DNA of 64,000 nucleotides from Ascidia mentula (Eukaryota > Chordata > Ascidiacea > Phlebobranchia > Ascidiidae), in the NCBI GenBank assembly GCA_947561715.1, contig OX387203.1, forward strand, positions 5,456,001 to 5,520,000, in the 5' to 3' direction. Positions within the stretch are counted from its first letter, which is position 1. Every line of letters begins with the position of its first letter. Under the pieces are notes generated by a model. It did not search any database. It saw nothing but the letters and a program-made list of their open reading frames with translations, and was not told where the DNA came from. Of this stretch, positions 1 through 64,000 are shown piece by piece. The translations under genes and the position numbers were made by a program.

Positions 1-48
1 TGCTCACTGGGGCAACCGTGGCCGTTCTTGAATATGATTGTGTCACAC
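1..48 (-). CDS. possible further exon of the gene at 401-1415 (partial, cut by the window edge)
   Basis: On the minus strand an AG acceptor (positions 50-49) is followed by 48 bases open in the phase required by a donor at 424|423 in the upstream exon. The join would read through Gly into VTQSYSRTATVAPVS. Only phase compatibility and the acceptor support it. The polypyrimidine tract is modest and the alternative is simple termination at 401. Confidence 0.3.
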
Positions 49-400
49 CTAGTACATCATTATTTATTATTTTGAAAAAACATCAGTTCTTTAATGCAAT
101 TTTTTCTTGGTCAAGCCAATGTTGGCTTTAATACCAATGACATTTTTAGTAACACTATCCATTTACGTATTCCAAGAAAGAAAAGGGTTAACATTTTTAA
201 TGAATATATTTTGGCTGAAACTTATATATATATAAAAAATCATTTTTACTTCAATAAATAGTTGGTCTAGTAGCATGACAATTAGTTTTTGTGACAACAT
301 TGTCTATTAATTTCAAAGTTATATACATCATATTAAAAAAAGTAAAACAACAAAATGAAACTGTCATAGTAAATTTTCATATGTGGTGATTTTTTTCATA

Positions 401-1415
401 TCAAAATCCTTTAGGGTGTTTACCTTTATCAAAGCTGTCATGACTAACTTCCCCATCAAAAGGAGTCCTGGTTTGTCGCCCATTGTTTGAAAAATTGTCG
501 TCATCCTCGAAACTTTTCCAAGAACCTTTCCTGGTTGAAAGTTCACTTGCGAAACCAAGTTGCATTGTGGATGACTTTCCGAACAGATTTAACTCCATCG
601 GATGTGACTTGGTCTTTCCAATTTGTCCATGAGTGGTCGAGTGACTTGATGAATACGAAAATGACGAACGTTGTGAAACAGTTTGTTGTGATAGTAAAGA
701 CAATGATCGCCTCTGTGCTTGTGGGTACGTTGTATTCAACTGTGATAAGCCATGCCCATGTGTCGGCATTGTTTGTGATGGATTAAAAATTCCCTGTGGT
801 GCAACTGTTTGGCTTGATGGGGAAGTATTCGGGAGCCATTGATGCTGGCCGAACACTTGGTTTGGGTTTGCGGAAGTATCGAACAGCGCCATGACATTCT
901 GAATCGCAGCATTGTAATGTGGACTTGTATCAGATTTTACAGTGGTTGACGTTGGGATGACCCAATCATCAGTGGTTGTAGCAGTGGATACCAGGGAATC
1001 GTTAAACGACATTAAATCCCGAGAGTCATTCTTTGGCTTTTGTTGTGTTTGAGAATTATGTTGCAAGCTCATACCGTTTGAATACAGTGGGTTGGACACC
1101 CCAACATTTTTGGAATCTAAAAATATAATTTGGTTAAATATCAATTTTGTTTGTATTACCATCGACATGAATTGACAACTTTAGTAAGTGAATAAATAAC
1201 TGTAAAATAGATAAATTCCAGGAACAATTAACATACACAAAAACAAATAAAAATACTTAGTCAAGTACAAAGGATACACAAAAGCAAGCATAACAAGTTT
1301 TGTGCTGTCATAAAAAATAACATTTTTGACATCACTCACCATTAACAAGTTGCTTTTGTTTCATCTTCTTCAGAGCTTCTTCTTCCATTCTTAAAGCTGT
1401 TTTTATATCCGCCAT
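401..1415 (-). CDS. Ser/Thr/Gln-rich protein of unknown function (two exons, possibly a third at the left edge)
   Basis: Seen: exon 1 at 1415-1340 begins ATG and encodes a charged, probably helical N-terminus (MADIKTALRMEEEALKKMKQ). It ends AATG|gtgagtg. Exon 2 starts at 1116 after tttttag and keeps frame, giving 263 residues to a TGA at 401-403. The body is disordered: rich in S, T, Q and N, with short hydrophobic/acidic patches (DLMSF, DDWVIP, MALFDT). No catalytic domain is visible and I do not recognise the family. An alternative end exists: a donor at 424|423 (AAAG|gtaaac) is in phase with an acceptor before position 48, giving an open reading frame from 48 to the window edge, so the true C-terminus may lie outside. 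The two in-frame exons and splice sites make it a real gene; its function is unknown. Clathrin-adaptor-like short motifs are only a resemblance. Confidence 0.6.
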
Positions 1416-2164
1416 ACTTTTCTATTATTGATAAGCCGAAACAGGCAGTTTACTTTTTACATTGACATCGCATCGGCATCAGACAACACTTATCTCACTG
1501 ACAATGAAAGTACAGAAATACCTGAACATAGATAAAACAAAATAATTCATGAAGGCAGCTTTATTAAAGAAAAAATCCAGCCTCTCATTGCGTGCTGACA
1601 GTCTCAGCGGTCTGAGTAAGAAAGTAAACAAAATACTACAGCGCTGACGAAAGGAATAAAAACAGCTGATTTAACTGCACGAATCGATGTGATTGATAAA
1701 AATTCCCGGGTTTTCGATTCCGTGCACGAGTTCTCAAGTTGTAATTCGTTTCAGACGAAAATGGTGGATGTTTGTTGTTTTACAAATTTATCGATCTGCG
1801 TTTCAAACTTGTTTAAGTGATATTTACGCCTAAGTGTAGTTGTATTGCAAAACTTCTGTGTGTAAAGAAACGAAAAATGCCTGTAGCCTGTATGATTGTT
1901 CGGCCTATATTTAATCTTTGTGTTTGTGTCCTTTTTGCCACGGAATAAGTCATATACCAAGTAGTCTCTAGTCGCGCTATAAACCTTAATAGTAATAATG
2001 TTTGGACAAAAGTCCTTTAAATTAGTTTTCCAAAAGAAAGCTACCAGTTCCCTTTTTAATGTTTCCTTACAATATTTAATTTATATTAATATATATGGGC
2101 TTAAATTATATTCCAATAATTTGTTAGCAGAATATATGTGTACTTAACACTCTACTGCCTCATC
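1416..2164. promoter_or_regulatory. head-to-head intergenic region, probable shared promoter
   Basis: About 750 bp separates the start codons of two divergent genes. No TATA box stands out. An AG lies six bases before the minus-strand ATG, and ttgttag lies about 35 bases before the plus-strand ATG at 2165, so trans-splice acceptors are possible. Nothing else is recognisable. Confidence 0.35.
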
Positions 2165-3046
2165 ATGTCTACAACAATATCACATGATTGCTTGAGCTCG
2201 CAAAATGATGCATCAGTTACATCATTTTCAACAATACACTTTGTGCCTCAACCACTACCATTCAAGTGTCACTACATACAAAACCGAATCTTTGTCGGTA
2301 ACCTGCCACCAAATGCATGTAGAAGAGAAATCATACAACTGTTTCGACAATTTGGAGAAATAACTGAAACCAATCTAATTCAAGATGAAGGAAGAGTAAT
2401 AGCTTTTGTTACATTTACCAACGTCGACTCCGCAAATGCTGTGCTAAGTTTGTACAAGAGAGGAAGACCTTTCATGCTTCATGGTTACATGATTAAAATA
2501 AACCGAGCTTACTTTAAGCCTAAGAAACCAAGCCCACAGGATAACTTTGACAATTCCCAGCAGATTGTTTCCCTCTTAAACAATCAGATTGGTTTTGGTG
2601 GTGTGTATTACAATGGCATGGTTTATTATCAACAGCTAAGCCAAATGGGTAATGTACATAATGGCATGCAAAGTCGTGAAGGTCTCTGGAATTTCCAAAG
2701 TTTGCAGCAGGCTTTGCCACAGCCTCAAGCATTTCAGACCCCACCAGGATCACATTTATCACCAATCTTGCCTCCTCCTCCACATTATCCAATTGTACAA
2801 CAAACATATCAAACGGAGTACAACATTAACCATAATGTAAACATCAATCAATTTCTTCCACAAACACCTGATACTTTGAGGATGTCAGAATATGAAGATA
2901 ATGGGTATTCTTCAATGCAAGAAGCTAGTAGCTGTGAGGATTTGAATCATGTGGGCCAAACTTGGGAAAATCAGGATGCAAAGACACTCTCATTTGTTTG
3001 GTGTAACAATGAGAATTGCTTGCAGAATTCAAATGAAAACAAATGA
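2165..3046 (+). CDS. RRM RNA-binding protein, Boule/DAZ-like, intronless
   Basis: A single exon of 293 codons. The first ATG in frame is at 2165; the reading frame is open slightly upstream but only with a GTG. One RRM spans about residues 37-120: RNP2 is RIFVGNL, preceded by IQN as in Boule/DAZ (IPNRIFVG). RNP1 is GRVIAFVTF, which lacks the usual KGYGF aromatic/glycine core. About residues 145-155 read VYYNGMVYYQ, resembling the YHNGVAYF segment after the RRM in Boule proteins. The tail is rich in Q, N, P and Y, as in that family. Family knowledge: Boule/DAZ proteins bind 3' UTRs and promote translation in germ cells. Odd points are the lack of introns and the divergent RNP1, which suggest a retrocopy or a fast-evolving paralogue. 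Another RRM family cannot be excluded. Confidence 0.65.
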   Translation: MSTTISHDCLSSQNDASVTSFSTIHFVPQPLPFKCHYIQNRIFVGNLPPNACRREIIQLFRQFGEITETNLIQDEGRVIAFVTFTNVDSANAVLSLYKRGRPFMLHGYMIKINRAYFKPKKPSPQDNFDNSQQIVSLLNNQIGFGGVYYNGMVYYQQLSQMGNVHNGMQSREGLWNFQSLQQALPQPQAFQTPPGSHLSPILPPPPHYPIVQQTYQTEYNINHNVNINQFLPQTPDTLRMSEYEDNGYSSMQEASSCEDLNHVGQTWENQDAKTLSFVWCNNENCLQNSNENK

Positions 3047-4214
3047 TTTTCTTTTCATTTATCATGAATGACTGTTTCATTGTAAATAGTTGTTTTTATG
3101 TTATCATGGTAGTGACTTTTTATGCTTCTTCAAATTATGATTATGCTGATTTTAGAAAGAACTGCCTGTTTTCTTGTTCTTATTGGCTTTTAGCTGGATT
3201 TGTCATACTTTTTTAGTTGTATTTAAGTTTTGCTAAACTGCCTCAAATTTGTTCATTTTTGTTCCATTGCTTAGTATTTGTACATATATTTCACAGCCTT
3301 GCATTTTCTTTCATAATTATGCTTGTGTGGATTCTTTTTCTAATTTGTAAAGTTCAAGTTTTAACTCTTGACATATTAACAATAACTTTTCAGTTTGGTT
3401 TTAAGTGAGTTTAGTTTTACTGTAAATAGCCACAATTTCTTTTGTTTTTTTTTCAACTATGTTCTGAATAAAGTACTGAGTTGTTTCACTAAACAGCAAG
3501 TGTGTTTGATGCTAAATTAATGGGGTTTATACAATTTAATGTTGAATTGTGTTGTAGTAACTTTATGTAGCTGGCAATCCATTGATTTCATCCCAATGTG
3601 TGGCCTACCGCATTCCAGATAGGCCTGCTAAAAGCCTGTGGCAAAGTCATAAGTTCCTAGCATGTTTTATTCAGTTATGTCGATGTTTATGGTGCAAACG
3701 GTTTGACTTAGCTGCCAAAAGATTTAAAAACCCAAAATCTAGAAACTACACAATGGAAAAATAAAGTTTGAATATTTTATATTGTTATTCGTTGACAACA
3801 TTATTGCAAAATATGTTTTCTGGGTTAAAATCTATTGGCTTTCGTGTGAGACCAATATATTTCGCTGCAAAGCATCCTCAGTGTCTGTAAAAACAACGTA
3901 AAAAGAGTAAAAGTGCAGAGAAACTGCAAAAGCACACCTACTAAAAAGGATGGAAATCGTTGCAGCTATGGGTCAGGAATTGGGAGTGATTCCAAGATCG
4001 GTCATCAGGAATTTATTCCTGAACGCAGAGACTAATTAACTATTAACATGTCGGTAGCTAAATAAAATTTGTTCCCGCGACTTTTTCATTGCCGACAGAG
4101 GAAGGTATTTGTCCGAAAGAGTTTCGCACGTTGGCTTTATTTGTACGACAACGCATATTTGCAACAGGAAAGGAAAGAGATCTAGTCCAGAACCATTTTA
4201 TATCAACCATAGAA
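3047..4214 (+). other. 3' UTR of the RRM gene and short intergenic gap
   Basis: T-rich, non-coding sequence. AATAAA signals occur at 3467-3472 and 3760-3765 and probably mark alternative 3' ends of the RRM gene. The last few hundred bases before 4215 should hold the LSM7 promoter; no TATA box is evident. Confidence 0.5.
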
Positions 4215-5194
4215 ATGTCGGTATGTATGCGTCTGTACGTTTAATTGTAAAATATATATCTTACTAGTCTTCATTTGGTAACATTAGAATCTATCGTGCA
4301 TCAAAATAATTGCTGTTACTAAGTTGTTTATTGCGGCTATTATCATAATCGCTATACAGTCGCAATTAACGATATTTGCACATCGATTATTGAAAGGGTT
4401 AGGTATTAGCAACAGCAGTAATAACCATAATATGCATTTTGGTAACACCCCAGTTTAATGGTTTGTGTGCGCAGGACAAGAAAAAGAAGGAAAGTATTTT
4501 GGATCTTTCCAAATATTTGGATCGGCCAATTCGGGTCAAGTTCCATGGTGGAAGAGAGGGTGAAAATTATATTTGTGTTTTCAAATGTTAATAAATAATA
4601 AACCTTGTGTTTATCCTCAGCTTCCGGTGTTCTAAAAGGATATGATCCACTTCTGAACTTAGTATTGGACAGTACAACAGAAGCACTGAGAGGTACCTTG
4701 AATGTGAATGTCATAACCATAAGTTAACTATGTTTTGATGAATGACTGTTTTTTATGTGGAATGGTGTATTTTTGTAAAAAGCAAACTATTTAAAAAATT
4801 AAATTATGTGCGGAATTATACTAACCTTGCACATTTTTTGCCTTGATGGGAAGCGAATAATGATGATACAATATGATCCTTAGGTGGTAGTTTTAAAACC
4901 CCCACATTACAATGTGTTACCCCATATTGGGTTTCAATAATGTGGGAACCCCTGCATGAACCAAGTGCTTATGTTTAGTGGTGTGGATTTGACTATATAT
5001 CTTATTAAAGCAACAAACATATGTGCTTTATATTTTAAAATGTTCCTTTTTATGCAGATCCAGATGATCCCTACAAGTTAAGTGAAGACACCAGAGTTCT
5101 GGGTTTAACTGTTTGCAGAGGAACGTCTGTTGTTCTAATTTGTCCTCAAGATGGAATGGAAGAAATCCCAAATCCCTTTATTCAAAACACATGA
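4215..5194 (+). CDS. LSM7: U6 snRNA-associated Sm-like protein LSm7
   Basis: Four exons, all in phase: 4215-4220 (only Met-Ser), 4475-4559, 4621-4692 and 5058-5194. The protein is about 99 residues, close to human LSm7 (103). The Sm1 motif holds RVKFHGGREASGVLKGYD with LLNLVLD. The Sm2 region holds LGLTVCRGTSVVLICPQDG and ends IPNPFIQNT, matching the vertebrate C-terminus almost residue for residue. Family knowledge: LSm7 is a subunit of the nuclear LSm2-8 ring, which binds the U6 snRNA 3' end, and of the cytoplasmic LSm1-7 ring, which drives mRNA decapping. An AG lies two bases before the ATG (ccatag|aa), consistent with spliced-leader addition. An AATAAA at 5666-5671 may be its polyadenylation signal. 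The six-base coding exon 1 is easily missed by gene predictors. Confidence 0.97.
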
Positions 5195-8100
5195 GAAATA
5201 CAGACTCACCATAGAAGGTGGTTGCTCAGTTTAATATCTTGGATTGCAAGAGCTCTGTGCAATCGCATGTGTGACATATAATGACTTAAAACCCGATCTA
5301 TGTCCACTACGTTGTGTTTTTAGAACTTTTGTTGCTATTATCTTTTCAGTTTCACTGCTATTCGATTCATAAATTGTTTTAAAAAAATCTGCTTTGTTCT
5401 CTGTCATTGATTGCATGATAGAAGTTTTACAATGTGGCATTCGAGTAATAACATGCTACAATTGAAACAGTTTTGGTTGAGACATAAAAACTTGTAGATA
5501 CCCAAAGCAGTTATGAATTTCAAGCTACAAGTCATAATGTCTTGCAAATTTATAGATGACAAGGCAATTTCACATAGAGATTTTATTTTTTGATCACATC
5601 TTACATAAATTAAGATTTCTGAGTAACTTCTAAAACATAAGTCAGTGAATGGCGCTCACGGAGATAATAAAACAGTAAAAAGCGTTCTGAACACAAACTC
5701 TACGCAAAGCAAATAAGTTTTGAAAGTGAAGATTGAAATGTGGAGCTTTGAAAACATTAAAAGTAATGGCAGAATGGTTTTTTAGCGTCACTTTCTAGCT
5801 TATGGCAATACAAAGTATAAGTACAACGAATTGAATGCAAACTGCTCAATTCTGTGGACTACACATTACACCAGCTGCAGAAAAGCATCAAAAAGAATAA
5901 AATTCAAACATTCCACAAGGCATTGTTCACAAAAACAAATATGTAGGCATCGGGAAAAAAAAACTTGTTAATTCTGTGGGTTCCAAAATTTTTGAATGCA
6001 AGACAGTGGAAAATGGCATGCCACAAAATATAATTCGGGAACAATTGTATAGACTGCCACTTCAAAAATACATTTTTCTTACTCAACCAGTGTGGACAGT
6101 ATTTCAAGTAGCCAAATAATTGGACACCGTAACACTGGACGTATACTCACAGCCAATTTGCCTTTGAAAGAAGTCATGGTATGGAAATTAAATATTTTCA
6201 GTAACAATACAAGACTCCAGCCAAAATTGTGCAAAACCAACAAACATTCATTTTGTTCTGCCCCTTATGAGGTAAGACTTGACAAATTGATCAAAATTAT
6301 AAAGAGAATATCTTTAAGAGAATATAGTGAAGTTCGAGTTAAAAAGTTGGAAAAGATACATCTTTGTACGAAGGAAGGCACTATCCAAGATTTAAAACAG
6401 GCCCAATATTTTTGCAATCGATAAATGGAAAAGTACAAAGCATTTTTCACTGTATGGCTAGAAAGGACACTTTCAAATTGTCAGCCATAAACAAGCTGAA
6501 CTTTTGTACTTTCAAACTGCTAATAGTTTCAAGAATAGGCAAAAATATTAGCATAAGGATATGTAGTACCACAAAAAAAATGACCAAGCAAATTTGTAAT
6601 TGTCAACAAGTTGATTTTTATGTCAAGCAGTTAGGAAAAAAGGGACATACCCCAAACACTGTTAAGTTGCTTTGATGCATGAATGTCCTGCATAAAATGC
6701 ATAAAAGAAAATTGTTTAAAAGACAAAAGAAGCAGAAATAAATGAGATACTCATTTCACATTACTGCATTTCATAATACAGCAACACAAATAGGAAATAC
6801 ATCGTCATATACAAGTCCAGGTCAACAGCCATTGATGTGGCACCTGCAATGGCGGGCAGGTGTAACATTAGTTAGATTAGTATTCTTTTGATATATTTTG
6901 TACACAGAAGATGCCATCTACAACTGCCGGCCTTCACTTGTATACTTTTGTGTATTTGTTTGCGCAAGAAAAACTTAAAAGCAACAAAAAACTGAATGTA
7001 CACAATTAGAATATGGCAAAAGCATCTAATGACAAATTTGTAACTCGCTGCATGACAAAGAAGGTCTTAATCAGTGACTGCAAAATGGCATAAAGCTTTG
7101 TTCCTATTTGTCAATAAACCAAGCTTTTAACTGCATGAATAATAACAGACGGTTTGTAATTGAAGGCGACAATTTCAGTGCCGGTAATGGAGAATTGAAT
7201 AGAGCAAGTGTTGTTTTATGTACAGTAGTTGACCTTTACTCAATGACATGTGCACATGAAGGTCAAAAGTAATGAACGATTGACAAAAAATGTAGATCAG
7301 CACAAAGTCTCCAGGGTGACATGTGTATATTGGCTTCCTCTTTTACATAAGCTATGCAGTATGACAAATAGAAAGATAATCTCAGGCATGCCAAAAAACA
7401 GTTATATCGACTGAAGTGCTTCAAACAGGGGACCACGATATACACCGAATGAAACAAGCACAAAATTGAAGTTTAAGACATCATTTTATCCACAATAGGT
7501 CAGACTATTTGATTGGAAGCGTTTTACCACTAAAATATTCATTTATAGCTAGTATAAAAGCTTAGAAAGAAATAGATGCCAAAAAACAATAGAATTAAAA
7601 ATATTCCACTGAATTAAACAATTTTAAATGAGGTGTGCATTAAAGCTTTCCAAGGCACTGTTTTCTCAAACTAAACCACACATAATGCTTGCAGTGAGTT
7701 GAAGGACTGCATATCACGTCGGAGTGCTTCTTCTTGTAAAAGAACTTCAAAACCATAAAACACTGTAGCTTCAATGCACAATCGTCCGAGTAATGAAAAA
7801 AGCAAAGAAAAATGAAGCAGTGGGACCTACAAACATACAAACAATGTGAATAGTTTGTCTTTTAAAGCAGCAAGCCTCCAATTTTTGTTAGTTGTATGGA
7901 GAAAAATCAATTTTACGTATCCCATCATCATCAGTTTCTTAATGGTTTACTGGGATAATATCAGCAACAGTTAAAACCAGACAAAACCCACATTAACACA
8001 AGTTTAAACAGTCTGTGCTCATTTACATGCATACACATGGTCGCCAAACACATCTAACCATGAATGTAACATGTCCTTATTAGTTGGTGATATTTTACTG

Positions 8101-8566
8101 CATGTGCATGGTATGATTCATACATAAAGACACCAACCAGCAAGTGAAGCAATCATGTCACTGTTGCATGACTAATAAATGACCCAACTACATTGTTCAA
8201 CCTAACCTATGTTAACTTTTAAAGCAAAAAGAACAGAATAAGTTTTCTATTTTGCCTGTCGCAAAACAAAAAAAGGAATACAAATAATTGTAAGACAAAT
8301 CTACAGACTAAAGCATCCCACTTATATGTTATGGGACCAATCTATTGTAACAAAAATGCATGTAATGTAAAATTGCAACTGAACATATGGTGTATACAGT
8401 ATACTTAATCTTGCATTTCCAGTACATTATATATATATACATGCTTAAGGTCACAAAATCCATTTTACCCAACCCATAATTCCATGCAATGTTGATTATG
8501 TTTGTTATGTATTTTGGACATTGACTAAAACAAAAATATTAATAAAATAATATCTTACCTTCACCA
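5195..8566. other. convergent non-coding region between LSM7 and CDC42SE
   Basis: About 3.4 kb with no reading frame that looks coding; the short open frames have no recognisable composition. It must contain the 3' UTRs of LSM7 (plus) and CDC42SE (minus). A possible donor (GAAG|gtaaga) just after the CDC42SE stop could start a 3'-UTR intron. No strong repeat was seen apart from short AT runs. Confidence 0.45.
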
Positions 8567-10664
8567 CTATGAGGCATCTGGTTTTACATCAGTTAGTTTA
8601 CGTTCAACGGATACATCAGTCCGAAATTCATAACCACCTTTACTCTGCATGTTGCCTTGTAACTAAATAGTTCCAAATTTTAGAATTAATATAATGAAAT
8701 TTAGAAAAATCTACAAATCATAAAACTATGTAAACATGTTATGAGGTCTTTAACAACCCCAAAATTGGGCCATTTATAAACACTAAATTTCTGGAAGAAA
8801 GTTAAAAATGGATGGAAAATCCTACAACTGCCTGTAATTTATGCTGAATATTGGGTAACCTTTTGATACATGCATTATTGCTGTTTTTTGTATATGTACT
8901 GTTCGTATTGGCCAATGAAGGTGTATTTTTTTTAAATGCACCTTTACTGGTCACCATGAATTGCATTTACATCACAGACATCAAAACCTAGTGAGTTTAT
9001 TGGTATTATTACTATCAAAGTTTGCTCAACTTAATAATGAAAAGATAAAAAAATATCATCACTTCAAATAACCACTGAAAATTTATGATAAATATGATGT
9101 AAATGTATCAAAACTTCACACTGAAAAACTTATTATTGAATGAAAATAGGTAAAACAGCTACACTAGTAGATGCCAAAGTCAGAAAATCATTCTTTTCTG
9201 GGAAATAATAAGGTTTCTATTTGTAAATAACCAGAAAATAGCATCATTTCACTTAAAGGTTACGTAGTTCAGTCTGGTATGTAAATTAAACACAATTTGG
9301 CTGAAAGTTTACTACACCGAAATGATGGTAATTATATCTTAAAATATCATGCCTCAAAGCATTACATCACTCAAAGCATGTTGCAGTGTGTCACATGAAA
9401 TAGCAGACTTCCTGTTATAAGCATTTTCACAAGGGTGATTTCAGGAGAACTACATGATATTCTGCCTGGCAGACAGTATAATTGTCATGTTTTAAAGTAA
9501 ATAATTTGTTTGAAATAGGTTTATTATTTATTATATATATATATATATACAAATATATATTTATTGGCACACCACAAATGTAATAGCAGAATCGCATATG
9601 GTTTAAAAATGTGCCTAAAGTAAATATCAAATTTTGCATGTTCTAAGGTTATGTAGGTAGAGAGACATGCTTGACACCAAATGACTGAACTGAAGTCTTA
9701 ACATGTATGACTATTAAACTAACTAACCTATGTATCAAATGTAATAACGACTATACATGGTGCCCTTACATCATCATAGAACGTCACTGTGGGTCATTAA
9801 ATGCCATTATCAGACACATCACTTTTTACTTCATCACAGCACTAAATATAAATAGTGTGGTACATGTCCTTCATGACAACTCGAGGGAAGTCATTGGCCA
9901 ATTAATCACTGTCCTGCCATGCATGAGGCTCAAAAATATACTTCAAAAGAAGCAATGTCATTATTCTGTACAACAAGCAGAACAAAAACAATGCAGGACA
10001 TAAAAAAATATAGATATCATGTTTTAAGGCAGGACAGGCCCCCTCTTTCAAATTATGAAGAGACTATAATTGTTTGACACATTACTTTCACATTGTCCTG
10101 TAAAAGATTGGCTCAGACAACATACACCTTGAATGGACTCTCACAATCAAGCACATTTACACAAACCAGAACATGGTGCATGAGTGTCAACATGTGATAT
10201 ACAATGCTTTGCAATGGAGTAGTTTTGATCTAATAATAACACAATGCTATGTAGCCACCACCAATCTATGAAATAGCATGGTACACTTACTTCATTACCA
10301 CTGGATTCTCCAGATCCAATGTGATTTAGATGTTGGAAATTTGCTGGAGCTCCTATCATGCTAGGATCAAGTTTCCTTCTTTTTGGCTTCCTTTTCTGAA
10401 TTGATAAGAAATTCGTATAATTATACACACTAAATAATTGTTCAACAAAATATTATCAAGGGATTTAAAACAATCAGGAACTAGTCAGCAAATCACTATT
10501 CACATATATCAAAGCAATTACATGTACTTTTGCAACACTAAATGGGTACATATATATATGTATTTACAATGTTGTTGGATAATTCATGCAGACACAGTAT
10601 AACAACTTACTGATGATCCACTACTTGACATGCAGCATGAGAAGCATACCCACATCTCCGCCAT
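8567..10664 (-). CDS. CDC42SE: CDC42 small effector protein (SPEC family)
   Basis: Three exons on the minus strand: 10664-10611, 10395-10291 and 8662-8567, all phase 0, giving exactly 84 residues, the length of human CDC42SE2. The N-terminus MAEMWVCFSCCMSSSG matches the family's MSEFWLCFNCCI start with its Cys pair, which is palmitoylated in the family. The KRKPKRRKLDPSMIGAPANF segment is a polybasic stretch followed by the CRIB core (SMIGxPxNFxH). NMQSKGGY in exon 3 matches the conserved tail. Family knowledge: these are membrane-anchored adaptors that bind GTP-Cdc42 and influence actin and T-cell or phagocytic signalling. Exon 3 begins at the acceptor ctatttag, not the nearby tacaag, because only the first keeps frame. 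A tttctttacag acceptor at 10685-10684 lies about 20 bases before the ATG. Confidence 0.95.
9529..9558. repeat. AT dinucleotide microsatellite
   Basis: A run of about ten TA repeats with imperfect AT flanks, inside CDC42SE intron 2. No function is implied. Confidence 0.8.
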
Positions 10665-13600
10665 TGTAATGTCAGTGAGATAACTGTAAAGAAATTAATA
10701 ACAAAATGTTGAAGTTCATAATAGGGTCAGTTATTCAGTTTACATGTTCACATGTTATCAGAGGCATAATAAAGGACTGAAATAAATACTTGGTTAAATT
10801 TAGGCTGTGTCCAAATTGTTAATAAACAGGTGTCACAATACAGAAATTGCAAAATGTCATATGAGTTTTAAATGTGTTACAGTGGGCTGAATATCTCAAA
10901 AATTAGTTTATAAGTTTTATTCTATACAAGCTTTCCTCGTTTTTTACAAAATAACTACACGCAGTAGAGACCAGCCAGATTGAAAACAACGTTGCGGGCA
11001 AAATAATTTTTGCAATAAAAATCCTATCTTAGAAACTTTCCATTCTAGGAGTGTATTTTACAATAAAAAGGCATGCTAACTTTTGGCCGAAAGGAATTCC
11101 CTTCCGCTCCTGCTGTAAATAAAACGCTTCGAATGAGTGTGATACAAGTGTCCAAAAAAATCCAAAATAGTTCCACTTTAATATCCAGTTGACATTTATG
11201 GCAAGTACAGTACAGCCATACAACCAAATTCAGTAATCTTATCAGCCAAATCAGATACAGCTTCTAATTTATTACTATGTATCTACGAGAATTTAAGTTA
11301 CTCAGTTATTCCTTTACACTACTTTTATCAAAAACGAAAATGATTGAGTTTAACGAGATACTCGCAACAACCCTAGTAACGCCCTGACGCGTCGTTTACT
11401 AAGTTCAACACAACAATACACTGTTTAAATAACACGTCAGAAAATGTTGTCAATTTAACCGTCGTAAAAAACCTGTTCAGTTTCTTAATGAGGCGAGAAG
11501 AACTTAGACCGGTAGTGTTGACTCAAGACCAACCCAACAATAGAAATTATATACTTTGTGACATATTTATTATGTCACAATGACGTATATTGTTTGTGTC
11601 AAATAATTATCGAAATAATTTATACAAAGTTTTCACAACGTTTATTTCAAAAAAATGCCTGTGGGAAAATAATTTAATAAAAACTGTATTACTCATACAG
11701 ATCTTTGTTATTTCAATGTAGTACGAAATGTCCATATTTGGACGTGTCTACGATCGCTTGAACCAGTTTAAAATGTTCGTTTAATCTCATGCAATGTTTT
11801 CGTTCCTCTAATAGAGAAGTAGTCTCTGCTCCAATCCAAACGAAACTAGTTTTACACAACATCGAATGCAGCTTCAGTGATGACAACAAAAATCGTATTT
11901 GTTTAAATTTCGTAATAGTACTAAAACAAATCCAAGAGAGGGCGAATGTGTTGATGGGCCGTCTTAAAATTAATTTATTTTCCTCACTTTAGCGTGCATT
12001 TGTTTGGCGCTTGACATACTCTCACCTTTAGCACGAAATCGCCTATTTTGCATCGCATTGTACTTTGGATATAGTAACTGCGCCCCCTACCAAGTAAGCC
12101 GGAACGGTCCGGTACGGCGTTCCGGCAAGAATTCAATAGCTGGTGAGTACCAATATGGATAGTCATTCGTTATGGTAAAAATATTTAGTGATTTCCTCCA
12201 CTGTTTAATTTTAATAAACAATATTTTTGGCCTACATCCCAATTCAACTACAGGTCCGCATACGTTTTATCTGTTCCGACAAATTTCGTGGGTTTGACTT
12301 TCCATAACTTCCCAGAGTCGCGTTAAGCTCGTATTGTTTAAAGTCAAAAGTTAATTTCGCATTAAATGGAGTCAGTTCAACTGCCAGATGGTTTACAGCA
12401 GTCACAGAGTCACCGTTTGTAGCTCGACTATATCGCATGATTATATTGTGGCCCACAAAACAGTACTGTCCAATTCCAAAGCAGCAGCTTGGTCATAGTG
12501 TGCTCCACTGTGGTTGGTCCCCGGAGGCTCGTTCTTAGTTTGGTCTCAACCGGATCGACTGCCAAATCAAAACAAGTATGAACTGTATATGCTGTCTGTC
12601 GATCATGTTTGGCACTTTTGCTATTTTTAAAATTGATGCTTTCGGTTCTAAATATTTACTTTTGTTCACTACATTATAGTTTTGCAGAACTTGTAAAATC
12701 ACCCGACATAACAGTTTTAGGGTTCAGGGTGTTTAGAAGGTTGTGGAAAAATTGCATGCAAATGTTGTTGTTCGCAAATGTTTTACGAGATTCAACGCGA
12801 TTTGGTCATCAACACCAAACAGATACCAAGGCACAAAAACGGTTTATTTAATCGCAGAATGTTGCTTAGCAAATCAAAAAATGCAGAATCTCGTAATTCA
12901 AAAAAGCAGAAATGTGCCAAGAAAAAAAAACGAGGGACGCACAAAACAAGCAAAAAGCAAAAAAACGCATGCTCGGGGAACGAAGTATTGATAGGGATTG
13001 TTAATCAGAAAAATTGCATTTGGATTGAAATAAAACGGGGTGTACAGTTCACTGAAGAGCGAAGGAGTTAATGACAATTTTCGAAAAAGCTGTAAAAAAA
13101 AAGTATATAACATATAAAGCGTACAACAGGTTAGGTACAGGTCAGATAATGTGGTTAATATCTCAAGAGAAAAACAAACAGGTTTCAAGGTACACGTTCG
13201 ATTGTTTGTGAATACACGCAATTATCTTGTATCAGTTGCGTAACAATAGCACTAAACATCACGTTTAAAGGTCATTTCCCAAACAGTTAATTGTACCAAG
13301 CCCTGGAGCAAAGCACTGTCATAACTAGTACAGTTCAACACGTGTATGTAGTTATCACATGCGTTCATATTTGCCCGGGGGCGAGCTTACCAAAAACTTG
13401 ACGTTCAAGTTTTCGGCAGTTCTTTTGTTCTGTGCGGCTGTTTTCGTGAAGTATTTACGCTGACAGGCAACTGTATGTGTATTTGAAGTTTGATGCGTTG
13501 TCAGCGGGGTATGGAAGATGTATGGATAGTGCGCACCGCTATATCGCAACACTGTACGACTGGAAACAATGTTATTACCGATAGAACTGCAGCCGAAAGG

Positions 13601-13760
13601 GTTTAGTAGTCATGTCTGAAGGGGAGGAAAAAACTAGTAGTCTGAAGAATTCAAGCCTAAACTCTTGCGTACAAAAAACATTTGCCGTTATTGATAAGCA
13701 GTTTCGGCCATTTGAAATAAGAATTGCATAATAAGTAGTTTTTTACTATTTTTTTATCAG
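10665..13760. other. intergenic region between the divergent CDC42SE and four-TM genes
   Basis: About 3.1 kb. Several short open frames exist (for example at 12,743-12,991) but they are lysine-rich products of A-rich DNA without splice context or family resemblance. The region should hold both promoters. It contains a GC-rich palindrome at 12,099-12,127 listed separately. I see nothing else definite. Confidence 0.45.
12099..12127. repeat. GC-rich 9-bp palindrome, possible transposon end remnant
   Basis: GCCGGAACG and CGTTCCGGC are exact inverted complements separated by 11 bases (GTCCGGTACGG) that contain further partial complementarity. It is a GC-rich island in AT-rich DNA. Such ends occur in some non-autonomous DNA transposons, but no partner end was found. 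Confidence 0.4.
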
Positions 13761-13805
13761 AGGGATGGTGGACTCGTAGCAAAGTTTTAAGAGCACAAAA
13801 AAAAC

Positions 13806-16800
13806 ATGAAACTTAAACCGGAATTTACAATCAGCAAGAAGCCGAAGGATAAAACATCAAAAACGTCGAAAAAAGACAAAAAAGATAAAAAAGCTTCTAA
13901 AGACAAGAAACCTGACAAGAACACAAAAAAGCAGAAACAAAATAAACCTGAAATCGAAAAAGAAAAAGTAAAAGACAAGAAAAATCCGCTTTTTCCTCAG
14001 GCCAAAAAGAAACCAAACAAGAATAAGAGACCTGTATCGAGGGAACCCTCCGTGTCCACCATATCAAGGGGAAGACCTAAACGACGAGCAGTAACCCCCG
14101 AGTCAGATGATACAATATCAGTGAGGACTTCTGTTCGTGATTCGAGCATAAGAACAACAAGTTCTCGAGCTTCCACGTTTAGTGACGTAGACAGTGAAGG
14201 TCGACCGTGGAAAACAAAGAAAAACAAAGATCCCATTGTTTATACGTGCTGCGGGTTCTGTAGTCTCGGAGCAGGCAGTTTGCTAACTGCTTTAATATAC
14301 ATAGTAAGTGACGTCATAATGGATATTGTTGGATAACACCTGATTTCGTTTCATCCAAAACGCCAGCATCCTTGATCCACATATAAGCCTGTGTAACATA
14401 GAAATCTGTGCGACTATTAACGGTATGGTTTAGTGTTTAATCTATGACAAAAAATTACAGGTGGTTGCTTTGTTTACACCTGACCGTTAACAGTCGCACA
14501 GATTTATGTGACCAATGTGTCCCGGTGTTTTTGTATTTTAGGCGGAAAATAACCCATTGGTTCGTGTGAGGACCCATAGTACATTGTTATTTTTTTACAT
14601 TTTTTTTCTGCTACACTTGCGAAAGTTTACGGTTAATTATTTTGTTAAAACAATTTGCCATTTCAATTACATACCATCGTGCAAATGCTCAACAAGTGCT
14701 GCCTTCTATATTTTAAATATTTCCTTTCGCAGGGATTGTGTATTGGGTTCCTGGTGTATCGCATCGGGGAATATCACACTCACATTAACAAGAAAACGAC
14801 AGTAATCTGGTCTGGGGAGGATTTATTGCTAGACATATGGAGGATTTTAATTCTTTTCGGAATGGCAACAGCATCAATATCGATGTTTGGGGCTTTGGTG
14901 CTTCTAGTGGCGTCTTGCATTTGGGGACAAAAGGTTAGTTCCTCACATTTCGGTCTGACAAAAATCATGTACAAGACAGTAATGTGTCAATTTCAAAGAA
15001 TCTATTCCTCTGGCAGAAATACATTAACGGGTAAATGTAAACATAATGTACTTCTTTTAAAGCAATCTATCTATCCCAAATGAATGCTTTTAGTTTAATT
15101 GCGAAAAAATGGCGCCATTTGAATGTCAAATGCTCACATATTAAATGCAACGCAACAAAAGTAAAAAGTTGCACAAGCAATCTTTCGGCCCTGCATTGCA
15201 CACGCCCATCGAATAAAACGTAAACAACGTTCGATTGTGACGCAACACAAGGCATTGTGCATGTCACGATGGGAAAGTCCCTGCATTTCCGCTTTCCTTT
15301 CACATGAATGCCAAATATGGATCGATGTGTATAGTGATGCGCTTCCTGTAGTGAATGTAAAATTTCAGTGTAACATCAAGGCCTTGGAAAATGACATAAT
15401 ATACTAGATACGTGCTTTTTGATCAGGTTTTTTTAACTCGTTTGCGTCTGAGGACCCAAATTTACAAAAACATTTTTAGCGATTTTTCAATAGGAATATA
15501 CATATTAGATGTCCATCAATACAAAAAATCTTTTTCAGCAATAATATTTATAAATATCAACGTTTCGGTTACAATGCAGCAGCAAAATCCGCATGGTCAA
15601 ATGACGAGGCGAATACACGCCTTGGAGCATCAGTAATGCATTATATAAGATCTATTTTTGTAGGAACACTACAAGAAAATGAGGAATGCTGTTATTATCT
15701 GGGCAAGTTTGACTGCCTTTGCCATGGTGGGAAATCTCGGCGAAGCAATATACGCCACTGTTATACCAGAGGAAATAGTACAGAACCACGATTTTTGGGA
15801 CCCAACAGCATACAGAGGGCCAACTGTCATTGACTCGTTGGACTACAAACCGATTAAAGACAGCTTGAAAACTACTTGGGGACTCACTGGAGCGCACACT
15901 CTTGCATATGTAAGACTGTATATTTTTACTAGCTTATGTCATGTTTTCGACGGTCTAAAAAAAGTAAAATGGCAGTCGCTTGAGTTTGTTTACTCAATTG
16001 ACATTAAGTTCATACAACACCAAAGCGCGGTACATGGGAAAATATATAACATGAAATACTAAATGATAATAACCGAATTTTATCTGTGCGTCACCAAGCG
16101 GATTTGATGTGGATAGCCACTTAAAAGAAGAACGATGTGGCTTTTTCGGTTTAATCTGTGACGTAAACAGTATCCTTCACGTGACAAGAGTGACAAATTA
16201 TCGTAAATAATCAGTAACAAGCTGCAGACAGTGCACAATGCTGCGGCCTATAAGATCTCATTAGTGTAGCTATATTGCAAATATGCAAGTTTTTGGGAAA
16301 CCGCTTTGTAAGGCCAAGATCAATTTACTTATAACAGAATTTGTTTTCCTTGCAGACGTATCTGCTCATTGTGCTCGTTTCCTACCTTCGCTTGTTGAAA
16401 TACAAGAACGCTCCGAAAGTGGGAAGCAACCAGAGAGGTGAAGATGAAGACGAGATCTCACTTCCATCCACTGGAGGGCGCACCAAGTCCTTCTTCGAAA
16501 AAGAAAGCAGTACGTCACAATTTGTTTGGGCATCACGTGATTGTTCAACTAATATGTAAAGTACTTAAACCTGGTCGTGATTTGCCCAAAGATAACCGTC
16601 ACATGCGAGTAAAAAGTAAATGTAAGAAATACCAGCAAAACAGCGTTTTGTACAATTACGTTTACTAACTGTAGTTTGTGTTTGGATCTAAACCATCACC
16701 GCGTGCGCGATGAACTGGCGATTACTGCATTTTCAGTCAAAGAAAAATTCACAGAAAACACTTGCTTTAAAAACAAAATCCCTGGTGTTATAATAATACA

Positions 16801-19800
16801 GAATATTGCGTCTTCGTGTATCGTCAGTTCCTTACTCAAGCAGAATTAGAAGTTTAGTTATAACTGTTTGTTTTATAGGTCGGGCGTCTTCGACATCGCG
16901 AAGTTTTCGACCTACGTCACAAAGCGGAGTCAGCAGTGTTTCAACCAGGTGAGAGAGTGTTCTAATTTTTATGCAGTGCAATGCGATTGCGCAATAAGAA
17001 AAGTAAATCAGCAATTAATGTGGTTACAGAAAACATGTACTAAAAATACACCACGATACAAAAAAGTAAGAAAGAAGTGCAGCAACCCAAACACTGCAAA
17101 AATAGTAATTGTTTTTGGAAAATTAATTAGGAAGACCTTTTAAAGTAATATTTTAGTTTATTTACACGTTGAACATTAACGCATTGCTGTCAACTTTTGA
17201 TACTCTATACAGGGTTTGCATGACCAAGCTTTTCATAATTTTTTTGCCTGTAGACCGGACAAGCCAACAGACAATTCGTATATGAACTGGCCGATGGTAA
17301 ACGGTGCTTATTCACCCGATTCGGTACTGGATATGACGTCAACCGACGCCAGGACGGATGACGACACGCAAACTCTTGCGTCATCATTTTACGACATGCC
17401 CCCTGGCAACATATACGACGGTACGAGAGTTTTGAAACTTCAAAGTGTTGTGAATATGTTCAACTAAAATAGAAAGTTTGAGTGAAATTGTGTCGACCTG
17501 AGACTTTGCTTTACGTTATAAGTTATAACACAAGCGAAAATCTAAAGTTCACTAAAATTTGTTGCGACAAAAAGTACAAATTCCGTATATAACCCGACTT
17601 GCGATATTGGCAGAAACTCCTGATGGCGCAACATATGAAGCGAAACAAAAACAGGATAAGGTAAAAACTCATTTTTTTTTTATATATAGCATTATATTTA
17701 GTAATAACATAATATCACAAGTTTGAATTTAGAGCTGATTTAAACGAGATTTTTAAATGTCCACAGCTTGAGAGAACTTGTTGTGTAAAACCTAATACGC
17801 TCATTTGATATTATTAAAAATTAAAACTTTCTTCTAAACTTGTACGTTTTAGCCTCCACCACCACTTCCCAAGAACCAGGAAATCCCAAACAAAAAGCCA
17901 GAAACAGATAAACGGAATCTTCCCAATGGTACGTGTATAACAAAAAAATCTTCTTTGCGGAAAACGAAAATGCCATTTAACTGTAAACCGATAAGCAATA
18001 GAGCCAATAATGTTTTTGTAATGTTTCTGTTGCTGCCAGGCATATTGTAATTTAATAGTTTGTTCTTCTGGCACACTAAAAATAATCATTACCCTGAGGA
18101 ACCTTGTTGGATAACAGGCGAAACGTCGGTCAATAAAGTTACGTTTTTATGGTGCCAGAAAAACAGACTATTAAATTAAAATGTTTTTGTAGTGAGCCGC
18201 TGTTTCGATCTAATAGGTTTCCTTGTAAGTATTTTGTTGTAAGTTACACCTTAGCTGCACTTACGAGACCTATTAGGTACAAACAGTGGCCCTGCCTATG
18301 TATTTAGATAGGTGTGGAAACACACCAACACTTCTGCTATGTTACAATAACATATGTTATGTAAACGCTTGCGACAGGTGGACTTCACAAATCGAAATCT
18401 CAACCCAGCAACCTCAAGTCGTCTACGTCACGCGTGTCGTCACGTAGCAGCGCGTCATTGTCTAAACGTCACAAGGAAGAAGACAAACCCAATGTTCCTC
18501 AATTGCAACCCGAGGCTGTATCGAGTTTCTTCAAGCGACTTAACCACAATCAAACCTCTCCCGTGCAGGAGGACGCCGTGAACCCGATGGAAGAAATGTT
18601 CCGTCTATTCGGCAGCGACTTGTGCGCAAAACACCCAGAAAATTGCGACAGATATCTGAAGTCCTACAAGGATGTCAGGTCTAAAACGAGTCACCTGACT
18701 TCCATGCGAGATCCTTACGAGTTTGAGGGGCTGAAAAAATCCGCCGTATTTGCGCCGGGACCTCAAATTGAGCAGTTCTCACTTGGTACGTTCAGACTTT
18801 GGGCGTTGGGTATTTACAGAAAAAATATTCACTTTCACAAAGTTAATCTAGTGTAACTTTCTCTTGAAGGTATGTTCTGTTATATAGTAATTCACAAATT
18901 TCAACGCGTTCATTACAACTTTATTTACAATATTTGTAGGCAAAACAAAAGCCTTTGCAGAAACAACGTCTAATCGTACATGTTAAAAATATGCAAAGAA
19001 ACGGGATTAGAAAGTTGACAAAAACACTGTAAATTAAATATTATTGAAGTATTAGCATGTATCCATTAAGAAAACTACTATTGAGCATCATTGCTAATCT
19101 CAAAGCTTCCTTTTTAGATTCGAATCCGTACAGCTTTAATAACTCGACTCTGTACGGGAGTTATGGAGGAAGAAGAACACCGATCCCACATCACCAATCT
19201 ATCTCCACCGACCGACCCGACCCAGTGTACGGGTTTCGGCCCCAGATGAGGGGCGAGCCAAAGTACTACCCAGGTTACCCACCCGCAAACCGAGCCCCAA
19301 AGCGAGACCTTCCACCCAGAAATGGGTATTCCCCTCAGTATCCCTTTACCCCCAGCGAGAGTATCTACTATGATGATTCATGCAGTACTTGCTATGGTGA
19401 TTTTACATACGGTGATTATGGAAGCTACTACTCATTCGCTGGAGGTTACCCGCCACCCCCACATGAGCCACCCCCTGTGTACACCCCCACTCCACCAAGG
19501 CCCCCGCGCTATGACCCAGAAATGCAACAATTTTCCGCCATGTCCGACATGCGTAGACCAAGATCGAAAAACCAAAACCCTACGTGGTTTCCGGTCAATG
19601 CTAACGATGATTATTCGACCTACATGCCAAACGAAGACTACTCCTTGTCCACAAGGAGCCGAAGTCTTCCCAATCTCGCCGCTGCTTCTGCAATGAGCCG
19701 ACACTCCTCCTTACTTAGCGATGACATCGAGTCTCGCAGGCCGATTCCACCGGATATCACGATGCCATCGCCGCGCGAAACGCGAAAATTGAGTCGTTCT

Positions 19801-21107
19801 TCCTCCTGGTCCAAACACGGTGGCCGCGGCGGTCGGGAGTCCGGAAAACGTTCCGCTTCTGCTGATAGATCAAATTCTTCGTGTAACTATGAAGGCTACC
19901 ACAGCGGGGATCTGAGGCGTCGCACTTCTTATACTACTGATGATAACCGGAGTTTAAGACCCCCTTCTAGAAAAGGCAGCAGAATGAACCCGAGGACGAT
20001 AAGTCGTTTCTCTGAAGCTCCCATTGTTCCTCCACGAGATGAAATAAGTCAGCACTATGAAGAGATGGGAAGCGTTTATTCATCCTCATTAGGCCATCAG
20101 ACGCCAAGAGCTGGAGGAAGACCTTCCACGAGGACAAAGAGCAACTCCTCCAGGCCGAGGTCACAGTTTAGTCAATCTCTTCGTATACCGAATAAATCAT
20201 CCCGCCAAAGAGGACAACTTCCTGATTTTGAAAGAGTCCCAAGCTCAATCCTTCGAAACAAGCCGTCATCTTTGGACAACAGGAGGTCTCCACAAGAGGA
20301 TTTATTTAATGATTGGGAACCAAGAGGAAGGAACAGCGGACGGGGCAGAAGATCGAGTCAACAAGAAATGCGTCACCGGCTTTTGAGTAACGAAGATCCA
20401 GCGACAGGAAGGAGCTCTTCCCGGGATCGTGCTCCCAGAGATGGACGAAATAGCCAAAGGTCGAGCAGATCTTGGCAACAAGAGTTAGATGACGAAAGGA
20501 TACGACAGGCGCCGATAAGAAGCCAATCAACATCCAGAGGTAGAGGAAGATCACGATCTCGGGAAAGAGAAGGGAGGTTGTCAAGGAGTACCGAAGATGC
20601 TAAATGGATGCCAAAAGGAAGGAGCAGGTCCTCGGATCGGGAGCGCCGAAGACACAAGGTTTGCATAAAGTAAAATTCGGACAAAAAAACGTCAACGAAA
20701 CATTCACTGAATCCATATGAATGTTAACTTTTCCCAAAATTGCAAACTCGTATTGATGTGACTTTGCTCGCACTTCGTGTTTTGGGTGCGCGTTCTCATT
20801 GTTGTTTGTTTGCAAGACTCATAAAATGACTTTTGTTTCAGGATGAGCAAGAGTTTAGAAGAACCAAATCATTTCGTTCGAACGCAGGGAGCGACGGAAG
20901 AAGCAGTACAAAACAAGTAAGGCTATGCGTAAAATTATGAGCTTTAAACGGGACATACGCAAACAACCAAAGTTACATGCCGTTGTAACTGAAACAGGAA
21001 TGGGGTCAAATTTAAAAAAATTACCTTTAATTCTCCGGACCTTCTTTGAACTCATTGTTTTTGCGCAGGTGAAATTCGGAAGCACGCCGAACCTTCATCA
21101 CATTTAG
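13806..21107 (+). CDS. four-transmembrane protein with a very long disordered C-terminal tail, family unknown
   Basis: Twelve exons join in phase: 13806-14303, 14733-14933, 15664-15909, 16356-16509, 16879-16948, 17254-17420, 17614-17660, 17853-17928, 18378-18785, 19118-20658, 20842-20916 and 21069-21107, giving 1,173 residues. Residues 1-140 are Lys/Ser-rich and presumably cytosolic. Hydrophobic segments lie near 145-175, 203-230, 241-263 and 305-328. The loop between segments 2 and 3 is short and basic (GQKEHYKKMR), fitting cytosolic termini. The loop between segments 3 and 4 is about 45 residues with aromatic residues and no Cys pair like claudins. The remaining 840 residues are disordered: an SH3-type PPPPLPK, a PPVY WW-type motif, a 14-3-3-like RSRSLP, and a long Arg/Ser-rich region. 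It ends GSTPNLHHI. An acceptor tttttatcag ends at 13760 before the 5' leader. The layout suggests a membrane scaffold; that is inference only. Confidence 0.85.
14334..14535. mobile_element. fold-back MITE, family 1 copy a (intron 1 of the four-TM gene)
   Basis: Inverted arms: GAAATCTGTGCGACTATTAA near the left and its near-complement, reading GTTAACAGTCGCACAGATTT, near 14488-14507. The outer ends approximate ACACCTGA and CCCGGTGT. A better preserved relative lies at 25,993-26,247, which defines the family. It is too short to encode a transposase. Confidence 0.7.
16204..16285. mobile_element. fragment of dispersed fold-back repeat, family 3
   Basis: Shares AATAATCAGTAA and AGCTGCAGACAGT with 22,233-22,270, and the CTATAAGATCTCATTAGTG block with 28,236-28,262. 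It lies in intron 3 of the four-TM gene. Confidence 0.5.
18024..18180. mobile_element. fold-back MITE, family 2 copy a (intron 8 of the four-TM gene)
   Basis: Arms at 18049-18074 and 18152-18177 are inverted complements over 26 bases with two mismatches (core TGTTCTTCTGGCAC). The interior contains GGCGAAACGTCGG. The left flank TGTTGCTGCCAGGCATATT is shared with copies near 31,694 and 60,583, so the element extends left of the arm. Confidence 0.7.
18188..18292. mobile_element. fold-back repeat, family 3 (intron 8 of the four-TM gene)
   Basis: CCGCTGTTTCGATCTAATAG near the left pairs with CTATTAGGTACAAACAGTGG near 18,270-18,289. The interior GCTGCACTTACGAGACC resembles the GCTGCACTGATGAGACC block of the copies at 22,130 and 28,213. 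Confidence 0.6.
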
Positions 21108-22129
21108 TTTACCTCAGTTTCGCCAATCGCGCCCATTTATGACGTCACAAATACATGTCGGTTGCCAATTGGACGACAAGTTATTCATTGTGTTATAAAC
21201 AGATAAACAAGACGCGCTGATGCTTTTAGCTTAAATACATGCACAGCAAATAACGATGTGATACCAACAAAATGGTGTCTATTGGCAGTGGTTCGTGTTG
21301 ACTTTTTATTCAAGCAAGCCTGAGAAAAATAGGTTTCCACTAATTTTTTTCGATACAGTTTGGTTACGTCGTTAGTGTATAAAATATCAGATAATATTCC
21401 AGTATTACGCCCCTGCATACAAAACGCCCTTTTTCGCAAACCAGGTGCTGTCGTATCGATTATCCAGTCAACGTGGCATTCGTTGAGTAAAAGTGACATC
21501 GAGATGCCAGTTTAAGTTATGTCAAGTTAAGCGATTATAAAAAGTAAAAGTTCCCTGATTGGCGAACTTGATTTTTAAAAACATATTTGTTTCGGAATTA
21601 CAAGAAGCGGAAATGTTTTTACCGCTAGATGTCGATGTTTTTCAAATACGTTAGTGTTTATTGCTTCGCCGAATTTCGCATTAAATTGAAATGACATACT
21701 ACAGGTTGCTTGATTTTGTTTGTTATAACAGTTTCTTCATCCACCTTTCAATACGGAACTCAGCAAAAAGCTTTTTATCAATAGGGAAAAAGAATAACAG
21801 GTCGGGAAGTGAAATGCGATAATATTCGTTTAAAATCCTGATGGTGAGCAAAAACTATGACCCGACAAAAAATGCTCAGTTCCTGATTTCGTCAAAAAAC
21901 TTTAATAACGTCCACAATACAATGTGTTTTAGTATAGAAAATGCTTCATATAGGCTACGTAAACAAAACCAGCAGAAGAATAAATTAAAGTGACGAAACT
22001 GATAGCTTATTACGCCGAATAAGAAAGGAAGAGCTAATATTTTTCGAAATGTTTGCATATTAGCTTTGGCTTTCCTATTCCCTGTAACACTAACATTATT
22101 TATATATGTGCAAAAGAACAAGGTTAATC

Positions 22130-22276
22130 ATTAAGAGCTGCAAACAGGTGTACACACTGTTCAGACCTGCAAGGTCTCATCAGTGCAGCTGTTGACTGTG
22201 GTTGCAGCTCTAAATGACATTTTTGTAAGTAATGGGCCACGAATAATCAGTAAGCTGCAGACAGTTGTGCACAATA
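22130..22276. mobile_element. fold-back repeat, family 3
   Basis: TTAAGAGCTGCAAACAGG at the left pairs with CTGTGGTTGCAGCTCTAAAT near 22,196-22,215. The interior carries AGGTCTCATCAGTGCAGC, also found at 28,250-28,270, and the right flank carries AATAATCAGTAAGCTGCAGA, also found at 16,204. Confidence 0.6.
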
Positions 22277-25200
22277 TTTCGAAATAAACAACAACGTCAC
22301 TTTCAAACTATAAAAGGACAATTATCTGCACACAGCGTTTATGTTCGATAATTCAATGAGCTCGTGCTAATCGAAACTCCAACACGCAAATTGCATTTCA
22401 GTTATCCTTGAAACAGGCTCATGCGTATAAGTCTATCATCTTTGTATATTTGTTCAAACAAATTATTTTAGTTTATTTAACTGCATTTCACATCGTTTTT
22501 ACAAAACAAAAATGAAAAAAGGCGATTCTACTTTAACATGTTAGTTGTCACATTTTTTGACCTTTACCCATTTTACTTGACCGCGATTATGGAAACATGT
22601 ATTTGCTACGTTAAAATCTTTTGTCTTTTTACATAAGTCAAAAATAGTTCGCTGAAAAAGGGTCGAATGCCAGCTTTGTTTGCAAAGAGACAGAAAGATT
22701 GCGCAACTTCGGTGCAAAGGATTAAATTACGGAACCTGCCGAGGGGTTGATTTCAATCACAGCCCTGTAAATTATTGATCAAGCCAAGCCAATCATTGCT
22801 GAATTTTCCGGGTCTTTGCAGTATATTTTTTATCTCCTTTGGATCTCACCAAGTTAAACGATCCTTCTCTAAGACTGTTTAAGTAAAAAGAAGTGATTTG
22901 CCACGAGTCAAATCAATAGGAAAACAGTCTTGCAAGAAAAATGGTTGCTTGCTATACAAAAGTTTGTCAAATTAATAAAACAACGTTTGGTAATAGCAAG
23001 CATCCAGCAACACCTACAGAATATATTTCAGACATTATTACATAATTATTTTTTTTTAAATTATTTGTTCAACTATCCGGGTCACGCTTATTACATTAGT
23101 ACTTATTTATACATTAACACATAGTTGTTTTGTTTTCGTCATGATGCTCAATCCCCTTTGGGACTTTTTTTTAATAAACCAATATTTGCCTGAACTATGA
23201 GACATTTGGATTTCTATTTTAGAATTTGTTTTAATTTGACTCCTACAAAAAAGGTTTCGCCAAATGTGATTGACCTTGCATTGAAACAATGAAAACCCCA
23301 AGATCGGAAAATACGTTTTCAAACAAATCCTCCCCTTTTGTCTGTTGCAATCCCTAACAACGGTTTAATCAGTCACGTGACTCTCTGCGCGACGCGCGAG
23401 GAACGTGAGGATCGATACACAATAAAGCGCCGAGCGGATGACAACACAACTGACCACAGATTTACCACAAAAGGCATTAAATTTGTCTCACAACAAAACG
23501 AAATTAAACGGTTTGGGACAACATGCATTCGGACTCGGAAAGCCACCCAAGAAAAACGTCTTATTTGCAAAAGAGTCACCAACACCGTTAAATTTATCCT
23601 CGCTGCACATCAAGAATGTCACTCTATTCTATTGTCCATATGATATCTTTTGTTCCAAGAATCCACTCTTTCCACTCCAACTTGAGAGTTATTGATTGAA
23701 TTTTGTGTGTTCTCGAATGTTATAGTAGTTTTTGCAATTTGTGACTAAAAAAAAACGATTTTTGAAACATCCGTTTTATTGTCCGCACTTTCAACAATAT
23801 TTTCAATCCTTGTACGAGACGCGGCTTCTCGCAGTCATAACACCAACGCGTTCGGTACCATTTAGCGGACAGAGAAACGCACTACACACCGGTGACACTG
23901 AAACAAAAGCAACCTGTCAGTGAAGAATGATGAATGACCAGTCCTTTGTTGGCGGCACTTTGTCCCGTATCCAGTATCGGCAATCATGGTAGGGGTGTGA
24001 AGCCGCTGTTGAGCAAAACGTTTGGGAGGTAAATTCAAGTTGCTCTGTTTACCGTGGTGTTATTGTTGGTATGCGTGTGGTTTTGAGTAAGAGGAGAAGT
24101 AGTTTTCCCCAAGGTTCGGAACAATATACTGTGACAGTGTGTTTCAAAACTCTTTGTCGACAGAGAAGATGAATCAGTAGCGACAATCGCGGAGAGTGTA
24201 TTTACGCTTGTCTGTAGGCGGGTACAGGTTCCCGGAAAACCATAGCCCCGTAGCAACTCATACGTCAAATTGTATAACTAGCACTGGAGAAGCAGAATTG
24301 AGTTTGCGCCCAATTATGCGATGAGTAAAGGAATATAAATGCATCGATGAGTGACTTGTTTCATTCAGGGTGTAAAATATATTGGCCAAATATTTGGTTT
24401 CGAGGCATAACTGCAACCAATATGGCATTGGACAATTTGCGCTGTTCGTACGTGCTGCTGTGGCTGGTCGTAGTCCCTTTAGTCGTTCGAAATCAATAAG
24501 ATGTATGGGAAGAAGACTGTGGGGGCGTTTATAGAGTCGATACTAATTTGTTTGCAACAGGAAAGACGTCTTTTCAAGTGCGTTAATTGCTCCGTCGGCG
24601 TCTCTTGCTTTTATCACAGGCGTATAACCGAAGGATTGGATGTTGCTTTGGGACTTTGATTAGGACAAATAAAAAGCACTCGGTAGGTGCTTGTGTGCGC
24701 TTTGAACCTACTTCACAGCACAAACAATAATTTTATAGGCAGAAAGGTATTGGGTATAAAATTGTGCAGTGATTTAGAAATCCGCCAGAATGTCATGCAT
24801 TTCTGTACAAGTAGTTAAGCTATTCTGTGCGGTTAAACTTGTACACATTGTGATAATCTTATCGCTACAAAGTTACGATGAATATCTTTACACGAATATC
24901 GCAAGAAATTAAGATCAGCAGGGGTTTTGGAGATTGTGACATGATACAGTTTGTTCTTTAAAGTAGAGAATCGCGCAGAGACAAGGCAGCAGCACCAAAC
25001 CTTGTTGTTTACTTTCAAAACAGCCGCTCTTGTTGTTAGCGAACCGAAGAATTGTTAATTGAATAAAAGCGTAAAGGGGTTCTTTAACTGCCTGAGATAA
25101 ACAATATAAATAATTAAAGCAAGGCGGATTCTGGCACTAAGAGTTAAGACAGCGTGACAGCTTAGGACAAATATAGAGAAATGGTCAAGCAAACTAAATA

Positions 25201-25992
25201 TAGTACCGTATGGGTACCATGGTAAGCTGTAAGTTTCAAAGATTTTATTGTCACCTCGCAAGTGGTTTCTCATGTAGGTGTGCATTTTCCTTGCTCTGAA
25301 TTTTGTCAAAATGTATTTGGCGAGAACCAAAGACGCTTTGAAGTAAACCGAAACCTATATTCGTGATTTAACTGTGGCCTTAATAGTGCTATATGTGTAT
25401 AATAATTTGTCGATAATGTTAACATTTGGCGTGTGCTGCATTTTTGAACAACTGTTCGTAAGTCTTGTTAGAAAATGTTTTTCGAATTACAAAACACTTC
25501 TCTGAAAATCTTTGATGTCTCTAAAGCTTTGATAACCCATTGTTTTTTCAGCCTAAAAAAACGCAAGTATTTTGCTTTTAATCCCCAAAATCGGACGCCA
25601 CAGGATTTCAACAAAACAAGGAATCTTTTGTATAAGCCACCTTTGCGTTTTGACCATAAGTAACCTTTTGACCGTCGGGTCGCGTAACCCAATCTCTAAC
25701 GTGACTGGGTGATGGACATTCACCCATCAAATAATCTACGTCACAATGTACCATTGAAATTAAACAATGGACGAAACTAATATGACGTACATCATAATGT
25801 AGGTTTGACTAGGAGTCTGATTGCAAATTTTATTGAGAAAAGGCTGCTTAGAAATTCATTGATTCATCGCGAATGGACCTTATCAGCGCGATTGCAAGGT
25901 GTTTCATACACCAGCTGATACAATAACAATTGCCGATTGGGACAACTCATTCGAGTATGAATTAGGGTAGTAAATGCCAGATTACTGGAAGA

Positions 25993-26247
25993 TACTATTA
26001 CACCGGGTCACAAAGTTATCGCTAAACTTGAACCTCGTATAAACGTACAAATGTAACATAGAAATCTGTGCGAATGTTTACGCTATAATTTAGTGTTGTG
26101 TTTCAATTAAAATATATAACCAAAAATAAAGGGCGTTTGCCCTGTCCACGCACCTAACCATTAAAATTTGTACAGATTTCTATTTGAAACGTACTTATAT
26201 GTGGATCAAGTTTGTGCGAAAACTTTGTGGTCCGGTGTAGTAGTATT
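25993..26247. mobile_element. fold-back MITE, family 1 copy b, best preserved
   Basis: About 255 bp with terminal inverted repeats of roughly 70-75 bp. The left end begins ATACTATTACACCGGGTCAC and the complement of the right end begins ATACTACTACACCGGACCAC. Both arms run on through CACAAAGTT, AAACTTGA and AGAAATCTGT. The 100-bp middle has no coding capacity. The autonomous partner is not in the window. Confidence 0.8.
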
Positions 26248-26802
26248 TTCCGATTACTATATTTTCGATCTGCAGCTATTCCAACAAATGATTTTTTGTG
26301 AGTTTAACGAACTAAGTTCCTCAGGTCGATGATATTTAATTATGTGTCAGTTACCTGTAACACAACAGCCGTATTTTCGAACAAGTGAAATTCAATGAGT
26401 TTGTAACACTCGTAGATGAAGCTTCCATCAGCAATGTTTGGCTTTATGAAACGTAATGGTTCTGCTCCTTTCCTTGGAACACACATAGGCGAAAGAGTCG
26501 TCCGTCGAAGCTTATTACCCCGAGGCTCAAGTGCTAAATTATTCATTAATTTTAAATAAGACCGCCCCTAATTTACGGAGTTGGGCTTTTCAAGCGCAGC
26601 TGAATAGTCGTAATGAGTCTACAGCCCTTTTCCCTTTCTCTGTAGCACCCTTCATCTCTTCTGTCCAGGCAGTCAGTGCACAGAGGCAAGACTGTTGTTT
26701 ATGTTGCCTTGTCAGCGCGAGGATGTTGCACTGGGCATTTATTTCCTCTTGCGGCGCATTTTTCTGCCCTCTCTGCAGAAGCGTTTGTGCTGATTTAATT
26801 GT

Positions 26803-26840
26803 CGCACAGCAATGAGTTCTTGCCGCACAGCAATGAGTTC
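26803..26840. repeat. 17-bp tandem duplication
   Basis: CGCACAGCAATGAGTTC occurs twice with four bases between. The surrounding 26,540-26,830 is unusually pyrimidine-rich and contains homeodomain-like TAAT cores. Any regulatory meaning is speculative. Confidence 0.6.
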
Positions 26841-28212
26841 AAATTAGGTATTGTGGTATGTATTGTTTAAACAATGCTTATTTTCGGTAATAAGCATCAA
26901 AAATGGTGATTGAGCAGAAATACCCCAATTGTATCCTTGACCAAGGGCTGTAATTTCTAGCTAACCGTTATATATTTTGTTTTCAATAGTTTTATGCTGT
27001 GAAGTACCAGGTAGAATACACAAAAATGATTATCAGGATGTGCTGTTGACATGCTAACCGATTTGGCTTGGTTTTAAACACGGCAGTTCTCTGATTATAA
27101 ATAAACTAAAGCATGTAGACACGTTAGGTCATTTTTTTGGTTTTGGAAAACACAATATTGCCATTTTTTGGTGATTCGCTTTGTGTAAAACTGTTTATTT
27201 TTGAACATTTCGGCGTTTATTTTGTAAAGAATCAAAATCTTGCGGTCAAACAGGGTCATGAACTTGGGCTATACCCGCACAATAAACCCCCAGGACCTAT
27301 ACAAGAAACGGCATTGTGGCAAGGGCATTAATAATAGATAGAAAACCACAGGCTAGTTACGGTCAAGGGGTGTGGCCGAATTGACAACAGTTAGTGCATA
27401 TGTGGCTTATATCAGAAAGTTTTGTGGTTTGTAACCTTTCCTTTTTGACAATTTATCCTTCAGTTTAAACGATGCAGTTTTTCTGTGCAAACTGTATTGC
27501 CAAAATATGTGGAGATGCAACCGGTTTCTCGTATAAAAATACATCTACAGATGAGGCTTTATAAATACAAGGAAATGGTTTTTAACCAATCTTGCAAAAA
27601 CGTTAGCTGATTTCTATAACTGAGTTGGATACAAAATTGTGTAGAAGTAAAAAGTTTATTGTTGTAAACAACAGCACGCCAACGTTGTGTTGCAAGAAAC
27701 GCAGATGGCTTTGTTAATTTAGTCCCAAGGCGCGTTCGCCGATGTCTTTTATTCCTCGAAAACGCGCGAGTAAAAATGCGTGTGGCTGTTTCTGACGTAA
27801 AAACGATTTTTGCCCGTTCAAGCGTGGCAAGCTTCAAAAAAGAAATCAATATTGGACAGTACGTCAGGTGCAAAACGGCTTCCCAGTACCGCACTGACAA
27901 TGTAATATGAGGTTGTACGAATGTATTAGGTTTGTGAGGTCGAGATATCTAACTGTAACTGTACGTCTGCATACTGCAACGTATTTAAAGCAAATGTTTT
28001 GAGCTTAGCTCGGGCAACCGATGCTGCAAGGTTGTATAAAAAGTAATCCGGTGTAAATTGACTTGTAGTGTTGTGTATATATACTATTAGGACTTGATTC
28101 TGTTCATAATAATTGCTTCTATACAGTGTAATATAGTTGTTGCTTGGTGTGTTGTTCGTTTCGCAAAAGTTTTGGTCACAATGAAATGCGCATTGAAACT
28201 TTTTGTCTACTT

Positions 28213-28270
28213 TGCGAGCTGCAGACTGATGGCCACGTTTTCAACCTATAAGGGTCTCATCAGTGCAGCC
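28213..28270. mobile_element. fragment of fold-back repeat, family 3
   Basis: AGCTGCAGACTG followed by CCTATAAGGGTCTCATCAGTGCAGC (written here with its break at CCTATAAGGG / TCTCATCAGTGCAGC) matches the 22,130 and 16,204 copies. Only part of the element is present. Confidence 0.5.
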
Positions 28271-30963
28271 AAGCGGCCAGGATAGTCTTCCATTTTGTGG
28301 TGACTTTGCACTTACCGTCGTCCTTTTTCGTATGGGCACCAAACTAGGTGCAACCATACGAAAAAAACAAGTTGAAAACACATTAATTGCAAAAAAACGT
28401 CATTTGCATTTCTTTGCAGGTGCTACAGACAAAAGGAAAACCAAAGAGTTTCTAGAAATGGACTCAATTGATTTACATTAACAAAATTTTGTTTAACATT
28501 ACCGTTGTGTAATGATTTCGGTTGCCGCGGGAAACCCTGCATCATCACAACATGGTAGGAATATGTCGGACGCCACTGCCATGTCGTTTCACAACCGAGA
28601 ACAGGTATGATTTACTGGTTTTTCTTTATATCTTATTGCATTTATCATCTTAACGAAAACAATGACGTATTCGGCTGCGCAAAACATATTTTCAACAATG
28701 TACGACTCCTCAATTTACCAAGAAGAGTTCAACCTGTTCTTTTCATTTATTCCGATGAAATCAACGCAACTTTCGTTTTATTCTTTGGAGACGCTTAGTA
28801 GTGCAAGAAGCGAAATGTCAGAAAAGTGCATTGTAATTCTGAGTATAAAGAGACTGGCCATATTAAACATGACAGTGTTAATAGCAGAATTTTAAGAAAA
28901 CCCGTGAGTTGTGTTCCTGCATTGTAATGTTTCGTTATTTTTCACTGCAAGAACAGAACAGATCAGTAACTTATTAAGGACAAAATCACTGTTTAGGTTT
29001 TAGTTTAATTTGTGTCAAAGAACCTTTTATCGATTCTGGTACAGCATGTATTTTTGATGACCTGTACGACCATACGCGACGACGTGCAAATGGAAAACGG
29101 AATACCACAGACTCTGTTCTTACATATGCCGCAAGCAATGGTGTATCTGAAAAGGTGTAGAAGCTACGCCCAACTTGTAGAGATTATTTTTATTCACTGT
29201 TTGATTTAGTGGAAAATAGTCTTGCGCTGTTTAAATGGTGAAAATATTTGTTATCTATGGTTACATGAAAAATATGAAACAAACGACTTAGGATTATTTA
29301 CAGGAGTTATTGAGTCTTTGGTGGTCAAAAAAAGTCTGTTACTGAGTCTTTGGTGGCCATAAAGACGCCAAAGAAACAAACTTTCGTATGGTTTCTTGGT
29401 TAGAAATAATGTTGGACATGGTGTTTGAAACACTGCCCATGAGCTGTAGCCAAAATTATACAAGGCTCTAATGGGGAATAAAGGGCGTACCGCGCGGGTT
29501 TGCACACAATAAAGCTAATACAACCACCATGTTTTACCTCGCTATAGAAATCAGTTTTTTAACAGTCTTTGAGTAAATAGTGCATTATGTGAATTGACAA
29601 AGATCTGTACTTGTACGAAACATTTTTTTTCGTACAGGGAAGAAGTTGCACCAAACTCAAAATATTTCGAACAGCGCATTAAAATTGTAAATCCAACGTT
29701 AACTTATTTTTTAATGATGGAAATTTTGGACCGTGGTATCTTGTTCAAATGCAATGTATTCAATTCTCTATAATAACGGGTGCAAGTTTGTGTTCGAGTT
29801 GGGAGAATTTAACCCCGAAGGAATTGCGGTCGTATTACAAACAGATGTCGGGGGCGCAACTGTGACGTAACATTGTCAAGTGTGAAGCCACAATAGAGGA
29901 ATAGTTGTCAGCTGTGACGTAATAGTATTTTGAGCTTTTTGTTATCATTTAAATTCCACTAAATTGTACGAATTAAAAATTATATTCAACAATCAATTCA
30001 GAAACATTTGTATTTTGTGCAAATGAAAACTACCACACGGATGAGCAAGATACACAAGAAACAAAATAGCATGGACAATGACAAAAACAGAAAGGTGATA
30101 AAAAATAGTTTACGGCGATAAACGAATAAACTTGGTGGCTACAAACATAAAAATGCACCAGTTTCGACGCGCTTTAATTCAGGCAAACGAGGAACTTTCT
30201 GACAAATTGATGGATGTGCGTGGGCATACAGAAAAGCTCGGACATTGGTCGAACCAGTAACTAATCACCAAGCTTTACGTGGCTTCATTCCCAGGCGATT
30301 TGAACAAGAGGAGGCTTTGAAAGTCCCTCGGGAAATAGATAGCATGCATCTGGAATCATTCTGCGCTCATGTCTTTTGCGTCTCACACACGTATACGACG
30401 TACAAGGTAGCGGCGTGGAAAATTTTTGCAAAGTACGTTACGGGTATTTTGTAAAGGAAATGGGCGATGTCGAAGAAAGTTGCAGGTTTAGTACAGATTG
30501 CCTTGCACAATTAATTTCTTAGAATACGGTGCAAGGGAAAGGTGTGAGAGATTTAAAAGACTCTTTGAAAAGCAATAAGAGATATAGGAAATGGTTATTC
30601 GAGCGTAACAATACTAGCAATGTTTTCTTTTTGATAAGTTAGTTTATTGTCAGGTTGGGTTTACTGCAAACAACGCTCTTACATAATGTATTTGTAACGT
30701 TTATACGCATACGATCCGACTAAAACCGAACGCTATGATTGTTATGAATTAAGTTTGCAAATGCAAAGGCGTTCTTGGTTAGCACTCATTTGGAAACTTT
30801 ATTAAATTCTTGTAATCTTTATATCCGGATATAGTTGCCCTCGATTTAGGAACGATTTATTTTGGTCAGAAATCGTTGTGAAATTTTAGGCGAAAAAGGA
30901 GGGACGAAAAATAAATGGTTAATTGGCAAAGTTAACTGCGCCTGAGTAGCCCTCAAGTCCATT

Positions 30964-31166
30964 CACTAAACCAGTGCTTCCCAACCTTTTTCATTTCGCG
31001 ACCCATTTTTAATGCAAGTTTTATTGTGCGACCCACAATGAGATATGACCAAACGAATAACAAACAATTATAATGCAATAATTTCGTGATCTAATAGAAA
31101 ACGGTAACATTTAGAAATGCTTTCGCCACTCACAAAACCCATTGGTTGGGAGGCACTGCACTAAAC
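30964..31166. mobile_element. non-autonomous hAT MITE with intact target-site duplication
   Basis: The element is 30,972-31,158 (187 bp). Its left end is CAGTGCTTCCCAACC and the complement of its right end is CAGTGCCTCCCAACC, one mismatch in 15. It is flanked on both sides by the identical octamer CACTAAAC (30,964-30,971 and 31,159-31,166). CAGTG-type ends and 8-bp duplications are diagnostic of hAT transposition. No transposase is encoded. Confidence 0.93.
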
Positions 31167-31689
31167 AGTCGACTGATGATTTGTACAACGTTGTTGAAAA
31201 CCTATAAAAACACAATGCTCTTCGGTTACGTTGTGGTTTTAACGACTTAAATTTAATTCAAAACACATATGTTGTCGTCATTAAGACAGAACAATACGCA
31301 TAGTCGCACGGATTACTTGAATGGCAACAACATACGAATCAATACAACAGTCACGTTACAAAGAAAGAGGTTTGGTGATAACTGCGCAATGATTCAATAT
31401 TGATCAATGCAGTTCAAGGCACGTATGTCAGCAACGTTGTTAATGTCAACGTTTCAGAAAAAATAATTTAACAGTCAAGTTCATGTAGAGCTTTTGTTCA
31501 GCCGTTTTCAGGACTTGTATCACAAAAATTTTAAAGCTCTATAGAAAAGACTACGGCGTGACATAAAGTACTTGGACGCACTCTTCCAATGGTTTCGTTT
31601 GTCACTTAAGGGCCGGTACATTTTATGCACTATCTTTTACAGAACCTTTTACAGAACCGTTTACAGAGGTTAACTAAAGAGCAAATGTT

Positions 31690-31760
31690 ATATGTTGCTG
31701 TTGCTGCCATGGATATTGTGGTGTGGTTAATCAGTTCTTCTGGCACAATTAAACATACAC
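31690..31760. mobile_element. solo left arm of fold-back MITE, family 2
   Basis: TGTTGCTGTTGCTGCCATGG and then GTTCTTCTGGCACAATTAAA match the left part of the copies at 18,024 and 60,575. No right arm follows. Confidence 0.5.
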
Positions 31761-33208
31761 TAACTAAAAAGCACTTGCTAGTTTAGTTAGTTGCATAAAA
31801 GTATTTTAAAGTAACCCTAGACTTAAAATAATGAAAAAAAAACGAATATGGTTTAACTGTACAGGTTGTAGTCGTATTTACCACGTGTAACTGTTACCTC
31901 GACGTTTGTAGTCCGCAAAGCAACAGAATTCGTCAAGCGAGGATGGTAGACTAGGCAAGGAAAGCTTACGACGAAAAGACGGGGGATATATGATGCACGT
32001 CAGCTCCGACAACATGGAATCAAATAACTCACCAAAACAGGTACTTTCCCAAAAGGGCGATTCGGTTATAGCTATGTGGCCATACGCTGTGTCACGTTTA
32101 AAAAAGTATACCCCATACAAAACACGAAAGGAATCTGTTCGTTTAAAATAAGCCGCTTCTTTTGATGTAGCGATGGCACGAATCCTCTGAAATATATAGG
32201 TTTGCATGCAATGCCACAATAACTAGAACTTATGTAAGACTTTATTGTGTTGGAAAAAAACAAACAAGTTCCCAGGGGAAATATTGTGTTTTACACACAA
32301 AAAGGCAAACCGCTTGCAATACAAAAAAAAACGAAGGCAAAATGTATGACTTATTTAACACGAGGTAGCACTTTTTCGATTGGCTGCGCGGATCCAATAC
32401 GAGCTGTCGTGCGTATATTTTTCCGTTTTAGCTCAACATGAAAGCGAATATTGCCGTGATCAATAAAATCAATGTAAGTCACGTCGCGCCCACCAAGACC
32501 TGTCAGTGACAAGTTGTAAGAAATGCGATAAACAAGCCAATGTCGTTTGATGCTGTTGCTTTCATAGCTAGAAAGCAGTACTGGAACATTTGTTACATAT
32601 ATGTTTGCTCCATAAATGCTCCTATTTTAATTTGTGTTATAGCACTGTAGACAACATGTTGCTATACAGGTTGACACTAAATTGTAAGAAAACAGCTACA
32701 CTTTATTGCTGTTGCATAACAAAGAGGATAAACTTGTGTGCCACCACGTATAAACATGCCAAAGGACATCCTAAATACATTGGAGCACACTCATTTTATC
32801 GTATCCATGTCTTATAAACAACATGACGTCTTACGCTAAAATCGTGCGTATCCAAAAAGTATAAACGTAAGTCACTTGAGACTTCACGTTCTTTGCTTGC
32901 GATTACTCTGCAAACTAGTGCGCGGTTATTACTCGATGTCAACAAATATTTTGTTCAGTCAAGTGTACAATATTGGAAGTAGCAATCTTTAAGACATGCT
33001 GGCGAACGTGAAAATTACCCGATAAGGGGTTCAATGCACACGATTGATCGGAAGGCAAAAAGGTCACTGCTAGTAAGTGGGCATATTCCAAACACAACAT
33101 CCAGGATATTACGAAAGTAATTGTCGCTTACTTTCATTCATTTAAATATATAATTTTAATCAGATTTTATTATCATTTCTTTATGTAGGATATACGATTT
33201 TGTCAAAA

Positions 33209-36200
33209 ATGTCGTTCCCAAGTTTGTTGTTCAAACCTTACGATTTACTTCAGAACTCCGGTCGAATGAGCAGAGACGGGGGAAGTAGGGGTTCTCCCAG
33301 CAGTCCCCTTACTTTCACCCCTAGTTTGGTGGGGCGGAAGTTCTCGCGCGGACACAACGTCACAGCGGAGAACCCAAACGGAACAAGCCACCTAAACTCG
33401 GATTCGAAGCCGAGGCAATTTTCTTCAAGAGGAAAAGGTACAACATACAAATATTCAAGTTTTATTTTATTTGTTATTTTTAAGGCGATTTTTGTGCAGT
33501 TATTGTTAAAAACACAACGTTTCGCGAGTTGAAGATTTAATAAACGAATAAAGTCCTTAAAATGGAAGAAGCATCCTTAGGACTTTTGTCTCAATTTCTT
33601 TAGCAATGATAATTTTTTGACAAATATTGCATAATGCTGCTTCCTGTTTTAAAACACAACAATGCCGCATTATGGCTTCCTGATCTTCCGTCTACCGTTG
33701 TGTTTTCTCCGTTGTCGGATACCTAAAACGTTTCTGAAACGAAAACAAAAAAACACTTATTCTTCAGAGCTAATCAACGTCGCCGTGCAAACCGGTGCCA
33801 ACACAGAACTTGACGAAACAGACGAATCAAAACTAGGGGAAACCCCCGTTCAGGGATCGGGGACCGTACTGGTGGACATACCACGTGATCTCGCTCAGTG
33901 TGACGATCACTCTTGTCTGCATCTGCTCCAAGGTGTTGACGACGATGGTGAGTTTGCTAGGTTGATTTTTACGCATTTGACAGACTGCGGTGGCGGCATT
34001 TGCAAACTGAAACTGCGTTAAAAACTGCGATGGTTCGGGAAAAAGGCAAAAATAGCTGTTTTACCATTGGGTTTTTTTTCACGCTGTACATTAGTCTGAA
34101 AATCTAGTCCGACTCTTTGCTTTTGATGCCAAGATTACGCGAGCAAGCCGATAGAAGGGCCGCAAGATAAACGTGTCATGTTTTGAAAATGTTTTCTGGA
34201 AAATAAAAGAGTTCAGACCTTAAACCACAGTCACAAGAAACTGACTGTTTCTGTCTTTTGACATCGAAGTTACAAGCAAAAAAAAAACAGCGTCTCTGAT
34301 TTAATGTTAGTTGAGGTTCGCTAAGAAATAAAATGCAAAGAATGTCTGTGCGTTATTTGCAGTTGGAAGAAGATTGACCTCAGATATATTTTTTATTTTA
34401 ATCCATTGCGAGAAACGCGACGACGCAACCATTGACAATAGAGGATCAGAGCCAGTATTAAATCAGGTTGAATTCTTCCCCGTTCTGGCACCCAGAAATC
34501 GTAAAGGATTGGCTTAAATCCTGAACGCCAAGATCGGTAGTAAATAACCCTACCGCTTTGTTCGCTGGCGCTAAATTATTCATGGGTAACGAAAAGAAGC
34601 CCGGGATGTTCTTGATTGCTTGCCTGGCAATTTGCACAAAGAATTACTGATTTCAAATCCACCAAACTAAAGCAGCAAGGAGGTGAAAACTTAAATTATA
34701 AAATTTAGATGTTTTTTTGTTTTTTCTTGGTAAACAAGACCTTCATTAACCATATTTCACACGACATTTGATCATATTAACGCGAACGCAAGACTAATGC
34801 AATTAATGATAACTTTGTAGTTAATTTTGTAGGTTGAAACCTTTTCCCATTTTTGTATTTTGCAACTACCCCTTGCTGGAATACACCTTTAATGAAAAAG
34901 AATAAGTACGGAATAAATCCCAAAAAATTCGTTGTACCAGCAGAAGAACCATACCGTAAACTTATCATAAATTTGCTAACTTCTTTTAAGAATTCTAATA
35001 TAATATACAAAGGCTCGACTGGATTCAAAGAAGGTCGATAACGATTCACGTCAAATTGTTATTTAATCATTTTATTATCGATTGTGAGGTTTCGGAATTT
35101 AGTTAATGCCAATTCATTGTTAGGAAAATAGGAGTCGAGAAGGAAAAATTTGATAGGATTAGGTATCGCATGCATTATTTCAGGCAAAACTTGGCAAAGT
35201 TGTTGTGCGAAATTATCACTACTTGACCAAATGCAAGACATATTGAGTAGCATCCTCTGTACAATGTTACGCTTATTCCATTGCACCTTCATTTGTCATT
35301 GAACACAGGACATTCTAATATAACTCTTTTGTCAATGTTTAAGGTCTTTGTAGTACGTTTGACACCTTGGTATTTTTTTCAGAGGGCAGCAGTGACAACT
35401 ATCATTCGTGCAGCAACAACTGTGTCTGCTGCTTACGTGTCGTTATCAACATCTCGGGTCAGATATACGAGACACAGATAAAAACACTCCAAAGATTTCC
35501 TGACACTCTGCTCGGTCATCCAGAGAAGCGGAAGCGGTTCTACGATCCAATCAGAAAACAGTATTTCTTCGATCGTAATCGACCATCCTTTGACGCCATT
35601 TTGCACTTTTATCAGGTATGCTTTTTTCTCGGCTGTTAGGATATAGTGCAGAAAATTGAAAGGCTTCGTTTCACAGTATTCTATACTGACAGAAGCCTGT
35701 TTTACCGAAACTTGAAAATAACTAAGACTGGCACCGTGCCATTGTAATGGTGTCATATAATAAAGATGGCAACTTTAGTACACACCCAGACTAACTCAGG
35801 GTTTATGACAAGGTGTTATAACACAAGTGTGGGGCTATATTACGTCAAAAAGCATTGGTAATGTTTTTGTGGTACAAATTTGCAAGTAAATCCATTCTTC
35901 TTGTGCCTTGTATATAGCAACGACTCCTTTTCGTAATTATACCCATATATTTATATGTATATTATATTTTTTTCATAATTTTGTATCTAATTATATTCAT
36001 GATGACTTGTGCATCGGGCTAGCTAGCAGGTAGATTTGTTGTGGAGGTTGTGTGTTACACTATCACGTAAACCTATAGTGCGGCCGAAATTGGAAAGCTG
36101 TGACCTTCATGAGAGCACTTTACGCTTATAATTAAATTGAGCTCCTATTAAAATACGTTACCTCCCTTCTGAAGTTTACGAGGTCATCCGTATCACATCA

Positions 36201-39200
36201 ATCACGATAGCAAAGTTCAGCCGAAAACCGCATATTTAAATATTTTGAAATTCCATTCAAGTCCAATATTTGGTGTTGTAGGTGCAGAAGGGAATACATG
36301 CATCGCACAATTAGCGATAATCAGCAATATATCAAAAACACTGTGTTTTTTTTCAAGATAAATTATACGAGGTTGCATGAAACACTACGGGAGTTTTTTT
36401 TACAGTTAGCAACTGACATATTGAATCATAACATAGGTATATTTTAGGTGTAGGCATGTTGGATCAATTAAATCGCACACGGGCCTAAACCAGCTTCATG
36501 AATAGCCTTGGCGTTGTTGCAAAGGTTCTCTGGTTGTTTGCCAGTAGCCAACCTACATTAGGCCCCTCTGCATGCCAAAGGGTGTAGAACCAGGTAACCC
36601 CAGGTCATTTGCAAAGGTAGCTTTGTGTTAAAAGCACTCCCCATAGACAAGGAGTGGCTATTTTGGGGGTGATGGGCGACGCACGATGCCGTCGGCCCAT
36701 GGGATGTGGACGTAATGCTTTTTCGACCTGCACGCAACAACGCTAATGGCATGTTCGCTCCTGTTATTTATGGACCTGAGGATTTGGCGATGTATATGTT
36801 TTGGTACTTTGAGAGCTACGGTTTTCCGTGCTGTGTTTGTGTGCCGTCGTACATTAATTGACACAAATTTTTTTCAGCATCAATTAAACTTTAACGTGTT
36901 TTGACGAAAAACTTCAGGTTGGTCCCAAAGGATAAAACTGGCCATTAGACCAGTTTATTTTTAACAGGGAGTTCATAAACGTGTTTGTAAGACATTTGTC
37001 TGACGTTGCATATTTTGAGAAAAATAACCTTAAAAAACGATGAAAAGTTTGCAAAAGAGTGAAGTTTACGATGGGTTACTGGTGCAATAGACCGCGCAAA
37101 TTTTACCATGTTGGATAAACCAGAAAAAAAGAATTAAACAACACAAACACCAAAGCTGCATTTTCAAAAAATTGGACTGGTCACGTGGGCCATTGCGCCA
37201 ATGAGCGACCGCAGCTTATAATTTATTCATTGTTGCTGATTCAATTAATTCTCTTTCAAAAGTTCCTTGTTGCTCAATACGATCGATTTTTGGATAAACG
37301 AAAATCAAGGTACCAACTTAAGATTTCTGCAGATTAGTGAAGTGGGTCGAGGGTTTTCTTGATAATGGTGTCTGGGTCAAAGTTCAAATGTCAAGTGACG
37401 TATATGCGTATTACGGTGACCCATTTTTCACGGTTATCTTTTTATGATCTCCGGTAGCATATAAGGTCAATATGATTTTTGTTGTACACAGAGCGGGTGC
37501 CACAATATTCCAAGATCTTAGAGGTCCAAAGACCTTGTTAATGCTTGCACTTGTTTTTTGAAATTATACCGGATATAATGACGAATACTTCACTGCAACC
37601 TGAAGATCGATAATAAACAGTCAATATGAGTTTTATTTGATGTGACATGCTAGTAACTTTATTATTCACCCTTATATTTCACATATCGAACAAACGTGTC
37701 ACCTACATATTTTCCTTCATATTTTGCTTCAAAATGATTTTTTTTATATATTATATTTGGCGAAGGATGCTTCGTGTATGTTTTCTTGGCAAAACAAATT
37801 TAAGTATTTTTTGATTGATTGCAGAGCGGAGGAAGACTACGGCGGCCACTAGATGTCCCTGTTGACGTGTTTGCGGACGAGATAAAGTTCTTCCAGTTGG
37901 GGACAGAGGCAATGGCCAAATACCAAGAAATCGAAGGATACATATTTGAAGGTAAATTAATAAGACCTGTCTGCACGTTACCAAGACTACGAAACGTAAG
38001 AAGTTGCATGGGAGCAGACCACGTGGCAATATTTTTTATGCAATTCCCAATATTTCGACCTATTATGTTCTATCAGTGCCGTTTGCGTTGACTACCACTT
38101 TTTTTGTCAAATTTATTGTATGTATGAGGTGTACGGGACCTAATTCACTAACCTTGATATTAATGATAGTATTTATAAATCAATGAACTGGCATAATGCG
38201 CTCATTATCTTCAATAAGTCCTCATTGTTTTGAATTTGGAAAAACTTCCCACAAAATTTGGTCGAAAAAAGAGTAAATTTACATTAAAATTTTTTTCTCG
38301 TGAATTTGAGAATGAAAAAGCAAAAATAAAACAGTAGCGTGCATCTATCTATGCTGGATCCCAAACATAGAATAATGCAAAACTGGGCCCAGTTTCAATC
38401 AACAAAATCTCTGTGACTTTTACGTAAATATCCTTTATCCCGTTAACATTTTCATCAAAGTCCGGCAGCCAATGAAGTTAATTGATGGTCTTTCACGACC
38501 AAAGCTTCTTGTTTAAAGTTTCGACCGCTTTCGGATCGCATCGATTTTGAAAGGTTTTCAGTTAATTTTTTTGTGCATTTAAAGCTTCTCGCGGAGCGGT
38601 TTGCGCCAAATATCGACCAGAGGGGACCACCCCAAAACGAAACGACATGAAAATTCGCTTAAAAATGTGGGTCGCTTTAGCACTGAGAGTGGTAAATTAC
38701 AACATGGACAAGAAACGTTAAACGACTTTTTAAATCCGAAGCGACTAAAACAAATACAATATATTATAATCTCAAACAATGCAAAAAAACAGTACTTAAA
38801 AAAGTCAAAAATTGAGCATTTTAACATATAACAGTTTGTCACAGGGCTAGTTGGTATGGGGGTAAATACGTCACCGGTTCATGGAAAATGAAAACTATTT
38901 CTATAACTGGTTTTCTAGTGCTTTTGTAGAATGGTTTTCTGTTCGCAGAGGAAGAATATAGAGAATGTGGGGACGGGTTGTCGCCACAGATGCTGGAAAA
39001 ACGAAAAGAAAAACTCCCAGATAACAAAATCCAGCGCGCGATTTGGATTCTTTTCGAGAAGCCGGAGAGTTCAAACGCGGCTCGCGTCGTCGCCGTCATA
39101 TCAATAACAGTCATTTTTCTCTCCATCATTTGCTTCTGCTTGGAGACTGTCCCTGACTTGCAAGATAAATGGATTTTAGAGGAAGTCGAAGTGCCCGTTA

Positions 39201-41815
39201 TATTCAACTCCACAAACCACTCTCTTGCAGGATTCAATAACAAAACGGTGATAAGGTAGGAAAATTGCCCAGTGGATTTGCTGTGGAGTAGCTTGATTGT
39301 TAAACCAAAGTAAAAATTTGACTTGAAAAACAGTTTGAGTTAAAAAAAAGTAAATACACCATTACTTATATATGTAACACAGCATGACCATTAGTGTGTT
39401 TGATAGTTTACCCAGCGAGCTATGACGTCCTCAATTAATGTATTGCCCAAAATTCCCATCTTTCTAACTTAAATCCAATGCATTTCCAACATTTAATTTC
39501 CTATAATGTAATTGTTTACAAGAAACAACACACCGCTTTTACCAATATATTGTAAAATCGTCCAAGACGCCTGATCGATAGAATATATATATTGCAATAA
39601 CCTATGCAGTTGTCATTGGGAGATCTATGTTTTAAAATATTTCTACTCATACACTTGAACGCAAATTCGCGATGTTTTTAACATCACCGTAACGCAAACT
39701 GACAGAAATACTTAACAGGTGGGCAGGAAATGCAACGAACCCAGTGCGGATCGAAAAGCGTCTACGTCATTTCACGAACAACCCATTCTGGGTGATTGAG
39801 ACCTTCTGCATATCCTGGTTTACAATTGAGGCGAGTGGGAAGCGGTCATTAATAATGCAGAAACTCTTATGTGTTAAAGCTTTGCGCACAAGAGCCGACT
39901 TTGAGCACTTGCATTAAATATTGATACTCGGAGGCTGTGATTTACAACACCAATGGTTTTTGAATGAGACGCGCTTGAGAAAATAATCACCACTAGTGAC
40001 CCACTTTTTCTTTCATTTTAATCCTCTTTATTGGGTATACAGCCTTGGTAACAGGGGCATGTCCAGAAATTTTTTCTAAAGGGGGCGGTCACTATCCAAT
40101 AATCCCTTCTACGAACTAATGGGGATTATGAACGCTTGACGGGAATACGTGTGTCAGACAAAAGTACGCTGGTGATGAACGGAAAGCAATCTCAAGACAA
40201 TCACTTTTTCTGCCACGTTAGAGATTTTTGCAGGGTTATAACCAGTGGTGGGATTCAGAACCGTCTCACGAAATTTTATGAGATCAGCGAACCGGTTAGC
40301 ATCACTGGTTACTGTCAATATGACTTTTTGTAACACAACCCGCTGAAAAATATGACTTTTGTGATAGAACCGACTGACAAAAAATTTGAATCCCACCACT
40401 GTTTTAAACCTATTTTAGGGGGGTGATCACCCCATTCCTCTTTTACATCCGTCCTTGTTTGGTAAAAGCAAACGGTTTTATGCAACCAGTAAAAACTTCA
40501 AATGTTGTCTCCTTCGATATTGAACGAGAGTCAAAGAGCTGAAATAGTAATAGGCGTTGGCTTGATAAACATTTCTCAGAGTGATTTTGTAGCGTTTACA
40601 CCAAAATAAAAAAAAGAAAACTTCTACGTCGCATTTAACACATTCTTTCCTTTTTACAGCTGATGTGTCGTTTCATTACCTGTCCGCGCAAAACCCAATT
40701 CTGCTTCGACGTTCTCAATATTATTGATTTAGTTGCTATTGTACCTTATTTTGTCACCACGGCTTCACAAGCGACGTCAGAAGACAGTAACCGTAAGTCA
40801 AACACAAAGTATATTAATGTAAACCATTTACAGCGCGTGGGATCTGTGGGCTGGAAGGTCAACGTTTTTATTATTCTGATCAAAACTGGCCCCTAACCAA
40901 ACCTTTTATAAATAAAGCAACATAATAACTATTTAACTACCACTTTGACTTGCGAGTTAATCAGATCAAAAAATAATTAGAAAAATAAGTCCATTGTAAC
41001 GACTTTTCTGATGCGTTTCCACAATCATCTTGTTTTTCCGTCTTTGTCTACAAGCAATAATTTATTATTGTCGTTTATTGCAGCTGCCAATGCGAATAAA
41101 GGAATCTCGTTGGCTTTTATTCGTGTTGTTCGTCTTGTTCGAGTCTTCCGAATATTCAAACTTTCCCGCCATTCTACGGGATTGCAGATACTCGCCCAAA
41201 CCCTCAGGTCGAGTTTCAGGGAACTCGGTCTTCTTCTTTTCTTCGTCCTGATCGGGGTAGTTCTCTTCTCAAGTGCGGTTTATTTTGCCGGTAAGTGTAA
41301 GGTTGATCTAATCTACTTTGTTTCTGCTCGGTTTTGTACAAAAACTCGCATCTAGAATTCAGTGTGACTGGAGGTATGTCTTAAAGATCGTAGTTTTCGA
41401 TGTTCCTATATAAAAATTCATCAGTTTTGGAACTTAAACAACAAACAAAGCTTTGTAGCTTGGTAAAAAAAAGGGTTTGTGTCCTAAATTTTGCTCTAGG
41501 TTGGAGACAGAGTTGGGTCTTTTCAAAGCCAGTAGAATATCACATCACAGTGCGGTTCCTGTTTCAGAAATCGACTCCGGTCAAACGACCTATTTCACCA
41601 GCATCCCCGACGCCTTCTGGTGGGCGATCGTTACCATGACAACTGTGGGATACGGCGACATGCATCCGATCACGGCGGCGGGCAAAGTTGTGGGAAGCGT
41701 CTGTGCCCTCACTGGCATCCTATGCCTCGCCTTGCCCGTACCAGTCATCGTCTCCAACTTCATGTATTTCTACCAAAGAGCCGTGGCCAACCGCAAGAGG
41801 GACGTGTTCAGATGA
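33209..41815 (+). CDS. KCNA: voltage-gated potassium channel alpha subunit, Shaker/Kv1 type
   Basis: Nine exons join in phase: 33209-33437, 33768-33947, 35383-35615, 37825-37951, 38949-39255, 39719-39830, 40660-40792, 41084-41290 and 41568-41815, giving 591 residues. T1 tetramerisation domain about 152-250 ([27 protein letters not shown], a Kv1 signature). S1 about 300-324, S2 379-397, S3 412-430. S4 has charges every third residue at R454, R457, R460, R463, K466 and R469. S5 489-509, selectivity filter TVGYG at 535-539, S6 with the PVP hinge at 566-568. GYGDMHP matches the outer mouth of Kv1.3. N-glycosylation sequons lie in the S1-S2 loop. Only about 17 residues follow S6 and no PDZ-binding tail is present. 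Exon 6 ends in a GC donor. Family role: tetrameric delayed-rectifier or A-type K+ channel of neurons and muscle. The ATG at 33209 follows an acceptor at 33188. AATAAA at 42648-42653 may end the transcript. Confidence 0.98.
40045..40455. mobile_element. degraded outer hAT-like element hosting the inner MITE
   Basis: CTAAAGGGGGCGGTCAC at about 40,076 and the complement of TAGGGGGGTGATCACC near 40,418 look like paired ends around the inner element. The extreme ends (CAGGGGCATGTCC; complement CAAGGACGGATGT) match poorly, so boundaries are approximate. Confidence 0.45.
40243..40401. mobile_element. hAT MITE inserted in Kv1 intron 6
   Basis: 159 bp. The left end CAGTGGTGGGATTCAGAA and the complement of the right end CAGTGGTGGGATTCAAAT agree over the first 15 bases. 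Flanking octamers (GTTATAAC, TTTTAAAC) agree at five of eight positions, so the duplication is decayed or the ends are slightly off. Confidence 0.8.
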
Positions 41816-43551
41816 TTCGGATATTTTCGGATTGTTTCGGATTTACGAACGCAGTAGGGAGAAAAGTATATTTACAGAGAAGTTTGTGACATATTTTTGT
41901 TGGTTGTATTTAAATCAACAAAGACGACGCGACGAGCAACGTACAATGCAGTGAAACATTAGGTATATAAACCAGCACTTAATACTGAAGGCTGGTACCA
42001 GGCTAATTGAAAAGTACATAGTTTTATATCATATGTTGTATGGTTATTTAATGTTCAAAAAGGGTGTAAATTCCACACAATTGTCCTAAAATTAAGTTTC
42101 ATTCTACAGAAGAAGATTTAATTATGCACTGTGTTTGGAGGAAAATGTTTCCTTCGGCAACTTTATTTGTGTTCACGGACAATCTTTCATTTTGCAATTT
42201 TCTATTTATTGCGACGTTCGCACAGTTTCTGACAATGCTACAGCACCTTGTATGTAGCATTAACGGTCTTGGGTAGCGCGCATTCAAACGGTTTTCCAGG
42301 AACAAGATATGCTCCACCTCTTTATTATTTCCTGATGAAAGTAATGAAAACCTTATTTGGCAGCAAACTATGAGGCAAAAAACAAGCTTGTGGGTCTAAC
42401 TCCAAACAGTAACACATTTATTTGGTAAAAACACTTAACCCAATTACTTTCTTTAGACCTCTAGATCAAGTCGCTTCAACTCTTGCCCTGGCCCATAGCG
42501 CCACCCTGCGTATATTGCGCTTAAACGAACAACTGCTGTTTTTTTTTTGGCGTCGTCGACGCGTTTGTTCTTACTCTTCCGTGATCTTTTTGCGCTTGCA
42601 TATATTCTCACCCATATTCACGCCACGGATTGTTGTATCGAAACTGAAATAAAGTTTAATCAAGCACTTGCTCTTTCGTGCTCAACTAGAGAGTGTGAAG
42701 ACCCGACAGCATATAGGTCAGATAGTGTACAGGATACGGTGGGTTTGAACCCCGGCGTGGGTACAATGCCTTCAAATGCCCTTCTGGTAAACCAATGTAA
42801 TATTGCATATCGTTCATCAGGGTCCAGACGAGGAGAACAACGGATACAACAGGCGGTATGGGATTACGCTGTGGTTCAATAGGGTTTGCGAACTCATATG
42901 ATCTGTAGCGTTTACAAGCATGCAAAAACGACGAGTCATTCATTACATTTGCAACTCCATAAACCAACGATTCATTTCCTTTTGGAAAAGATGTTTCGGT
43001 AAAATCGCTTGAACTTCGCAAGCAATGAGAGCTTGGTGAAAAACGAGGGTGGGGAACACCTTTTTTTTATTTCTCTCTCGTTGACAATCGTAACGTTTCA
43101 CATCATGCGTTCGAGTTGTTTCTTCTTCTCTGCAAATAGAATAACGTTGCTATAAGGAGAATGTTTGTGTCAAAAATTATTCGACATGCTTCAAAATACG
43201 TGGTTTTAATTTATTGTCTTAGTGTAAATGTTTATACAACAGCAATTGCAGCCACAACAGAGACTGCGCGTGAGGCTAATTGACTAATTACACGACGTTG
43301 CATTCCTCGCGCCTGCGTAATATAATCACGTGACTGCATTACGTGGCAAACAGCGATTTAAACTGAAATTCCTCATTTGTTTGGCGCTGGTGTTGATGAA
43401 GTGTGGAATTTGTATTCTGTTAGAAAGCACTGAAGGTAAACACAGGACATGTTAATGCCAGGGTTCTGTCAATAGTTACACAAGGTAACTGGGGGCCATA
43501 AGAGAAATATATTACATAATTATGAAATGTTCCGTATCAGTCTTATGTCTG

Positions 43552-43692
43552 CAATTGAGTTGTCCTGGTTTGGGACTCGGGAAAGACTGACTCTTATATA
43601 ATAAAGTACACGAGCTTACGCGAGTAACCCTCGCTTCATCAGGTGTATACAAGTCAGTCTTTCCAAAGAGTTCCAAACCAGGACAATTCATA
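43552..43692. mobile_element. fold-back MITE, family 4
   Basis: Arms at about 43,552-43,592 and 43,652-43,691 are inverted complements over roughly 38 bases with a few differences (core TTGTCCTGGTTTGG and GAAAGACTGAC). The centre holds a second small hairpin, GCGAG-TAACC-CTCGC. There is no coding capacity. Confidence 0.75.
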
Positions 43693-44265
43693 TTAAACAA
43701 TGTGCAAGAAAAGAAAATTATTTTTAAAAATGTACACTAAGAAGAGACGTCCGCGCAGTTTCCCACAGTATACTTCAACTAAAGGTACCTTTTCTGCCAT
43801 AGTTTGATAAGTTGTATTTACATTACACGTTCTATATTAGTAATTAACCTTTAGATGGTTGTAGTTAAGGAAAAATACCAATACACAGATTCTCCGTCAA
43901 ACACGATCCTCAATGCATGCATTTGTGCGCGTATTAATGGCTGGGTGCGAACAAAGTATTTACTTGATATTTTTATGTATTTGAATTGAAACACTGCAAT
44001 AAATTATAGCGTTAATATTCGAACAGATTTTGTTGTTGTGTAGACTTGCGTATTATTATTTTCCGTAGACAAGATACAATTACTCACCCTCTACAGGAAA
44101 ATATCATCCTTTGTGTGAAACTCTGCTCTATATGGAATAAGTACGTTTATGGCTCGACACCCATGGTCATAACCACTATATATAACAACCACACAATATG
44201 CGCAAGTACTCTCATTTTGCCATGTTTTGCCCAAGGGAACAAAACTAATCCTTTTCTACTTTTCT

Positions 44266-45350
44266 ATTTCAGAGGCAAGATTTTGATTTTTTCATGCTCA
44301 GGACATGGAACCTAAAAATGCCTGGTTGCAGCAAATCTGATGGGAAAAATGGGTATAGTACGCTCAGATTAAAATCTTGAAAGTTTAATCTTCAAACGGT
44401 TGGGTGTATTAAATAAATAGTTGCAATAAAAATTTTCTGTTGCATTAGATAAAATCACGGAACTTCCCAAATATAATTTTTTGGTTCAACCCTTTTACGT
44501 ACCGCTAGATGGCGTATACAAAGCGTGTTTTCGACGAGTCCATGTTAGTCTTTTTTTATTAATTGTTTGTGCAGATATTTGCACTACCGCAGATTGTTTT
44601 TATTTTCAATGATTGTACGAAAATAGTTCCTTTTTGCTCAAAAAGAAAAAAATATAACTCCCGTTTTCACACTTACGCTCTTAACTCAAATAAAAGTCAC
44701 TCAAGTGTTCACGTTGTGTAAGAGAAATCTACAAACAAAATAAACCTTTGCTCCTTCACTGTTTCAGAGGCAAGATATTTTCATGCGAATGAGATGGAAC
44801 GTAAAGTGCTAGATTGTAAAAAAGTAAAAAATACAGGGAGTTGGCCTTACAAGCTAATAAGCGCGTTTAGTGGAATTTTATACGTGATCAAAAGGAAGTA
44901 GAATGTTTAGTAGGTTGGTGCATTATTTAAAACGGTTTCAGTAAAATTTTCTGATACATCAGATAAAATCAATGTAAAGTCAAAACTGAAATTTCAGACC
45001 AAATACCAAACTTTCTGTTAAACCTTTTTTTCTCGTACCGCTAGATGGTGCACACAAAGCGCATGCATCGATAAAACCTTTCCATAAATTTTCTTAACAG
45101 CAGTGCAGATATTTGTACTACCGCAGATTCTGAGGTCCCACCCTCTGGTTAGAGCGTCCGTTACTTTCGGACCAAATGTTGGAACTTCTGATTGATAACC
45201 CAGTTTGCAGCTTTTATGCACAGATGGTTATCATTACATAAAAATAAAACTACAGGGTCAACTGAACGCGACGAATCAAAACCCAAATAAAAGTTACTTT
45301 ACTGTATTACGTTGTTTCCAGCAACACAACCATATGTTCTCACAGACAAG
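44266..45350. repeat. ancient imperfect tandem duplication, period about 500 bp
   Basis: CAGAGGCAAGAT occurs at 44,270 and 44,765. TACCGCTAGATGG occurs at 44,510 and 45,036, and GCAGATATTTG followed by ACTACCGCAGATT occurs at about 44,572 and 45,105, always in the same order. A weaker third start is near 45,320. The copies are diverged with indels between the shared blocks. Confidence 0.65.
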
Positions 45351-46177
45351 ATTTTAATCGGCTGCCCTGAAGAACCAGCACACTACATGAACATCCGAGC
45401 AATCATGAAGTTAGAAACTGGATAAATTTGTTCCAGTGACGTAGCCCGTCCGCTTTGGACTCAACAGAATCTGGCAAAGCGTGCTTAACACAAAATTGGG
45501 TATTTCAAATAACAAAATGTATAACTTAAAAAATTCGGAAGGATGCTATAGCCGAATCCTTACTCCACATAAGGCTACGTCCATGGTGCGTTTGTTGTAT
45601 TTCGTTTTTTTAGGAAAAAATACACATTGCAAATAGAATCGGCCCCTATGTCTCGCTAACAACAGGATCATTTTCTTTTTGATAGTATTTTCACTTGCGG
45701 TATTATTACGTCACGCTATAAAGCAGGGGTTGGGAATGTTTCGAAAAGTTTGTAGAAACTTTTTGGGAAGATTTGCAAATTAATGACGCCACGTAGTTCT
45801 ATTCATTCGAAAGTAAGATACAGAAGGCACGGGATACGCGATAGTCCACTGTTCCACACATTTCTGCCCTGTATCGAATTATTTTACAAATGAGTTTGAA
45901 TTCCAAGAGTTCCAGACCAGTTCAAAACAGTGAGTGCCGGGAATTCTGGGTGGAACACACGGACATAAACGGTTGACAAAAGAATTTAATTGTTTTGTTT
46001 TGTAATAATAATAATAAGGAAGTGAAGATTTGTGTAGTATTGTGACGAAAACGTATTGAATGTTTTTAATAAAACTAACAATCCCGGTATACGATGGATG
46101 TCACGTAAATTTTTACGCCATGGTGTGTCCATATCCATGGGTATTTGGCAAAGTAAGCAATCGTGAACGGAACTCTG

Positions 46178-46204
46178 GAACTGAACTGAACTGAACTGAA
46201 CTGA
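46178..46204. repeat. CTGAA pentanucleotide microsatellite
   Basis: About five uninterrupted copies of the five-base unit. Confidence 0.85.
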
Positions 46205-47115
46205 GGGCATTTGTTTTTTTATATACTGCGAGTGCTGGGTTTACAATGTTCCAAATGATGAAGGTCTAACAACGTAAATATAACCGCTGGACAAACTCCC
46301 GTTAACTCTCGCTCATTCCAAAACAAACTATTAAGCTTCATACCAAATACAATAGGCATCTGCAGAGTTTTGTCAATTGTCATCGTTAATCAGAAGCAAA
46401 GTGAAGACAAAGGTCGAAGCAGTGGCATAAGTTGCAGCTCACGAAGTCGTTGCTTGTGTGGTTATTCGAGCATTTGCAATGATGCGGGGGTTAAGGTGGT
46501 TTGTTCGGTAATTATTGGGTAGAGGTTGGATTATTAGGTCAGCATATGTAACAAAAATGTGTTTGTGCTACCAATGACGTCTGAGTTGAAACTCCAGTGA
46601 ATAAAGCATGTGACTGAAAAACCACCTTAGTCAACTCGCTCTGTGTAAAACCTTTCAATTTACAAGTTAAAAGGGAAAATCCTGCTCTAGGTCATCGTCA
46701 CCAGGTTTAGTGTAGGGGTTAGCGCCCTCTGCTCTCAACTCGCTGTTCCACAGTTCGAATCCCAGTGAACGCGGACTTCTGCGATTCATTTTGGGGAAGA
46801 CTTCTACAATCAGAAAGCTAAAAGGGCATTTAGGTTACCAAACTATCGTCACCAGCCGTGGTGTAGAGGTTAACGCCCCCCTCTATTGATGCTCTGCACC
46901 ACAGTTCGAACCCCGGTAAAGTTAATACTTCTTTCCCGGTAACCGTTAATTCACTTCGGGTTCGGACTTATCCCACTCTAATTAAATTAACGCTGGTGAC
47001 ACCTCTCCGTGTGTGTGCCTGTCACGGATGGGTAAAAGTAATTCGGTAATTATCTTTCTCACCCTTGTTAACTCACTGAAATCAGGCTAAGGATCGCGGC
47101 CAGGTAGCCCTGCGT

Positions 47116-47278
47116 TTAGTCAGGCTAAGAAGTCCCCGCTTCTGAGTTGGCCACCGAGATCCGAAAACACATCTTATGCTCCACCAGGGAGCGCCCCATC
47201 AGGGGGCAAGTGTCCCATCAGGGGGCATAGGCAGGTGGCCAACTCAGAAGCGGGCGCATAAGGAGATTAGTCAGGTAA
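47116..47278. mobile_element. hairpin insertion inside the block 1 spacer
   Basis: A perfect 21-bp inverted repeat sits at 47135-47155 and 47234-47254 (outer part CCCGCTTCTGAG, inner part TTGGCCACC). Between the arms is CCCATCAGGGGGCA, nearly duplicated. The insertion is bounded by near-identical direct repeats TTAGTCAGGCTAA and TTAGTCAGGTAA, which look like a target-site duplication. Copies recur at 49,852-50,014 and 52,436-52,598, so it entered before block amplification. Confidence 0.7.
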
Positions 47279-47891
47279 TGATTTTGCAAAATTTAAGAAA
47301 AATTTGTGTATGTCCCCTTGTTATTTCTGGATATTTTGTTTAGGTCGGGTTTAGGTTTTGCTTGCCTTTAACGATAGTGGGATGGGATTTAGTGGCGGTG
47401 AGAGTGAGTTCTGATTACTACTTGGGGACTCGGGACTTTTTGTATCTTACGTTAACGGGACTTACTACAATGGACTTACTGCATTTCTACATTTAGCACT
47501 TCTGGGTTATGCCCGGGACTTACTGGTGGTTAGATAATGTTCTGATAATTAATGAACGGGATTGACTTAGTTACGATAATTACTAATCATGGCGCACATG
47601 CATTATGTTGATGGTTTATTGCTGGGACTTACGGTCACCAAGATCGAGTTATAACGACTGTGGGTTATGCCCGGGACTTATTAGAGGTTAGACTAAGCAC
47701 AGACAATTACTGACTTGGCATTGACTGAATTTTGTTATTACAGTGGTTATGACTGGGACATTTGTGGAAGGCGGGTTACGATATTTATCAGTACAGACCT
47801 CCGTATTAAGGAGGATCGCCAGTTCAATTTTAACTGAGATGGGATAGTTCGAACCCAACGTGATTTATCCATTATGGTGGAAGAAGTTGCC

Positions 47892-47963
47892 TTTACCGGG
47901 GTTCGAACTCGGGTGCAGAGCATTACAAGACAGTGACTTTAACCTCTACACCACGACTGGCGA
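47892..47963 (-). repeat. minus-strand tRNA-like unit, block 1
   Basis: On the minus strand TGGTGTAGAGGTT is followed by GAGTTCGAACCCCGG. The T-stem CCGAG/CCCGG pairs at four of five positions, better than in the plus-strand monomers, and CTTGTAA sits where an anticodon loop would be. The acceptor stem does not pair. It is divergent from the plus-strand unit at 48072. Confidence 0.75.
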
Positions 47964-49590
47964 CGGTTTGAGGCAGTTTTAAGTTGTGCTTATTTCTAAA
48001 ATCATCTCTAGGTAAAACTTCTCCAATAAGAAACTTAAAAGGGTAATTATATCAGGAAACCGTCATAACCAGCACTGGTGTAGAGGTTAACGTTCCTTTC
48101 TCCTATTGCTATGCACCACAGTTCGAACCCCGGGAAGGATGAAATTATAACAATTGTTTTTACGTAAAACATCTGCAATCAGGAAGCTAAAAGAGCCATT
48201 ATTTCTTTGAAGTATCGTCAATGGCCGTGGTGTAGAGGTTAACGTTCCGATATCCTAATGATCTGCACCACAGTTCGAACCCCGCTATGGTTGGAATTAT
48301 CACGATTTCTTTTAGGTAAAACATCTGCAATCAGATTGCAAAAAGGGCCATTAGTTCTTTGAAGTATCGGCAATAGACGTGGTGTAGAGGTTAACGTTCC
48401 AATATCCTAATGATCTGCACCACAGTTCGAACCCCGCTACGGTTGGAATTATCAGGATTGCTTTTAGGTAAAACATCTGGAATCAGGAAGCTAAAAGAGC
48501 CATTAGTTCTTTGAAGTATCGTCAATGGCCGTGGTGTAGAGGTTAATGTTCCAATATCCTAATGATCTGCACCACAGTTCGAACCCCGCTATGGTTGGAA
48601 TTATCACGATTATTTTTACGTAAAGCATCTGCAATCAGGAAGCCAAAAGAGCCATTAGTTCATTAAAGTATCGTCAATGGCCGTGGTGTAGAGGTTAATG
48701 TTCCAATATCCTAATGATCTGCACCACAGTTCGAACCCCGCTACGGTTGGAATTATCAGGATTGCTTTTAGGTAAAACATCTGGAATCAGGAAGCTAAAA
48801 GAGCCATTAGTTCTTTGAAGTATCGTCAATGGCCGTGGTGTAGAGGTTAATGTTCCAATATCCTAATGATCTGCACCACAGTTCGAACCCCGCCATGGTT
48901 GGAATTATCACGATTATTTTTACGTAAAGCATCTGCAATCAGGAAGCTAAAAGAGCCATTAGTTCTTTGAAGTATCGTCAATGGCCGTGGTGTAGAGGAT
49001 ACCGTTCCAATATCCTAATGATCTGCACCACAGTTCGAACCCCGCTACGGTTGGAATTATCAGGATTGCTTTTAGGTAAAACATCTGGAATCAGGAAGCG
49101 AAAAGAGCCATTAGTTCTTTGAAGTATCGTCAATGGCCGTGGTGTAGAGGTTAATGTTCCAATATCCTAATGATCTGCACCACAGTTCGAACCCCGCTAT
49201 GGTTGGAATTATCATGATTATTTTTACGTAAAGCATCTGCAATCAGGAAGCTAAAAGAGCCATTAGTTCTTTGAAGTATCGTCAATGGCCGTGGTGTAGA
49301 GGTTAATGTTCCAATATCCTAATGATCTGCACTACAGTTCGAACCCCGCTATGGTTGGAATTATCATGATTATTTTTACGTAAAGCATCTGCAATCAGGA
49401 AGCTAAAAGAGCCATTTGTTCTTAGAAGTTTCGTCAATGGCCGTGGTGTAGAGGTTAACGTTCCAATATCCTAATGATCTGCACCACAGTTCGAACCCCG
49501 CTATGGTTGGAATTATCTCAATTGTTTTTAGGTCAACATCTGCAATCAGAAAGCTAAGAGGGCAATTAGTTCTTTAAACCATCGTCACCA

Positions 49591-52174
49591 GCCGTGGTGT
49601 AGAGGTTAACGCCCCCCTCTATTGATGCTCTGCACCACAGTTCGAACCCCGGTAAAGTTAATACTTCTTTCCCGGTAACCGTTAATTCACTTCGGGTTCG
49701 GACTTATCCCACTCAAACTAAATTAACGCTGGTGACACCTCTCCTTGTGTGTGCCTGTCACGGATGGGTAAAAGTAATTCGGTAATTATCTTTCTCACCC
49801 TTGTTAACTCACTGAAATCAGGCTAAGGATCGCGGCCAGGTAGCCCTGCGTTTAGTCAGGCTAAGAAGTCCCCGCTTCTGAGTTGGCCACCGAGATCCGA
49901 AAACACATCTTATGCTCCACCAGGGAGCGCCCCATCAGGGGGCAAGTGTCCCATCAGGGGGCATAGGCAGGTGGCCAACTCAGAAGCGGGCGCATAAGGA
50001 GATTAGTCAGCTAATGATTTTGCAAAATTTAAGAAAAATTTGTGTATGTCCCCTTGTTATTTCTGGATATTTTGTTTAGGTCGGGTTTAGGTTTTGCTTG
50101 CCTTTAACGATAGTGGGATGGGATTTAGTGGCGGTGAGAGTGAGTTCTGATTACTACTTGGGGACTCGGGACTTTTTGTATCTTACGTTAACGGGACTTA
50201 CTACAATGGACTTACTGCATTTCTACATTTAGCACTTCTGGGTTATGCCCGGGACTTACTGGTGGTTAGATAATGTTCTGATAATTAATGAACGGGATTG
50301 ACTTAGTTACGATAATTACTAATCATGGCGCACATGCATTATGTTCATGGTTTATTGCTGGGACTTACGGTCACCAAGATCGAGTTATAACGACTGTGGG
50401 TTATGCCCGGGACTTATTAGAGGTTAGACTAAGCACAGACAATTACTGACTTGGCATTGACTGAATTTTGTTATTACAGTGGTTATGACTGGGACATTTG
50501 TGGAAGGCGGGTTACAATATTTATCAGTACAGACCTCCGTATTAAGGAGGATCGCCAGTTCAATTTTAACTGAGATGGGATAGTTCGAACCCAACGTGAT
50601 TTATCCATTATGGTGGAAGAAGTTACCTTTACCGGGGTTCGAACTCGGGTGCAGAGCATTACAAGACAGTGACTTTAACCTCTACACCACGACTGGCGAC
50701 GGTTTGAGGCAGTTTTAAGTTGTGCTTATTTCTAAAATCATCTCTAGGTAAAACTTCTCCAATAAGAAACTTAAAAGGGTAATTATATCAGGAAACCGTC
50801 ATAACCAGCACTGGTGTAGAGGTTAACGTTCCTTTCTCGTATTGCTATGCACCACAGTTCGAACCCCGGGAAGGATGAAATTATAACAATTGTTTTTACG
50901 TAAAACATCTGCAATCAGGAAGCTAAAAGAGCCATTAGTTCTTTGAAGTATCGTCAATGGCCGTGGTGTAGAGGTTAACGTTCCAATATCCTAATGATCT
51001 GCACCACAGTTCGAACCCCGCTATGGTTGGAATTATCACGATTTCTTTTAGGTAAAACATCTGCAATCAGATTGCAAAAAGGGCCATTAGTTCTTTGAAG
51101 TATCGGCAATAGACGTGGTGTAGAGGTTAACGTTCCAATATCCTAATGATCTGCACCACAGTTCGAACCCCGCTACGGTTGGAATTATCAGGATTGCTTT
51201 TAGGTAAAACATCTGGAATCAGGAAGCTAAAAGAGCCATTAGTTCTTTGAAGTATCGTCAATGGCCGTGGTGTAGAGGTTAATGTTCCAATATCCTAATG
51301 ATCTACACCACAGTTCGAACCCCGCTATGGTTGGAATTATCATGATTATTTTTACGTAAAGCATCTGCAATCAGGAAGCGAAAAGAGCCATTTGTTCTTT
51401 GAAGTATCGTCAATGGCTGTGGTGTAGAGGTTAACGTTCCAATATCCTAATGATCTGCACCACAGTTCGAACCCCGCTGTGGTTGGAATTATCATGATTA
51501 TTTTTACGTAAAGCATCTGCAATCAGGAAGCTAAAAGAGCCATTTGTTCTTTGAAGTATCGTCAATGGCTGTGGTGTAGAGGTTAACGTTCCAATATCCT
51601 AATGATCTGCACCACAGTTCGAACCCCGCTGTGGTTGGAATTATCATGATTATTTTTACGTAAAGCATCTGCAATCAGGAAGCTAAAAGAGCCATTAGTT
51701 CTTTGAAGTATCGTCAATGGCCGTGGTGTAGAGGTTAATGTTCCAATATCCTAATGATCTGCACCACAGTTCGAACCCCGCTGTGGTTGGAATTATCATG
51801 ATTATTTTTACGTAAAGCATCTGCAATCAGGAAGCTAAAAGAGCCATTTGTTCTTTGAAGTATCGTCAATGGCTGTGGTGTAGAGGTTAACGTTCCAATA
51901 TCCTAATGATCTGCACCACAGTTCGAACCCCGCTGTGGTTGGAATTATCATGATTATTTTTACGTAAAGCATCTGCAATCAGGAAGCTAAAAGAGCCATT
52001 TGTTCTTTGAAGTATCGTCAATGGCTGTGGTGTAGAGGTTAACGTTCCAATATCCTAATGATCTGCACCACAGTTCGAACCCCGCTGTGGTTGGAATTAT
52101 CTCAATTGTTTTTAGGTCAACATCTGCAATCAGAAAGCTAAGAGGGCAGTTAGTTCTTTAAACCATCGTCACCA
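49591..52174 (+). repeat. higher-order block 2 (2,584 bp)
   Basis: Same order as block 1: variant unit, spacer with hairpin, minus-strand unit and nine monomers (50808, 50960, 51112, 51264, 51416, 51568, 51720, 51872, 52024). It is exactly 152 bp, one monomer, shorter than block 1. The spacer differs from that of block 1 by only a few bases over about 1.1 kb. Three to five of the monomers are almost identical to one another (GCTGTGGTG variant), a local expansion. Confidence 0.9.
50628..50699 (-). repeat. minus-strand tRNA-like unit, block 2
   Basis: Near-identical to the unit at 47892-47963, with the same boxes and T-stem pairing. Confidence 0.75.
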
Positions 52175-53819
52175 GCCGTGGTGTAGAGGTTAACGCCCCC
52201 CTCTATTGATGCTCTGCACCACAGTTCGAACCCCGGTAAAGTTAATACTTCTTTCCCGGTAACCGTTAATTCACTTCGGGTTCGGACTTGTCCCACTCTA
52301 ACTAAATTAACGCTGGTGACACCTCTCCGTGTGTGTGCCTGTCACGGATGGGTAAAAGTAATTCGGTAATTATCTTTCTCACCCTTGTTAACTCACTGAA
52401 ATCAGGCTAAGGATCGCGGCCAGGTAGCCCTGCGTTTAGTCAGGCTAAGAAGTCCCCGCTTCTGAGTTGGCCACCGAGATCCGAAAACACACCTTATGCT
52501 CCACCAGGGAGCGCCCCATCAGGGGGCAAGTGTCCCATCAGGGGGCATAGGCAGGTGGCCAACTCAGAAGCGGGCGCATAAGGAGATTAGTCAGCTAATG
52601 ATTTTACAAAATTTAAGAAAAATTTGTGTATGTCCCCTTGTTATTTCTGGATATTATGTTTAGGTTTTGCTTACCTTTAACGATACTGCAGTGGGATTTA
52701 TAGTGGCGGTGAGAGTGAGTTCAGATTACTACTTGGGGACTCGGGACTTTGTGTATCTTACGTTAACGGGACTTACTGCATTTCTACATTTAACACTTCT
52801 GGGTTATGCCCGGGACTTACTGGTGGTTAGATTATGTTCTGATAATTAATGAACGGGATTGACTTAGTTACGATAATTACTATGGCGCACATGCATTATG
52901 TTCATGGTTTATTGCTGGGACTTACGGTCACCAAGGTCGAGTTATAACGATTCTGGGTTATGCCCGGGACTTAATAGAGGTTAGACTAAGTACAGACAAT
53001 TACCGACTTGGCATTTACTGATTTTTATTACTAGAGTGGTTATGACTGGGACATTTGTGGAAGGCGGGTTACGATATTTATCAGTACAGACCTCCGTATT
53101 AAGGAGGATCGCCAGTTCAATTTAAACCGAGAGGGGAAAGTTCGAACCCAACGTGATTTATCCGTTATGGTGGAAGAAGTTACCTTTACCGGGGTTCGAA
53201 CTCGGGTGCAGAGCATTACATGACAGTGACTTTAACCTCTACACCACGACTGGCGACGGTTTGAGGCAGTTTTAAGTTGTGCTTATTTCTAAAATCATTT
53301 CTAGGTAAAACTTCTCCAATAAGAAACTTAAAAGGGTAATTATATCAGGAAACGATCATAACCAGCACTGGTGTAGAGGTTAACGTTCCTTTCTCCTAAT
53401 GCTATGCACCACAGTTCGAACCCCGGGAAGGATGAAATTATAAGAATTGTTTTTCGGTAAAACATCTGCAATCAGGAAGCTAAAAGAGCCATTAGTTCTT
53501 TGAAGTATAGTCAATGGCCGTGGTGTAGAGGTTACCGTTCCAATATCGTAATGTTCTACACCACAGTTCGAACCCCGCTATGGTTAGAATTATCAGGATT
53601 GCTTTTAAGTAAAACATCTGCAATCAGAATGCGAAAAGGGCCATTAGTTCTTTAAAGTATCGTCGATGGCCGTGGTGTAGAGGTTACCGTTCCAATATCC
53701 TAATGATCTGCATCACAGTTCGAACCCCGCTATGGTTGGAATTATCACAATTGTTTTTAGGTCAACATCTGCAATCAGAAAGCTAAGAGGGCAATTAGTT
53801 CTTTAAACCACTGTCACTA
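52175..53819 (+). repeat. higher-order block 3 (1,645 bp, contracted)
   Basis: Variant unit, spacer with hairpin and several small deletions, minus-strand unit, then only three monomers (53365, 53517, 53669). It is more diverged from blocks 1 and 2 than these are from each other. Confidence 0.88.
53185..53256 (-). repeat. minus-strand tRNA-like unit, block 3
   Basis: Same unit as in blocks 1 and 2 with one or two substitutions; A- and B-box-like motifs are intact. Confidence 0.72.
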
Positions 53820-54390
53820 GCCGTGGTGTAGAGGTTAACGCCCCCTCTATTGATGCTCTGTTACGATAATTACTAATTGCTGGGACTTACGGTCACCAAG
53901 ATCGAGTTATAACAATTCTGGGTTATGCCCGGGATTAGAGGTTAGACTAAGTACAGATAATTACTTACTTGGCATTTACTGAAATTAATTTTATTATTAG
54001 AGTGGTTATGACTGGGACATTTGGAGAAGGCGGGTTACGATATTTATCAGTACAGACCTCCGTATTGAGGAGGATCGCCAGTTCAATTTTATCTGAGAGG
54101 GGATAGTTCGAACACACCGTGATTTATCCGTTATGGTGAAAGAAGTTACCTTTACCGGGGTTCGAACTCGGGTGCAGAGCATTACATGATAGTGACTTTA
54201 ACCTCTACACCAAGACTGGCGACGGTTTGTGGCAGCTTTAAATAAAACTTCTCCAATAAGAAATCTAAAAGGGTAATTACATATGGAAACTATTATCACC
54301 AGCACTGGTGTAGAGGTTAACGTACCAATATCTTAATGATTTGCACCACAGTTCGAACCCCGATAAGGATGGAATTATCACAATTATTTT
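53820..54390 (+). repeat. truncated higher-order block 4, right edge of the array
   Basis: The variant unit breaks at about 53,861 and jumps directly to the late part of the spacer, so roughly 0.9 kb including the hairpin is missing. A minus-strand unit (54,151-54,222) and one last plus-strand unit (about 54,305) follow. The array then ends in unique sequence at about 54,390. Confidence 0.8.
54151..54222 (-). repeat. minus-strand tRNA-like unit, block 4
   Basis: Same unit as in blocks 1-3. The A-box complement reads CTCTACACCAAG here, a single change. Confidence 0.7.
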
Positions 54391-54843
54391 CAGTAAGTCG
54401 AAGACCTCTTGCGTATATTGTCCTACGCGGATAGGGTCTTAACAACCACACGAGACGGATCTTTGTCACCTATTAGGTATTCATTTCCAAGCCAAATCAT
54501 ATTGAGTGCACAAGTCTGCAAAAATCGTGCAAAACAAAAATAACATTACGGATTTGTTTGGATTAATATAGTTATACTGTATATCAGCATTCCACTCCGA
54601 TGATGTACATCTGTTTATTGTATTTTTTGCGTGGTTAGAAAGCGAACATCAACACATCATTAAATGAATGCAAATCTTATTATTGCTTAAACAAACAATT
54701 AAAGCGGAAACAAAAAAATAGCAATCGTTTGTGCTACTCGCAAACTAATAACTGAACATTAATTGCCAGTCGAACTGGGAAACTGACGTATCATCAAAGC
54801 ATTAAAAACGTACTGTTCTGTGGTTTGTGTAACATCAAAACAG

Positions 54844-56612
54844 TTGGTGTAACATCAAAATCAGAATCAAAAACGTTTTGGTTTTTTATTTCTTCAATTA
54901 TTATCTTGTTGATTGTTGTACCTTGATTTGCGTGGAACACACTTTCCGAGAAATGTGAAAACTGTTGTATCTTTCGATATTGACCATTTTCTGGTCCAAT
55001 TTTGGCTGATTGGCATTGATATTATTGCGTAAGTTGGTGTAACATCAAAATCAGCTTCAAAAACGTTTGTTTTAAATTTTGTCAAATTATTTTCTTGTTG
55101 ATTGTTGTGCCTTGATTTGCGTGGTACACACTTTCCGAGAAATGTGAAAACTGTTGTATCTTTTGATATTGACCATTTTCTGGTCCAATTTTGACTGATT
55201 GGCATTGATATTATTGCGTATGTTGGTGTAACATCAAAATCAGCTCCAAAAACGTTTGTTTTAAATTTTGCCAAATTATTTTTTTGTTGATTGTTGTGCC
55301 TTGATTTGCGTGGTACACACTTTCCGAGAAATGTGAAAACTGTTGTATCTTTTGATATTGACCATTTTCTGGTCCAATTTTGACTGATTGGCATTGATAT
55401 TATTGCGTAAGTTGGTGTAACATCAAAATCAGCTTCAAAAACGTTTGTTTTAAATTTTGCCAAATTATTTTTTTGTTGATTGTTGTGCCTTGATTTGCGT
55501 GGTACACACTTTCCGAGAAATGTGAAAACTGTTGTATCTTTTGATATTGACCATTTTCTGGTCCAATTTTGACTGATTGGCATTGATATTATTGCGTAAG
55601 TTGGTGTAACATCAAAATCAGCTTCAAAAACGTTTGTTTTAAATTTTTGTCAAATTATTTTCTTGTTGATTGTTGTGCCTTGATTTGCGTGGTACACACT
55701 TTCCGAGAAATGTGAAAACTGTTGTATCTTTCGATATTGACCATTTTCTGGTCCAATTTTGACTGATTGGCATTGATATTATTGCGTATGTTGGTGTAAC
55801 ATCAAAATCAGCTTCAAAAACGTTTGTTTTAAATTTTGTCAAATTATTTTCTTGTTGATTGTTGTGCCTTGATTTGCGTGGTACACACTTTCCGAGAAAT
55901 GTGAAAACTGTTGTATCTTTCGATATTGACCATTTTCTAGTCCAATTTTGATTGATTGGCATTGATATTATTGCGTAAGTTGGTGTAACATCAAAATCAG
56001 CTTCAAAAACGTTTGTTTTGAATTTTTGTCAAATTATTTTCTTGTTGATTGTTGTGCCTTGATTTGCGTGGTACACACTTTCCGAGAAATGTGAAAACTG
56101 TTGTATCTTTCGATATTGACCATTTACTGGTCCAATTTTGATTGATTGGCATTGATATTATTGCGTAAGTTGGTGTAACATCAAAATCAGCTTCAAAAAC
56201 GTTTGTTTTAAATTTTTGTCAAATTATTTTCTTGTTGATTGTTGTGCCTTGATTTGCGTGGTACACACTTTCCGAGAAATGTGAAAACTGTTGTATCTTT
56301 CGATATTGACCATTTTCTGGTCCAATTTTGACTGATTGGCATTGATATTATTGCGTAATTGGTGTAACATCAAAATCAGCTTCAAAAACGTTTGTTTTAA
56401 TTTTTTGTCAAATTATTTTTTTGTTGATTGTTGTGCTTTGATTTGCGTGGTACACACTTTCCGAAAAATGCGTAAACTGCTGTAACTTGTGATTTTGACT
56501 GATGGGCATACATATGCTTGATTGTTCTGCCTTGATTGCCTGGTACACATTTGGCCATTTTCTGGTGAAATTTTGATAGATCTGTGTTGATTACGTTATG
56601 TATATATACCAT
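54844..56612. repeat. 189-bp satellite, about nine copies
   Basis: Unit starts marked by TTGGTGTAACATCAAAATCA lie at 54844, 55034, 55223, 55412, 55601, 55791, 55980, 56170 and 56359, a step of 189 or 190 bp. Copies are very similar; the first and last are diverged and the last fades out after about 56,460. Because 189 is 63 codons, the minus strand stays open for up to 229 codons across identical units. No start context, splice sites or family resemblance support translation. Confidence 0.92.
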
Positions 56613-59600
56613 TAAAAAGCAGCATTAAAGGCGTTTTTTCGAATTTAAGTAACACTGTTTGTTACACATTTTTATCTCCTTACCGCCTCTAGCATTCGCT
56701 GTGGTGACCAGTGACTATGTATGCGTGGCAGCAACGGGCAGGACTGTTGAGTAAAGAGCTTATTTGTTAGGCCGCTTTTACGTTTTAAGCAGGTCCTACT
56801 AGCCTTGAGAAAGATAAACGTTACATATTTTCTGATTCATGGTTTTCGTGCCTTTGTTCGTCAATTTGTTGAAACGCAAAGTTCCTTGCAGGGGAATATT
56901 CTACTAAATTTGCATGTCGAATGGAGTAACAAACGTACACCTCATCTGTAAAAATAATAAGGTCAAGGTGAACCAATTTGACCAGAGAAACACACCACCA
57001 ATAACAGTCTTTATTCTCAAATGTTCATAGACAATCGCATTCGAAAACTTCATTATCCCTTTCCATATTTCGTCCACATCTTTGTAACTTCAATGTACTA
57101 GAAATCTGGACTGAAAATCTCTTAAAACTGTATATTTTGTTAGATACTACGGACAAAGGTAATTTATTGTAAACTGTTAGCAAAGGGTCATCCTGAATGC
57201 GTACTTTACAAACTACTTTCACGGCATAACCGCGCCTTTCAACAGAAATAGCCGTTGTGTTTTTACATTCGTGCGCTTGACAATATATAGACCGATGTGA
57301 AAGCTATGGCGAAATTTGGTTAGCAGTGTCATAGTCACTGAAGCAAAATTTACGATCCCTGGTGACCAGCACTTGCAAAGCGAACCTAAACCAACAAACC
57401 GGGGTTCACGGGACACAAGTTGCGCTTCTGTATCTGTAGAAACTGATCAGACCAGTGCAAGCTCCAACACAACCGGCTTCAGCAAACTTGGCGACTAACA
57501 GAAAGGGTGTGGTTACCCGACATTCATGCATCTGTGTAAACCACAACCTTTCCACACGGCCACTCATTGTTCTCCGGGCGTTTAGAGCCATCTGCAACAA
57601 AAGCAGACGTGCGTCGAGATCAGGTTTGGTTGTTCAGCGTGAGTCCTTCCCAGACTTCCAGACGCATTTGCAAGATTTTCGATCGCTTTTAAAATCAACC
57701 AAACTTAGTCACAGTGAACTGGAACACCGCCAATTGAATTCACTTTGCTGAAAAATGTGGCATGTACGAGTACGCAGAAACGCTGAACACAGTTCGGGAT
57801 GTTGCAAGGAAATACAATCATGCCCTAATAACCTAAACAATCAGCGTAACATTCGGGGAATTGTACTTTTACAAACACCATAGGCCTATACAGTGACGTA
57901 TAGGATATAACTATAGTTACACAGGAATGCTATAGTGGGCACTCTGAAACATTCCCAAATATAACATACGCCATATACTATTAGATTATATCAACAGATA
58001 ATGTTCTCCTGTTCAAAGTTACCGGAACTCACTGAAACCAAAGGCAAGCAAAGTTACCTTCGGAGAACCATGTCCTCCCAGCTGGACGAATTACGCTTCC
58101 AACTAATTTCAACGTGTACACTGAACCAACAGAACAAAAACCTTTTTTCTTTTATCTCGACCAATAAAACAGCATGACGTGATCCGGGTTCTACGCACAC
58201 GCAAACGAACCAATCCGGAGGAAGTTTGCAAGTGACGTGTTGAAAGAAAAAAATAGTCATGTCTGATATTTTGTTCCGCAAGGCCTTATTTAAATGAATC
58301 GAACAGGTTAAAAGAAACAAAAGAAAGATCTTTGAGTGGTTCCCTGGTGTTGCTTAATTGCTAAACCTGAAGATATTGCAACAATCACTTACCAGTGATT
58401 CAAATTGATTGAAGCACTGAGTCGCACAGCATCTGATTTGTGCACGCATGCCAAATTTGAAACGCCATTGGAATGCGGGCACATTTTGATAACGCACAAC
58501 CGTTAGAGTTGTGGTCGTATTGCTTGCTATGAGAGTCGAATTAAATTGTTTTGTAAACCGTTGTTTGAACACGTTACGAAAGAGAAAGGCGCCAACTGTT
58601 ACTGGGAAATTTAGAAATAAAGTGTTTCTGTTCATTGTGGTTTAAATGTCCTATTTGCTTTTGCCGTCCGTCTGCCTTCCGTTACAGTAATGCATTTTGC
58701 AGGTAACAATTGGAACGCCATACGACATGAATCATAATTATCCACTTCCACGTGTTTGTGACTGATGTTGATGATACATGACGTCACAACCCGAGCCTCA
58801 TCTACGATCTATTCCTAGGATTATATCAAGTTCCACAGTTTTCAAGACTCATTTCCAAGACACGAGCTTTGGACAAACACAAGACCAGCGTTATTTAAAT
58901 AGGTTGAACGCATTTTGCAGAAATGCAACAAGGTGCCGATGAGATGTAAAAAAAATTTCCCTACCCACGAACTTCAGAGTAAAGTTCTGTACCGTAAAGC
59001 ACTTAGTTAAGGCCTTGTTGCCTGCCCAATAAAACACGGCCGTCGGATAACAACCACATTCATCATTCGGCATGGGTCGTGTCGGTTGTGAAATAGGATA
59101 CCTAGGGTTGTGCAGCGAACACGGGCCGCTGGTAACAACGCCGCTAACTTGCTCCGTTATTAATTGCTTGTGGCACCCTAATCCATGACGCCGCTTTCCA
59201 AAGCAAGGATTTTTTTTGCACACGCAATGCAAGCCTGCGGCACGCTCCGCTGCTGTTGCTAGAGCTTAAACAAATTTAGTGGCAATGATTGAAAAAGTGC
59301 AGTTTTTGAAAGTAACGTTTCGTTGCTATGCATTTTTATGCAGAAATGAGAGGTTTCGGGTTTAGTTCACTTTGAACACGTTTTCAGAAGATTAGCGAAT
59401 TTCAACAAATTAAAAATTTGCTTTGTTTTGTTGGCAGTTTCGTTTTGATGCTTTAATTTTCGTACTCTATTTAAACTGAATATTTGTTACTTGATATAAA
59501 GAATAGCCAGGTTGAATTTCTACAATTCAGTTGTAAAAGGGATTAGAAAATGATTTTTTAGAAAAATCACCTCGTTGAAGGATGGTTCACGTCACACGAA

Positions 59601-59893
59601 AAGGCTCAAGCTACTGTTATGCATTTTTACCAGATTGTGTGTTACCAGAGAGCGGTACATTTAATTTCAATTCCGTGGAAGTGAGAAGCGACAGACCAAC
59701 AGGTTTGTTAACCAGGAGTGTAAGATCTGTTCCCTGAAGGTGCGTGGATGCTGAATCATTAGATTTTGTTACATAATAAACTGCAGTAGTTTATATCATA
59801 ATTTCAAAGGGGTGACGATAAGAGAAAAGGTTAAAAATCACTACAATAAACGAATAAGGAGCTGTTTCTGAGGCTGATGAGTAAGGTGTTAAT

Positions 59894-60006
59894 TCTAATT
59901 GTTGCTCTTCTGGCAATAAGCCAGAGAATTTTCTGTAATACAGTGAGGCCTCCACTTAAGTTGCAATAAATTCTCCTTTGACTTATTGCCAAAAGAGTAG
60001 CAATGA
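59894..60006. mobile_element. fold-back MITE, family 5
   Basis: The left arm GCTCTTCTGGCAATAAGCC pairs with the right arm GACTTATTGCCAAAAGAGTAGC, split here as GACTTATTGCC / AAAAGAGTAGC. Further complementarity extends inward (AGAATTTT and AAATTCTC). The interior holds CAGTGAGGCCTCCACTTAAG, resembling Tc1/pogo-type ends, so a second element may be nested. Confidence 0.65.
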
Positions 60007-60574
60007 AATGCACTGTTTTGTTAATTGTGTAACTCGTCTTGAGCTATTTCAGTCCCCCAAACTATACATTAAAGGAGTTTTTATTTACTGTATCGGCGTT
60101 TTCTGTCGCGAAACGACATTTCACAATTAGGGCCGGGGAAAAGGTTTCCAGTGTTACTTTTAGGGAAACATTTAGTTTTTTGTAGCCTAAGTTGAACCCT
60201 CACAGCCAGCATTCGACTTTAAGTCACGTAAAAAATAGTTTCAATAGCGTTAAGCTTTTATCACATGTGAATGATTGATGTGAGTGATTGGTAGATCATT
60301 TAATAGAGCAACTTTCTCTATCGTCGGCTACCGCCAGCATCGCAAGGATGTTATGCAGTCATGCGACAGGGAAAGACTACCCAGAACGCTTGGAAATTGA
60401 TCGCTTTTCCCTGTTATCCAGGGGGATTTCGCTCCCTCGGAAAACACTCCTAGAGTTTCGACGGTGACTGGAGCGTTTGGCTTTAGCGAGGTTATTGATC
60501 ACCGCTTTGCAGTTGGAAGTAAAATATGAAGCTGCAGAACTTCTTTCAGTTTTGTTAGTGAAATATTTTGAAAT

Positions 60575-60680
60575 TTAATGTTGCTGTTGCTGCCAGGCAT
60601 ATTATATCTTCTAACGGTCTGTTCTTCTCGGTGAATACAAGTTACGTTTTAATGTGCCAGAAGAGCAGACTATTAAAGTA
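60575..60680. mobile_element. fold-back MITE, family 2 copy c
   Basis: TGTTGCTGCCAGGCATATTA and GTCTGTTCTTCTCGG at the left and GTGCCAGAAGAGCAGACTAT at the right match the arms of the copy at 18,024. The interior is shortened. Confidence 0.65.
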
Positions 60681-63600
60681 TTTTCAAATTGGGGATAGGT
60701 GGATTTATTTACCCAAAACATCGTTTTAACAGATAGTTGAAATTTGGTGATTCCAGTTCAAAGCGCTGTGTGAAATTACACGTTTGAATTCAAACGATAC
60801 AAACGTACCGCACTAAAGCTTTCTCGCGATAGTTTTAATTAGAAATTCGAGAGTGTTTCGCCCGCTACCTCTGCGTGATGCATTGCCAATAGGCAATAGG
60901 CTAATTTCCGATACAGGGACAGATAACCTCAATAATCAACACTTCCTAAACAAGCGGAATGCCGCCAATTACCACTGGGAAACCTATATCCTGGCATTCA
61001 CCAACCAATCGAACTAACAACGTCACAAAAACCCGCAATGACGTCACTCTTGATGTCATCGCAGAGCCGGTTGCGCGTTGTTGTAAGTTGCTGTCGATGT
61101 GCGCGGGCTTTTGGTTGGATCAAGTTACATTTCTCAGAAAAATCGTGAAATTAATTGAGGAACCTTCGTAGAGCGTCTCAGAACTCAGTCATTTACTAGA
61201 ATGTCTGTCTGGGATTCCAGAGAAATGTGGTCGCAAAATAAAGAGACTATAAAAGGGCAGCGAAGGTATAGCTGAAGCATTTTGTGGATTGCTCGGAACA
61301 GGGCTTTTCATCTCGTGGTCAATGGACCCCTGAGTTCACAGCGATCTATCTAAATTGGCTAGTTGGTCCACGGATCCAAACGAGTTAAAAACCAGATTTA
61401 GAAGCAGGTTTTGTGAAAGCTACAAGAAAAAACAATGAAGCATAAAGGAAAATGTATTAGTTGCCCGCTTGCCAATCTCCGACAAAGTCTGCTTTATTGC
61501 GCTGGCCTCTTGGTGGTGCCAAAGGTGCATAGATACATGCTAGCTGTATTTTGATGGCAACATAAGAGAGCGTCCGCACTTCTAGCGTTGCAACGCAAGA
61601 TATTTTTCCGTTGAGACGCGAGAAAAATATCATTTTAAATATTTTTAAGTGTATAAACGGATCTAACGAAAGTTTCTAGCTACACATAAAATCGTTTGAT
61701 AGTTTCGTGTTTTATTATATTTATTCACCTTTTACGTCCACATACATATATATGCGTGCAAAGATAGCGCAATTTGGCAAATGGGCGTTTACTTTTTGAA
61801 TCAACGGATCACTGGTAACAAGTCAACCTACTATTGTGAAAATGCCACGCCGACCAAAATGTTTTGCAGTTTCGCGAATAACCTTTGACGGTAGTGGTTG
61901 CTGACTGGTAAAATGGTGATGGCCCAAGACGGTTAAATGTATGTAGCATAAAATCTAGCGCATTAGCCTAGAAGATTAAACCATGCTACTGCGTGACCTA
62001 GCAAATCTTTAGATATATGCGCACCGGGAGTTTTGCAATCATCCAATCAACGAACTTTCTGAACCTTAGAGAAACAGCCACGTACACGCATTTGCGAAAT
62101 TTGGAAACCTTTCTTGCGCCAATGATTCTAAACACGTTTTTACGCTTCTGTGCCTTTTCACGGACTTCGGTCTCGGACGGCCTCCTTGAGCACGCGCGTG
62201 TTGGGTGTAACTGACACGACAGTGAAAATATTATTGTAGTTTTCTAAGCTGCAGGTTCTAGTGGCGACCTTTCGACACTGTTTCGCCGCCGGATTTAACT
62301 TTTTCCGAAAAAGATGTTTGGAACGAAAGCGGTTCAGTTTTAGCTGAGGAGCGGTTCCATTTCGTGCGTAGAGTTGTATAGTGTCATAGATCTAGGTATA
62401 TCGCGGTTATAAGAAATATAAACATCGTCGTCAGGTATAAATATAGTAGAGTTTGCCACATGTGTTGCATTGCGTTGGAGTGCTAGTGTTGCACAAAGTG
62501 TAGAAAACGGATTTTACAAAATACCAACGAAGGTTCCTGAAGATGTGTTGATTTTACCAAAACAAGTGCGGTCTTTAGCTGTTAACTACCAAAATATTGC
62601 TTTGCAAACGCTTTGTCTGCATGCTAGGCTGCTGCATTTATGGGAGCTTTCGCTAAATTGCAACGCAGCGCATTTGGTGTTCCTCCCAAAACGCCATTGT
62701 GTCGGTTAAACTTCAGACCTTAGGGGCGATGCGTTTTCTTGCTTCACGGCGCATAAAAAGCCAACGAATCCCGCATGGACTCGCGTCCCTGTAAACAGTT
62801 TACGGTTGTGGTTTGCAAGTGACGTTGTGGTCATGGCTTTTCTAATGCAGCGTGTAGCGACGAAATTCGATCCATGTCGACTTTGTTATTTGCGCAGTGG
62901 AGAATTCGAGTTCGAGTATTCGAGTAGCGTTTGAAGCACGAGAAATGCGGATACCAACAACAACCAACTAACAACTCAGGGGCGTAAAAATGAGAGGAAA
63001 ATGTATTTTCATGAAAGGTCAAATGACTGCGCAAGATTCGTTGGTTTTATGAAGTTATTTCACTGATAATAATCAGGGCACAATTTGTTCCGACGCAAAA
63101 ACATAAATGGCCGAAATCGTATAAAAAGTTGGCGTCAAATATATTTTGTAAATTGTGCGTGTATTCTAAAATACAACCAGGTCGCGTCTCCACACAACTA
63201 ACAAACATATCAGATAAGATACAGAATTTGTATCCGACACGATCACTGTTCCGCACCAGTGCTTCAGACAACACCATATCTTTAGAAAAACAATTACCCC
63301 GACTAGCGCCGATAGAACAAGTCTGGTGGATGAGACGTCACGTGCTGTGGGTTCGAGATTGGCGTACTTTCCAATTTTGTTGGAAAAGGGAGTCGAAGCG
63401 TGACTACTCACAGTTTTCGTTCCGCCGAAGGAAAAGTTTCACGCCGGGGTCTTTTCAATGCTAAAAAAATGCCGGGGTCTTTTCACACCCACTTATGCGA
63501 CTTTAATTACCCACCCACTGTGATCTACAGGTTTGTGTAATCGAATTATTTTGCACTGGCGTTTATGCAGCAGGGGTAGGGCGTTGACACAAAAGAGTCA

Positions 63601-64000
63601 GTAAAAGACGACGAAGAAATGGCTCCGATGTTAGTCCCATGTCACAGACAGAGGAAGGTAGTGGGGACAAGGCTTGGTCTAAGTCTAAGATTAGAATCAA
63701 TCATAATGATAAGGGCAGTAATGGGTCGAAAAAATACGTTGAATAATTTATTTACGAACCAAGGTCTCTGTGTTAGTGAACCGATGAAGTTAATCTGATG
63801 CTTTTAACGCGAAAAGATCACAGGATGATCTTTGATTTTCATGTGGCTGCTTTCGTTTGTAATAGGTTTATGGTGTGTCCATCGCATAACTTTAATATAC
63901 GCCTGGAGACAGAAATTTAATGAAAAAGTACACGAGTTCAAACGGAAAACCAGGCCCCATAGCCGACTGTAATTGCGTAAAGTTATCTTGTGACTTCGCT

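Follow-up and report, generated by a model that had tools for sequence, protein, structure and literature searches.

In tRNA-derived SINEs, tRNA-like A and B boxes head a longer body, and at TFIIIC boundary elements, such as the inverted-repeat boundaries of fission yeast, B-boxes are clustered in both orientations. Both arrangements recur in the array described here, which occupies positions 46,660–54,390 of a 64-kb window (the window being the whole stretch of Ascidia mentula DNA that was analysed). Unlike tRNA-derived SINEs, however, the long genes that we call S are undispersed and lie on one contig only, and unlike TFIIIC boundary elements the units of the array read, by sequence, as complete genes in which terminators and a conserved RNA body are present. 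On our best reading, the family would be nearest in kind to two sets of mammalian genes, for which we draw on the cited parts of the sources: rodent 4.5SH RNA is 94 nt long, 7SL/B1-derived and encoded by 700–800 genes in units of 4–5 kb (PMC3440375, PMC10137851), while hominid snaR-A is a 117-nt, Alu-related RNA with gene clusters on chromosome 19 (PMC9151912, PMC3440375). As far as these parts describe them, the array resembles 4.5SH in its many tandem units, internal A/B boxes, narrow taxonomic range and SINE-related head (PMC3440375, PMC10137851), and snaR-A in being lineage-restricted, with clusters of candidate Pol III ncRNA genes on one chromosome (PMC9151912, PMC3440375). It differs from 4.5SH, as described there, in that its heads are tRNA-like, its S and I genes are long, every block contains a convergent gene pair, its roughly 20 clusters are strung along one chromosome and its transcripts are predicted ones; it differs from snaR-A in having a convergent long partner, which the cited parts do not mention for snaR-A (PMC9151912, PMC3440375).

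Searches for known families gave little to set beside these comparisons. ARAGORN called no tRNA, and over positions 46600–54500 neither the Rfam tRNA model nor the vault model matched at E ≤ 10. Four other Rfam matches to the array were obtained at E ≤ 10 and rejected, every one scoring under its gathering score, and the single match in the window at the gathering threshold lies outside the array. No published report of the S/I/M family was found in the open-licence PMC literature.

To define the units, we called A-box-like TGGTGTAGAGGTTA and B-box-like AGTTCGAACCCC motifs with up to 3 and 2 mismatches, respectively, which yielded 31 pairs, 27 on the forward strand and 4 on the reverse. The B-box starts 44 bp after the A-box start in all 31 pairs, with A-box starts running from 46708 to 54306, and no further pair at this spacing occurs elsewhere in the 64-kb window; the 31 units with boxes at constant spacing in both orientations, as given in a preliminary description of the locus, were thus confirmed. 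A 32nd unit (A-box 53824) retains its A-box and has lost its B-box. The monomer period is 152 bp (TRF), with no empty 152-bp slot within the three M arrays, and higher-order blocks repeat at lengths of 2736 and 2557–2584 bp. Mean column entropy across the 31 units is 0.04 bits in the A-box and 0.02 bits in the B-box, values biased downward because the units were located via their boxes, compared with 0.55 bits between the boxes and 0.81 and 1.04 bits in the flanks.

The units fall into three classes, M, S and I, according to how far beyond the B-box the first TTTT occurs (Table 1). In M-type units a run of four or five Ts lies 25–26 nt past the B-box in 24/24 cases (22 in the arrays and 2 at the edges), in agreement with the T-run first reported for the 152-bp monomers. 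S units (A-boxes 46859, 49595 and 52179) are free of TTTT for 367 nt past the B-box in 3/3 cases, and I units, all on the reverse strand (A-boxes 47953, 50689, 53246 and 54212), for 519–595 nt in 4/4. The proposal that the units are short Pol III genes with an RNA of about 100 nt therefore fits the M units, which have a predicted RNA of ∼100 nt, but neither S, with a predicted RNA of ∼437 nt, nor I, which is longer. S is the final forward unit of each block and stands just before an apparent spacer, in which S, running rightward, and I, running leftward, converge (S TTTT at 47282–47285, I T-run at 47298–47302). Where a minus unit is followed head-to-head by a plus unit in the loci examined, the two are 120–124 bp apart in 35 of 41 cases.

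Table 1. Features of the array, in window coordinates
Feature	Position	Strand	Details
Left edge M-type unit	46699..46792	+	A-box 46708; T4 25 nt after B-box
S gene 1	46850..47286	+	A-box 46859; no TTTT for 367 nt; TTTT 47282-47285
31-nt S core	47105..47135; also 49841-49871, 52425-52455	+	identical in 68/68 genomic matches
S 3' hairpin	47135..47254	+	perfect 21-nt arms 47135-47155 / 47234-47254
I gene 1	47298..47962	-	A-box 47953; convergent on S; T5 12 bp from S TTTT
M array 1	48067..49529	+	10 units of 152 bp
S gene 2	49586..50022	+	terminator, copy alignment
I gene 2	50034..50698	-	terminator, copy alignment
M array 2	50803..52113	+	9 units
S gene 3	52170..52606	+	terminator, copy alignment
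I gene 3	52618..53255	-	terminator, copy alignment
M array 3	53360..53758	+	3 units
Truncated unit	53815..53860	+	A-box present, B-box absent
I copy 4	53876..54221	-	first ~345 nt matched; without adjoining S
Right edge M-type unit	54297..54390	+	A-box 54306

Several other features of the window were recorded. A perfect GAACT microsatellite of 5.4 copies (46178–46204) lies ∼500 bp to the left of the array, and to its right, at 54842–56499, is a second tandem array with a 189-bp period (8.8 copies, 96% matches) that contains a repetitive 229-aa minus-strand ORF with weak, scattered Pfam matches. The Rfam potassium channel RNA editing signal (K_chan_RES) matches a Shaker-like channel exon (TTVGYGDM) at positions 41645–41758, with a score of 82.6 bits; the match may stem from coding conservation, and the editing signal is a predicted one. 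An intronless 302-aa ORF with an RRM domain at 2138–3046, whose best named match is a boule-like protein of Phallusia mammillata, is possibly a retrogene.

To place the array in its genomic context, we searched 195.8 Mb in 79 contigs, including the contig that carries the array (C71; 19,871,177 bases). The 31-nt S core, searched with up to 3 mismatches, gave 68 matches, all within the interval 1.487–8.406 Mb of C71 (reversed-pattern control, 0), and a 20-mer at the S boundary, searched with up to 2 mismatches, gave 72 matches, again all on C71 and over the same interval (reversed-pattern control, 2). The search for dispersed copies called for in the preliminary description thus returned S from a single contig, and genome-wide dispersal, as seen in a SINE, is not found for S, although the internal Pol III promoter of a SINE is present. 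For I and M, all of the matches listed (100 of 239, 234, 209 and 266) were on C71, which leaves other contigs possible for both. The S core matches fall in about 20 clusters; the largest one fetched (7.784–7.824 Mb) holds 122 or 124 units, depending on the mismatch limit, and several loci stand singly, S and I there being preceded by one or two units. The clusters are spaced more evenly than under uniform placement (mean 364 kb, CV 0.49, p 0.0006), a statistic computed on clusters drawn by eye after the matches were known. The exact S core had no match in viral and prokaryote contig collections, which sets no bound on its wider distribution.

Comparison between clusters shows which parts of the M units persist. 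We collected 212 M units via their boxes (≤4 mismatches each) and compared 6000 random cross-cluster pairs, in which identity is 95% for the A-box and 92% for the B-box, figures inflated by the units having been found via the boxes, compared with 48–64% for the rest of the unit. The box-versus-linker comparison that had been suggested as a check thus shows the boxes to be the more conserved. A T4 starts 20–31 nt after the B-box in 177/212 units, with 8 T4 starts elsewhere within the first 60 nt, giving M, and likewise S (see below), the type-2 promoter and T-run terminator of 4.5SH- and snaR-like genes. This near T-run is missing in 35/212 units; it is rarer at 2.80–2.82 Mb (15/31 M units) and absent in 8/8 M units of single, non-arrayed loci. 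Predicted structure is weak: the folds of two M units are matched by 10/200 and 30/200 shuffles, and that of the first unit of array 1 by 183/200. The M monomers are conserved mainly at the boxes and the T-run.

S is conserved over its whole length. All 40 scored copies (from 151 first-look candidates) are 95–100% identical over the full length, and among the 44 copies in the examined loci, one of them incomplete at the edge of the examined stretch, the full-length ones range from 94.05 to 100%; a decayed copy, S7820702, matches at 88.6% over 307 nt only. All 68 genomic matches to the 31-nt core are exact, even though 3 mismatches were allowed, and an RNA gene with such an invariant core is likely to be either abundant or important. 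Identity between clusters is ∼96% over a stretch that opens at the predicted S 5' end and closes ∼65 nt beyond the terminator; the farther flanks are at 25–75%. In 22 aligned copies, mean pairwise identity is 0.67–0.75 over the 75 nt upstream. At the predicted 5' end it steps up from 0.73, reaching 0.96 in the first 25 nt; it remains at 0.88–1.00 up to position 424, is 0.84–0.88 at positions 425–499, where the S terminator and the I 3' end lie, and falls to 0.24–0.66 beyond. Conservation thus begins abruptly on the 5' side, and on the 3' side it extends ∼65 nt beyond the S terminator. The TTTT itself lies at position 429–435 in 42/43 copies in the loci examined, and the copies most similar to one another are neighbouring ones.

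The predicted S RNA carries a 3' hairpin with a 21-bp perfect stem just upstream of the TTTT. The full-length fold beats 100/100 shuffles (z −5.1), and that of the 3' region beats 200/200 (z −7.6). When the 147 pairs of the minimum free energy (MFE) model were scored over 37 distinct copies, 5262 cells were paired and 177 unpaired, and none of the 147 pairs showed a double change. The middle of the model is unsupported, because pairs 187–207 and 216–282 are broken in most copies. Sites that vary are fewer among paired positions (43/294) than among unpaired ones (39/143; Fisher p 0.0025, the copies being related and the p value a guide only).

S and I share a 5' domain, with heads 76% identical over 154 bp that are both predicted to form a three-way junction of a 7-bp closing stem, an A-box hairpin and a B-box hairpin. 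Among 62 distinct heads, the closing stem is CACCAGC/GCTGGTG in 30 S heads and CGCCAGT/ACTGGCG in 27 I heads; two I copies at 7.28 Mb have CACCAGT/ACTGGTG, and the stem is absent from I7821765. Over 60 distinct heads (1860 cells), 98.5% of cells are paired, compared with 96.9% in shuffles and 30–42% when the partners were slid, so that the head fold is well supported by paired cells. Double changes occupy 53 cells, versus 21 ± 8 expected, but all are in two pairs; the number of pairs with a double change is in no excess over shuffles (2 versus 1.6; 324/500), nor is that of further pair types (11 versus 13.0; 500/500). For I alone, RNAalifold finds double changes at 2/38 pairs, with a covariation term of only −0.4. 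In the head alignment, the aligner offset five S rows by 3 columns at the closing stem and these were scored as unpaired; another alignment with the same offset was excluded. A third compensatory change, at I8407179, was dropped since the motif match fell on a neighbouring place. Covariation in the heads is thus real, but thin, with few independent events. In one block of the 7.8-Mb cluster (S7800405; L071 ∼6400–7500), the S closing stem pairs at 5/7 positions and the accompanying I has an early T4, and this block looks to be decaying in both genes.

In the window, I units run ∼640–665 nt towards S and end in a T-run 12 bp from the S end. Their conservation is uneven: between clusters the first ∼170–230 nt are 80–91% identical and the last ∼50–80 nt 85–96%, while full-length matches outside the window are 69–73% identical. 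The first T4 of I lies 565–814 nt from its 5' end and 2–12 bp beyond the S terminator in 32/36 pairs, half of which belong to the 7.8-Mb cluster; there the placement holds for 14/18 pairs, the exceptions having gaps of 115, 115, 429 and 487, compared with 18/18 in ten other clusters. Beside seven further S copies, no I partner was found within the stretch examined. A T4-avoidance shuffle test of the bodies was discarded as circular, the bodies having been cut at the first T4. When one I body was randomly evolved to 28% divergence it was still T4-free in half of the trials; for that reason T4 absence in a single copy is weak evidence, and the argument for I rests on its fixed end point beside S. 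The full-length I fold is no better than shuffles (z −0.28; 8/20 as good). As a separate observation, the I bodies (47298–47962 and 17 other copies) are rich in TAAGTCC(C), with 40 occurrences in 18 related bodies versus ∼0.7 after base shuffling, often as GTAAGT, which resembles a 5' splice site.

We consider it likely that the array belongs to a lineage-specific Pol III ncRNA gene family whose clusters, about 20 in number, lie on one chromosome. The boxes, the terminators and conservation in the shape of a transcript speak for Pol III genes that are under selection, and most of all for S; we infer transcription by TFIIIC and Pol III, stable RNAs and a cellular role for the family from the DNA. 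The RNA data catalogued for Ascidia mentula are poly-A (ERR10378036; PMC11109543), a type in which Pol III transcripts may be missed. The tandem Pol III ncRNA gene cluster put forward in the preliminary description thus finds support, with the amendment that its units are of more than one kind. Each block would consist of a run of short M genes, then a long S gene and then a convergent I gene. The S RNA would fold into a three-way-junction 5' domain, the invariant core and the long 3' hairpin right before the TTTT, and I would have a 5' domain as in S, a body that evolves fast and, adjoining the end of S, a 3' end that is conserved. The sameness of S would be maintained by purifying selection on its RNA, to which concerted evolution could contribute, and a high dose is probably the purpose of the many copies.

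The rival readings turn on which parts of the blocks are conserved and where the copies lie. Tandem 152-bp monomers, higher-order repeats and tRNA-like boxes at tRNA spacing are what would be expected of a SINE-derived satellite, which would have arisen by tandem multiplication and homogenisation of a retroposon with a tRNA head, with the boxes surviving as relics of an RNA function since lost. This was itself one of the original suggestions, and it has been weakened to the point of being unlikely: the confinement of all 68 S core matches to one contig argues against a retroposon, and boxes, T-run and S persist between diverged clusters while linkers, flanks and I bodies drift, which is not the behaviour of a satellite without a constrained part, nor would such a satellite account for the fixed end of I beside S (32/36 pairs). 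The persistence of the boxes would also follow if they were selected as DNA binding sites in a TFIIIC-bound chromatin boundary or anchor and the RNAs were by-products, and here the box conservation, which is strongest in M, the even spacing of the by-eye clusters and the distance of 120–124 bp between most minus and plus neighbours (35/41) all fit. That reading leaves unexplained the conservation of the S body, the hairpin, the terminator positions and the RNA fold shared by S and I, and as an account of the whole array we regard it as quite unlikely; for the M arrays, the reading may hold even with S and I being RNA genes.

The likeness of the S copies might alternatively owe nothing to selection and be kept up by gene conversion, with cDNA of the S transcript perhaps serving as the template. 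The resemblance of neighbouring copies and the coincidence of the 5' conservation limit with the predicted transcript start are both in keeping with this, but the exchange would have to reach over megabases and both orientations while sparing M and the I body, and S sites in predicted pairs are less variable than unpaired ones (among related copies); this reading would, moreover, imply transcription too. We therefore judge it highly improbable. Returning to the reading of S and I as RNA genes, a bolder extension, which we hold to be very unlikely, is that S and I RNAs from the rather evenly spaced clusters mark their own chromosome in cis, for pairing, territory or dosage, with M serving as TFIIIC anchors. 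If true, a chordate would possess an RNA address system specific to one chromosome.

S has no matching Rfam family despite its invariant core, and if expressed, the genes would add to the chordates a Pol III RNA family that is large, structured and specific to its lineage. With its confinement to one chromosome, its long Pol III genes arranged tail-to-tail and its frozen S beside a fast-evolving I body, the family would offer a natural test bed for how Pol III genes originate from tRNA-like heads and for what keeps them on one chromosome.
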